Translations under genes and position numbers: made by a program
Notes under the pieces: model-generated
Told to the model about the DNA's origin: nothing
Databases searched by the model: none
Seen by the model: only the letters and a program-made list of their open reading frames with translations
Shown: piece after piece, positions 1-39,069 of the stretch
Numbering within the stretch: position 1 is the first letter of the stretch
How the letters are laid out: the number at the start of each line of letters is the position of its first letter
Source of the DNA: Bacteroidales bacterium
Lineage (GTDB): Bacteria > Bacteroidota > Bacteroidia > Bacteroidales > UBA12481
Length of the DNA: 39,069 nt
Direction: 5' to 3'
Assembly (NCBI GenBank): GCA_012523435.1
Contig: JAAYIP010000318.1
Span: 1 to 39,069, forward strand

Positions 1-1
1 C

Positions 2-763
2 CGGGGTCAGATTTTAGCCATAGCACCTGATTACGAGGTCGATCCATCCAAAACCTCCGACTTGATACGGAATCACACCGAACAGTTACCGGTTTTAAAT
101 GGTGCTATTGAGGAGGTCAAGGCGATACGTCGTATCACCGGGGGGAAGGTTTTAGTTGGGCAGAGTGCCAGCGAGGGGCGGTTTAAGCAGTTATCGCCCA
201 ATTATGGAATTTTGCATCTAGCGATGCATACGATTACCGACCGATATAATCCGATGAATACCTGCCTGGTCTTCACGCCTGGTGAAAAGGGGAAAGAGGA
301 TGGGTTACTCTATGCGCATGAGCTTTACAATTCCTCCTGGAAGGCTTCATTGGCTGTGCTTTCAGCCTGTGAAACCGGCTCGGGGCAGATGGTCACTGGG
401 GAGGGTATTTTGAGTTTAGCGCGTGGTTTTATTTTTGCTGGTTGCCCGAATTTGATCATGACCATGTGGCCGGTTGACGACCTGTCGTCGCAAGAGGTCA
501 TGGAGCATTTCTACCAGGCTATCTGGTCGGGGGAAGCGTTAGCTGATGCTTTGGGCCAAGCCAAGCTCCGGTACTTGGAGTCTGCTGATAAGTTACACGC
601 CCATCCTCACTTTTGGGCTGGTTACCTTTTTCTGGGGAGCAACACGCCTTCTCCGGTTACCCCCCAGCCTGCCAGATTTTGGCTGGCCATTCCGGTCATT
701 GTTTCCTTCCTTGCTCTTCTTGTCCTTTTTCTCTTTTTATTCAGATTTATCCGAAAGCCTTGA
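2..763 (+). CDS. CHAT-domain cysteine peptidase, C-terminal part (cut by left window edge)
   Basis: The frame is open from base 2 and the true start lies outside the window, so only about 254 C-terminal residues are seen. It opens with a GQILAIAPDY segment and continues into a CHAT (caspase-like, TPR-associated) fold. Both expected catalytic residues are present: the His of LHLAMHT (codon 227-229) and the Cys of LSACETGSG (codon 368-370). The C-terminus carries one strongly hydrophobic helix (roughly the last 28 residues) followed by RFIRKP. By the positive-inside rule this puts the tail in the cytoplasm and the CHAT domain in the periplasm. Relatives usually have N-terminal TPR repeats, not visible here. 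It ends 29 bp from the convergent anti-sigma gene. Peptidase activity and substrate are inferred; the CHAT assignment is firm. Confidence 0.88.
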   Translation, partial: RGQILAIAPDYEVDPSKTSDLIRNHTEQLPVLNGAIEEVKAIRRITGGKVLVGQSASEGRFKQLSPNYGILHLAMHTITDRYNPMNTCLVFTPGEKGKEDGLLYAHELYNSSWKASLAVLSACETGSGQMVTGEGILSLARGFIFAGCPNLIMTMWPVDDLSSQEVMEHFYQAIWSGEALADALGQAKLRYLESADKLHAHPHFWAGYLFLGSNTPSPVTPQPARFWLAIPVIVSFLALLVLFLFLFRFIRKP

Positions 764-792
764 TCCTGAGCTGCTTGTTAACGGTCAGCTAC

Positions 793-1830
793 TTACTTCA
801 ATCTTTTCTCGATTTTAGGCAATAGGGCTTCGGCTTGTTCCGAATAAAAATGGTTTGAATCGGACTTCATCTCTTGCAATAATCCAATGGCTTCTCCGTA
901 TCTACGCTGGGTGATTAAGGCCCCAGCCAGGTACCATTCCATCTGATCAGAGATAATTGCCTCACGGCTGATTCGTGTCAGGTACTGTTCTGCGAGTTTT
1001 GGATCTCCGGCGAGATAGGCTGACATTCCAGCGTAGAGCAGAACGAAATCATCGCTAACTCCAGCTTTCATGCTTAGTTCCATCATCTCCAAAGATCCGT
1101 TGTAATCACCTTCATTAAATTTATTGACTCCTGATCTAAAAATCACCTGATCGGCCTCAACGGGCCCACGATATTGGGTTAAGCCTGTGTATGGTTCAAA
1201 AAATGGTTTGTCGGGTGGCTGTCCAACACCATATTGAGATGTTAGGAAAGCGATAGATGCAGAAGATATGATTAAGAAAGCAATTGCTGCAGCAGCCACG
1301 GCTTTGATGGATTGCCACCTCCGTCTTAAGGAATAGGGTTTGGTTTGGGCGTTCACCCTGTTCGCAATTCCACTGAGGGTCTCTCTTAACTCAGCAACAT
1401 CCTCTTCCATAATAGCTTGGTCGACCTCACGGCTCAAGCGCCCTAGGTTGTCGCCGGAGTATTCCGGAATCAGCGAGGAGGTTCCATCATCGACAAATGA
1501 GGAGCGAATTGTATCCAACTGTCTGACAAGAGTTTCGCTATTCATTTCGTTAATCGAATTATCAGCTGACCCAGATTGATCCGGATAAAGAAATAATGGC
1601 GCTTCGGTTATCAGATCCCGGTTATCCATACGGATTTTCACCAATCTATCCCGAAACCGGCGCATCTCCTCATCCATGAGCGACTGGTCGACTTCTTTAT
1701 GAAGTTGAAACAGAGCTGCAAATTCGGGATCATTCTCTAGGCGAGCTTCAAATTTCCGCTTTTGGGACAAGGTCATCTCCTCCCCCAAATACTGATCAAA
1801 AAGTTCGCTTAATTCAAAATCACCATTCAT
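793..1830 (-). CDS. Presumed membrane-spanning anti-sigma protein with TPR-like periplasmic domain
   Basis: A 345-residue protein whose start overlaps the end of the ECF sigma gene by 11 bp, the usual arrangement for a sigma/anti-sigma pair. The N-terminal ~170 residues are acidic and look cytoplasmic, a single membrane helix sits at about 177-196, and the ~120 C-terminal residues are helical with a TPR-like pattern (alternating Y/A/G positions in FNEGDYNGSLEMMELS and YLAGALITQRRYGEAIGLL). There is no zinc-binding HxxxCxxC motif, so it is not a ZAS-type anti-sigma factor. The cytoplasmic part contains a duplicated motif: residues 43-66 and 132-155 share L-x-[KR]-EVDQ-x-x-M-[DE]-E. The anti-sigma role is inferred from position and topology. 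A plain TPR membrane protein is the alternative. Confidence 0.72.
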   Translation of the reverse strand: MNGDFELSELFDQYLGEEMTLSQKRKFEARLENDPEFAALFQLHKEVDQSLMDEEMRRFRDRLVKIRMDNRDLITEAPLFLYPDQSGSADNSINEMNSETLVRQLDTIRSSFVDDGTSSLIPEYSGDNLGRLSREVDQAIMEEDVAELRETLSGIANRVNAQTKPYSLRRRWQSIKAVAAAAIAFLIISSASIAFLTSQYGVGQPPDKPFFEPYTGLTQYRGPVEADQVIFRSGVNKFNEGDYNGSLEMMELSMKAGVSDDFVLLYAGMSAYLAGDPKLAEQYLTRISREAIISDQMEWYLAGALITQRRYGEAIGLLQEMKSDSNHFYSEQAEALLPKIEKRLK

Positions 1831-2431
1831 CTTTTAGATATTTAAAATTTAGATCGTTCTGTATTCTCTTAATCAACATATCCTTACACTCGTACTTTTT
1901 CTTTTTCAGAAAGTGCTCACTTCTCACATTCATGATTCGAGCCATCTCTTTCAGCGGAACTTTCCTGAGCACTAACTTCAGAATCTCCTGGCACTCTGGC
2001 TTCAGAGTCTTAAAGTGCTTTTGGTATAGACGGTATCGCTCCTGCTCCTTATACTCCTGTTCAATCTGGTCGTCAATCTTGATGTAAACTTCATTCTCAG
2101 TCAACGTTGTCAGTTTTATCTGACGGTTGTCCAGTTGTTGCAACCAGAGCAGCCTGCAAACTGAATACAGGTAGGACTTGAACGCACAAGTCAACTCCAG
2201 ATCATCCCTTTTGATCTTTTTATATATCAAGATCATAGCCTCCTGGAACACATCCTGCGCATCTTCGTCCGATCCGCTGTTTCTAATGACAAAGAACCTA
2301 ATAGACGGATAATACATCCGATAAACATACTCTAACACAGCACCATCACTCGAACGCAATCCTTCGATTATCGCCTCAACGGTGTAGTGCACTAATTGTT
2401 TATCAGGATTTTTATGAAAAGGGAACCCCAA
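1820..2431 (-). CDS. ECF-type RNA polymerase sigma factor
   Basis: A 203-residue sigma-70 family protein of ECF architecture. Region 2 is seen around residues 35-95 (YRMYYPSIRFFVIRNSGSDE, then DAQDVFQEAMILIYKK, then the SYLYSVCRLLWLQQL stretch). Region 4 is at about 130-195, with the recognition-helix part being LKEMARIMNVRSEHFLKKKK. The start used is TTG at 2429-2431; no ATG occurs before residue 38, well inside region 2, so a TTG or the GTG at codon 14 must be used. The anti-sigma-like gene overlaps its end. Region 4 is lysine-rich and lacks the usual xVKSR sequence, so promoter recognition may be unusual. Sigma family is clear; target genes are unknown. Confidence 0.87.
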   Translation of the reverse strand: MGFPFHKNPDKQLVHYTVEAIIEGLRSSDGAVLEYVYRMYYPSIRFFVIRNSGSDEDAQDVFQEAMILIYKKIKRDDLELTCAFKSYLYSVCRLLWLQQLDNRQIKLTTLTENEVYIKIDDQIEQEYKEQERYRLYQKHFKTLKPECQEILKLVLRKVPLKEMARIMNVRSEHFLKKKKYECKDMLIKRIQNDLNFKYLKDEW

Positions 2432-2571
2432 TTTTCAGTTTTTTTTTCAACAAAATTTAAAAAAGGCCAGTTGATTCGTGATTGAAGGTTCAAATTTAGG
2501 TTAAAAACCAGGCACATACTTCAGTGGAAGAGCCTTGACAGGTGAAATAATACAACTATTTGACAAACGGG

Positions 2572-2928
2572 AAAAAAGCAGCAGGCCTGTAAGCCGGATT
2601 CTGTTTCCCAGGTTGGGATTCTACCATTTATCCAGGCCCAGGATCACTCCGGGGCTCTAACGACCTACCCCCCGACTCGGACGAGCAGTCCTCAATCGCC
2701 GGTATGCATGGTCTTTCAACCCATCAGGCGTACAGCTCCGACCGTCACCGGCCTGACTGGTGGGCTCTTACCCCACCTTTTCACCCTTATCCCAACGAAT
2801 CGGGACGGTTATTTTCTGTTACGCTACTGTGCCTCACGACACCTTCCCGTTAGGAAGGATGGTGCTCTGCGTTGCCCGGACTTTCCTCTCCTACGTTTTC
2901 ACGAAGCAGCGGTAGAACAGCCTGCTGC
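2572..2928 (-). ncRNA. rnpB: RNase P RNA (M1-type, bacterial class A)
   Basis: The minus strand reads the conserved RNase P core: GGAGAGGAAAGUCCGGGC close to the 5' end (complement at about 2876-2893), a central GUGAAAAGGUGGGGUAAGAG segment, and near the 3' end AUAAAUGGUAGAAU and CAGAAUCCGGCUUACAG. The terminal helix P1 can be placed exactly: GCAGCAGGC at 2928-2920 pairs perfectly with GCCUGCUGC at 2586-2578. It is followed at once by a six-U tract (2577-2572), so P1 probably also works in termination. Length about 351 nt without the U-tract, normal for this RNA. It is the catalytic RNA that trims tRNA 5' leaders. Any protein reading frame on either strand here is an artefact. Confidence 0.97.
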
Positions 2929-2933
2929 AAGTG

Positions 2934-2941
2934 CAAAAGTA
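2934..2941 (-). promoter_or_regulatory. Bacteroidota -7 element of the rnpB promoter
   Basis: The minus strand reads TACTTTTG, a full match to the Bacteroidota -7 consensus TAnnTTTG. It lies five bases before the first P1 base of RNase P RNA at 2928, which is where this class of promoter should start transcription. No good TTTG -33 box is found 19-21 bp upstream. That upstream part would lie inside the last codons of the Smr-domain gene, which may constrain it. Confidence 0.65.
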
Positions 2942-2949
2942 GTGAATTA

Positions 2950-4014
2950 TTACTTCTTATTCTGCCGGATTAATACCCGCGTAGCTCCAAACCCATATTC
3001 CCGAAATGAAGCATCCTGATAGTGACAGAAGGTGTAATCTTCCTCCACAACCTTCCGTAACTCCGACTTGAGCGTTCCATTTCCCACTCCATGGATAAAT
3101 ATGATCTCACTCTCATTATCAATAATAGCAGCATCGAGCTCCTCCCTGAACTTAGCCATCTGGATGGATAAAATTTGACTATTCGATAAGCCTACCACAC
3201 TATCCATTAGTTTGTTAATGTGTAAATCAATCTCAATCGGAAGTCGGTTGGATGTTTCCTGCTTAACCCGTGGCTTTTGTTTAGACTCTTTATCAATCAA
3301 GACCTTAGCGATGTCTTGCTGAGTCAACTGTTCAATCTTTTCAGCCAATTCTGCGCGATCATCAGACGAATCATCAAGGCGAAAGAGTTGTGCCGGTTCA
3401 TCCAGCAGATCATTGGTTCGATACGATCCTGGGGATGCGAATTTTTTCGCCTGAAAAAGCAAATGGAAGTCCACAGGTTTCATTGGGTTACCATTCTTTT
3501 CGGGTATTAAAATCCCCTGAATGGTAAATCCTTTGATCTCGGATAAACGTTCAAGAGGATAGGTATCCAGCATCAGAAGCAAACCTGATTCCACAACATC
3601 TTCGACGACTACTTTCGCTTCATTTTCATATCGCTCAAAAACTACGGCACGAAATGAGGCCCCTAGGTCATTAAGTAACTGCAGCTGGATTCCACTGAAT
3701 TCTCCGGCTGAATCCACCATTTGAGTCACCGCCAGAAAAACGCCTGTACCTTTAGTGTTCTGTCCCTTGGCAGGTTCGGCGTCCACCGGAATGGAAGTCA
3801 TGGAAGGTTTATCGGGGACTTGGATATTGACGAATCCTGATCTTTCGGGCTTTTCTTCGGGTATGTAAACCAATCGACTCGCCGGCACCGGCATATCCCA
3901 ACCATCAGTTGTTCGGATCTCAACCATGCCACTTTTAAGGACCCTGACAACCCTGCCCTCGCCTACATCATCAATAAATCGAACGAGATCACCGGGGTTT
4001 AGTGTATAAGCCAT
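2950..4014 (-). CDS. DUF2027 / Smr-domain protein
   Basis: A 354-residue protein. The N-terminal ~90 residues (YTLNPGDLVRFIDDVGEGRVVRV and the following WDMPVPASRLVYI) match the DUF2027 module found in Bacteroidota. A beta-rich middle part covers about 90-220. The C-terminal ~85 residues are an Smr domain: EIDLHINKL stands for the LDLHG motif, and FIHGVGNGTLKSELRK contains the HGxGxGxL core. Smr domains are nucleases or nucleic-acid binders in MutS2 and related proteins; here there is no MutS part, so the role is unknown. I start at the ATG of MAYTLNPGD (4012-4014) instead of a TTG six codons upstream. The gene is divergent from queA with 52 bp between starts, and rnpB follows it closely. Confidence 0.87.
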   Translation of the reverse strand: MAYTLNPGDLVRFIDDVGEGRVVRVLKSGMVEIRTTDGWDMPVPASRLVYIPEEKPERSGFVNIQVPDKPSMTSIPVDAEPAKGQNTKGTGVFLAVTQMVDSAGEFSGIQLQLLNDLGASFRAVVFERYENEAKVVVEDVVESGLLLMLDTYPLERLSEIKGFTIQGILIPEKNGNPMKPVDFHLLFQAKKFASPGSYRTNDLLDEPAQLFRLDDSSDDRAELAEKIEQLTQQDIAKVLIDKESKQKPRVKQETSNRLPIEIDLHINKLMDSVVGLSNSQILSIQMAKFREELDAAIIDNESEIIFIHGVGNGTLKSELRKVVEEDYTFCHYQDASFREYGFGATRVLIRQNKK

Positions 4015-4066
4015 GACAGATAATTTGGACAAAGTTACCTAATTTCGCTGCCGATCGAAAAAACGT

Positions 4067-5293
4067 TTGATACTACCCAGCATCCATATCGACCAATATT
4101 TTTATGACCTTCCAGAGGAAAGAATTGCCAAATTTCCACTGGCAAATCGTGACGAGAGTCAGTTATTGCTTTACAATAAGCATGGCATTTCTCACACACG
4201 ATTTTCCGAAATCGATCAGTGCATCCCCCCCTCCTCATTGATGGTCTGGAATGATACCCGGGTTATCCAGGCAAGGCTATCCTTTCATAAAGCCAGCGGG
4301 GCACAGATTGAAGTTTTTCTTCTTGAACCAGCTGCTCCTGCCGATTACTCCTTGATTTTCAATACACAAGGATCATGCTCTTGGTATTGCCTGGTGGGGA
4401 ATAAGAAACGTTGGCGCGACCAGTCGATTCTTACCACCAGCCAGACTATCAAGGGCAAGACCATTGAATTCCATGCTGAGCTGGAACAAGACAACGGGAA
4501 AGAGAGCCGAATTAAATTGAGCTGGAACCCAACTAATCTATCGTTTCATGAAATTATGGACCTTTTTGGTCATACACCCCTCCCCCCTTACCTAAAACGT
4601 GAAGCTCTCCCGGATGACAAGGACAGATACCAAACAGTTTATGCCTTAGCTGAGGGGTCGGTAGCAGCACCTACTGCAGGTTTGCATTTTACCCCAACAG
4701 TAATCGATAAATTAACCCACAAAGGAATTCAGATTGAATCAGTAACCCTGCACGTGGGAGCCGGTACGTTTGTTCCGGTTAAGGAGTCTGATGTTCGGAA
4801 CCACAACATGCACCAGGAGGTGGTAAGTATTAATAAAACCCTGATTTTTAAACTATTTGAGCAATTCAAAGATCCTCTCATTGCGGTTGGAACCACCACC
4901 CTGCGTTCGCTAGAGAGTCTTTTCTGGATGGGTTGTGCACTTCTGAATCGACCGGATATGTCGGAAGACGAACTTCACGTTGAACAGTGGGCCCCCTACC
5001 AAGGTACCGCCATCCCAAGCAGGGAGGATGCTCTTAACGCAATACTCAAGTACCTGAGCGACAGGAGACTCACAAGCATCCGTTTTACCACTCGGCTGAT
5101 CATTGTACCAGGATACCGGTTTCGCATGGTCAAGAGTCTGATTACCAACTTCCATCAACCTGGGAGCACGCTACTTCTTTTAGTGGCAGCCTTTTCCGGA
5201 AACCATTGGAAGGAAATTTATGATTATGCCATGCTGCATGGCTTTCGTTTCCTGAGCTACGGAGACAGTTCATTACTTGAATTATCAGAGTGA
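4067..5293 (+). CDS. queA: S-adenosylmethionine:tRNA ribosyltransferase-isomerase
   Basis: QueA transfers and isomerises the ribosyl group of SAM onto 7-aminomethyl-7-deazaguanine at the tRNA wobble base, giving epoxyqueuosine. Family motifs are plain: FYDLPEERIAKFPLANRDES at the N-terminus, VWNDTRVIQARL, VAAPTAGLHFTPTVIDKL, LHVGAGTFVPVK, GTTTLRSLES and the C-terminal NFHQPGSTLLLLVAAF. At 408 residues it is longer than the ~350-residue E. coli enzyme; the extra length lies mainly between VGNKKRWRDQ and the AAPTAGLHF core. The start is TTG at 4067; an in-frame stop at 4040-4042 limits extension and no ATG is near. Its stop overlaps the GTG start of the next gene (GTGA, 5290-5293), so the two are probably translationally coupled. 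Confidence 0.96.
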   Translation: MILPSIHIDQYFYDLPEERIAKFPLANRDESQLLLYNKHGISHTRFSEIDQCIPPSSLMVWNDTRVIQARLSFHKASGAQIEVFLLEPAAPADYSLIFNTQGSCSWYCLVGNKKRWRDQSILTTSQTIKGKTIEFHAELEQDNGKESRIKLSWNPTNLSFHEIMDLFGHTPLPPYLKREALPDDKDRYQTVYALAEGSVAAPTAGLHFTPTVIDKLTHKGIQIESVTLHVGAGTFVPVKESDVRNHNMHQEVVSINKTLIFKLFEQFKDPLIAVGTTTLRSLESLFWMGCALLNRPDMSEDELHVEQWAPYQGTAIPSREDALNAILKYLSDRRLTSIRFTTRLIIVPGYRFRMVKSLITNFHQPGSTLLLLVAAFSGNHWKEIYDYAMLHGFRFLSYGDSSLLELSE

Positions 5294-7185
5294 ATAGCAG
5301 TAATTATTATCCCGCCACCTACGATCTCAAACGGTGGCTGCCCGGCACCAGAAAGGAGGTAGCCTTGTTAGGGTGGGATCAGCCCGACATCATTCTCTTT
5401 TCGGGAGATGCGTATATAGATCACCCCTCCTTTGGTGCTTCCGTGATCGGGCGGGTACTTGAAGATGCCGGATATAAAGTTGCCCTGGTTGCTCAACCCA
5501 ATTGGCAAGATGATTTACGAGATTTTACCAAGCTGGGGGTTCCCCGGCTCTTTTTTGGGATCACTGCCGGGAACATGGATTCAATGGTTAACCACTATAC
5601 GGCTAACCGGCGACTTCGTTCCAATGATGCCTACTCCATCGGCGGGAAAAGCGGGTTTCGACCGGATCGTGCAGCTACGGTATATGCCAGCATCCTGCGG
5701 AGGCTGTTTCCCGAGCAACTCATCATCTCCGGAGGAATTGAAGTCTCACTCAGAAGATTAGCCCACTACGATTATTGGGATGACAAGATCATGCCCAGCT
5801 TGCTGGAATCAACCAACTTGGATTACCTTTTTTATGGCAATGCAGAACGTTCCATCGTTGAGTTTGCCAAAAAAATAGATGAACAGGTGTCGGTTGACGA
5901 GATACGGAGGATGCCTCAGATTGCCTATCGGATTAGCCCAAAGGACTCATTGCCAATGTTTCCGGATAGAAAAACTATCAACCTATATTCCTATGAAGAG
6001 GTCGTCCGTGATGGGTCCAAACACGCACAAAACTTCAGGCGCATTGAGGAAGAGTCCAATGTTCTGCTCGCAGATCGACTGATTCAGCAACATGGCGACT
6101 CTCTTGTCGTGGTTAACCCCCCTGACCTGCCAGCTTCAACAGAAGAACTCGACCATTGGCATGATCTTCCCTATACTCGTCTTCCTCACCCACGATATTG
6201 GAAAAAGCCTTTGATCCCCGCTTTTGAAATGATCCGCTTTTCGGTCAATATTCATAGAGGATGCTTTGGTGGATGTGCTTTTTGCACCATTTCTGCCCAT
6301 CAGGGCAAACACATCAGTAGTCGAAGTGAGGAATCTATCCTAAAAGAGGTATCTCAAACCATCCAAATGCCTGGTTTCAAAGGATATCTGTCAGATTTGG
6401 GTGGTCCATCAGCCAACATGTACCGAATGGAACCTTACGATCGGAAGAAGTGTCTCAAGTGCCGACGGCCATCCTGTGTCTATCCCACCTTGTGCCGGAA
6501 CATTAATGTAAGTCACCAACCCCTGTTGAACCTATACAGAAAAGTCAGAGAAATCCCCGGTATCAAAAAAGCTTTTATCGGATCGGGAATTCGATATGAT
6601 CTTTTTCAGAATGAAAGAGCTAGGAATGATCGCTCCTTGCGGGAATATCCGGAGGAGCTGATCCGATATCATGTCTCAGGCCGACTCAAAGTGGCTCCTG
6701 AACACACTGAAGATCATGTACTTACTAACATGCGAAAACCAACCTTTGATCAATACATTCAGTTTAGCCGAAATTTCAAAGCAGTCAATAAAAGGTATGG
6801 AATGAACCAGGAGTTGATTCCCTATTTCATTTCGAGTCATCCGGGCTGTCAGTTGGCCGATATGGCAGAACTTGCGATCAAAACCAGGGAATCGGAGCTT
6901 CAGTTGGAGCAAGTTCAGGATTTTACACCGACTCCCATGACCCTAGCCACCACAATGTATTGCACCGGTTTGGATCCATACACCCTCAAGCCAGTTAATG
7001 TCGCCAGAAGCAGAGAAGAAAAACTGGATCAGAGGCGATTATTCTTCTGGAACAAACCGGAAGAGAAACAGCAGATCATGATCGTCCTTAAAAAATCGGG
7101 GCGCACCGATCTGATTCCAAGACTTTTCCCTGGCAAACAGTTAAAACATGTTAAAACGAAGAATAAAAAACGAAGCAATCGATAA
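5290..7185 (+). CDS. ygiQ: YgiQ-family radical SAM protein
   Basis: A 631-residue UPF0313/YgiQ protein. The N-terminal domain has the family signature LGWDQPDIILFSGDAYIDHPSFG. The radical SAM core follows with RGCFGGCAFCTISAHQGK, whose CxxxCxxC cysteines bind the [4Fe-4S] cluster that cleaves SAM. A second cysteine-rich stretch (KKCLKCRRPSC..PTLC) after the core and the LKVAPEHTEDHVL and DFTPTPMTLATTMYCTG motifs are also typical. The C-terminus ends in a basic tail (KQLKHVKTKNKKRSNR). It starts with GTG overlapping the queA stop by four bases. The family reaction has not been settled as far as I know; coupling to queA hints at RNA modification, but that is only contextual. Confidence 0.94.
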   Translation: MNSSNYYPATYDLKRWLPGTRKEVALLGWDQPDIILFSGDAYIDHPSFGASVIGRVLEDAGYKVALVAQPNWQDDLRDFTKLGVPRLFFGITAGNMDSMVNHYTANRRLRSNDAYSIGGKSGFRPDRAATVYASILRRLFPEQLIISGGIEVSLRRLAHYDYWDDKIMPSLLESTNLDYLFYGNAERSIVEFAKKIDEQVSVDEIRRMPQIAYRISPKDSLPMFPDRKTINLYSYEEVVRDGSKHAQNFRRIEEESNVLLADRLIQQHGDSLVVVNPPDLPASTEELDHWHDLPYTRLPHPRYWKKPLIPAFEMIRFSVNIHRGCFGGCAFCTISAHQGKHISSRSEESILKEVSQTIQMPGFKGYLSDLGGPSANMYRMEPYDRKKCLKCRRPSCVYPTLCRNINVSHQPLLNLYRKVREIPGIKKAFIGSGIRYDLFQNERARNDRSLREYPEELIRYHVSGRLKVAPEHTEDHVLTNMRKPTFDQYIQFSRNFKAVNKRYGMNQELIPYFISSHPGCQLADMAELAIKTRESELQLEQVQDFTPTPMTLATTMYCTGLDPYTLKPVNVARSREEKLDQRRLFFWNKPEEKQQIMIVLKKSGRTDLIPRLFPGKQLKHVKTKNKKRSNR

Positions 7186-7205
7186 ATTCGCAAAAACGAA
7201 ACTCC

Positions 7206-8453
7206 ATGAAAAAGCTTTCCACTTTCAGTATCCTCGCAGCAATTGCTTTACTGATCGGCTCATTCTCTTCCTGCAAGCAAGAATCCATTGAAGAGAAAGC
7301 CGCCCGCATCCACGACCAGGTTTACACGGTTGATTCTCATAATGATACGCCCATGCGATTTTCCGATAGCACGTATAATATGTCGGAAAGGCATGATTCA
7401 CGCAAAGGCGGTGGTAAAGTGGATTTCGCCAGGATGAAAGAGGGAGGCCTTGACGGAGCCTTCTTTGCTGTTTTTGTTGGTCAAGGGCCTTTGACCGAGG
7501 AGGGAAGGGCCAGTGTTTACCAACGGACTATGCGGATATTCAGGAGCGTAGAACGTACGATTGAAGAGAATTCTGCGGTTTGTGGATTAGCCTTAAGTCC
7601 CGAGGATGGCTATCGTCTTGAAAAAGAAGGAAAACGCGCGGTGTTTATCGGTATTGAAAATGGATATCCGATCGGAACCGATATCCGTCGAGTTGAAGAA
7701 TTTTATAACCTCGGAGCGAGATATATCACACTCTCCCATAGCCGAAATAATGATATTTGTGACTCATCGACAGACAAAGCTGGCCCGTTACATAATGGAT
7801 TGAGCGATTTTGGACGGGACGTAGTAAAAGAGATTAATCGCCTGGGGATTATGGTGGATGTTTCCCATATCTCTGACAAATCTTTTTATGATGTGATTGA
7901 AACCAGCCAGGTACCAGTCATTGCCTCACATAGCTGTGCCAGAGCACTTTGCGATAATCCCAGAAATTTAGATGATGAGATGCTCCGTACCTTAGCCGAT
8001 AATGGTGGGGTTATCCAGATGTGTATTCTCTCGGCATACCTCAAAAACCCGGAACCAAACCCGGAGCGTCAGGCTGCTGAAGCCCTTTTCAACGAGAAGT
8101 ATAACAACTGGGAGGGACTGACGGATGAAGAGCTGAAGCAAGCCCGCAGAGAGTATTCTCTATTAAGGAGGCAGTTTCCGGATAAACTGGCCACTGTTAG
8201 TGATATGGTTGACCACATCGATCATGTTGTAGAAGTAGCTGGGATAGATCATATTGGCGTTGGTACAGACTTTGACGGTGGAGGTGACTTGCAGGATTGT
8301 TTCGATGTAAGCGAGATGGGTAATATCACCCTCGAGTTAGTGAAACGTGGATACAGTCAAAAGGAAATCAAAAAAATCTGGGGAGGGAATCTCTTCCGGG
8401 TGATGCAAGAAGTTCAGGACTTCGCCGCCAAACAAGCACAGGCAGGAAACTAG
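7206..8453 (+). CDS. Membrane dipeptidase (peptidase family M19), lipoprotein
   Basis: A 415-residue renal-dipeptidase homologue. It has a lipoprotein signal (hydrophobic stretch, then FSSC with the lipid-modified Cys at about residue 23), so it probably sits in the outer membrane or faces the periplasm. Zinc ligands of the binuclear M19 site are recognisable in order: the HxD of VDSHNDTP, the Glu of FIGIENGYP, the His of VDVSHISD, the His of VIASHSCARALCDNPRNL, and the Asp of GVGTDFDGGGD. Expected activity is hydrolysis of dipeptides, including those with D-residues. It begins 20 bp after ygiQ. Its TAG stop lies in a CTAG tetranucleotide shared with the stop of the facing gene. Confidence 0.93.
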   Translation: MKKLSTFSILAAIALLIGSFSSCKQESIEEKAARIHDQVYTVDSHNDTPMRFSDSTYNMSERHDSRKGGGKVDFARMKEGGLDGAFFAVFVGQGPLTEEGRASVYQRTMRIFRSVERTIEENSAVCGLALSPEDGYRLEKEGKRAVFIGIENGYPIGTDIRRVEEFYNLGARYITLSHSRNNDICDSSTDKAGPLHNGLSDFGRDVVKEINRLGIMVDVSHISDKSFYDVIETSQVPVIASHSCARALCDNPRNLDDEMLRTLADNGGVIQMCILSAYLKNPEPNPERQAAEALFNEKYNNWEGLTDEELKQARREYSLLRRQFPDKLATVSDMVDHIDHVVEVAGIDHIGVGTDFDGGGDLQDCFDVSEMGNITLELVKRGYSQKEIKKIWGGNLFRVMQEVQDFAAKQAQAGN

Positions 8454-9421
8454 GCATTTCGTTCAAACAGTCTGCCCTGCCAGGTGTTTCGCCTGAGCAT
8501 CTCCCTTTCAATCCGGGCAACCAGTTCGAAATTTTTCAGCCCCCAGCGGGGCCCGATAATCTTGTCGGGTGGAGAAACATTCACAAATCGTTCCATGACG
8601 ACTGTCGGGTTAACAATTTCTAAAAACCTGATTAACAGATCAATATACTCGTCCACAGAAAAGAACCGAAAATCATCCGGATGATATCTTAGATCCTTCT
8701 CCATGGCTGTACCCTTGATAATCTGCAGCTGGTGGATTTTTAGCAAGTTTATCGGTAATTGGCTAATCAGGCGGGCCCCAGAAAGGATATCGTCGTTCGA
8801 CTCACCGGGTAAGCCAAAAATCAGGTGAGCTCCAACGAGAAAACCTTTATCCTTGCACTGCCAGATCGTCTGACTGGATTCTTCGAAGGTATGGCCCCGA
8901 TTGATTCGCTCCAGCGTTCGATTATAGACACTTTCAATACCAAATTCGACCGTTACATAATAGGTTTTTGAGAGATCATGAAAATAGGAGATCAGCTCTG
9001 GCGTGATGCAATCGGGACGTGTTCCTACAACTAACCCGATAATTCGGGGATGGTTAAGAGCCTCTTCGTACAGGCTCACTAGACGATTAAAATCTGCGTA
9101 AGTATTTGTATATGACTGAAAATAAGCAAAATAATCCTGTCCAGGATATTTGTGTTCAAAAAAGGTGACACCCCGATTCAGCTGTTCGGTTATTGACAAA
9201 CGGGGTGAACAGTAAGGAGGATTAAAGGTATTGTTGTCACAAAAAGTACATCCGCCAGTGCCCTTAGTCCCGTCGCGATTGGGGCAGGTAAAGCCAGCAT
9301 CGACGGAAAGCTTTTGCACCCGGTGTCCAAAGATATCGGTCAGGAAACCAGGAAAATCATTAAATGGTCGGTCCCGGTTCCATGGATAAACTGTTTCACT
9401 CTTTTCCGGCATCCTGTTCAT
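8450..9421 (-). CDS. Radical SAM protein, YhcC / TIGR01212 type
   Basis: A 323-residue radical SAM protein with the cysteine motif in CPNRDGTKGTGGCTFCDNNTF, typical of the YhcC group, followed by QLNRGVTFFEHKYPGQDYFAYFQSYTNTY, GTRPDCITPELISYF, VEFGIESVYNRTLERINRGH and HLIFGLPGES. These are standard for the family; the substrate is unknown to me. It is last in a five-gene minus-strand run. The start at 9421 overlaps mgsA by 26 bp; an in-frame ATG at 9412 shortens the overlap to 17 bp. Its TAG stop shares CTAG (8450-8453) with the convergent dipeptidase gene. Confidence 0.92.
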   Translation of the reverse strand: MNRMPEKSETVYPWNRDRPFNDFPGFLTDIFGHRVQKLSVDAGFTCPNRDGTKGTGGCTFCDNNTFNPPYCSPRLSITEQLNRGVTFFEHKYPGQDYFAYFQSYTNTYADFNRLVSLYEEALNHPRIIGLVVGTRPDCITPELISYFHDLSKTYYVTVEFGIESVYNRTLERINRGHTFEESSQTIWQCKDKGFLVGAHLIFGLPGESNDDILSGARLISQLPINLLKIHQLQIIKGTAMEKDLRYHPDDFRFFSVDEYIDLLIRFLEIVNPTVVMERFVNVSPPDKIIGPRWGLKNFELVARIEREMLRRNTWQGRLFERNA

Positions 9422-9791
9422 GGATGATCAGGGTAGCAGTAGCAGGATTGAGTGCTATCGGGATGTTGTTGATGGTTGCAGTCCTGATTAACGTTTGGAT
9501 ATCATGTTCATGACCATGAGGCGATTGCAGATCAACAAAGAAGATCAGTTTTTCCACCTCATTTTGAAGAATTTTTGCAGCAAGAAGGATATCGCCACCG
9601 TTTGGCCCATGTCCAAAAGGCTCCACTTCGATTTCCAGCACAGAGGTAAGCAAGCGGGCGGTGTTTGATGTTCCAATCAGGCGATGGCGGCTGAGTTCCT
9701 CCCGGTTAGCTTTGGCCCATTCCAGTAGGGTGTTTTTCTTTTCATTATGAGCAACGATCGCGATAGCTTTTTTCTTCATTTTGTTTGTCAT
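9396..9791 (-). CDS. mgsA: Methylglyoxal synthase
   Basis: A 131-residue enzyme converting dihydroxyacetone phosphate to methylglyoxal and inorganic phosphate. Matching positions of the family are seen in order: IAIVAHNEKKNTLLEW (His of the active site), LIGTSNTARLL for the phosphate-binding GTTG-like loop, GPNGGDILLAAKI with the catalytic Asp, IFFVDLQSPHGHEHDIQTLIR with a conserved His, and NIPIALNPATATLII. It lacks about 20 residues at the C-terminus compared with the E. coli enzyme, as many short versions do. It lies 11 bp after the alkaline phosphatase gene and overlaps the radical SAM gene, so it is within one transcript. Phosphate release links it to the phosphatase (inference). Confidence 0.93.
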   Translation of the reverse strand: MTNKMKKKAIAIVAHNEKKNTLLEWAKANREELSRHRLIGTSNTARLLTSVLEIEVEPFGHGPNGGDILLAAKILQNEVEKLIFFVDLQSPHGHEHDIQTLIRTATINNIPIALNPATATLIIHEQDAGKE

Positions 9792-9802
9792 GTGTATGGG
9801 AT

Positions 9803-10903
9803 TTATTGGTCCTTTTTGAATCCGAAAGCTTTCATCATTTTCTCAAAAATATCCGTGTTCTCCTGGATTCCACCAAAAAGGGCAGCTTGCGGTCCGTAGG
9901 AGAATACGGGCACCATGACACCGCTATGATCCCCGGTCGAGAACGATCCCTTTAGCTCTCCAGTCTCAAAATCTCCATCGAGGAGTGACAATCCACCGGT
10001 TTCATGATCAGCTGTTACGATGACAAGAGTTTGTCCATCTTTTTCGGCAAAATCGAGGGCTGCGCCGACAGCACGATCGAAATCGATCATCTCTTCGGCA
10101 ATTTGCTGTGCATTATTATCGTGTCCGGCCCAATCAATTTGGGATCCCTCGACCATCAGAAAGAATCCGTCCGAATCAGCCGACAGGAGTCTGATGGCTT
10201 CGATCACCGATTCGGTGAGTAGGTCGCCACGGCCTTCCGACCATTTTGGTGGGTGTACCGGGTAGAGGAGTCCGGCGACTGGGCCCGACTTGATTTCCTT
10301 TATTTCATCGATGGTTTGAGCGATCCGATAACCCTTTTTCCGTAACTGTTCAATCAAGTCAACGCCATCTTTTCGTTTCCCAAAATGGTCATATCCACCA
10401 CCGATAAAAACCTCGATATCGGTTTTAAGAAAATCAGCAGCAATTAGCTCATAATCACTACGTTTTGCCTGGTGTGCAATAAAACTTGCTGGGGTAGCAT
10501 GAGTCATGGCGCAGGTGGTAGCCATTCCGGTAGCTTTTCCGTTTTCTTCAGCCCATTCCAAGATAGTTTTAACTGGTTGACCTTGTGGGTCCACTGCGAT
10601 GGAGCCGTTTTTGGTTTTATGGCCGGTAGCCAGTGCGGTTCCACCGGCTCCTGAATCCGTCACATATTCAGTTGAGTAGGTCTTTGAAAATCCGGCAATT
10701 CGGAAACGTTCCAAGTTAAGTGTTCCTCCATTGGCAGTCATTCCGGCATATACCTGGGAAGTTCCCATACCATCTCCAATCAGGAGAATAATGTTTTTTG
10801 CTGGTTTTTCTTTCCCGGCAGCAAGTGCTTGGGTATTCAAGCCGGATATTTGATGCAGGAGAAGAATTGCAATTGACAGAGTTAGAATTCTTTTGATAGA
10901 CAT
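9803..10903 (-). CDS. Alkaline phosphatase (PF00245 type), secreted
   Basis: A 366-residue secreted phosphomonoesterase. It has an N-terminal signal peptide (hydrophobic 7-17, then A-rich LAAG). Metal and catalytic residues are visible: Asp in ILLIGDGMGTSQ, the nucleophile Ser in VTDSGAGGTALATGHKT, metal His in QIDWAGHDNNA, Asp-His in VIVTADHETGG, and the last His in FSTGDHSGVMVPVF. It is shorter than E. coli PhoA (~470). Expected place of action is the periplasm, freeing phosphate from organic esters. Neighbours on the same strand are the rhomboid gene 29 bp upstream and mgsA 11 bp downstream. Confidence 0.95.
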   Translation of the reverse strand: MSIKRILTLSIAILLLHQISGLNTQALAAGKEKPAKNIILLIGDGMGTSQVYAGMTANGGTLNLERFRIAGFSKTYSTEYVTDSGAGGTALATGHKTKNGSIAVDPQGQPVKTILEWAEENGKATGMATTCAMTHATPASFIAHQAKRSDYELIAADFLKTDIEVFIGGGYDHFGKRKDGVDLIEQLRKKGYRIAQTIDEIKEIKSGPVAGLLYPVHPPKWSEGRGDLLTESVIEAIRLLSADSDGFFLMVEGSQIDWAGHDNNAQQIAEEMIDFDRAVGAALDFAEKDGQTLVIVTADHETGGLSLLDGDFETGELKGSFSTGDHSGVMVPVFSYGPQAALFGGIQENTDIFEKMMKAFGFKKDQ

Positions 10904-10932
10904 GAATTTGATTTTTTATTTGTAACAAGTTA

Positions 10933-11685
10933 TCAATCTTTTTTGTTTTCAGCTTGGGCATTATCCTGGTTTGTTGGAGGTTTTCGTTTACCTTCTACCT
11001 CATATTGATCCCACGGAAGATGATTTGCCTCCTCATCCTCTCCGGCGGTATCCTGATCCGGATAGCTTTGCCAGAACAGTCGGGTTCCCTGTGGCCCTTG
11101 TGAGCGATAAATCCAGGAGAGGGCCAGCCCCACGAGAAGGCCAGCCAGGTGACCCTCCCAAGACAGACGATCTTCCAGCGGGAAGATACCCCAAATCATT
11201 GAGCCATATTGAAAAACCACAAGAAAAGAGATAGCAATCAATCCGGCGTGCTTTCGTAATATCCCACTCAGAAACAGAAATCCACCAAAAGTGTAGATCA
11301 GGCCGCTGGCACCGATATGGTATGAAGGGCGTGCAAAGAGCCACACAAGAATTCCAGATACCAGCCAACTGATGACCCAGACTCGACCCGCCACTGAACG
11401 GTAAAAATAGAACAAGAGGGTACCCAGAACCAAGATTGGGAAGCTGTTGGCCACTATATGACGTAAGCTGCCATGGATAATTGGAGCAAAGAGAATTCCC
11501 TGCAATCCCAACCATTTTCGTGGGAAGAGGCCATGGTAGAATAGTTCAAGATCAAGCGAAATATCAACCCAAAAAACCAACCAGATGAGCAGAAGGAAAA
11601 GACCTGGAAAAAACGTACTGATTATCAGTCGTTTTAGGGTCGAATCCATTGTTTTACCCGATCCAGATGTGTTTAAATCATTCAT
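10933..11685 (-). CDS. Rhomboid-family intramembrane serine protease
   Basis: A 250-residue polytopic membrane protein with the rhomboid catalytic dyad: Ser127 in HIGASGLIYTF (GxSG motif) and His179 in SWEGHLAGLLVG. The second-helix motif HGSLRHIVAN supplies the oxyanion-side His71, His76 and Asn80. Six hydrophobic segments can be drawn between about 20 and 195; the last ~50 residues are hydrophilic and charged (acidic, then basic), an apparent cytoplasmic tail. It would cleave transmembrane segments of other proteins; the substrate is unknown. It begins 7 bp after threonine aldolase. Confidence 0.92.
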   Translation of the reverse strand: MNDLNTSGSGKTMDSTLKRLIISTFFPGLFLLLIWLVFWVDISLDLELFYHGLFPRKWLGLQGILFAPIIHGSLRHIVANSFPILVLGTLLFYFYRSVAGRVWVISWLVSGILVWLFARPSYHIGASGLIYTFGGFLFLSGILRKHAGLIAISFLVVFQYGSMIWGIFPLEDRLSWEGHLAGLLVGLALSWIYRSQGPQGTRLFWQSYPDQDTAGEDEEANHLPWDQYEVEGKRKPPTNQDNAQAENKKD

Positions 11686-11692
11686 CCTGGTT

Positions 11693-12736
11693 TTAGCTGA
11701 ATAAATAGTCTCTCATCTTCTGATCTATCAATTTAACAAAACGTTCAATATCATCCTCCGTTGTATCCCAGGAGGTCATCCAGCGCACTTCGGAGCGGGG
11801 TTCATCCCATATATAGAAGAAGAACTCATCCTGTAGTGGTTTAATGAGGGCAGATGGGATAGCGGCAAAGACGCCGTTTGCCTGAACAGGATAGACAATC
11901 TCAATTTCAGGAATTTGGGATACTTTCTCAGCCAGGAGTTGTGCCATTTTGTTGGCGTGTTCGGCATTACGCTTCCATAAATCATTGGTTAAGAGTGCTT
12001 CAAACTGAACTGCGATGTATCGCATTTTAGAAGCCAGTTGCATAGATTGTTTGCGGATGTATTTCACCGCATCGTTACACTCATGAAAGAAGAGGACCAG
12101 TTCGCCATACATAGCTCCGTTTTTTGTCCCGCCGAAAGAGAGGACATCCACACCGGCATCCCGAGTTATTTCACGTAGGCTGAGACCGAGGGATGCTGCG
12201 GCATTGGCAATCCGAGCACCATCCATGTGCAGGAGCATATTGTTAGCGTGCACATAATGAGCTATTCTGCTGATCTCATCAGGCGTATAGATGGTTCCCA
12301 ACTCGGTTGCCTGGGTGATGCTAACGACTCTCGGCTGTGAATGATGCTCAAAATCAATACCTTTTAAATGAGGCTTAATCGCCTCGATGGTCAGTTTTCC
12401 ATCCGGTGTATGAACCGGAATAACCTTACTACCTGTGATAAACTCAGGAGCTCCGCATTCGTCTTCATGAATATGGGCCGTATCCGAACAGATAACCGAC
12501 TCATAAGATTGCATCATGCTTCTCAAGCTCAATACATTAGCAGCAGTTCCATTGAATACAAAGAACGGATAGGTATTCTTTCCAAAAACTTCAATAATTT
12601 TTTCGGCAGTTCTTTTGGTATAGGGATCGGCCCCATATCCAACGACATGATTTTGATTACAGGCCTCGATAGCCTTCATGATTTCGGGGTGTACACCCGC
12701 ATTGTTATCACTTGCAAATCCTCTGAGATTCATCAT
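11693..12736 (-). CDS. ltaE: Low-specificity threonine aldolase family PLP enzyme
   Basis: A 347-residue fold-type I PLP enzyme of the beta-eliminating lyase / threonine aldolase group, cleaving threonine or allo-threonine into glycine and acetaldehyde. Seen features: FASDNNAGVHPEIMKAI at the N-terminus, YGADPYTKRTAEKI, FNGTAANVLSLRS (cofactor phosphate site), HMDGARIANAAASLG with the Asp that contacts the pyridine ring, and the Schiff-base Lys205 in FGGTKNGAMYGE. There are two adjacent ATG codons at the start (12736 and 12733). It is the first gene of the minus-strand run reaching to 8450 and is divergent from the aminopeptidase gene. Substrate preference within the family cannot be read from sequence. 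Confidence 0.93.
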   Translation of the reverse strand: MMNLRGFASDNNAGVHPEIMKAIEACNQNHVVGYGADPYTKRTAEKIIEVFGKNTYPFFVFNGTAANVLSLRSMMQSYESVICSDTAHIHEDECGAPEFITGSKVIPVHTPDGKLTIEAIKPHLKGIDFEHHSQPRVVSITQATELGTIYTPDEISRIAHYVHANNMLLHMDGARIANAAASLGLSLREITRDAGVDVLSFGGTKNGAMYGELVLFFHECNDAVKYIRKQSMQLASKMRYIAVQFEALLTNDLWKRNAEHANKMAQLLAEKVSQIPEIEIVYPVQANGVFAAIPSALIKPLQDEFFFYIWDEPRSEVRWMTSWDTTEDDIERFVKLIDQKMRDYLFS

Positions 12737-12847
12737 ACCTGGTAACTTTAATCAGCGAATTTAAGCTTTTTCAGGCTTTCTATACGATTGAAATGCCTAT
12801 CTTCATTGAATCTTAACATTGTTCAATATTTTAAACGATTCAAAGTA

Positions 12848-14227
12848 ATGATACCCAATGACCACTATCCGATGCGCAGGGCTTCGTTGAAGAAACAACT
12901 GAAGCACGGGCTTCTTTTATTTTTGGGCAACGAAGAAAGCCCGATGAATTATGCCGACAACACTTATCATTTCAGACAGGACAGCACATTTCTATATTTC
13001 TTCGGGATGGATTATCCGGGGCTAGCAGCACTCATTGATCTTGATGAAGAACGCGAAATTATTTTCGGCAATGATCTTACTGTTGAGGATATTGTATGGA
13101 TGGGTACGCAACCTACCTTGTTAAGTCGAGCTGAACAATATGGAATCCAAGAAGTCAGGCCTTACGCTGACCTAGCTGATTACCTGAACAAAGCAAAAAA
13201 AATGGATCGGGTAATCCATTATCTACCACCCTATCGGCCCGAAAACAAGATCAAGTTATGGGACCTTTTGAACATTCTCCCGGCCGAAGCTTCCGATCAA
13301 GCCTCGGTGGAATTGGTCAAGGCTGTTGTCAACCTCCGGAATCACAAGTCGGACGAGGAAGTGATCGAGATTGAAAAAGCCGTTAACATATCGGTCGATA
13401 TGCATATTAGGGCGATGCAAGCAGCACGGCCGGGAATTACCGAAGCTTATTTGGCAGCAGAGGTAACATCGGTGGCATTGGCTGCCGGCGGTCAGATCTC
13501 TTTTCCGGTGATCATGACGATCAACGGTCAGACGCTTCACAATCACTATCATGGCAATCTGCTCAAGCCAGGAGACATGGTTTTATCTGATTGTGGAGCC
13601 GAAACGGCCTTGCACTACTGTGGAGATCTTTCCAGTACTTTCCCTGTTAACAAGAGTTTTACAGCCAAACAGAAGGAGATTTACCAGATTACATTAGAGG
13701 CTCATCAGGCTGCCATGAATAGGCTTAACCCTGGCACTCCCTTCCGGGATGTTCACCTTAACGCTTGCCGCGCCATTATCAATGGGTTAAAGCAGATTGG
13801 TTTGATGAAAGGGGACACGGAGGAGGCCCTGGCCGCGGGTGCTCATGCGATGTTTTTCCCGTGCGGAACTGGTCATATGATGGGATTGGATGTCCATGAT
13901 ATGGAGGATCTTGGAGAGGTTTACGTGGGTTATGCTGGGGAGCCCAAGAGCAAACAGTTCGGGCTAAAGTCACTTCGTCTCGCGCGCCCCATGGAACCAG
14001 GTTTTGTGGCAACCATCGAACCGGGCATCTATTTTATTCCAGAACTGATCGATTTGTGGCAAAAAGAGAATAAAAACGCTGCTTTTATCAATTTTGACAA
14101 AGTCAATACGTACCGCGACTTCGGCGGAATCAGGAATGAGGAGGATATTTTAATTACCGCAGATGGTTACAGGGTTTTGGGTAAGCGGAAGCCGAAAACA
14201 ATTGATGAGGTAGAATCTTTACGATAA
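12848..14227 (+). CDS. Xaa-Pro aminopeptidase (aminopeptidase P family, M24B)
   Basis: A 459-residue pita-bread metallopeptidase that removes an N-terminal residue preceding proline. The N-terminal domain contains NYADNTYHFRQDSTFLYFFG, as in PepP. The catalytic domain shows five metal ligands: Asp in MVLSDCGAE, Asp in YCGDLSSTF, His in CGTGHMMGLDVHD, Glu in VATIEPGIYF and Glu in IRNEEDI. I use the ATG at 12848 (MIPNDHYPMRRASL); the frame opens 20 codons earlier but that extension is not family-like. No signal peptide, so it is cytoplasmic. The hydroxyproline dehydratase gene starts 6 bp after it, suggesting joint use of imported proline- or hydroxyproline-containing peptides. Confidence 0.94.
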   Translation: MIPNDHYPMRRASLKKQLKHGLLLFLGNEESPMNYADNTYHFRQDSTFLYFFGMDYPGLAALIDLDEEREIIFGNDLTVEDIVWMGTQPTLLSRAEQYGIQEVRPYADLADYLNKAKKMDRVIHYLPPYRPENKIKLWDLLNILPAEASDQASVELVKAVVNLRNHKSDEEVIEIEKAVNISVDMHIRAMQAARPGITEAYLAAEVTSVALAAGGQISFPVIMTINGQTLHNHYHGNLLKPGDMVLSDCGAETALHYCGDLSSTFPVNKSFTAKQKEIYQITLEAHQAAMNRLNPGTPFRDVHLNACRAIINGLKQIGLMKGDTEEALAAGAHAMFFPCGTGHMMGLDVHDMEDLGEVYVGYAGEPKSKQFGLKSLRLARPMEPGFVATIEPGIYFIPELIDLWQKENKNAAFINFDKVNTYRDFGGIRNEEDILITADGYRVLGKRKPKTIDEVESLR

Positions 14228-14233
14228 TTTCAG

Positions 14234-15271
14234 ATGCTAAACAAACCAGAACGGTGGACTCCTCCAGAGGATTGGCTTCGGGTCCGCACGATAGATTTAC
14301 ACACGGCTGGAGAGCCTTTAAGAGTGATAACCAGTGGGTTGCCAGAGATTCCCGGCGACACAATTTTGGACAAGAGACGATATTTCAAGGAACATTATGA
14401 TGCTATCCGAACGGGGCTCATGTGGGAACCCAGGGGGCATGCGGATATGTATGGGGCGCTGATCACTCCTCCGGTTACGGATGATGGTCATTTTGGAACC
14501 TTCTTTCTCCACAATGAAGGATACAGTACCATGTGTGGTCATGCGATGATCGCGTTAGCAACTCTTACATTGGATACGGGCATGGTTGATCCTAAAGCTG
14601 CAACAGAAGGAATACTGATTGATGCTCCTCCGGGTCGGGTCACTGCTTTCGGGCAGATTAAAGATAACCGGACAGTCAAGGCATGGTTCAGGAATGTGCC
14701 GTCTTTTGTTCTTTACTCCGATCAGGAGGTCATGGTGCCGGGAATCGGCAAGATCCGTTTTGATGTTGCCTATGGCGGTGCTTTCTATGCATTTGTTGAT
14801 GCGGATGAGGTCGGATTGCGACTGGAACCGGATGATCTGGACCGCCTCATCAGTTATGGAAAGAGAATCAAGCAAGCAGTAGCGACGGCTTTCCCCATAG
14901 TACACCCGTTTGAGGAGGATCTCAGTTTCCTTTACGGTACGATATTCACCGGCAAGCCGTTTGACCCGAGCCATCATTCAAGGAATGTCTGCATTTTTGC
15001 TGATGGCGAGGTAGATCGTTCGCCGACCGGGTCGGGAGTATCTGCCCGGGCAGCGATTCACTACCTTCGTAAGGATCTTGATCCTGGGTATCCGATCATC
15101 ATCGAAAGCATTTTGGGGACTTTGATGGAGGTAGAGATTATGGAGGTAACCCAATTTGGCAACTACACAGCTGTTATTCCGCAGGTTAGCGGATCAGCTC
15201 ATTTTACTGGTCGGAGTGAATTCTTTTTTGACCCCCAGGATTCTCTTCGCAAAGGATTCATAATGAGATAA
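14234..15271 (+). CDS. trans-3-hydroxy-L-proline dehydratase (proline racemase superfamily)
   Basis: A 345-residue member of the proline racemase superfamily. The N-terminus has the family sequence IDLHTAGEPLRVITSGLP. The first catalytic residue is Cys101 (STMCGHAMIAL). At the second position, where racemases and 4-hydroxyproline epimerases have Cys (SPCGTG), this protein has Thr265 (DRSPTGSGVSAR). A Cys/Thr pair marks trans-3-hydroxy-L-proline dehydratases, as in human L3HYPDH, which yield delta-1-pyrroline-2-carboxylate. It starts 6 bp after the Xaa-Pro aminopeptidase and is followed by a hairpin at 15298-15337. The dehydratase call rests on the Thr; epimerase activity is less likely. Confidence 0.88.
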   Translation: MLNKPERWTPPEDWLRVRTIDLHTAGEPLRVITSGLPEIPGDTILDKRRYFKEHYDAIRTGLMWEPRGHADMYGALITPPVTDDGHFGTFFLHNEGYSTMCGHAMIALATLTLDTGMVDPKAATEGILIDAPPGRVTAFGQIKDNRTVKAWFRNVPSFVLYSDQEVMVPGIGKIRFDVAYGGAFYAFVDADEVGLRLEPDDLDRLISYGKRIKQAVATAFPIVHPFEEDLSFLYGTIFTGKPFDPSHHSRNVCIFADGEVDRSPTGSGVSARAAIHYLRKDLDPGYPIIIESILGTLMEVEIMEVTQFGNYTAVIPQVSGSAHFTGRSEFFFDPQDSLRKGFIMR

Positions 15272-15297
15272 TTACCAAATTTTTGCAAAAATAAAAT

Positions 15298-15337
15298 CCC
15301 TGTCCCGGGAACCCAACTATGGAGTTCGGGGACAGGG
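15298..15337 (-). terminator. Hairpin terminator after the Spy-like gene
   Basis: Inverted repeat with a 9-bp arm CCCTGTCCC (15298-15306) / GGGACAGGG (15329-15337) and an inner 4-bp extension GAAC/GTTC around an 11-base loop. On the minus strand it is followed by ATTTTATTTTTG, a U-rich tract, so it should end transcripts of the Spy-like gene about 60 bases past its stop. The plus strand lacks a comparable U-run, but the hairpin may also slow transcripts from the dehydratase gene. Confidence 0.75.
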
Positions 15338-15398
15338 AAATGTTTTGATTATGGGGTAGAGATCGGGAAAACCCGATTTCTAAGGTGTGATCTCACCA

Positions 15399-15803
15399 CT
15401 AGCGGAATCCGCCTCCACCGCCACCACCTTGGCGATTCTGTCTCATTTCGGTTTGTCGTTTCTGGTAATCTTGGAATTTCTTAAGCTGATCAGGCTTCAG
15501 GAGTTTTTCAATTTTCTTGTCCCGGTCAGCATTGATTTCCTGCATTTTGGTTCTCATCCCAGTACGGTCCTGACCGGCGCTTTCACGAGCTTTCGTCATC
15601 TTTTCATCAGCCTCTTTGTAGATCTGATCAAACTTAGCATCCTGATCTTTAGTTAGTTTCAGCTCTTTCTTCAGATCGTTCATCATCTGTTGACGCCGCT
15701 GCTGCAGACTCTGCATATTCGGAGGCCCTTGGCGATCCTGTCCGTTGACCGACACCAGCATAGCCATGCCGATCAGTACACTCAATAACATCAATCGTTT
15801 CAT
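15399..15803 (-). CDS. Spy/CpxP-like periplasmic helical protein
   Basis: A 134-residue secreted protein: a clear signal peptide (MKRLMLLSVLIGMAMLVSVNGQ), then a highly charged helical body rich in Q, K, D, E and R with repeated LT/LKPDQ-type motifs (ELKLTKDQDAKFDQIYKEAD, KLLKPDQLKKFQDYQK). These resemble the LTxxQ motifs of Spy/CpxP chaperones. The tail is a run of seven glycines before FR. It may act as an envelope chaperone or stress sensor. It lies downstream of the ECF sigma gene on the same strand but is separated by a terminator and has its own putative ECF-type promoter at 15828-15857. Confidence 0.78.
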   Translation of the reverse strand: MKRLMLLSVLIGMAMLVSVNGQDRQGPPNMQSLQQRRQQMMNDLKKELKLTKDQDAKFDQIYKEADEKMTKARESAGQDRTGMRTKMQEINADRDKKIEKLLKPDQLKKFQDYQKRQTEMRQNRQGGGGGGGFR

Positions 15804-15827
15804 AAAAAATGATTTATAGTTTTTAGG

Positions 15828-15857
15828 TTAGACGACTGGAGATTACTGTAGTTTAAC
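15828..15857 (-). promoter_or_regulatory. Putative ECF-sigma promoter of the Spy-like gene
   Basis: On the minus strand GTTAAAC (15857-15851) is followed by exactly 16 bases and then CGTCTAA (15834-15828). An AAC-ending -35 box and a CGTC -10 box at 16-17 bp spacing is the general pattern of ECF promoters. A start near 15820 would leave a leader of about 17 bases before the ATG at 15803. No housekeeping-type TAnnTTTG box is present here. The adjacent ECF factor (15897-16400) is the obvious candidate to read it; this is inference. Confidence 0.5.
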
Positions 15858-15865
15858 CTCTCAAT

Positions 15866-15892
15866 AAAAAAAACCGGGTCTCCCCGGCTTTT
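15866..15892 (-). terminator. Rho-independent terminator of the ECF sigma gene
   Basis: CCGGG (15874-15878) and CCCGG (15883-15887) form a short GC stem with a four-base loop, flanked by A's on one side and T's on the other. Read on the minus strand the stem is followed by a run of eight T's. It starts five bases after the stop of the ECF sigma gene, so it separates that gene from the Spy-like gene. Confidence 0.85.
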
Positions 15893-15896
15893 GTAA

Positions 15897-16400
15897 TTAT
15901 CTGTAATCCTGTAGTTTATTCATCAACCTCTTCCTTGCGAAGAATATTTTACTCTTCACGGACCCCAGAGGCTGACTTAAATATTCAGCGATCTCTTTGT
16001 ACTTATATCCTTTAGTATGCATTTCGAATGGGATTCGGTAATCTTCAGGCAGTTCACTGATTGCCTTGCGGATCTCTTTTTCACTATGATTGGATTCAGG
16101 AGTATGGAAAACATTGCCTGTTCCCAGATTCAGGAAGTACTGGTTATCGGTATTGTCAATCATGGTGTTTGACCTGACGTTCCGCCTGTAGTTATTGATA
16201 AAGGTGTTCTTCATGATAGTGAAGACCCATGCTTTGAGATTTTTGTCTCCCTGAAACTTGTCTCGGTTTGTTAAAGCTTTGTACAGGGTCTCCTGCAACA
16301 GATCTTTGGCATCTTCCGAATCGGCGGTCAAACTCTTAGCAAAGAAACCAAGCTTAGGCTGCATGCTCATCAGTTGGTGGTTGAATTCTATTGCGGTCAT
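15897..16400 (-). CDS. ECF-type RNA polymerase sigma factor (stand-alone)
   Basis: A 167-residue ECF sigma factor. Region 2 spans about 10-80, including DSEDAKDLLQETLYKALTNRDKF (region 2.2) and LKAWVFTIMKNTFINNYRR (2.4). Region 4 spans about 110-165, with ELPEDYRIPFEMHTKGYKYKEIAEYLSQPLGSVKSKIFFARKRL containing the usual GSVKSKIFFAR recognition helix. This length and sequence type is common in Bacteroidota and usually comes without an adjacent anti-sigma gene, as here. It has its own housekeeping-type promoter (16443-16474) and a terminator directly behind it. The neighbouring Spy-like gene is a possible target. Confidence 0.93.
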   Translation of the reverse strand: MTAIEFNHQLMSMQPKLGFFAKSLTADSEDAKDLLQETLYKALTNRDKFQGDKNLKAWVFTIMKNTFINNYRRNVRSNTMIDNTDNQYFLNLGTGNVFHTPESNHSEKEIRKAISELPEDYRIPFEMHTKGYKYKEIAEYLSQPLGSVKSKIFFARKRLMNKLQDYR

Positions 16401-16442
16401 ATCTTTTCGATTTTGTTAAGTTTATTTTTCATTTTACTTGAA

Positions 16443-16474
16443 CAAAGATACCAACCCGTTAATTAACCACCAAA
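16443..16474 (-). promoter_or_regulatory. Housekeeping (sigma-ABfr type) promoter of the ECF sigma gene
   Basis: Minus strand: TTTG at 16474-16471, a 20-base spacer, then TATCTTTG at 16450-16443, a full match to the Bacteroidota pattern TTTG-N19-21-TAnnTTTG. Transcription would begin near 16437, leaving about 36 bases of leader before the ATG at 16400. The rest of the gap up to 16647 is AT-rich and I see no other element in it. Confidence 0.75.
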
Positions 16475-16647
16475 TCTTGTTCACCTATTTTTATTGGATT
16501 TTGAAACAAAATATATACCATTCTAAATAGCAAACGACATTACCCCCTGTTAATCAGACCATTACCTTGATTTATATAAATTTCATCTAAATAAGGATAC
16601 TCCTCTCTTGGGATGAACAATCAGCAGAAAGAGGTTGAACAAAAGGG

Positions 16648-17550
16648 TTAGGAAAACCGAGGGGATTCTGATGGGAGCAGTGAATCAGAGAGAGATTGCA
16701 CCGGGACAATTCTTAATCTGCCGTTTGTAGTCAGGGATTCGATGATAGGATCTGTCAAAAGCAACATGAGCTGTTGATTGGGGAAAGTATGTAGGAGGTT
16801 ATCCACATACTGTGTCAGCTCTTTGTGGCTAAACCCATCATCAGCATGAACAACCAGAGTGTCAATATCATGCATCTTTTTTACGGTTCGCAGATGGTCG
16901 ATTGGGATAGAGGGTCCCAAATAGACTACGTGGTGGCCATGTTTACGGAGGAGGTAGTTGGCAAATAAGAGGGTTATTTCGTCATACTGTCCATTGGGTA
17001 GGAAGAGGAGGTAGTTGCGTGGTCTTGGGTTGTTTTGACCGCTCAATCCATCGATAGCTACGACCAGCTTATGTCGAATCATGTTTTTAACAAAGCGCTC
17101 TTGGCAGGCGCTCATCTTGTTAATTTGCCAGAGCAGCCGAGTTTTTTCGAGAACAGGAAAAACAAAGTGATGGAAAGCACTCTCGAAGCCTGATTTTAGA
17201 ATTGAGGCATTGAGTAGGCGTTCCAGGGCGTCTTCGTCAAGGTTGTTAACAGCTTGAATCATTTCCGGCAACCAAGCTTCCTGGCCGTCCTGATGTTCTG
17301 AAAGCTTCGCTATTTCGCTCCCTCTCTGTTCTTCGGTCATCTCAGCGATATGGGAAATTTTATAGCCATGGCGATTTAGAAAAACAATATTTAGTAAACG
17401 TTGCAGATCTTTAACGGTATAGAAACGAATATTACTTTCGGTACGTTCAGGAGAAATGATTCCGTAACGTTTTTCCCACATCCGAATAGTTGGTGTTTTC
17501 ACACCGGTCAATCTTTCAAGATCTGTAATGCTATATATATTCGATTTCAT
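16648..17550 (-). CDS. MerR-family regulator with degenerate cobalamin-binding (CarH-like) domain
   Basis: A 300-residue regulator. Residues 1-72 form a MerR winged-helix domain (YSITDLERLTGVKTPTIRMW, EKRYGI, NIRFYTVKDLQRLLNI). The rest matches the helical and Rossmann-like cobalamin-binding parts of CarH/LitR. However, the ExHxxG B12 motif is replaced by Gln188-Tyr-Asp190-x-x-Thr193 (NGQYDEIT), so the axial His is missing. In the cap motif Wx9EH, Trp141 and Glu151 are kept but His is Arg152. It should therefore not bind or sense adenosylcobalamin. CarH relatives repress carotenoid genes; none are nearby. It ends the minus-strand group, 70 bp after the flippase-like gene. Confidence 0.86.
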   Translation of the reverse strand: MKSNIYSITDLERLTGVKTPTIRMWEKRYGIISPERTESNIRFYTVKDLQRLLNIVFLNRHGYKISHIAEMTEEQRGSEIAKLSEHQDGQEAWLPEMIQAVNNLDEDALERLLNASILKSGFESAFHHFVFPVLEKTRLLWQINKMSACQERFVKNMIRHKLVVAIDGLSGQNNPRPRNYLLFLPNGQYDEITLLFANYLLRKHGHHVVYLGPSIPIDHLRTVKKMHDIDTLVVHADDGFSHKELTQYVDNLLHTFPNQQLMLLLTDPIIESLTTNGRLRIVPVQSLSDSLLPSESPRFS

Positions 17551-17620
17551 TCGATAGACAACCGATTGGTCAATACTGTTATTATAACAAACCTGAAGAA
17601 GTTTAGTTTAAAGCGGGTGA

Positions 17621-18652
17621 CTATTCCTGTTCCGTGGTCATTACTCTGCTGCCTTTATTGACAATTGGCAGGAGGCCGAGGGCTATGGCGCCGACGACCA
17701 CGACAAACAGGGTTGTTGCTCCGTAAAGCACAAATGTCAGGATCTGGCCATCTTGCCGGCTGACTCCATAAATCACCAAGGTTTCTAAGGCAAAAAAATG
17801 GTAGGTACCGATACCACCCTGAACTGGAAGAACCATCCCGACACTACCCATAACCAGAACGGCCAGAGAAACCATTGGTGAGAGTCCTGAGGTGGGCTCA
17901 AAAGCAATCACAATGAACCAGGTCATCAGAAAGTAGCAGGAATATATACCGACCGTCAGTAGAATGAACAGCCAGGGCTTTCTCAACTGCATCACGGTGC
18001 GAAGCCCTTCGATAAATTTGGCTCCAAAACCTTTAATCTTTTGAAAAATAGGCCATTTCGACAATCTTTCCCGACTCAGCCATAAGATCAGGATAATCAG
18101 CAAGACCAATCCAGCTGCGATACCGATGACAGCCAACCCTGGAATGTCAAGCTCTTTTCTTTCAAATCCGGATTGTTCGGGATAAAAAAATCCCGCCAAC
18201 ATATTCCAGTCGGCCAGCAATACTCCAATCATCACAAGGCCCAGGAAGATAACATCTGCTGCCCGTTCAACGACAACCGTTCCAAGCAGGGAACTAAATG
18301 GGATTTTCTCATATTTCTTCAGAATACCGCATCGGGTCACTTCCCCCAGGCGAGGTAAGGCATAGTTAGCCAGATACATGACCAGAATTGCGAGGAAAGT
18401 ATTCAATAGTCCCGGCTTGGCTCCTATTGGCTCGATCAGCATTCTCCAGCGCATTGCTCGAAACAGGTGACTCAGCATGACCACAAAGAAGGTGATGATT
18501 ACCCATCCTGGATTAAACTGAGCAAGACCTTCAATGATTTGGGTAGGATTTTGGTCACGATAGACCCAAAGAAACAGGAGGATACCTGCTCCAAAGAAGA
18601 AGAGGTATTTTAGAATATTAAGCAATACTTTTTTGGTCTGGGTACGTTTCAT
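17621..18652 (-). CDS. Lysylphosphatidylglycerol synthase/flippase-type membrane protein (UPF0104)
   Basis: A 343-residue polytopic membrane protein of the LPG synthase transmembrane family (the MprF flippase-domain fold, also seen in AglD-like proteins). Typical motifs: MRWRMLIEPIG in the first loop, ALPRLGEVTRCGILKKYEKIPFSSLLGTVVVERAADVI, and MVLPVQGGIGTYHFFALETLVIYG near the C-terminus. About eight hydrophobic helices can be drawn. It has no cytosolic synthase domain, so it is a stand-alone transport-type domain. It starts 6 bp after the C69 dipeptidase gene and belongs to the same transcript. Substrate unknown. Confidence 0.87.
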   Translation of the reverse strand: MKRTQTKKVLLNILKYLFFFGAGILLFLWVYRDQNPTQIIEGLAQFNPGWVIITFFVVMLSHLFRAMRWRMLIEPIGAKPGLLNTFLAILVMYLANYALPRLGEVTRCGILKKYEKIPFSSLLGTVVVERAADVIFLGLVMIGVLLADWNMLAGFFYPEQSGFERKELDIPGLAVIGIAAGLVLLIILILWLSRERLSKWPIFQKIKGFGAKFIEGLRTVMQLRKPWLFILLTVGIYSCYFLMTWFIVIAFEPTSGLSPMVSLAVLVMGSVGMVLPVQGGIGTYHFFALETLVIYGVSRQDGQILTFVLYGATTLFVVVVGAIALGLLPIVNKGSRVMTTEQE

Positions 18653-18658
18653 AGGGAA

Positions 18659-20248
18659 TTAAAATTTTTCGTCGTAACGAGTCCACAATAGGTCGCCAAG
18701 TTTCCAAGCTCTTTTGACCACTTCGGTGCCCCAATTAACTGTAAATTGGGTGAGAAGCTGTTTTCTTTCTTTGATAGATGGCACCAACACTGCGGCTTCC
18801 TCAATCTCCCGGGTCCGCTCGAAAATTTCTTTTTGCAGAGGCAGAAATTCAGCATCTACATCCTTACGCATATCGCCCCATCGCTGAGCGGCAAGGGTAC
18901 TTAATCGATTGAAGGCCCACCAGGCTGATTCTGTGGAATATCCGGTTACTCTACCATCAACTTTGTATGTTTGAGGCAGATCAGTTACTCCGGCAAAAAT
19001 GGGGATATACACGGAGGTAGCCACATTATCCAGAGCCATCCAGGTCACCCCGCCAACTTCGTCAGGTAGCCAATCGCGGCACTGAATAATGGTAGCGTAC
19101 ATGGTGTACCACCGTGCAATGGTTCGCTCACCCAGCCAGCCCCAGCCTCCGTTGATTTTGAACACTTTGTTCATATCATACGGCATAAATGGATTTGCCA
19201 TGGGAGAAATGATTGTCTTCCCATCCTCATCCGTCACGGTGATATCCTTAACAAAATTAAAATCGGTTCCCTCATAATAGTCTTTAAAGATCGTAATCAA
19301 GTGATCGAGCGTAACAGGCTGATCGGGTTTAACCGAAAACGGGTAGTTTTCCGCGTTTGGGTCCAGTTTAAGGGAAGGAGCAACCAGATCGAACACCCGC
19401 CACTCTCTTCGTCGGGCTGCTATGCTGGTCCTGCTCTCGGGAGCGTACGCATAGCAAAAACGGAAGGTTTCGCCTTCATTCCACCAACCATGCTCCCTTG
19501 CAACACGATAAATATTATCCGATGCCCTGAAATATTCAGGATTATTCAGATCAATCTCTTTAATGGTACTGGCATTGGCATTGACCGACAGGTGATCATC
19601 AGGAACCCGTTGGGCAACCCACACTGCCCCTTTTTTCCCTTTACCCGGGCCAACGATTTCCAAATGCCAAACTTCATGCTTATCAGCAATGGTAAGGCAC
19701 TCACCGGCATCGATCCAGCCATACTCTTCTAGGATAAACTCGGTCAAATCAAGAGCTTCCCTGACGGTTTTACAGCGTTCCATCATTAGTCTGATCAAAT
19801 CCTGACAGTCGATGAAACCTACGTCCGATCTAAGCTCAGGCCGGCCACCAAAGGTCGACTCGCCCACTCCCAACTGATATTCATTCATGCAGGGATAGGC
19901 CGAGTTGATATAGCCATAGGTATTGGTAACCTGAGGGATTTCGCCCGTTTTGGGATAGGCGTAGGTTGGCATGGCTTTCGAATCGTCATTAACCCTTCTG
20001 TACATTGTTGTAAATGTGCCCTTTGTGTGAGTCATTGGGGGTACGATATCAATGGCAGAACTAGTCCTGTGACTATCATCGGTATGAGAAGTGATCACCG
20101 ATCCATCTATTGTCGCCATCTTTCCAACGGTGATACTGGTACATCCATCGGGAACTTCACCTACCCAATCAGCTTTTGAAAACTCTTGGGCATTTAAAGC
20201 GATCGTCCATAACAGAGCGATAACCAAGAGATTAAGAAATTTATTCAT
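18659..20248 (-). CDS. C69-family dipeptidase (Ntn hydrolase), exported
   Basis: A 529-residue peptidase family C69 protein. A signal peptide (NLLVIALLWTIALNAQ) is followed by a short propeptide and Cys36 (PDGCTSITVGKMATIDGSVI), the residue that becomes the N-terminal nucleophile after self-cleavage. Further family features: SHTDDSHR, YGYINSAYPCMNEYQLGVGESTFGGR, LMMERCKTVREALDLTEFI, and WHLEIVGPGKGKKGAVWVAQ. It would cleave dipeptides in the periplasm. It lies between an MFS transporter (39 bp upstream) and a flippase-like gene (6 bp downstream), which suggests peptide use plus uptake; this is inference. Confidence 0.93.
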   Translation of the reverse strand: MNKFLNLLVIALLWTIALNAQEFSKADWVGEVPDGCTSITVGKMATIDGSVITSHTDDSHRTSSAIDIVPPMTHTKGTFTTMYRRVNDDSKAMPTYAYPKTGEIPQVTNTYGYINSAYPCMNEYQLGVGESTFGGRPELRSDVGFIDCQDLIRLMMERCKTVREALDLTEFILEEYGWIDAGECLTIADKHEVWHLEIVGPGKGKKGAVWVAQRVPDDHLSVNANASTIKEIDLNNPEYFRASDNIYRVAREHGWWNEGETFRFCYAYAPESRTSIAARRREWRVFDLVAPSLKLDPNAENYPFSVKPDQPVTLDHLITIFKDYYEGTDFNFVKDITVTDEDGKTIISPMANPFMPYDMNKVFKINGGWGWLGERTIARWYTMYATIIQCRDWLPDEVGGVTWMALDNVATSVYIPIFAGVTDLPQTYKVDGRVTGYSTESAWWAFNRLSTLAAQRWGDMRKDVDAEFLPLQKEIFERTREIEEAAVLVPSIKERKQLLTQFTVNWGTEVVKRAWKLGDLLWTRYDEKF

Positions 20249-20287
20249 ACGGCTGTTATTAATTCCACCAAAACTATAAAAAAACCG

Positions 20288-21580
20288 CTAATCTACCTTG
20301 ACCGGATGACGATGCATACTCCAAAGAAGAATCCAAACTGATGTTAATAATGCAATCATAGCAAAAACCAGAGTCCAGGTTAAACCGAGAAGCTGATACA
20401 GCAAAACACCTAGAATTGGGCCATAAAGCCCTCGTATCCCAGTCATTGTTAAATGAATAGACTGATAATCAGCAGCTTCTTCCGGTTTACTGAAGTAGGC
20501 TGAGCCAATATACCACAACAGAGCCATAGTAGCAGCAAAAACTGCATGTGATAGGAATGCTGGAATTAGCATATAGTAAAGTTGGATCCCAAAAATGGTA
20601 ATGTGTCCCGGTAAATACTGGGTTAACATCAGGAAAAACAGATAGAAGAAAAGGGATAGGAAAGTATACACGCCAAATTTCCTGGGGTCGATTTTTCCAA
20701 TGAGTTTTCCAAACAGCGGAAGCAAGACAATGGCTATCAGATTATAGGAATTCTTATAAAAAGCAACGGACGAGTAGCTCAGATTCAATACTTTATCAAA
20801 GAAAATGGTAATCACGGCAATAGTGGTCATCCAGGCAAAACCATAGAGCGCAAACCCGGTCTCAAAGTCACGATAAGGTTTATTCGTTCTGAAAATCCGC
20901 ATCATATTCAAGATGGAGCTAGTTACCGACTTCCAAAACCCTCTCTTTTCAAGTTCAACGGGCATTGGGGTGTGCGGAATTCGGCTCAGGATATAAATCG
21001 AGATAATTCCTAACAGAGCAAGCACCGGATAAACATAGACAAAAACATAGGGATCAGCGTCGAGCCATATGCCAAAAAGAAAAGTGGCCAGCAGCATCGC
21101 TGCTTTGTTAAGACTGGTGGCATAACTGTACAAGGATCCAAACACGTGGTGCCGATAGTTATTCTTCAGAAACAGATTGATTACCGGATAAATAATCGGA
21201 TTAGCCAGATAAAACAGCAGAAAAATTCCAAGAAAAGCCAGATTATAGAGTTGATTATCACCAAAAGCTTCGACTGATCGCGGGAAGAACAGAAGGAAAA
21301 ACAAGGGTACGCGGGTAATCCAGGCAACTGTTCGGATCAATCTGGCTTTATCGCTCGAACGTCTGATCCATTCATTTAGAATAACGGAGAACAGTAAAAG
21401 AATGACGGAGAATTGGAAAAGAAGTCCGATCTGGAAATCTGTACCTTTCAGACTCTTAATTAATACGTATTCATTAAGTGCCAATACACCAAGGATAACC
21501 CCTTCGATAAAGGAATAGAGCAGGTGCAATCCAAAAGCTCTTCGCTCCCCTGGCAGCAGACTTTTTAGTATCTCCCTCAA
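20288..21580 (-). CDS. Major facilitator superfamily transporter
   Basis: A 430-residue inner-membrane transporter with about 12 hydrophobic segments in a 6+6 pattern and a central hydrophilic loop (RIPHTPMPVELEKRGFWKSV) near residue 215. N-terminal features such as the long loop NEWIRRSSDKARLIRTVAWI between helices 2 and 3 fit MFS. The start is a TTG at 21578-21580, 5 bp after the glutathione peroxidase stop; there is no ATG before the first membrane helix. The substrate cannot be told. It may serve the dipeptidase gene that follows, or be independent of it. Confidence 0.82.
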   Translation of the reverse strand: MREILKSLLPGERRAFGLHLLYSFIEGVILGVLALNEYVLIKSLKGTDFQIGLLFQFSVILLLFSVILNEWIRRSSDKARLIRTVAWITRVPLFFLLFFPRSVEAFGDNQLYNLAFLGIFLLFYLANPIIYPVINLFLKNNYRHHVFGSLYSYATSLNKAAMLLATFLFGIWLDADPYVFVYVYPVLALLGIISIYILSRIPHTPMPVELEKRGFWKSVTSSILNMMRIFRTNKPYRDFETGFALYGFAWMTTIAVITIFFDKVLNLSYSSVAFYKNSYNLIAIVLLPLFGKLIGKIDPRKFGVYTFLSLFFYLFFLMLTQYLPGHITIFGIQLYYMLIPAFLSHAVFAATMALLWYIGSAYFSKPEEAADYQSIHLTMTGIRGLYGPILGVLLYQLLGLTWTLVFAMIALLTSVWILLWSMHRHPVKVD

Positions 21581-21585
21581 CGATC

Positions 21586-22128
21586 TCAGTTCAACCAGTT
21601 CGTAATCTCCTCATCCAGAGGACTAACTTTTGGAGGAATTGATTTAACCAGATTACCATCTTCATCGATCAGGAACTTCTGAAAATTCCATTGTATAGGT
21701 GCGTCCAGTACTCCGTTCAGCTCCTTAGTAGTCAGCCACTTATAAATTGGAGCGATATCTTTCCCTTTGACCGATACTTTTGACATCATTGGAAAGGTAA
21801 CTCCGTAATTTTCGGAGCAGAAAGATAAGATCTCCTCGTTGGTGCCAGGCTCCTGACGCAGAAAGTTGTTAGCCGGAAAGCCGATAATGACCATTTTGTC
21901 TCCGCCATACTGATCATACAGTTCCTGAAGCGCTTCATACTGAGGGGTCAAGCCACACTTAGAAGCCGTATTAACGACGATGACTTTCTTTCCTTTCAGT
22001 TGAGCAAAGGAGAAATCACTTCCGTCAATCGCTTTAACCGTAAAGTCGTAAAACCCACGCTGGTTCTCCTGACTCACTGCAGGAAGATTTAATAGTAGTG
22101 CTACCAGCACAATCGATATCCTGAACAT
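21586..22128 (-). CDS. Glutathione peroxidase family thiol peroxidase, exported
   Basis: A 180-residue GPx-fold protein with a signal peptide (residues 1-19), so it acts in the periplasm. The catalytic tetrad is complete: peroxidatic Cys58 in NTASKCGLTPQY, Gln92 in FLRQEPG, and Trp147-Asn148 in QWNFQKFLIDEDG. The Cys of the usual FPCNxF motif is Ala here (FPANNF). A later Cys104 in LSFCSENYGVTFP sits where non-selenium GPx proteins keep the resolving Cys, so a thioredoxin-like reductant is more likely than glutathione. It is first in the minus-strand group with the MFS gene 5 bp behind. Its upstream region holds four 11-bp tandem repeats. Confidence 0.92.
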   Translation of the reverse strand: MFRISIVLVALLLNLPAVSQENQRGFYDFTVKAIDGSDFSFAQLKGKKVIVVNTASKCGLTPQYEALQELYDQYGGDKMVIIGFPANNFLRQEPGTNEEILSFCSENYGVTFPMMSKVSVKGKDIAPIYKWLTTKELNGVLDAPIQWNFQKFLIDEDGNLVKSIPPKVSPLDEEITNWLN

Positions 22129-22138
22129 AGATTTTAGA

Positions 22139-22183
22139 TTTGCGTAAGTTTTTGCATTAGTTTTGCGTTAGTATTGCATTAGC
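22139..22183. repeat. Four 11-bp tandem repeats upstream of the glutathione peroxidase gene
   Basis: Units TTTGCGTAAGT (22139-22149), TTTGCATTAGT (22151-22161), TTTGCGTTAGT (22162-22172) and ATTGCATTAGC (22173-22183), with one extra T between the first two. Consensus TTTGCRTTAGT. The 11-base period keeps copies on nearly the same face of the helix. They lie in the gap between divergent genes, within the likely leader or promoter of the peroxidase gene. Confidence 0.8.
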
Positions 22184-22204
22184 TTATTCTTATTCCAAAC
22201 GCTG

Positions 22205-22218
22205 CAAAGATAATTTTG
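22205..22218. promoter_or_regulatory. Back-to-back -7 elements in a divergent promoter region
   Basis: Minus strand TATCTTTG (22212-22205) and plus strand TAATTTTG (22211-22218) both fit TAnnTTTG and share two bases. The minus element would start the peroxidase transcript near 22198, leaving about 70 leader bases that contain the 11-bp repeats. The plus element would start a transcript almost at the ATG at 22225 (leaderless). Neither has an exact TTTG box at 19-21 bp; for the minus strand a TTTG lies at 23 bp. Confidence 0.45.
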
Positions 22219-22224
22219 TTTAAG

Positions 22225-23706
22225 ATGAAGAAGCACAAAACTCTGCTGCTTGGAGCGGTCTTCATGATCATGGGAATCATGTCATCAAATCTATCCGCAC
22301 AAACCAGTAGCGCCCTGGAGGGCCTATCTTTGAGACTGAATCCGGGAGTTGTTACTTTTTATGGAGAGATGAGCAATAGCAGTCTGAATCCCTTCGACAA
22401 ATTCGGATACGGATCCAGCTTTGGCTTTAGTGGCACTTTGGCGAAGAGTTTTAGTCCGGCTTTTTCGATTCAGGCTCAACTGGTTACGACGACTATGTAC
22501 AACTTGCAACAGGTACCCGGTGAGATCGACCAGAGTTATATGCTGGCCTCAGTGAATGACTACAACCTTTCGGCCCGCTTTGATCCGTTGCTGATTGGCA
22601 AAGGTTACGATCGGGAAATCTCTCCCTTTATTTCGGCAGGAGTCTCGTCAATAGGCTTTAGAAGCGTGCGTAAGAACTATGATACCAATAGTGTTCTGAA
22701 TTCAGTTGGATATCAAGATGATGGAGTCACCAAAGATCGGCGCGAATATGCCATGGCGATACCAGTAAGTGTAGGAGTATCCTGGAGGTTATCGGATCAT
22801 TTCAGCATTGAAGCAGAACACTCGTTGCACTTTACCAACACCGACTGGCTGGATTGTCTGACTCACGATGCCGGAAGGAATGATAATTATGCGATCACCT
22901 CGATTGGGTTAAAATACACCATCGAACCATCCCGGCCAAGAGTGACGAGAAGTGACAAACCAGTGGAGCCTCCTGTTACTAAAACGTTAGCCTCGGTTAA
23001 GGATACGACAACCAAAATGACAAGTCCTTATGTATTTATCGATGTCCAAATCCCTCCGCTTATCGATGCCAATGAACCGGTAGCAGTCACCGTCAGAATC
23101 AACAAGTCTAATTTTCAAGGATCTGGCCGACTCGTACAATCCTATCCATCAGGTTTTTACGCTTTCGAACCTGTCGGAGGAACGTCGGGTGAATTCAGCT
23201 TTGTAGACCAGACGGTTGAGATAATTTGGGAGCCGATGCCAGCTGATTCGGTCTTTCATTGCGACTATTACTTTAAGACAGCCGAAAACCTCACCGGGAA
23301 TCAGCAGATATACGGGCGTTTTGAATACCGGGATGCAGAAGGACACAAAACTGTTCGCTTTAACAAACAGGTAGCGATTCGTGAAAAACCTGTTGTTCAG
23401 AAGGAAACAGCCCAGATTATCCCGGCCACTTTCAGTTCAGGCATCGAGTTTCGCATTCAGTGCGGTGCCTTCCGCGATCAGATTCCCACTGTAGAAAAGA
23501 TCGCATCTCTTTACCGGATTACGGATATTGTGCAGGAGGAGAGGCACGAGGGTTGGTACAAATACACCGTTGGATCGTTCAAAACTTACGAGGAAGCCAC
23601 CAAATATCGAAACGATTTTATCAGAAGAACCGGATTAAACACAGCTTTTATTGTAGCCTACCGGGATGGAGTCAGGCTTGCAAGCGTATCAGATGCATTA
23701 AAATAG
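22225..23706 (+). CDS. SPOR-domain envelope protein with N-terminal outer-membrane-barrel-like domain
   Basis: A 493-residue exported protein. The signal peptide (MKKHKTLLLGAVFMIMGIMS, cut after SAQ) supports the ATG at 22225 over a TTG three codons earlier. Residues about 30-230 alternate polar and hydrophobic residues with aromatic strand ends (FISAGVSSIGFRS, HFSIEAEHSLHFTNTDWLD), as in small outer-membrane barrels. A middle beta domain (about 250-385) resembles a surface-protein repeat. The C-terminal ~75 residues are a SPOR domain (FRIQCGAFRDQIPTVEKIAS ... YKYTVGSFKTYEEATKYRNDF), which binds glycan strands lacking stem peptides. It probably links outer membrane and peptidoglycan; this is inferred. 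Confidence 0.82.
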   Translation: MKKHKTLLLGAVFMIMGIMSSNLSAQTSSALEGLSLRLNPGVVTFYGEMSNSSLNPFDKFGYGSSFGFSGTLAKSFSPAFSIQAQLVTTTMYNLQQVPGEIDQSYMLASVNDYNLSARFDPLLIGKGYDREISPFISAGVSSIGFRSVRKNYDTNSVLNSVGYQDDGVTKDRREYAMAIPVSVGVSWRLSDHFSIEAEHSLHFTNTDWLDCLTHDAGRNDNYAITSIGLKYTIEPSRPRVTRSDKPVEPPVTKTLASVKDTTTKMTSPYVFIDVQIPPLIDANEPVAVTVRINKSNFQGSGRLVQSYPSGFYAFEPVGGTSGEFSFVDQTVEIIWEPMPADSVFHCDYYFKTAENLTGNQQIYGRFEYRDAEGHKTVRFNKQVAIREKPVVQKETAQIIPATFSSGIEFRIQCGAFRDQIPTVEKIASLYRITDIVQEERHEGWYKYTVGSFKTYEEATKYRNDFIRRTGLNTAFIVAYRDGVRLASVSDALK

Positions 23707-23723
23707 GCTATTCTGATTAGTGA

Positions 23724-24890
23724 TCAATCGCCTGTAAACCTTGAAGTTATTGAAGATTTCATCTGTAGCCGACCCTCCTCATTGATTATCCAGGTCACCT
23801 CGGATTCAGGAGAAAGAACTGAAGCTTCATAAGAAGTTGGGGTGATATTAATGGTGGGAACAACGGGATAGTTCCTTTCTGATAATCCAAGGTGATTAAG
23901 TTCGTTGGCAAATTTTCCCCTAATCCCAAAGTATTCTTTCTGAGCATAATAGATCTCTCTCAACATCCATTTTAGTTCAAAATCCCGATCCTTGATTAAC
24001 TCCTCCTGACCGGTACTGGCTTCAAGACCGGAGAACTGTAGATAGCCCCACATTTCGGGCATATGCATATTGACAGCACCCTGAGGCGACCATACCCAGT
24101 TATCTTCGGGGAAGGGGTTACCGGTTTCAGGGTTGATCTCCTTACGGTAGTTCCCATCCGTAACAACTGTTCGCCATTCCACTCGTGAAAAGTTGATTCT
24201 CCACTGGTCGCCGGCTCTGGGCAATCTCCCTCCCGGAGCACACTCCTTGAGAATATCGAGTGGCAAGGCCAGCTCAAGACACCAGCCTTCATCGATATCA
24301 GTCGGGTCATTCAAGGTACCATTGAGAGATACCCCCACCAGCAATCCCGCAATATCCCAGGCATTCAGGGGTGGCCCGCCATCGCGATAGGGTTTAACTA
24401 AAAACAGATCCCAGGCTGTTCCCAGAGCGTTCACTTCCAGCTCATAATATTGATGGGTATCCCCGTCGGGATCAATAAACACCTCGAAATCATGATCATA
24501 AAAAATCACCGTATCTCTCATTTTTAGTGTTGCCCAAAGATGTGGTTCCTCCATTTGGGCTGCTATGTAGAGATATTGATCGTCCCAAAGCATTTTTATC
24601 CGGGTGGCAAATCTCGGTTTTGGCTTAATATCGCCTTCTATATCAACAAATTGCTCCGTCCAGGGGACTTCGCGCCACTCCTCATCTGACAGCATGCCAT
24701 CCACATGAATTTCATCGGTTGCACGGTAACAGACGTATCCACGAGGATCAGGTTTTGGGAATAGTGCTGGAGAAAGCTGGTCTCGGTTACTAGTTGAACA
24801 GGCAGAAAACAGGATCAACACGACAATCAACAGATACCAGTGAATTCGAGCTGACTGCGAGACTATAATGGTGGTATTTTTCAGTTCCAT
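23724..24890 (-). CDS. CBM9-like carbohydrate-binding lipoprotein
   Basis: A 388-residue protein with an N-terminal membrane segment and lipobox (LFSAC, Cys at about residue 31). The main domain resembles the family 9-type carbohydrate-binding modules found alone in Bacteroidota: EIHVDGMLSDEEWREVPWTEQFVD, KMLWDDQYLYIAAQMEEPHLWA, DHDFEVFIDPDGDTHQYYELEVNALGTAWDLFL, and DEGWCLELALPLD ... WRINFSRVEWR. Catalytic residues are not evident, so binding of a glycan on the outer membrane is the likely role. It faces the SPOR gene with 17 bp between stops and is divergent from the nucleotidyltransferase gene. Confidence 0.85.
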   Translation of the reverse strand: MELKNTTIIVSQSARIHWYLLIVVLILFSACSTSNRDQLSPALFPKPDPRGYVCYRATDEIHVDGMLSDEEWREVPWTEQFVDIEGDIKPKPRFATRIKMLWDDQYLYIAAQMEEPHLWATLKMRDTVIFYDHDFEVFIDPDGDTHQYYELEVNALGTAWDLFLVKPYRDGGPPLNAWDIAGLLVGVSLNGTLNDPTDIDEGWCLELALPLDILKECAPGGRLPRAGDQWRINFSRVEWRTVVTDGNYRKEINPETGNPFPEDNWVWSPQGAVNMHMPEMWGYLQFSGLEASTGQEELIKDRDFELKWMLREIYYAQKEYFGIRGKFANELNHLGLSERNYPVVPTINITPTSYEASVLSPESEVTWIINEEGRLQMKSSITSRFTGD

Positions 24891-24927
24891 TGGGGTGTTT
24901 GGATTAAATTTGTGAAGGTTAAAAATA

Positions 24928-24943
24928 GATCATTGCAGTGATC
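24928..24943. promoter_or_regulatory. 16-bp near-palindrome between divergent genes (possible operator)
   Basis: GATCATTGCAGTGATC is symmetric at 14 of 16 positions (consensus GATCAYTGCARTGATC). It lies in the 111-bp gap between the CBM9-like gene and the nucleotidyltransferase gene, about 27 bp upstream of a TAnnTTTG element for the latter. Such spacing suits a dimeric regulator, but no regulator is known. Confidence 0.4.
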
Positions 24944-24969
24944 TTGGCAACAGGTTTGGAGGGGATTGT

Positions 24970-24977
24970 TAATTTTG
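24970..24977 (+). promoter_or_regulatory. -7 element upstream of the nucleotidyltransferase gene
   Basis: TAATTTTG fits TAnnTTTG and would place a start near 24984, about 18 bases before the ATG at 25002. The -33 box is weak: TTGG at 24944-24947, 22 bp away. Confidence 0.45.
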
Positions 24978-25001
24978 CCTAATCATAAATCAAAGCAATA
25001 A

Positions 25002-25907
25002 ATGGAGTTGACTTTATTAGTTCTGGCGGCTGGTATGGGTAGCCGCTACGGAAGTTTAAAACAAATGGACCGCCTGGGTCCCGGTGGAGAATCGATCATT
25101 GATTATTCTGTTTACGACGCGGCCGAAGCAGGCTTTACCAAGGTAGTGTTCGTTTTGCGTGAAGAGATCGTCGATGACTTTTACGAAATTTTTGCAAACC
25201 GGTACAAAACACGGATGAAGGTTGGTCACGTAGTTCAGCGGTTGACTGACATTCCCGAGGGAATTCCGGTTAATCCTGATCGTGTTAAACCTTGGGGAAC
25301 AGGGCACGCTGTACTTTGCGCTGAATCACTTCTTAATGAACCATTTGCAGTCATCAATGGCGATGATTATTATGGGAAAGATGCTTTCAAAGTAATGGCT
25401 GGTTTCCTCAGTCAGCGTGATTCTCACGACATCAGTCTGCAATCGATGGTTGGTTATCAGATGTCCAACACGCTGTCAGATCATGGATCGGTATCACGTG
25501 GGATTTGCTCAGTGGATACCAGTGGCATGTTAACCGATGTAGTTGAGCGCACCAAGATTGAAAGAAAGAATAACCAGATTCTTTTCACGGATGAACAAGG
25601 AAGCGAGTTTGAATTGACCGGCAATGAAATTGTTTCGATGAATTTCTGGGGGTTCACTCCGGCTATGCTGACTTCATTCAGGGAACACTTCAACCAGTTT
25701 TTGAAGGATTGGGGCAACGAACTCAAGTCGGAATACTTCATCCCTTACGGCATCAATTTGATGATCCAGGAGGGATTGTTATCGGTCAAGGTCTTGGAAA
25801 GTACTGCCCGTTGGTTTGGTGTCACCTATCAAGATGACAAGCCTTTGGTTCAGGAGAAGCTCAGGGTATTACACCAAAAAGGAGATTATCCGGATCGTAT
25901 ATGGTAA
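25002..25907 (+). CDS. Sugar-phosphate nucleotidyltransferase-like protein
   Basis: A 301-residue protein with the nucleotidyltransferase signature at its N-terminus (LLVLAAGMGSRYGSLKQMD; GxGxR plus Lys for the triphosphate) and the NGDDYYGKDAF metal-binding segment at about 123-133, preceded by KPWGTGHAVLCAESLL. This matches the NTP-transferase (GlmU/RfbA-like Rossmann) domain. The C-terminal third lacks the left-handed helix of acyl-transferase fusions. Substrate unknown; cell-surface sugar or a cytosolic sugar phosphate is possible. It is monocistronic, divergent from the CBM9-like gene and ends 5 bp before the stop of iorB. Confidence 0.88.
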   Translation: MELTLLVLAAGMGSRYGSLKQMDRLGPGGESIIDYSVYDAAEAGFTKVVFVLREEIVDDFYEIFANRYKTRMKVGHVVQRLTDIPEGIPVNPDRVKPWGTGHAVLCAESLLNEPFAVINGDDYYGKDAFKVMAGFLSQRDSHDISLQSMVGYQMSNTLSDHGSVSRGICSVDTSGMLTDVVERTKIERKNNQILFTDEQGSEFELTGNEIVSMNFWGFTPAMLTSFREHFNQFLKDWGNELKSEYFIPYGINLMIQEGLLSVKVLESTARWFGVTYQDDKPLVQEKLRVLHQKGDYPDRIW

Positions 25908-25912
25908 ACCGG

Positions 25913-26494
25913 TCAAGGTTTTAGTGCAGCGGCTTGTTGACCGGCCTCCAAGGCTTTTAGGTTCATCGTCACAATTTCATCCCCTTTACGGCCAAACACT
26001 TGCCGAACACCTTCCTGCAAAGCGCTGAAGGGCAGATTAATAAATCGAGATGCTGCCCCGAGCATTACGATATTGGAAGATTTGATTGAACCGCACTCGC
26101 GGGCAATTTCATCGGCATTAATCCAGATATAGTTAGGGAGACTCTTCACTGCATCATGGATGGTTTTTTCCTCAGGATAATTTGGGATATTAAGGTAGGG
26201 GACCGAATTAGTCACCAGGCAGCCACCTGGGTTCAGGTATGGAAGGTAGCGTAACGACTCCATAGGCTCAACCGACAGGATCAGGTCGGCGCAGCCCATA
26301 GGGATCAGGTCGGATGCCACTGGCTGGTCGGAAAGACGCAAATGAGACTGGACGGCTCCTCCCCGCTGGCTCATTCCATGCAATTCTGATTGTTTGACAA
26401 ACATTTTCTCGGATAAGGTTGCAAATCCGATGGCTGCGGCGATTGTCAGGATCCCCTGCCCTCCCACTCCGGCGAGAATTATATCTGTTTTCAT
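25913..26494 (-). CDS. iorB: Indolepyruvate:ferredoxin oxidoreductase, beta (gamma-domain) subunit
   Basis: A 193-residue subunit: MKTDIILAGVGGQGILTIAAAIG at the start is the classic gamma-domain motif of the 2-oxoacid:ferredoxin oxidoreductases, then KQSELHGMSQRGGAVQSHLRLS and DLILSVEPMESLRYLPYL. I start at the ATG at 26494; the open frame runs 43 codons further but that part lies over the end of iorA and is not family-like. With IorA it oxidises aryl-pyruvates (from Trp, Phe and Tyr) to aryl-acetyl-CoA with reduction of ferredoxin. The start is 10 bp after the iorA stop. Confidence 0.94.
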   Translation of the reverse strand: MKTDIILAGVGGQGILTIAAAIGFATLSEKMFVKQSELHGMSQRGGAVQSHLRLSDQPVASDLIPMGCADLILSVEPMESLRYLPYLNPGGCLVTNSVPYLNIPNYPEEKTIHDAVKSLPNYIWINADEIARECGSIKSSNIVMLGAASRFINLPFSALQEGVRQVFGRKGDEIVTMNLKALEAGQQAAALKP

Positions 26495-26504
26495 ACGATC
26501 TGGA

Positions 26505-28103
26505 TCAGGATTTTTGTTCTTTTCTTTTTCGGGTAGCTGTTTGAATACACTCTCTCCGGCTGATAATAACAGAAGGAGCTGGATGCTGTAGTTCCTGGCG
26601 GATGATCCGGACATTTTCCTCATGATTCTTTTTCAGCGGGATGATCACCTTGAGGTGTTCGGGGTCTATACCAATGCCCAGGCAGATTGACTCGAGCCGT
26701 CCGGTTGCTGAGGATGTCTGTCCGCCGGTCATTCCAGTAGTTTCGTTATCCGAAATGATAATGGTAATTGGCGAGTTCTCATTCACCACATCCAGCAGTC
26801 CGGTCATACCGGAATGTGTAAATGTTGAATCTCCGATCACGGCAACTGAAGGCAGAAGTCCGGCATCGGCGGCACCTTTGGCCATGGTAATGGATGCTCC
26901 CATATCGACACAGGAGTTGATGGCATTAAATGGTGGGAGGGCTCCTAGCGTGTAGCAGCCAATATCAGAAAAGGTCCGACCAGGCCCGAATCCCTCAATG
27001 GCTTCAAGGAGAGCGTTATAGGTATCGATATGGCCGCATCCTTTACACATGGAGGGTGGTCGCGATGCGAGAAATTCAGGAGCATCCGGACCGGTTTGAG
27101 CTGCCAGGCCCATCGCTACAGCGACTGCGTCTGGGGTAAGCTCACCGTCCCTAGGAACTGTTCCATCCAGACGTCCTTTTACAGGTTTGGCTCCATTATT
27201 CAACAATCCGCGCAGACTCTGTTCCAGCAGAGGATAACCCTCTTCCAGTACGAGGATTTGATCAACCTCGGATACCAGCTTTGATATCAAATCCAAGGGG
27301 ACTGGGTATTGACCAATCTTAAGATTCGGATAAGGAACTCCATCCGGGTAGTTTTCCAAGACATAATTATGAGCTATGCCGCAGGTAATGATTCCGAGAG
27401 AGCTATCGCTACCTGGTAAAAGGCAGTTAAAGGGGGATTTCTCAGCCTCTTTTTCCAGCAAGGGTTGCAGATTCAGCAATTGACGATACCGCTTTTTCGC
27501 GATGGCAGGCAATAGAACAAACTGTCTGGGATCATCCGGTAACCTAAGAGAGTTTTGTTTACGAGTCTCACGGCATTCAACCATAGCTCTGGAATGTGCC
27601 ATCCGGGTTGTGATTCGCATTAATACTGGAAGGTGATACTTCTCTGATAGCTCGAAAGCAGTGAAAGCCATATCATAAGCCTCCTGCTGCGAGGATGGCT
27701 CAAAGATCGGCAAAAAAGCAAACTGCCCATAAAACCTCGAATCCTGCTCATTCTGAGACGAGTGCATCGATGGATCATCAGCAACAGCAATGATCAATCC
27801 GCCTCCAGCTCCGGTAATTGCTGAATTGATAAACGGATCAGCTGCAACATTCAATCCAACATGCTTCATGCAGGCCATAGCCCGTTTGCCGGCATAGGAC
27901 ATTCCGAGGGCAGCCTCTACGGCTGTTTTCTCATTGGCCGACCAGGCGGAGTGAATTCCGTTTTCACGGGCATACCGATTCCGCTGAACATATTCGGTGA
28001 TTTCGGTTGAAGGGGTGCCGGGGTAAGCATAAATACCAGACAATCCGGCATCGAGAGCACCCTGTGCAAGGGCTTCCGCTCCCAATAAAACCATTTGTGC
28101 CAT
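26505..28103 (-). CDS. iorA: Indolepyruvate:ferredoxin oxidoreductase, alpha subunit (no ferredoxin domain)
   Basis: A 532-residue subunit. The N-terminal pyrimidine-binding domain begins GAEALAQGALDAGLSGIYAYPGTPSTEI. The TPP-binding domain at about 350-500 has PSMCKGCGHIDTYNALLEAI, SDIGCYTLG, and GDSTFTHSGMTGLLDVVNENS with the metal-binding GDS ... N. It ends soon after PSVIISRRECIQ. Many IorA proteins continue for another 60-80 residues with two CxxCxxC 4Fe-4S clusters; these are absent here, and iorB starts 10 bp later, so they are not lost by a frameshift. A separate ferredoxin would have to carry electrons. Confidence 0.94.
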   Translation of the reverse strand: MAQMVLLGAEALAQGALDAGLSGIYAYPGTPSTEITEYVQRNRYARENGIHSAWSANEKTAVEAALGMSYAGKRAMACMKHVGLNVAADPFINSAITGAGGGLIIAVADDPSMHSSQNEQDSRFYGQFAFLPIFEPSSQQEAYDMAFTAFELSEKYHLPVLMRITTRMAHSRAMVECRETRKQNSLRLPDDPRQFVLLPAIAKKRYRQLLNLQPLLEKEAEKSPFNCLLPGSDSSLGIITCGIAHNYVLENYPDGVPYPNLKIGQYPVPLDLISKLVSEVDQILVLEEGYPLLEQSLRGLLNNGAKPVKGRLDGTVPRDGELTPDAVAVAMGLAAQTGPDAPEFLASRPPSMCKGCGHIDTYNALLEAIEGFGPGRTFSDIGCYTLGALPPFNAINSCVDMGASITMAKGAADAGLLPSVAVIGDSTFTHSGMTGLLDVVNENSPITIIISDNETTGMTGGQTSSATGRLESICLGIGIDPEHLKVIIPLKKNHEENVRIIRQELQHPAPSVIISRRECIQTATRKRKEQKS

Positions 28104-28171
28104 ACCAAAGATCTCTAATGATTAAAAAAGGCAGCCTTAACAGCCGCCCCAACAAATGTAAAGATAATTTA

Positions 28172-28202
28172 TTTCATTCACCAACCGTTTACGGTATATT
28201 TG
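28172..28202 (+). promoter_or_regulatory. Promoter upstream of the regulatory-like-domain gene and TonB receptor
   Basis: TTTC (28172-28175, one mismatch to TTTG), a 19-base spacer, then TATATTTG (28195-28202), a full TAnnTTTG match. The start would fall near 28209, right at the TTG start codon at 28210, so the mRNA may have almost no leader. Confidence 0.5.
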
Positions 28203-28209
28203 CTCTCCG

Positions 28210-28854
28210 TTGAAGATTCATGTAAAGATAGCATATTGGGCAGCTTTTATGCTGATTTGCTGCCCCACTGCCCTGCTCTGCCAGGAGACGGTGAAGCCAG
28301 TTATTGTCCACCTGACTGGAAGAACCTTAACGGACAGTTTGGAGGTTATTCCCTATGTTCACATCATTCATGTCAATAAACGGCTGGCCACAGCGAGTGA
28401 CCTCCAAGGTAATTTCAATTTTCCGGCAGAGGCTAATGACACACTCCTGTTCAGAGCTATGGGCTACAAATATTATAAGCTGATTGTCCGAGACACTTTC
28501 AACGTTCGATATCCCTATTTGGAGATCCAAATGGAACCAGACACGATCTTTCTGAAAAGTGTGACGATCAGGCCCTGGCAGGGCAACTATGAAAGTTTTA
28601 AGGAGGCGGTTCTGGCCTACGAGATGCCGGAAAGCTATCTGGAAGGGGCCCAAAAAAATCTTAACATGATGGAGCTCAAGACTTTGTTAGTCAATGCACC
28701 ACCATCCCCCAACATGGCTTTCCGTAACACAATGCAGGTCCAAAATGACCGTTTATACTGGGCAGGTCAGCTACCACCAGTCAGCATTACAAACCCACTG
28801 GCCTGGGCCCAGTTTTTTAAAGCTCTGAAAAACGGTGATTTTAAAAGAAAATAA
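28210..28854 (+). CDS. Small exported protein with carboxypeptidase-regulatory-like domain
   Basis: A 214-residue exported protein. The start is TTG at 28210; the signal peptide (KIHVKIAYWAAFMLICC, then ALLCQ) needs this start since the next ATG lies inside the hydrophobic part. Residues about 30-115 form a beta domain like those at the N-terminus of TonB-dependent receptors (VIVHLTGRTL, IPYVHIIHVNKRLATASDLQGNFNFPA, DTLLFRAMGYKYYKL). The remaining ~100 residues are of unknown type. It is followed 4 bp later by the receptor gene, so the two are likely made together. I do not know its function. Confidence 0.72.
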   Translation: MKIHVKIAYWAAFMLICCPTALLCQETVKPVIVHLTGRTLTDSLEVIPYVHIIHVNKRLATASDLQGNFNFPAEANDTLLFRAMGYKYYKLIVRDTFNVRYPYLEIQMEPDTIFLKSVTIRPWQGNYESFKEAVLAYEMPESYLEGAQKNLNMMELKTLLVNAPPSPNMAFRNTMQVQNDRLYWAGQLPPVSITNPLAWAQFFKALKNGDFKRK

Positions 28855-28858
28855 TAAC

Positions 28859-31291
28859 GTGACCACCCGGAATTCGATATCGGTCATCCTCCTGGCCTGT
28901 TTAGTTCTGATGATGGCTGCTCAGCCAGTTACTGGGCAGACCAAATCAAAAATCAGCGGATTCATCCTTAATGATGCCGGAGAACAGGTTGACCTGGTTA
29001 ATATTTCAATCCCCGGAACGCCCCATGGGACCAGCAGCAACAGCAAAGGATTTTTCCAGTTCTCCGTTCCCCGAACAAATGAGATCCTGATACAATTCTC
29101 ACGACTAGGATATCTAGCTAAAGAACTGACAATCAAGCCGGAAGAATACTCTAATCCTGACGATATTCGATTAACCATAACCTTGGAGCAGATGGTTTCA
29201 GGCATGAATGAGATTGTGATTTCTGCCGACCGCGACCCAGGCTCTAATCTGATTCGGATTGATCCAAAATCGATCTCATCTATTCCAGTCGTTTCAGGCA
29301 GCTTTGAGGATATCCTCAAGCATTTGCCTGGAGTTTCATCATCCAATGAACTGAGTTCTCAATACTCCGTAAGAGGTGGCAACTTCGATGAGAACCTGGT
29401 CTATGTTAACGATATTGAAATCTATCGTCCCTTTATGATCCGCTCGGGGCAACAGGAAGGACTTAGTTTTATTAACTCCGATATGGTATCCTCGGTGCTG
29501 TTCTCATCCGGAGGATTTGATGCACGGTATGGTGACAAGCTATCATCAGTGCTCGATATAAAATACAAAAAACCAACCTATTTCGGAGCATCCGGCTCGC
29601 TCAGTCTGATGGGTGGATCCTTGACTGTGGAGGGAACAAGCCGGAATCGCCGATTTTCCCACATCTCAGGCATTCGTTACAAAAGCAACCGATACCTATT
29701 AAGAAGCCTTGAAACCACAGGTGATTACAACCCGCAATACACCGATTTCCAAACATACCTAACCTATGACCTATCAACCGAATGGGAGATAAGCTTCCTG
29801 GGGAACATCGCCAACAATGTGTATGAATTCGTCGCGAAAGACCGAAACACCTCTTGGGGGACAGTTAATGAAGCCTTGCAACTTTATATCTACTTTGAAG
29901 GAGAAGAGGTCGATAAGTTTACCACTTATATGGGTGCAGTAACTGCTACCTATCACCCACACAGCAACCTGGAAATGAAATGGATAGCCTCTGCATTCAA
30001 AACTAAGGAGGTAGAAACATTTGACATTCTTGGACAATATTGGCTCAATGAATTGGATAAGAGGATGGATTCCGAGACCTATGGAGACAGCCTAATGAAT
30101 ATCGGAGTTGGTAGTTTTCTCGACCATGCCCGCAACAAACTCGATGGCCAGGTGATGAGTTTTGACTGGAAGGGTAGCTGGAAGCAGGACAATCACTGGT
30201 TTAACTGGGGCGCACGATATCAGCAAAGTTTCTTCCGCGACCGGATTGAAGAGTGGACTATGATGGACTCTGCCGGATACTCCCTCCCCTATTCGGATAC
30301 GGATCTCTTCTTACATAAAACCGTCTTTTCTGAATCCGAGCTATCTCAAGGCCAGTTCACTGCTTTTCTCCGCGATAACTGGGAGATTGACGCAGAAACG
30401 GGCAAAGTACACATCACCGGGGGATTGCGCTCAACCTATATTGGCCTCAGCAAAGAGTTCCTCCTAAGCCCACGTGCCAGCATCTCATTCAGACCACTAT
30501 GGGAAAAGGATTTGCAATTCAGGCTCTCAGCCGGAGCATACCATCAACCAGCCTTCTTTAAAGAATTCCGGGATCGTGAAGGAAACATCAATCCAAAAAT
30601 CAAAGCTCAAAAATCTTTTCACGTGGTTGGGGGGACCGACTACTTCTTCATCGCTTGGGACCGACCTTTTAAGTTCACTACTGAATTGTACTACAAGTAC
30701 TTGTGGGATCTGATTCCTTATGAGGTGGAGAATGTCAGGATACGATATTTTGGGGAGAACAATTCGCATGGGTATGCCGCCGGTATTGACACCAAAATCT
30801 TCGGCGAATTTGTCCCGGGAATCGACTCCTGGGCTAGCCTTTCGATCATGAAAACCCAGGAAGATATTGATGGTGATACAGTTGGATACATCGCGCGGCC
30901 AACCGATCAGCGGGTTAATGTGGGGCTCTACTTCCAGGATTATCTCCCCAATAATCGATCCTACCAGGCTCACCTCAGCCTCCTGTTTGGAACCGGGCTA
31001 CCTTACGGCCCCCCAGGAAGCCAGGAGTTTAAGTCATTCTGGCGAATTCCTCCCTACCGAAGAGTGGATCTTGGCTTCTCAAAAGTATTAGTCGATAAAA
31101 ATAATCCATCTAAACAGCCCTTTCTCAAGCAGTTTGAATCGATCTGGCTGGGCCTGGAAGTCTTTAACCTCCTGGATATCAACAATACTATATCCCATAT
31201 CTGGATCAGGGATATTTCAAATCGCCAGTTTGCTATCCCTAATTACCTCACTGGCAGAAGGTTAAATATAAGACTACAGGCCAAATTTTAA
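28859..31291 (+). CDS. TonB-dependent outer-membrane receptor
   Basis: An 810-residue receptor. A signal peptide follows the GTG start (NSISVILLACLVLMMAAQ); I prefer this GTG, 4 bp after the previous stop, to a TTG 8 codons upstream. An N-terminal carboxypeptidase-regulatory-like domain (KISGFILNDAGEQVDLVNIS ... GTSSNSKGFFQFSVP) is followed by a plug (about 130-240: IPVVSGSFEDILKHLPGVSS, QYSVRGGNFDENLVYVNDIE, FDARYGDKLSSVLDI), then a 22-strand-like barrel ending in an aromatic (LQAKF). It is not a SusC type, as no SusD partner is present. Substrate unknown. The next gene starts 1 bp after its stop. Confidence 0.93.
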   Translation: MTTRNSISVILLACLVLMMAAQPVTGQTKSKISGFILNDAGEQVDLVNISIPGTPHGTSSNSKGFFQFSVPRTNEILIQFSRLGYLAKELTIKPEEYSNPDDIRLTITLEQMVSGMNEIVISADRDPGSNLIRIDPKSISSIPVVSGSFEDILKHLPGVSSSNELSSQYSVRGGNFDENLVYVNDIEIYRPFMIRSGQQEGLSFINSDMVSSVLFSSGGFDARYGDKLSSVLDIKYKKPTYFGASGSLSLMGGSLTVEGTSRNRRFSHISGIRYKSNRYLLRSLETTGDYNPQYTDFQTYLTYDLSTEWEISFLGNIANNVYEFVAKDRNTSWGTVNEALQLYIYFEGEEVDKFTTYMGAVTATYHPHSNLEMKWIASAFKTKEVETFDILGQYWLNELDKRMDSETYGDSLMNIGVGSFLDHARNKLDGQVMSFDWKGSWKQDNHWFNWGARYQQSFFRDRIEEWTMMDSAGYSLPYSDTDLFLHKTVFSESELSQGQFTAFLRDNWEIDAETGKVHITGGLRSTYIGLSKEFLLSPRASISFRPLWEKDLQFRLSAGAYHQPAFFKEFRDREGNINPKIKAQKSFHVVGGTDYFFIAWDRPFKFTTELYYKYLWDLIPYEVENVRIRYFGENNSHGYAAGIDTKIFGEFVPGIDSWASLSIMKTQEDIDGDTVGYIARPTDQRVNVGLYFQDYLPNNRSYQAHLSLLFGTGLPYGPPGSQEFKSFWRIPPYRRVDLGFSKVLVDKNNPSKQPFLKQFESIWLGLEVFNLLDINNTISHIWIRDISNRQFAIPNYLTGRRLNIRLQAKF

Positions 31292-31292
31292 C

Positions 31293-33335
31293 ATGATGAC
31301 CTTCCAACAACCTGCATTTCTATTTGGATTGTTTCTGGTAACCATTCCTTTGATCATCCACTTAATCAACTTTCGAAAGTCCAAAACCATCTATTTCAGC
31401 TCTTTACGTTTTATTGAAGAGATACAAACTACTAACCGGAACCGCAGAAGAATCCAAGACTTATTACTACTGATTCTTCGCATGTTGATTATCGCCTTAG
31501 TGGTATTCGCCTTTGCCCGCCCCGTGATCCGGTCGAGCGAAACAACCACGGGCAGATCAGAAAATCTGACAGCAATTATCATTGACAATACTCCAAGCAT
31601 GAATCTCACCACCAATGGGGAGGTCCTACTTGCTCTGGCGAAGGAGAAGGCAAAGGAGCTCATCGAGTCTTATCCTCCTGGCAGTCGATTTGTTCTTGCG
31701 TCCATGGATCCAGCAACTGCCAGCTTCAGGATCACCGATCGTAATGAGGCCATATCAAGTATCGAACAGCTTACGACATCGTTTGTCATGAAACCGCTGA
31801 ACCAGGTGATTCAGGGAATCCAGCACCAATTGAAGCAGGAGAACCATGAGCTCAGTGCCCTGATTATCTTATCAGATTTTCAACGGAATCTCATCAACGA
31901 GACAATTCCGGATGATAGTGCCAAGACCCCGGTTAGCCTGGTTAGGATTACCGCCGAATCTTTCTCCAACATCAGCGTCGATTCCTGCTGGTTTGATAAT
32001 CCACTACATCAATCCGGTCAGCAGGAAAACCTAAAAGCCAGAATTTTCAATCATTCTAATGAGTTCATGACGGATTTCCCCGTCAGGTTGGAGATCAATG
32101 ACACGTTGAAAGCTGAAGCCCTCGTGGATTTACCACCATTCGCACCAACCGAGGTAACCATTCCGTTTACAAATGTTGGTCAAAACTGGCAGCAAGGAAT
32201 TATCAAATTGTTTGATTATCCCGTCACTTTTGATAACGAATTATTCTTCTCCTACCGCATTGAACCATCCATTCCTGTCCTTCTGTTACACGAGGGAGAT
32301 CCTTCACCGGATTTACAGAGGCTTTTCGGGGATGATTCGAACTTTTCGTTAGAGACCTTCAATTATAGGGGATTTCCTAGATCAGATTTTCAGGAATATC
32401 GTCTCATCATCCTGGATGGGATCAGTCAATCTGAACCGGCATTGATACAAAGAACTCGGGACTTCCTTTCCCAGGGAGGAACTGTTTGGTTTTTCCCGGA
32501 TCTTAATGTATCAACAGAACAGACTAACTCTTTCCTGAACCGCCTTAGTCTTCCTACTATCCAAGGAATAGCCACCTACCCAGCCGAATCGGTCATCGGG
32601 ATAACTTACCAAAACTGGCTCAATTCAGTCACCATCAGTCGGGATACCCGGTTGAAGATGCCAACCATCCAGAAAATGGCACGTTTTGATCAGTCAGCGA
32701 TCAGCCGTGAAGATATTCTCACAACGGTAGCGGGGGATCCGGTAATTAGCAGGTACCGACTTCCGGGAGGATCATTTGTAATGAACTCCATCAGTAGCGA
32801 CCCGGCGGTTAGCGACCTAATGGCTCACCCCGTTTTGGTTCCTCTAACCTATCTCGTTGCACATATGGGCCTAGATATTAATAGTTTATATCACAATCTT
32901 GGTTCTGAACAACCAATCAGGATTCAACTGAATGGAGCTGGCGAAACCCAATTGATCCGAATAAAGCATCTAAGTTCAGAATTGGAAATCATCCCAGCTC
33001 AACAACGCAGCCTAGGTGATCAGATCACGCTGTTCACCGGCACACTAAGTCAGCCGGGTTTTTACTCTACCAAAGCTGATGGTGTGGAAGAAGGTTTGAT
33101 TGCCTTTAATACTCCCCGATCTGAATCAGTGATGGAATATCTGGCTGATAGCACCTTGGAAAAACACTTTCAAACAACAGGATGGGCAATCACTAATCGA
33201 ACTGATATTGAGAGTGATGGATCTTCAGCCAAATTGAGTACTTTTAATCAAAATAAACCTATCTGGCCTTACCTTTTATGGTTAGCTCTGGGACTATTAC
33301 TGGTTGAAACGTTTGTAATGAATAGGGAAAAATAG
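31293..33335 (+). CDS. BatA-type membrane protein with degenerate von Willebrand A domain
   Basis: A 680-residue protein. Two N-terminal membrane helices (FLFGLFLVTIPLIIHLINF and LLLLILRMLIIALVVFAFARP) with the intervening KSKTIYFSSLRFIEEI form the N-terminal double-membrane BatA domain. A vWA-like domain follows from about residue 88: IIIDNTPSMNL has a partial metal site (D-x-T-x-S), then ELSALIILSDFQ. A C-terminal helix (PYLLWLALGLLLVETFVM) closes the protein. Such proteins are common in Bacteroidota with unclear roles. It is co-transcribed with the TonB receptor; its final codons contain the rocD promoter. Confidence 0.87.
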   Translation: MMTFQQPAFLFGLFLVTIPLIIHLINFRKSKTIYFSSLRFIEEIQTTNRNRRRIQDLLLLILRMLIIALVVFAFARPVIRSSETTTGRSENLTAIIIDNTPSMNLTTNGEVLLALAKEKAKELIESYPPGSRFVLASMDPATASFRITDRNEAISSIEQLTTSFVMKPLNQVIQGIQHQLKQENHELSALIILSDFQRNLINETIPDDSAKTPVSLVRITAESFSNISVDSCWFDNPLHQSGQQENLKARIFNHSNEFMTDFPVRLEINDTLKAEALVDLPPFAPTEVTIPFTNVGQNWQQGIIKLFDYPVTFDNELFFSYRIEPSIPVLLLHEGDPSPDLQRLFGDDSNFSLETFNYRGFPRSDFQEYRLIILDGISQSEPALIQRTRDFLSQGGTVWFFPDLNVSTEQTNSFLNRLSLPTIQGIATYPAESVIGITYQNWLNSVTISRDTRLKMPTIQKMARFDQSAISREDILTTVAGDPVISRYRLPGGSFVMNSISSDPAVSDLMAHPVLVPLTYLVAHMGLDINSLYHNLGSEQPIRIQLNGAGETQLIRIKHLSSELEIIPAQQRSLGDQITLFTGTLSQPGFYSTKADGVEEGLIAFNTPRSESVMEYLADSTLEKHFQTTGWAITNRTDIESDGSSAKLSTFNQNKPIWPYLLWLALGLLLVETFVMNREK

Positions 33336-33343
33336 GACCTTTG
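33312..33343 (+). promoter_or_regulatory. Promoter of rocD
   Basis: TTTG at 33312-33315, a 20-base spacer, then GACCTTTG at 33336-33343 (seven of eight to TAnnTTTG). It spans the end of the BatA-like gene. A start near 33350 would leave a leader of about 16 bases before the ATG at 33366. Confidence 0.6.
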
Positions 33344-33365
33344 CGCTATATTAAACCAAAATAAT

Positions 33366-34574
33366 ATGAAATCAGATGATTACATTAGAAGAGAAGAGAA
33401 GTATGGAGCCCATAATTATCATCCGTTACCAGTAGTTTTAGAACGTGGTGAGGGGATCTATGTGTGGGATGTAGAGGGCAGACGATATTTCGACTTTTTA
33501 TCCGCCTATTCAGCTGTTAACCAAGGGCATTGCCACCCAAAGATTGTTAAAGCTGCCACGGAACAAATACAGACATTAACTCTCACTTCCAGAGCTTTTT
33601 ACAGCTCAGCGCTTGGTGAGTATGAAGAGTTTATCACCAACTATTTCGGTTATGACAAGGTTTTGCCGATGAACTCCGGAGCCGAAGGTGATGAGACAGC
33701 CCTCAAGCTCTGTCGTAAGTGGGCATACACCAAAAAGGGCATTCCGGAGAATGAAGCAAAGATTATTGTATGCGATGGAAATTTCCACGGAAGAACGATT
33801 ACCATCATCTCCATGTCAACAGATCCGGAATCCTACGGTGGTTTCGGTCCGTTCACTCCCGGATTCGTTAAGATTCCTTATAACGATGTAGATGCACTGG
33901 AAGAAGCACTAAAAGATCCGAACGTCGCTGGTTTTTTAGTTGAGCCAATCCAGGGGGAAGCAGGAGTTTATGTTCCTGATGATGGTTACCTCAAAAAGTC
34001 ATACGACCTCTGTAAAAAGCATAATGTCCTATTTATTGCTGATGAGATCCAGTCGGGTATCGCCCGTACGGGGAAATTACTGGCTTGTGATCATGAAGGA
34101 GTTCATCCGGACATTTTAATCCTCGGGAAAGCATTATCGGGAGGTTTTTATCCGATTTCTGCTGTGTTGGCTGATGATGATATCATGTTATGTATCAAAC
34201 CTGGCGAACATGGTTCTACTTTTGGTGGCAATCCTTTGGCTTCAAAAATTGCCATTGCCGCATTAGAGGTTATCCGGGATGAAAAATTAGCTGAAAATGC
34301 AGAAAAAATGGGGCAGCTGTTTCGTTCAGAATTGAGCAAGATTAAATCTGACCGTATAAAGCTGATTCGAGGGAAAGGCTTGCTTAATGCAATAATTATC
34401 GAGCCTAGAGGAAACCATCAGGCATGGGATGTTTGTCTGGCGTTAAAAGAGAATGGACTAATCGCCAAACCAACTCACGATCATATCATTCGGTTTGCTC
34501 CACCATTGGTTATTAATGAAGAGCAAATCATGGAAGCAACCGCGATCATCAGAGAGACCATCGAAGCATTGTAA
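33366..34574 (+). CDS. rocD: Ornithine--oxo-acid aminotransferase
   Basis: A 402-residue class III aminotransferase converting ornithine and 2-oxoglutarate to glutamate-5-semialdehyde and glutamate. Family features: [22 protein letters not shown] at the N-terminus, [16 protein letters not shown], the Trp-like [12 protein letters not shown] cofactor segment, [25 protein letters not shown], and the Schiff-base Lys255 in [11 protein letters not shown]. The usual GAEAxE stretch reads [17 protein letters not shown] here, a small departure. Proximity to the DUF3943-like gene (14 bp downstream) suggests co-transcription; no other arginine or proline genes flank it, but the hydroxyproline dehydratase elsewhere in the window feeds related metabolism. 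Confidence 0.95.
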
Positions 34575-34588
34575 CGCATCTCAGACAG

Positions 34589-35215
34589 ATGGCTGCAGTC
34601 AAACGGAAGCTGTTACTGGCTTTTTTGGTCGTATGGTCTTTGAGTCTGAGTGCTCAGAATCCGCCTGACACTGCAGGAATTTGGTTTCGGAATTGCCAGA
34701 GTTTCGGTAAGCGCTTTCTATATAGCCAAACCGTACTCTGGCCTTCTGCTTTTGCGGGACATGCCTATGTGTTGATCACAGAAGACCACACAATCAAGGA
34801 GGTTTTTAACTGGAATCAATACGTACCAACCTTTACCATGCCGCCCGTCTGGGACGATGACCATTGGTCGTGGAATTACGAAGCCCACGCTTACATGGGA
34901 TCCCTCTCCTATCTGGCTTACCGTAACCGAGACGCACACTGGCTTGAAGCAGCAGCAGGAACTGCCCTTAACTCATTGATATATGAGTATGTGATTGCTG
35001 GAGGGACCCAGCGACCCAGCTATCAGGATATGATTTTAACACCCACCTTGGGAAGTCTGCTGGGTGAAGGACTTTATCAGCTGAAAAAGAGGGTGTTTCT
35101 ACGCGATAAAAGGCTTAATACCCTGGAAAAAATCCTGGTTACGATAACCGATCCGTTCGAGGTTTTCTATTTTGGATTTGATTATAACAAGTTAGCCAGA
35201 CATCACTCCCGCTGA
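34589..35215 (+). CDS. DUF3943-like exported protein of unknown function
   Basis: A 208-residue protein with a signal peptide (KLLLAFLVVWSLSLSAQ). The region from about 85 (WDDDHWSWNYEAHAYMGSLSYLAYRNRD) through PSYQDMILTPTLGSLLGEGLYQLKK resembles DUF3943: the H-x-Y-M-G-S-L-x-Y-x-A and the SxxD ... TPxxGxxxGE patterns. No catalytic motif is seen. It is probably a periplasmic or outer-membrane-associated protein. It follows rocD by 14 bp, and its TGA stop directly touches the stop of the facing ABC permease gene. I cannot assign a function. Confidence 0.68.
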   Translation: MAAVKRKLLLAFLVVWSLSLSAQNPPDTAGIWFRNCQSFGKRFLYSQTVLWPSAFAGHAYVLITEDHTIKEVFNWNQYVPTFTMPPVWDDDHWSWNYEAHAYMGSLSYLAYRNRDAHWLEAAAGTALNSLIYEYVIAGGTQRPSYQDMILTPTLGSLLGEGLYQLKKRVFLRDKRLNTLEKILVTITDPFEVFYFGFDYNKLARHHSR

Positions 35216-36334
35216 TTAAGAGCGTTTCTTATAACTTCTGACTGCCAGAGTGATCATGATGATTCCAAATAGAGCCATGGAGGCAAAATCCTGCCAAACA
35301 TCCATGAACCCGGATCCTTTAAGTAAAATCATCCGGATTACCCGCATATAATAAGCCAGAGGATTGATCAGATTGACCCAGTGGGCCCAATCAGGCATGG
35401 ATTCTATCGGTGTAAAAACACCACTCATCAGGATAAAAACCAACACAAAGAAGAAATTCACAAACATCACCTGTTGCTGGGTTTCCGATAGGGCAGCTAT
35501 TAATAATCCAAACCCCAGAACAGTTAAGAGATATAATGCTGTAAATCCTATCAATAGACCAAAAGACCCCAGAATAGGAACGTGAAAAACCAGACGCCCC
35601 AGGGTCAAACCAATCCCCAATTCAATCATTCCTAGAATCCAAAAAGGGATGAGCTTTCCAATGATAAACTGATGCTTGCGAATTGGCGTAACATTTAACT
35701 GCTCAATAGTCCCTAACTCCTTTTCCCTTACCACATTAAGCGACATCAACAACCAACCGACCAGCATGACCAGGATCACAAGAATGCCTGGGACCATGAA
35801 AATTTTAAAATCAAGTTCGGGGTTATACCAGTGTAGGTAGGAGACATCGATTCTCCCGGGTGCCGACTGGCCGCTTATCCTGAGATAGTTAGTGATAAGC
35901 TCCTGATTAAAATCCAACAAGATGCTTTGTGAATAGGAGGCTGTCAAAACAGCAGCTGCGCTGTTGATCCCATTAATCAGAAACTGGACTGCCACCGGCT
36001 CTCTATTGATGAGTTGCTCCCCGAATGCCGGAGGTATCGTCATGATCATATCGGTTTGATCCCTTCTAAGAAGCTCCTCGCCTTCCTGTTCTGTGAATAC
36101 CTGACCCCCATAGCTATAAAAGGGGGATGATAAATATTTCGCAATCAACTGTTTGGATTCAGTAGAACCATCTTGATCGTGAATATGAAAATCGATATCA
36201 CGCATGTTCATATTCGCCGCAAACACCAGCACAAACATCTGAACCAAAGGTGCGACAATCATGGCCGGAATCATGATTCGATTACGTCGAATCTGGATGA
36301 ACTCCTTACGAATCAGTACTAAAATAGTCCTCAT
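35216..36334 (-). CDS. ABC-2 type exporter permease (YbhR-like)
   Basis: A 372-residue permease. One N-terminal membrane helix (after the basic IRKEFIQIRRNRIMIPAMIVAP) leads to a ~130-residue periplasmic loop, then five C-terminal helices. The family motif NVVREKELGTIEQLNVTPIRKHQFIIGKLIPF is intact and ends with GVFTPIESMPDWAHWVNLINPLAYYMRVIRMI, as in YbhR/YbhS. It starts by an ATGA overlap (36331-36334) with the preceding permease. Together with the other permease and two ATPases it forms one exporter, likely for drugs or other hydrophobic compounds. Confidence 0.93.
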   Translation of the reverse strand: MRTILVLIRKEFIQIRRNRIMIPAMIVAPLVQMFVLVFAANMNMRDIDFHIHDQDGSTESKQLIAKYLSSPFYSYGGQVFTEQEGEELLRRDQTDMIMTIPPAFGEQLINREPVAVQFLINGINSAAAVLTASYSQSILLDFNQELITNYLRISGQSAPGRIDVSYLHWYNPELDFKIFMVPGILVILVMLVGWLLMSLNVVREKELGTIEQLNVTPIRKHQFIIGKLIPFWILGMIELGIGLTLGRLVFHVPILGSFGLLIGFTALYLLTVLGFGLLIAALSETQQQVMFVNFFFVLVFILMSGVFTPIESMPDWAHWVNLINPLAYYMRVIRMILLKGSGFMDVWQDFASMALFGIIMITLAVRSYKKRS

Positions 36335-37455
36335 ATAGCCAGTCGAATGGTGAACTTTTTAATCGCGATAAATAGTAATAAGACAGTCATACCCGCCAGA
36401 ATCAATGTTTCAGGCCAGACAACAGCCAACCCGTTGCCTTTTAACATGATATCTTTCAGGATGATAATAAAATAGCGCGGTGGCAGAATAGCACTTGCCC
36501 ATTGTAGAATCACCGGCATATTTTCAATCGGGAAGATAAAGCCTGAAAGGAGCACCGTAGGCAGCATCAGTGCAAACAGGGATACAAACATGGCCGACTG
36601 TTGACTTTTTGCTATGGTTGAGATCAGAATACCTAAAGAAAGAGCCAGGGAAATATACAGGAGCAGCTCTGCCAGCAGAAGTATGGGGCTGCCAAGGATT
36701 GGCAAACCAAAAACGATGCGTCCGAGAAGAAGAATCACCAAACCGTTAATGAAAGCTAAAAAAATATACGGGAGTACTTTCCCAAGAATGATCTGAACCG
36801 GATGCAAGGGACTGACAAGAATAACCTCGAGTGTTCCCACCTCCTTCTCGCGAGTCACGGAAATTGAGGTCAACAGAGCACAGATCAACATCAGAATCAA
36901 CGCCATGGTTCCAGGTACGAACATAAAAGCACTAGAGAGGTTTTCGTTAAAAACCATCCGGGGTTCAGGAGCTACCAGTAATCCCATCCCAGTCGCATTC
37001 CTTGCTTCCAGCTGATAGGCATTGATAATACCCCGAATATAGCTGACAATAGTATTGGCCAGGTTTGGATCGGACGCATCAGTAACTATCTGAATTTTTG
37101 GACTTTCACCACTGTTAAACTGAGCGCCAAAGTCCGATTCAAATACCAGCACCGCTTTAACCTTACCAGAACGAAAAGTCTCTTCAATTTCATGATCACT
37201 CTGGAGGTTTCCGCGAAAGTGAAAATATCCCGAGGCCATAAGCTTTGACATAATACGTTGGCTGTGGGTGTCATTGCTCCGGTCCAAGACACTAATCCCG
37301 ATATTTTTAAAATCGCTATTGACAACATAACCAAATATCAGGATCTGCATGATCGGAATGCCAAACAGGATCAGCATGGTTCGACGGTCACGGAAAATAT
37401 GATTAAACTCCTTGACAACCAAGCTCATAAATCGTTTAAATCCGACCCTTTTCAT
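36331..37455 (-). CDS. ABC-2 type exporter permease (YbhS-like)
   Basis: A 374-residue permease with the same plan as its partner downstream: N-terminal helix after VVKEFNHIFRDRRTMLILFG, a large periplasmic loop, then TSISVTREKEVGTLEVILVSPLHPVQIILGKVLPYI and a C-terminal FIFPIENMPVILQWASAILPPRYFIIILKDIMLKG. It overlaps both neighbours by ATGA (37452-37455 with the ATPase, 36331-36334 with the other permease). The two permeases are similar to each other in motif order, and probably form a heterodimer. Substrate unknown. Confidence 0.93.
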   Translation of the reverse strand: MKRVGFKRFMSLVVKEFNHIFRDRRTMLILFGIPIMQILIFGYVVNSDFKNIGISVLDRSNDTHSQRIMSKLMASGYFHFRGNLQSDHEIEETFRSGKVKAVLVFESDFGAQFNSGESPKIQIVTDASDPNLANTIVSYIRGIINAYQLEARNATGMGLLVAPEPRMVFNENLSSAFMFVPGTMALILMLICALLTSISVTREKEVGTLEVILVSPLHPVQIILGKVLPYIFLAFINGLVILLLGRIVFGLPILGSPILLLAELLLYISLALSLGILISTIAKSQQSAMFVSLFALMLPTVLLSGFIFPIENMPVILQWASAILPPRYFIIILKDIMLKGNGLAVVWPETLILAGMTVLLLFIAIKKFTIRLAI

Positions 37456-38189
37456 GTTTGATCCTTTCTTGCAATTCGAATAAAAACCTCATCCATGGTA
37501 TCGACCTGACAGGTAGTTTTAAGGTCTTCCGGACGACCCAAGGCTTCGATTCTGCCACCTGAGAGAATACATACCCGGTCGCAATATTCCGCCTCATCCA
37601 TATAGTGAGTAGTCACAAAAACCGTCATACCCGAGCGGGCAGCATCGTATATCAGATCCCAGAATTGCCTTCGGGCAATAGGATCGACTCCACCGGTTGG
37701 TTCATCAAGAAAAACGATTTTTGGGCGATGTAAAACAGCTATAGAGAAGGCCAGTTTCTGCCGCCATCCAAGTGGAACAGATCGAATCAGCCGATTACGA
37801 AGGTCTGTAATAGAAAGTTTATCAAGCAGTTCGTCACTCCTGGACCTGATTTCCCGCGGGGTTAACCCATAGATTCCGCCATAAAGTTGGATATTCTCAA
37901 AAACGGTCAGGTCCTCATATAACGCGAAACGTTGGCACATATAACCGATCACCTTCTTGATTCTATCTGGATGATGTGACGCATCAAGTCCAGCAATTCT
38001 CACGGTCCCCGAAGTAGGCTTCGACAAACCGCAAAGGATTCTCAGAGCTGTAGTTTTCCCTGCACCATTAGCTCCAAGAAAACCAAAGACCTCCCCTTCA
38101 CGTACCTCAAAAGTGAGGTTGTCATTTGCCGTAAAGCGGCCAAAACGTTTGGTCAAATTTTCGACTTCAATGATTGATTCTCTGCTCAT
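37452..38189 (-). CDS. ABC exporter ATPase, second half of YbhF-type pair
   Basis: A 245-residue nucleotide-binding protein. Walker A is FLGANGAGKTTALRIL, the Q-loop region lies at YMCQRFALYEDLTVFENI, and Walker B is KIVFLDEPTGGVDPIARRQFW, followed by the H-loop FVTTHYMDEAEYCDRV. The signature motif is degenerate: VPLGWRQKLAFS instead of LSGGQ. That is the usual state of the second ATPase half of YbhF. It overlaps both neighbours by ATGA. In E. coli YbhF both halves are one chain; here they are separate genes. Confidence 0.94.
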   Translation of the reverse strand: MSRESIIEVENLTKRFGRFTANDNLTFEVREGEVFGFLGANGAGKTTALRILCGLSKPTSGTVRIAGLDASHHPDRIKKVIGYMCQRFALYEDLTVFENIQLYGGIYGLTPREIRSRSDELLDKLSITDLRNRLIRSVPLGWRQKLAFSIAVLHRPKIVFLDEPTGGVDPIARRQFWDLIYDAARSGMTVFVTTHYMDEAEYCDRVCILSGGRIEALGRPEDLKTTCQVDTMDEVFIRIARKDQT

Positions 38190-39069
38190 TCCTGTGGCTT
38201 ATGAGTCATTTTTTGCATAAAGCAGTCTTCCATTCCTGGTTCAACCCGAACCATTGCAATATTCGTAACATATTGATTAACAAGATCCTGCTTGATTCGT
38301 AGAGCATCAGCTTCATTTATCAAAGTAAGATGAAGGGAATGACCGAAGGCATAAACGGTCTTGACAGATGGATGCTTTCTGAGTATTTGCAAAGCGAGGT
38401 ATTGATCCGAGCATACGAGGGAGTATAGTGATCCCTGGAAAGTTTTTTGGATTTCGGCCGGGGTACCCTGACTCAGAAACTCACCTTTCTGGATCAAAGC
38501 CAGGCGATCGCATCGCTGAGCTTCGTCCATATATGGGGTGGAAACCAAAATTGTCATTCCGGTGGTTTTCAAGTCAGTCAGATGGTCCCAGAACTCTTTC
38601 CGGGAGATAGCATCGACGCCGGTAGTTGGTTCGTCAAGAATGATCAGCCTTGGGCGGTGAATCAGGGCACAGGCAAGAGCCAACTTTTGTTTCATTCCCC
38701 CGGAGAGTTTTCCGGCCCGACGATTACAAAATGGCTTCAGAGGCTCATATATACTACGAATAAGCTCATAATTATCGGCGATATTAACACCAAAGACTGA
38801 GGCATAAAAGCGAAGATTTTCAACCACCGTCAAATCCTGATACAAGGAGAAGCGCCCAGGCATATAGCCAATCGATTTTCGAATGGCAGCAAACTCGTGA
38901 TTAACATCAAATCCTAGAACGCTGGCTGTGCCGGAATCCGGGAGGATCAGGGTTGCAAGGATTCGGAAGAGGCTAGTTTTTCCGGCCCCATCAGGACCAA
39001 TCAGCCCGAATATTTCTTCACTCCCAACCTCCAGGCAGATCCCGGCCAGAGCAACCTCATTTTCATAGG
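38186..39069 (-). CDS. ABC exporter ATPase, first half of YbhF-type pair (cut by right window edge)
   Basis: About 294 residues are seen; the frame stays open to the window edge, so the start is missing. Visible motifs: Walker A (GLIGPDGAGKTSLFRILATL, near 39010-38950), the Q-loop region (SIGYMPGRFSLYQDLTVVEN), a full signature LSGGMKQKLALACALIH, Walker B RLIILDEPTTGVDAISRKEFW, and H-loop-position STPYMDEAQRCDR, where the usual His is Pro. The C-terminal ~80 residues are an extra domain of the type found after YbhF/DrrA ATPases. The stop overlaps the start of the next ATPase (38186-38189). An HlyD-like adaptor would be expected upstream, beyond the window. Confidence 0.93.
   Translation of the reverse strand, partial: YENEVALAGICLEVGSEEIFGLIGPDGAGKTSLFRILATLILPDSGTASVLGFDVNHEFAAIRKSIGYMPGRFSLYQDLTVVENLRFYASVFGVNIADNYELIRSIYEPLKPFCNRRAGKLSGGMKQKLALACALIHRPRLIILDEPTTGVDAISRKEFWDHLTDLKTTGMTILVSTPYMDEAQRCDRLALIQKGEFLSQGTPAEIQKTFQGSLYSLVCSDQYLALQILRKHPSVKTVYAFGHSLHLTLINEADALRIKQDLVNQYVTNIAMVRVEPGMEDCFMQKMTHKPQE

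Follow-up and report, generated by a model that had tools for sequence, protein, structure and literature searches.

The DNA analysed here (the window, 39,069 nucleotides) makes up an entire contig of a draft genome 2.6 Mb in size. At its left end, a gene for a CHAT-domain peptidase (positions 2–763, + strand) converges on a pair of – strand genes, one for a 345-residue single-pass protein with a TPR domain (793–1830) and the other for an ECF sigma factor (1820–2431). The two genes of the pair overlap by 11 nt. This layout had been described in the earlier note from the letters and open reading frames, and it was borne out by the reading frames, by the TIGR02937 match of the sigma factor and by the AlphaFold2 model of the TPR domain. 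Since base 1 of the window is the contig end, the CHAT gene is truncated on its 5' side. Beyond the sigma gene and on its strand lies an RNase P RNA gene (2574–2928, –), and gene order past the sigma gene is preserved within the genus.

The CHAT reading frame, 253 residues long and open at the contig start, matched the Pfam CHAT profile (PF12770, E = 1.4e-42) over profile positions 99–288 of 289. The window copy is therefore missing the initial third of the domain, along with any signal peptide or TPR. The part that is present carries the features previously ascribed to it. The His/Cys dyad of CHAT peptidases is intact, with H76 (codon 227–229, +) aligned to the 'CH' of Csx29 and C123 (368–370, +) within SACETG. 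Both residues were invariant among the aligned relatives, and the pair was kept in 131 of 133 CHAT proteins linked to the sigma pair, the other two having gaps. A hydrophobic helix at about residues 227–247 (680–742, +) is followed by the basic tail RFIRKP, and nearly all relatives share the helix.

Extending the left edge, as the earlier note had suggested, was possible in relatives only. A single copy of the CHAT gene was found in the window's genome, and a search of that assembly with the N-terminal 705 residues of a relative turned up nothing of the lost 5' end. Full-length relatives, mostly ~920–1130 residues, showed the expected signal peptide (or a lipobox) and TPR repeats (TPR_12, with E-values as low as 1.6e-44), followed by CHAT and the C-terminal helix with its basic tail; the TPR-CHAT order is thus complete in the relatives and truncated at the 5' end in the window copy. 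We modelled one full-length relative, from genome G003, with AlphaFold2 (pLDDT 81). Foldseek matched the model best to Csx29 (8eey_B, E 4e-17), then to separases (E ~1e-13) and then to the transmembrane anti-sigma protein DdvA.

The sigma factor contains sigma-70 regions 2 and 4 (TIGR02937, E = 3e-16, residues 33–173), of which Pfam picked up region 2 only. The TTG codon at 2431, where its reading frame opens, shares bases with a conserved promoter motif, described below, so the GTG at 2392 is more likely the true start. The overlapping gene has the make-up of a transmembrane anti-sigma factor, and the overlap itself is conserved. Its N-terminal part (1300–1830, –) is cytoplasmic and presumed to bind sigma, carrying a repeated EVDQxxMEExxxxLRxxL motif in the alignment of relatives. 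By sequence and model, a single membrane helix follows (residues 178–196; 1243–1299, –), with basic residues on the cytoplasmic side. Beyond it lies the predicted periplasmic TPR domain (residues 226–345; 796–1155, –), assigned with AlphaFold2 and Foldseek. TPR similarity was suggestive only from the single sequence (E 0.06) and clear by profile and AlphaFold2, where residues 226–344 had pLDDT above 90. We take this protein to be the anti-sigma factor, its sigma binding being presumed.

Because the relatives have a signal peptide and a C-terminal helix, the CHAT part is predicted to be periplasmic. The basic residues preceding the anti-sigma helix place the TPR domain of the anti-sigma protein in the periplasm as well, so that both domains lie on one side of the inner membrane. 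The earlier note had assigned both domains to the periplasm and would have abandoned its idea had they lain on opposite sides; the predicted topology agrees with the assignment.

Linkage of the three genes was conserved across Bacteroidia. A CHAT-alignment scan of a species-genome collection yielded 80 CHAT loci in Bacteroidales, Cytophagales and Saprospirales. In 28 of these, CHAT faced the anti-sigma and sigma genes as in the window (A-type), and in 13 it lay between them, both partners being on the opposite strand (B-type); four loci had a divergent pair (D-type) and two a single co-directional run (C-type). When only the 48 fully flanked loci were counted, 30 were A- or B-type, with both partners directly adjoining CHAT, and 11 had neither partner. 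Sigma genes downstream of CHAT reached a density of 41.6 per 100 kb within 1.5 kb compared to 0 at 4.5–8 kb (80 loci). This indicates that the arrangement is far from chance.

We also sampled from the anti-sigma side. CHAT was encoded, mostly within a few kb, in 35 of 37 genomes sampled class-wide for a full-length anti-sigma relative. Among the 60 nearest genomes, CHAT was present in 21 of 23 with the anti-sigma protein compared to 14 of 37 without it. The trio recurred in the same genus and order, CHAT being convergent to the pair, and where one genome held paralogous copies, each retained the trio. Three genomes of the same genus (G001, G005 and G006) had the sigma/anti-sigma pair in place with no CHAT at the locus and other CHAT genes elsewhere. 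A neighbourhood that is not conserved in related genomes would have told against the original proposal; it was conserved, and the proposed search for co-occurrence in other Bacteroidota found the three families together in varied arrangements.

Two columns only were invariant among 40 aligned anti-sigma proteins, W299 in the TPR domain and R221 (codon 1168–1170, –) in the linker. R221, the proposed P1 residue of a YR/GP cut, lies 25 residues past the membrane helix in a linker segment that AlphaFold2 modelled with low confidence, as disordered. The site was Arg in 91 of 106 CHAT-linked anti-sigma proteins compared to 42 of 61 without CHAT nearby; where it was not Arg, it was often Met, Leu or Lys with a small residue next. 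We scanned all CHAT columns over 117 Arg-type and 16 Met/Leu-type linked pairs, the P1 classes having been hand-assigned from the linkers for 21 loci before the scan. An automatic regular expression had misassigned ~20 pairs, taking earlier lysines for P1. The best-separating column was E38 (codon 113–115, +), which was Glu in 114 of the 117 Arg-type pairs (one Ser, two gaps) and in none of the 16 Met/Leu-type pairs, in which the helix that bears it is hard to align. A second site, D160 in WPVDD (479–481, +), was Asp in 116 of 117 Arg-type pairs and was replaced in 11 of 16 Met/Leu-type pairs. We rejected D160 as the main specificity residue, as it separated the classes less well than E38 and was still Asp in five of the 16.

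Both columns fall where clan CD peptidases contact P1. In this clan, the P1-binding residue is found where helix alpha1 begins (gingipain Asp163, caspase-3 Arg64), and a second contact comes from the loop and helix that follow a later strand (PMC4626109; PMC4357240). E38 corresponds to E788 of the G003 protein, within helix 783–796 of its AlphaFold2 model, and falls in the alpha1 region; D160 falls in the second contact region. Csx29, which cuts Csx30 between residues 427 and 429 and needs M427 (PMC10028731), aligns a Ser at the D160 column.

On the best tree the P1 type changed four times, one change being forced by strong branches, and E38 went in the same direction in nearly all random pairings. 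Since the tree gives four independent contrasts, a sign test cannot reach significance, and with four transitions at best and one strongly forced, the link between E38 and P1 may reflect shared ancestry. The prediction that genomes without CHAT lose the site was clean in an early small sample and mixed over all five CHAT-less genomes with a full-length anti-sigma protein: the site was lost in G134, G117 and G245, ambiguous in G154 and still Arg in G323. Because of this mixed picture, we do not rely on it as support.

We predict that CHAT cuts at R221 because this Arg is near-invariant in the linker, because it co-varies with E38 and because E38 occupies the P1-recognition position. Cleavage after R221 is the most likely reading of the sequences, and the cut probably falls outside the TPR domain, in the juxtamembrane linker. 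That CHAT acts on the periplasmic part of the anti-sigma protein had been proposed at the outset, with linkage given as the evidence. The proposal is now favoured by linkage, same-side topology and the R221/E38 co-variation; the linkage proved to be conserved, and the co-variation has been added to it, so that linkage is no longer the sole support.

CHAT could instead bind the anti-sigma protein: its TPR/CHAT domain would dock onto both the TPR domain and the juxtamembrane Arg motif and serve as a sensor or co-anti-sigma factor, as RseB does for RseA, while some other protease makes the cut. A binding contact would also be compatible with the conserved linkage, with TPRs in each partner and with the co-variation of E38 and R221, and sigma/anti-sigma pairs without a neighbouring CHAT retain the Arg. 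However, His and Cys were kept in every one of the alignable linked CHAT proteins. The co-varying column belongs to the region of the substrate pocket, and its partner position is in a linker whose disorder is typical of cut sites. We believe this makes binding without cleavage unlikely.

We compared the upstream DNA of the relatives and found a shared motif, GGGGTTACCTTTT-N10/11-GGATTAA. Exact matches to its 13 bases numbered 16 in seven genomes compared to five with a reversed control. The motif occurred at the sigma gene in G002, G003, G005, G006 and G007 and ahead of predicted secreted-protein genes in G001, G003, G004, G005 and G006. In the window's genome, the two-part pattern matched twice. 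One match, GGGGTTCCCTTTT-N12-GATAAA (2399–2429, –), lies at the sigma gene and is a proposed autoregulatory promoter; the other (G000:C208:310-340) precedes genes for membrane proteins of 231 and 85 residues. The two are the identical variant (GGGGTTCCCTTTT and GATAAA) at equal spacing. The motif pattern suggests sigma autoregulation and a small regulon, and a promoter that has changed in step with the sigma factor.

The gene that diverges from CHAT codes, in four relatives, for a GG-type peptide of 43–46 residues with the pattern EMxxVRGGDG...DIIL (MERLNLSSMMVAALANDEMLVVRGGDG...EEDIIL and kin). The exact sigma-type motif stood upstream of the peptide gene in three of the four, and the fourth had an AACCTC variant. 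In G003, G007 and G008, the peptide gene was followed by genes for a C39-peptidase exporter and a protein of HlyD-family size.

These upstream motifs bear on a further reading, according to which CHAT would be a target or effector of the sigma factor rather than its activator: another envelope protease would free the sigma factor, and the CHAT protein expressed as a result would act on other periplasmic proteins. The genes converge or diverge and do not form a single operon, and in relatives the intergenic DNA ahead of CHAT holds a promoter-like motif, as this reading would expect. That motif, however, points to the divergent peptide gene, away from CHAT, and the reading leaves unexplained both the P1/E38 co-variation and the B-type loci; we regard it as quite improbable. 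Inheritance of the genes side by side in a slow-changing locus, with no functional contact and with the co-variation marking two old subfamilies, would fit the stable order beyond the sigma gene and the single P1 transition that strong branches force, but it is very hard to reconcile with linkage that recurs across families in differing arrangements and surroundings and with several paralogous copies per genome that each keep the trio.

Linkage, protein architecture, same-side topology, the Csx29-like fold, the conserved site, the E38 co-variation and the promoter motif were all computed here. Cleavage, activation, follow-on proteolysis and release of the sigma factor are steps that we infer, the intramembrane cut and sigma release by analogy with RseA-type systems. 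In regulated proteolysis of the RseA/RsiW type, a single-pass anti-sigma factor is first cut on its periplasmic side near the membrane, and the sigma factor is released stepwise; the predicted site at R221, 25 residues past the helix, would lie in a comparable position. The three genes probably form an envelope switch in which a TPR-CHAT site-1 protease cuts the anti-sigma protein and so frees the ECF sigma factor. A signal peptide would export the TPR-CHAT cysteine peptidase, and the C-terminal helix would anchor it in the inner membrane with both the TPR sensor and the protease domain on the periplasmic face. The anti-sigma protein would hold sigma by its cytoplasmic part and expose its TPR domain to the periplasm across the single helix. 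Once activated, CHAT would act as site-1 protease and cut the flexible juxtamembrane linker after R221. A general intramembrane protease would then degrade the remaining stub, and the freed sigma factor would transcribe, from the GGGGTTACC...GGATTAA promoter, the sigma gene and a small group of genes for secreted or surface proteins.

We also considered a peptide loop in the window's genus and its family, where the exported peptide would bind the TPR part of CHAT, trigger the cut and so amplify its own production. This extension is speculative and we would not expect it to hold as it stands; if it did, the locus would be a protease-gated peptide signalling system. That a CHAT protease can control a sigma factor has been shown by experiment for the Csx29 CRISPR system. 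If the switch operates as proposed, the TPR-CHAT proteins of many Bacteroidota would be site-1 proteases of envelope signalling. It would offer one predicted cut site, a swappable specificity residue and a predicted promoter, all directly testable in cultured relatives such as Prolixibacter or Marinifilum.

The closest known counterpart is Craspase of type III-E CRISPR, in which the TPR-CHAT peptidase Csx29 acts by flexible-loop cleavage on an inhibitor to which an ECF sigma factor is bound (PMC10028731). The analogy to Csx29 drawn in the earlier note holds at the level of the fold, Csx29 being the closest solved structure. The Csx29-Csx30-CASP-sigma system and the present trio share a TPR-CHAT protein, a sigma-restraining partner and a flexible-linker cut, the last two being predicted here. 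The two differ in that CHAT is exported and membrane-anchored here, in that the anti-sigma factor is a transmembrane TPR protein and in that the signal must be periplasmic rather than a target RNA. Membership of the Csx29 family was rejected (NF041237, 13.7 bits against a cut-off of 300, E = 0.021). The locus was also correctly described as lacking CRISPR: PADLOC found none of its families, and no Cas gene, in the three window proteins or a full-length relative, and no CRISPR-like array was among the tandem repeats of the window, the upstream side being checkable in relatives only as the contig ends beside CHAT.

DdvA (PDB 8rot, 8rw5), on whose structure the literature searched gave nothing, likewise joins a CHAT domain and a transmembrane anti-sigma factor in one pathway. 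Besides the Foldseek match, it ranked first among PDB sequences searched with the CHAT profile (E = 0.00023), and its chain bears a CHAT domain by sequence. DdvA unites the two functions in a single polypeptide; in the present trio each has a protein of its own and the linker site is conserved, and a DdvA-like fusion is ruled out by the separate genes in the window and in relatives. ECF54 sigma factors have CHAT-domain genes in their genetic context, and proteolytic control without an anti-sigma factor has been proposed for them (PMC8999054). The present locus differs in having an overlapping anti-sigma gene with a specific candidate cut site; that overlap sets it apart, in gene context, from the ECF54 group. 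Already known, then, are CHAT control of an ECF sigma factor in type III-E CRISPR, the ECF54 context and the structure of a CHAT-bearing transmembrane anti-sigma factor. We found no description of the Bacteroidota trio in the literature searched, and the widespread set of separate periplasmic protease, anti-sigma factor and sigma factor, with its predicted cut site and promoter, appears to be new.

Separase (clan CD, C50) recognises a P1 Arg through acidic S1 residues (PMC4626109). It resembles the TPR-CHAT proteins in combining helical repeats with a caspase-like domain and in pairing a P1 Arg with an acidic S1 residue, both being predicted here; unlike them, it is eukaryotic, is not exported and has cohesin as its substrate. 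With RseA and RsiW the trio shares a single-pass anti-sigma factor, a predicted first periplasmic cut near the membrane and a proposed stepwise release. It would differ from both in its site-1 protease, a clan CD cysteine peptidase with a TPR-CHAT sensor in place of DegS or PrsW.

In the cytoplasmic part of the anti-sigma protein (window 1300-1830, minus strand), a motif like EVDQAIMEEDVAELRETL is repeated, with two clear copies in the window, about four in same-genus relatives and one in distant relatives. Anti-sigma genes of this kind also occur as paralogues, from about 9 to 28 per genome in four genomes of a single family (G060, G144, G163 and G165), and many of these paralogues have no adjacent CHAT gene. 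Directly behind the window's sigma gene, and on the same (minus) strand, lies a bacterial class A RNase P RNA gene (2574-2928, match 2.4e-85); at the same place, relatives have a gap of similar size.

The CHAT gene was also found in other contexts. At eight loci (L036, L039, L043, L044, L148, L158, L187 and L193) it is followed by a gene of ~800 codons, identified in L043 as MutS2/Smr-like; in L043 a gene for a Por secretion-tail protein precedes CHAT. Another CHAT paralogue, without sigma, is present in same-family genomes (L111, L125, L126 and L127), and the sizes of the ORFs beside it suggest a ribosomal str operon.

Divergent from CHAT at four further loci are GG-type peptide genes (L032, 6089-6446; L034, 11458-11898; L042, 5745-6076; L037, 1553-2406), whose products share the pattern EMxxVRGGDG...DIIL. 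The sigma-type motif, the proposed promoter motif of the ECF sigma factor, lies upstream of these genes, exact in L032, L042 and L037 and as a variant in L034. A gene of C39-peptidase-exporter size follows in L032, L034 and L042 (identified by Pfam in L032, by size elsewhere), together with an HlyD-sized gene in L032 and L042.

Elsewhere in the window's own genome, a second copy of the window's own sigma promoter variant precedes genes for two membrane proteins of 231 and 85 aa (L411, 310-1470; G000:C208:310 onward). In L398, L399, L400 and L422, the products of motif-bearing genes are predicted to be secreted and carry SprB-like repeats, read by eye as CTASG...PILCNGGTATVTI...PYSFTFNGQT. This suggests that the sigma targets are surface or gliding proteins.
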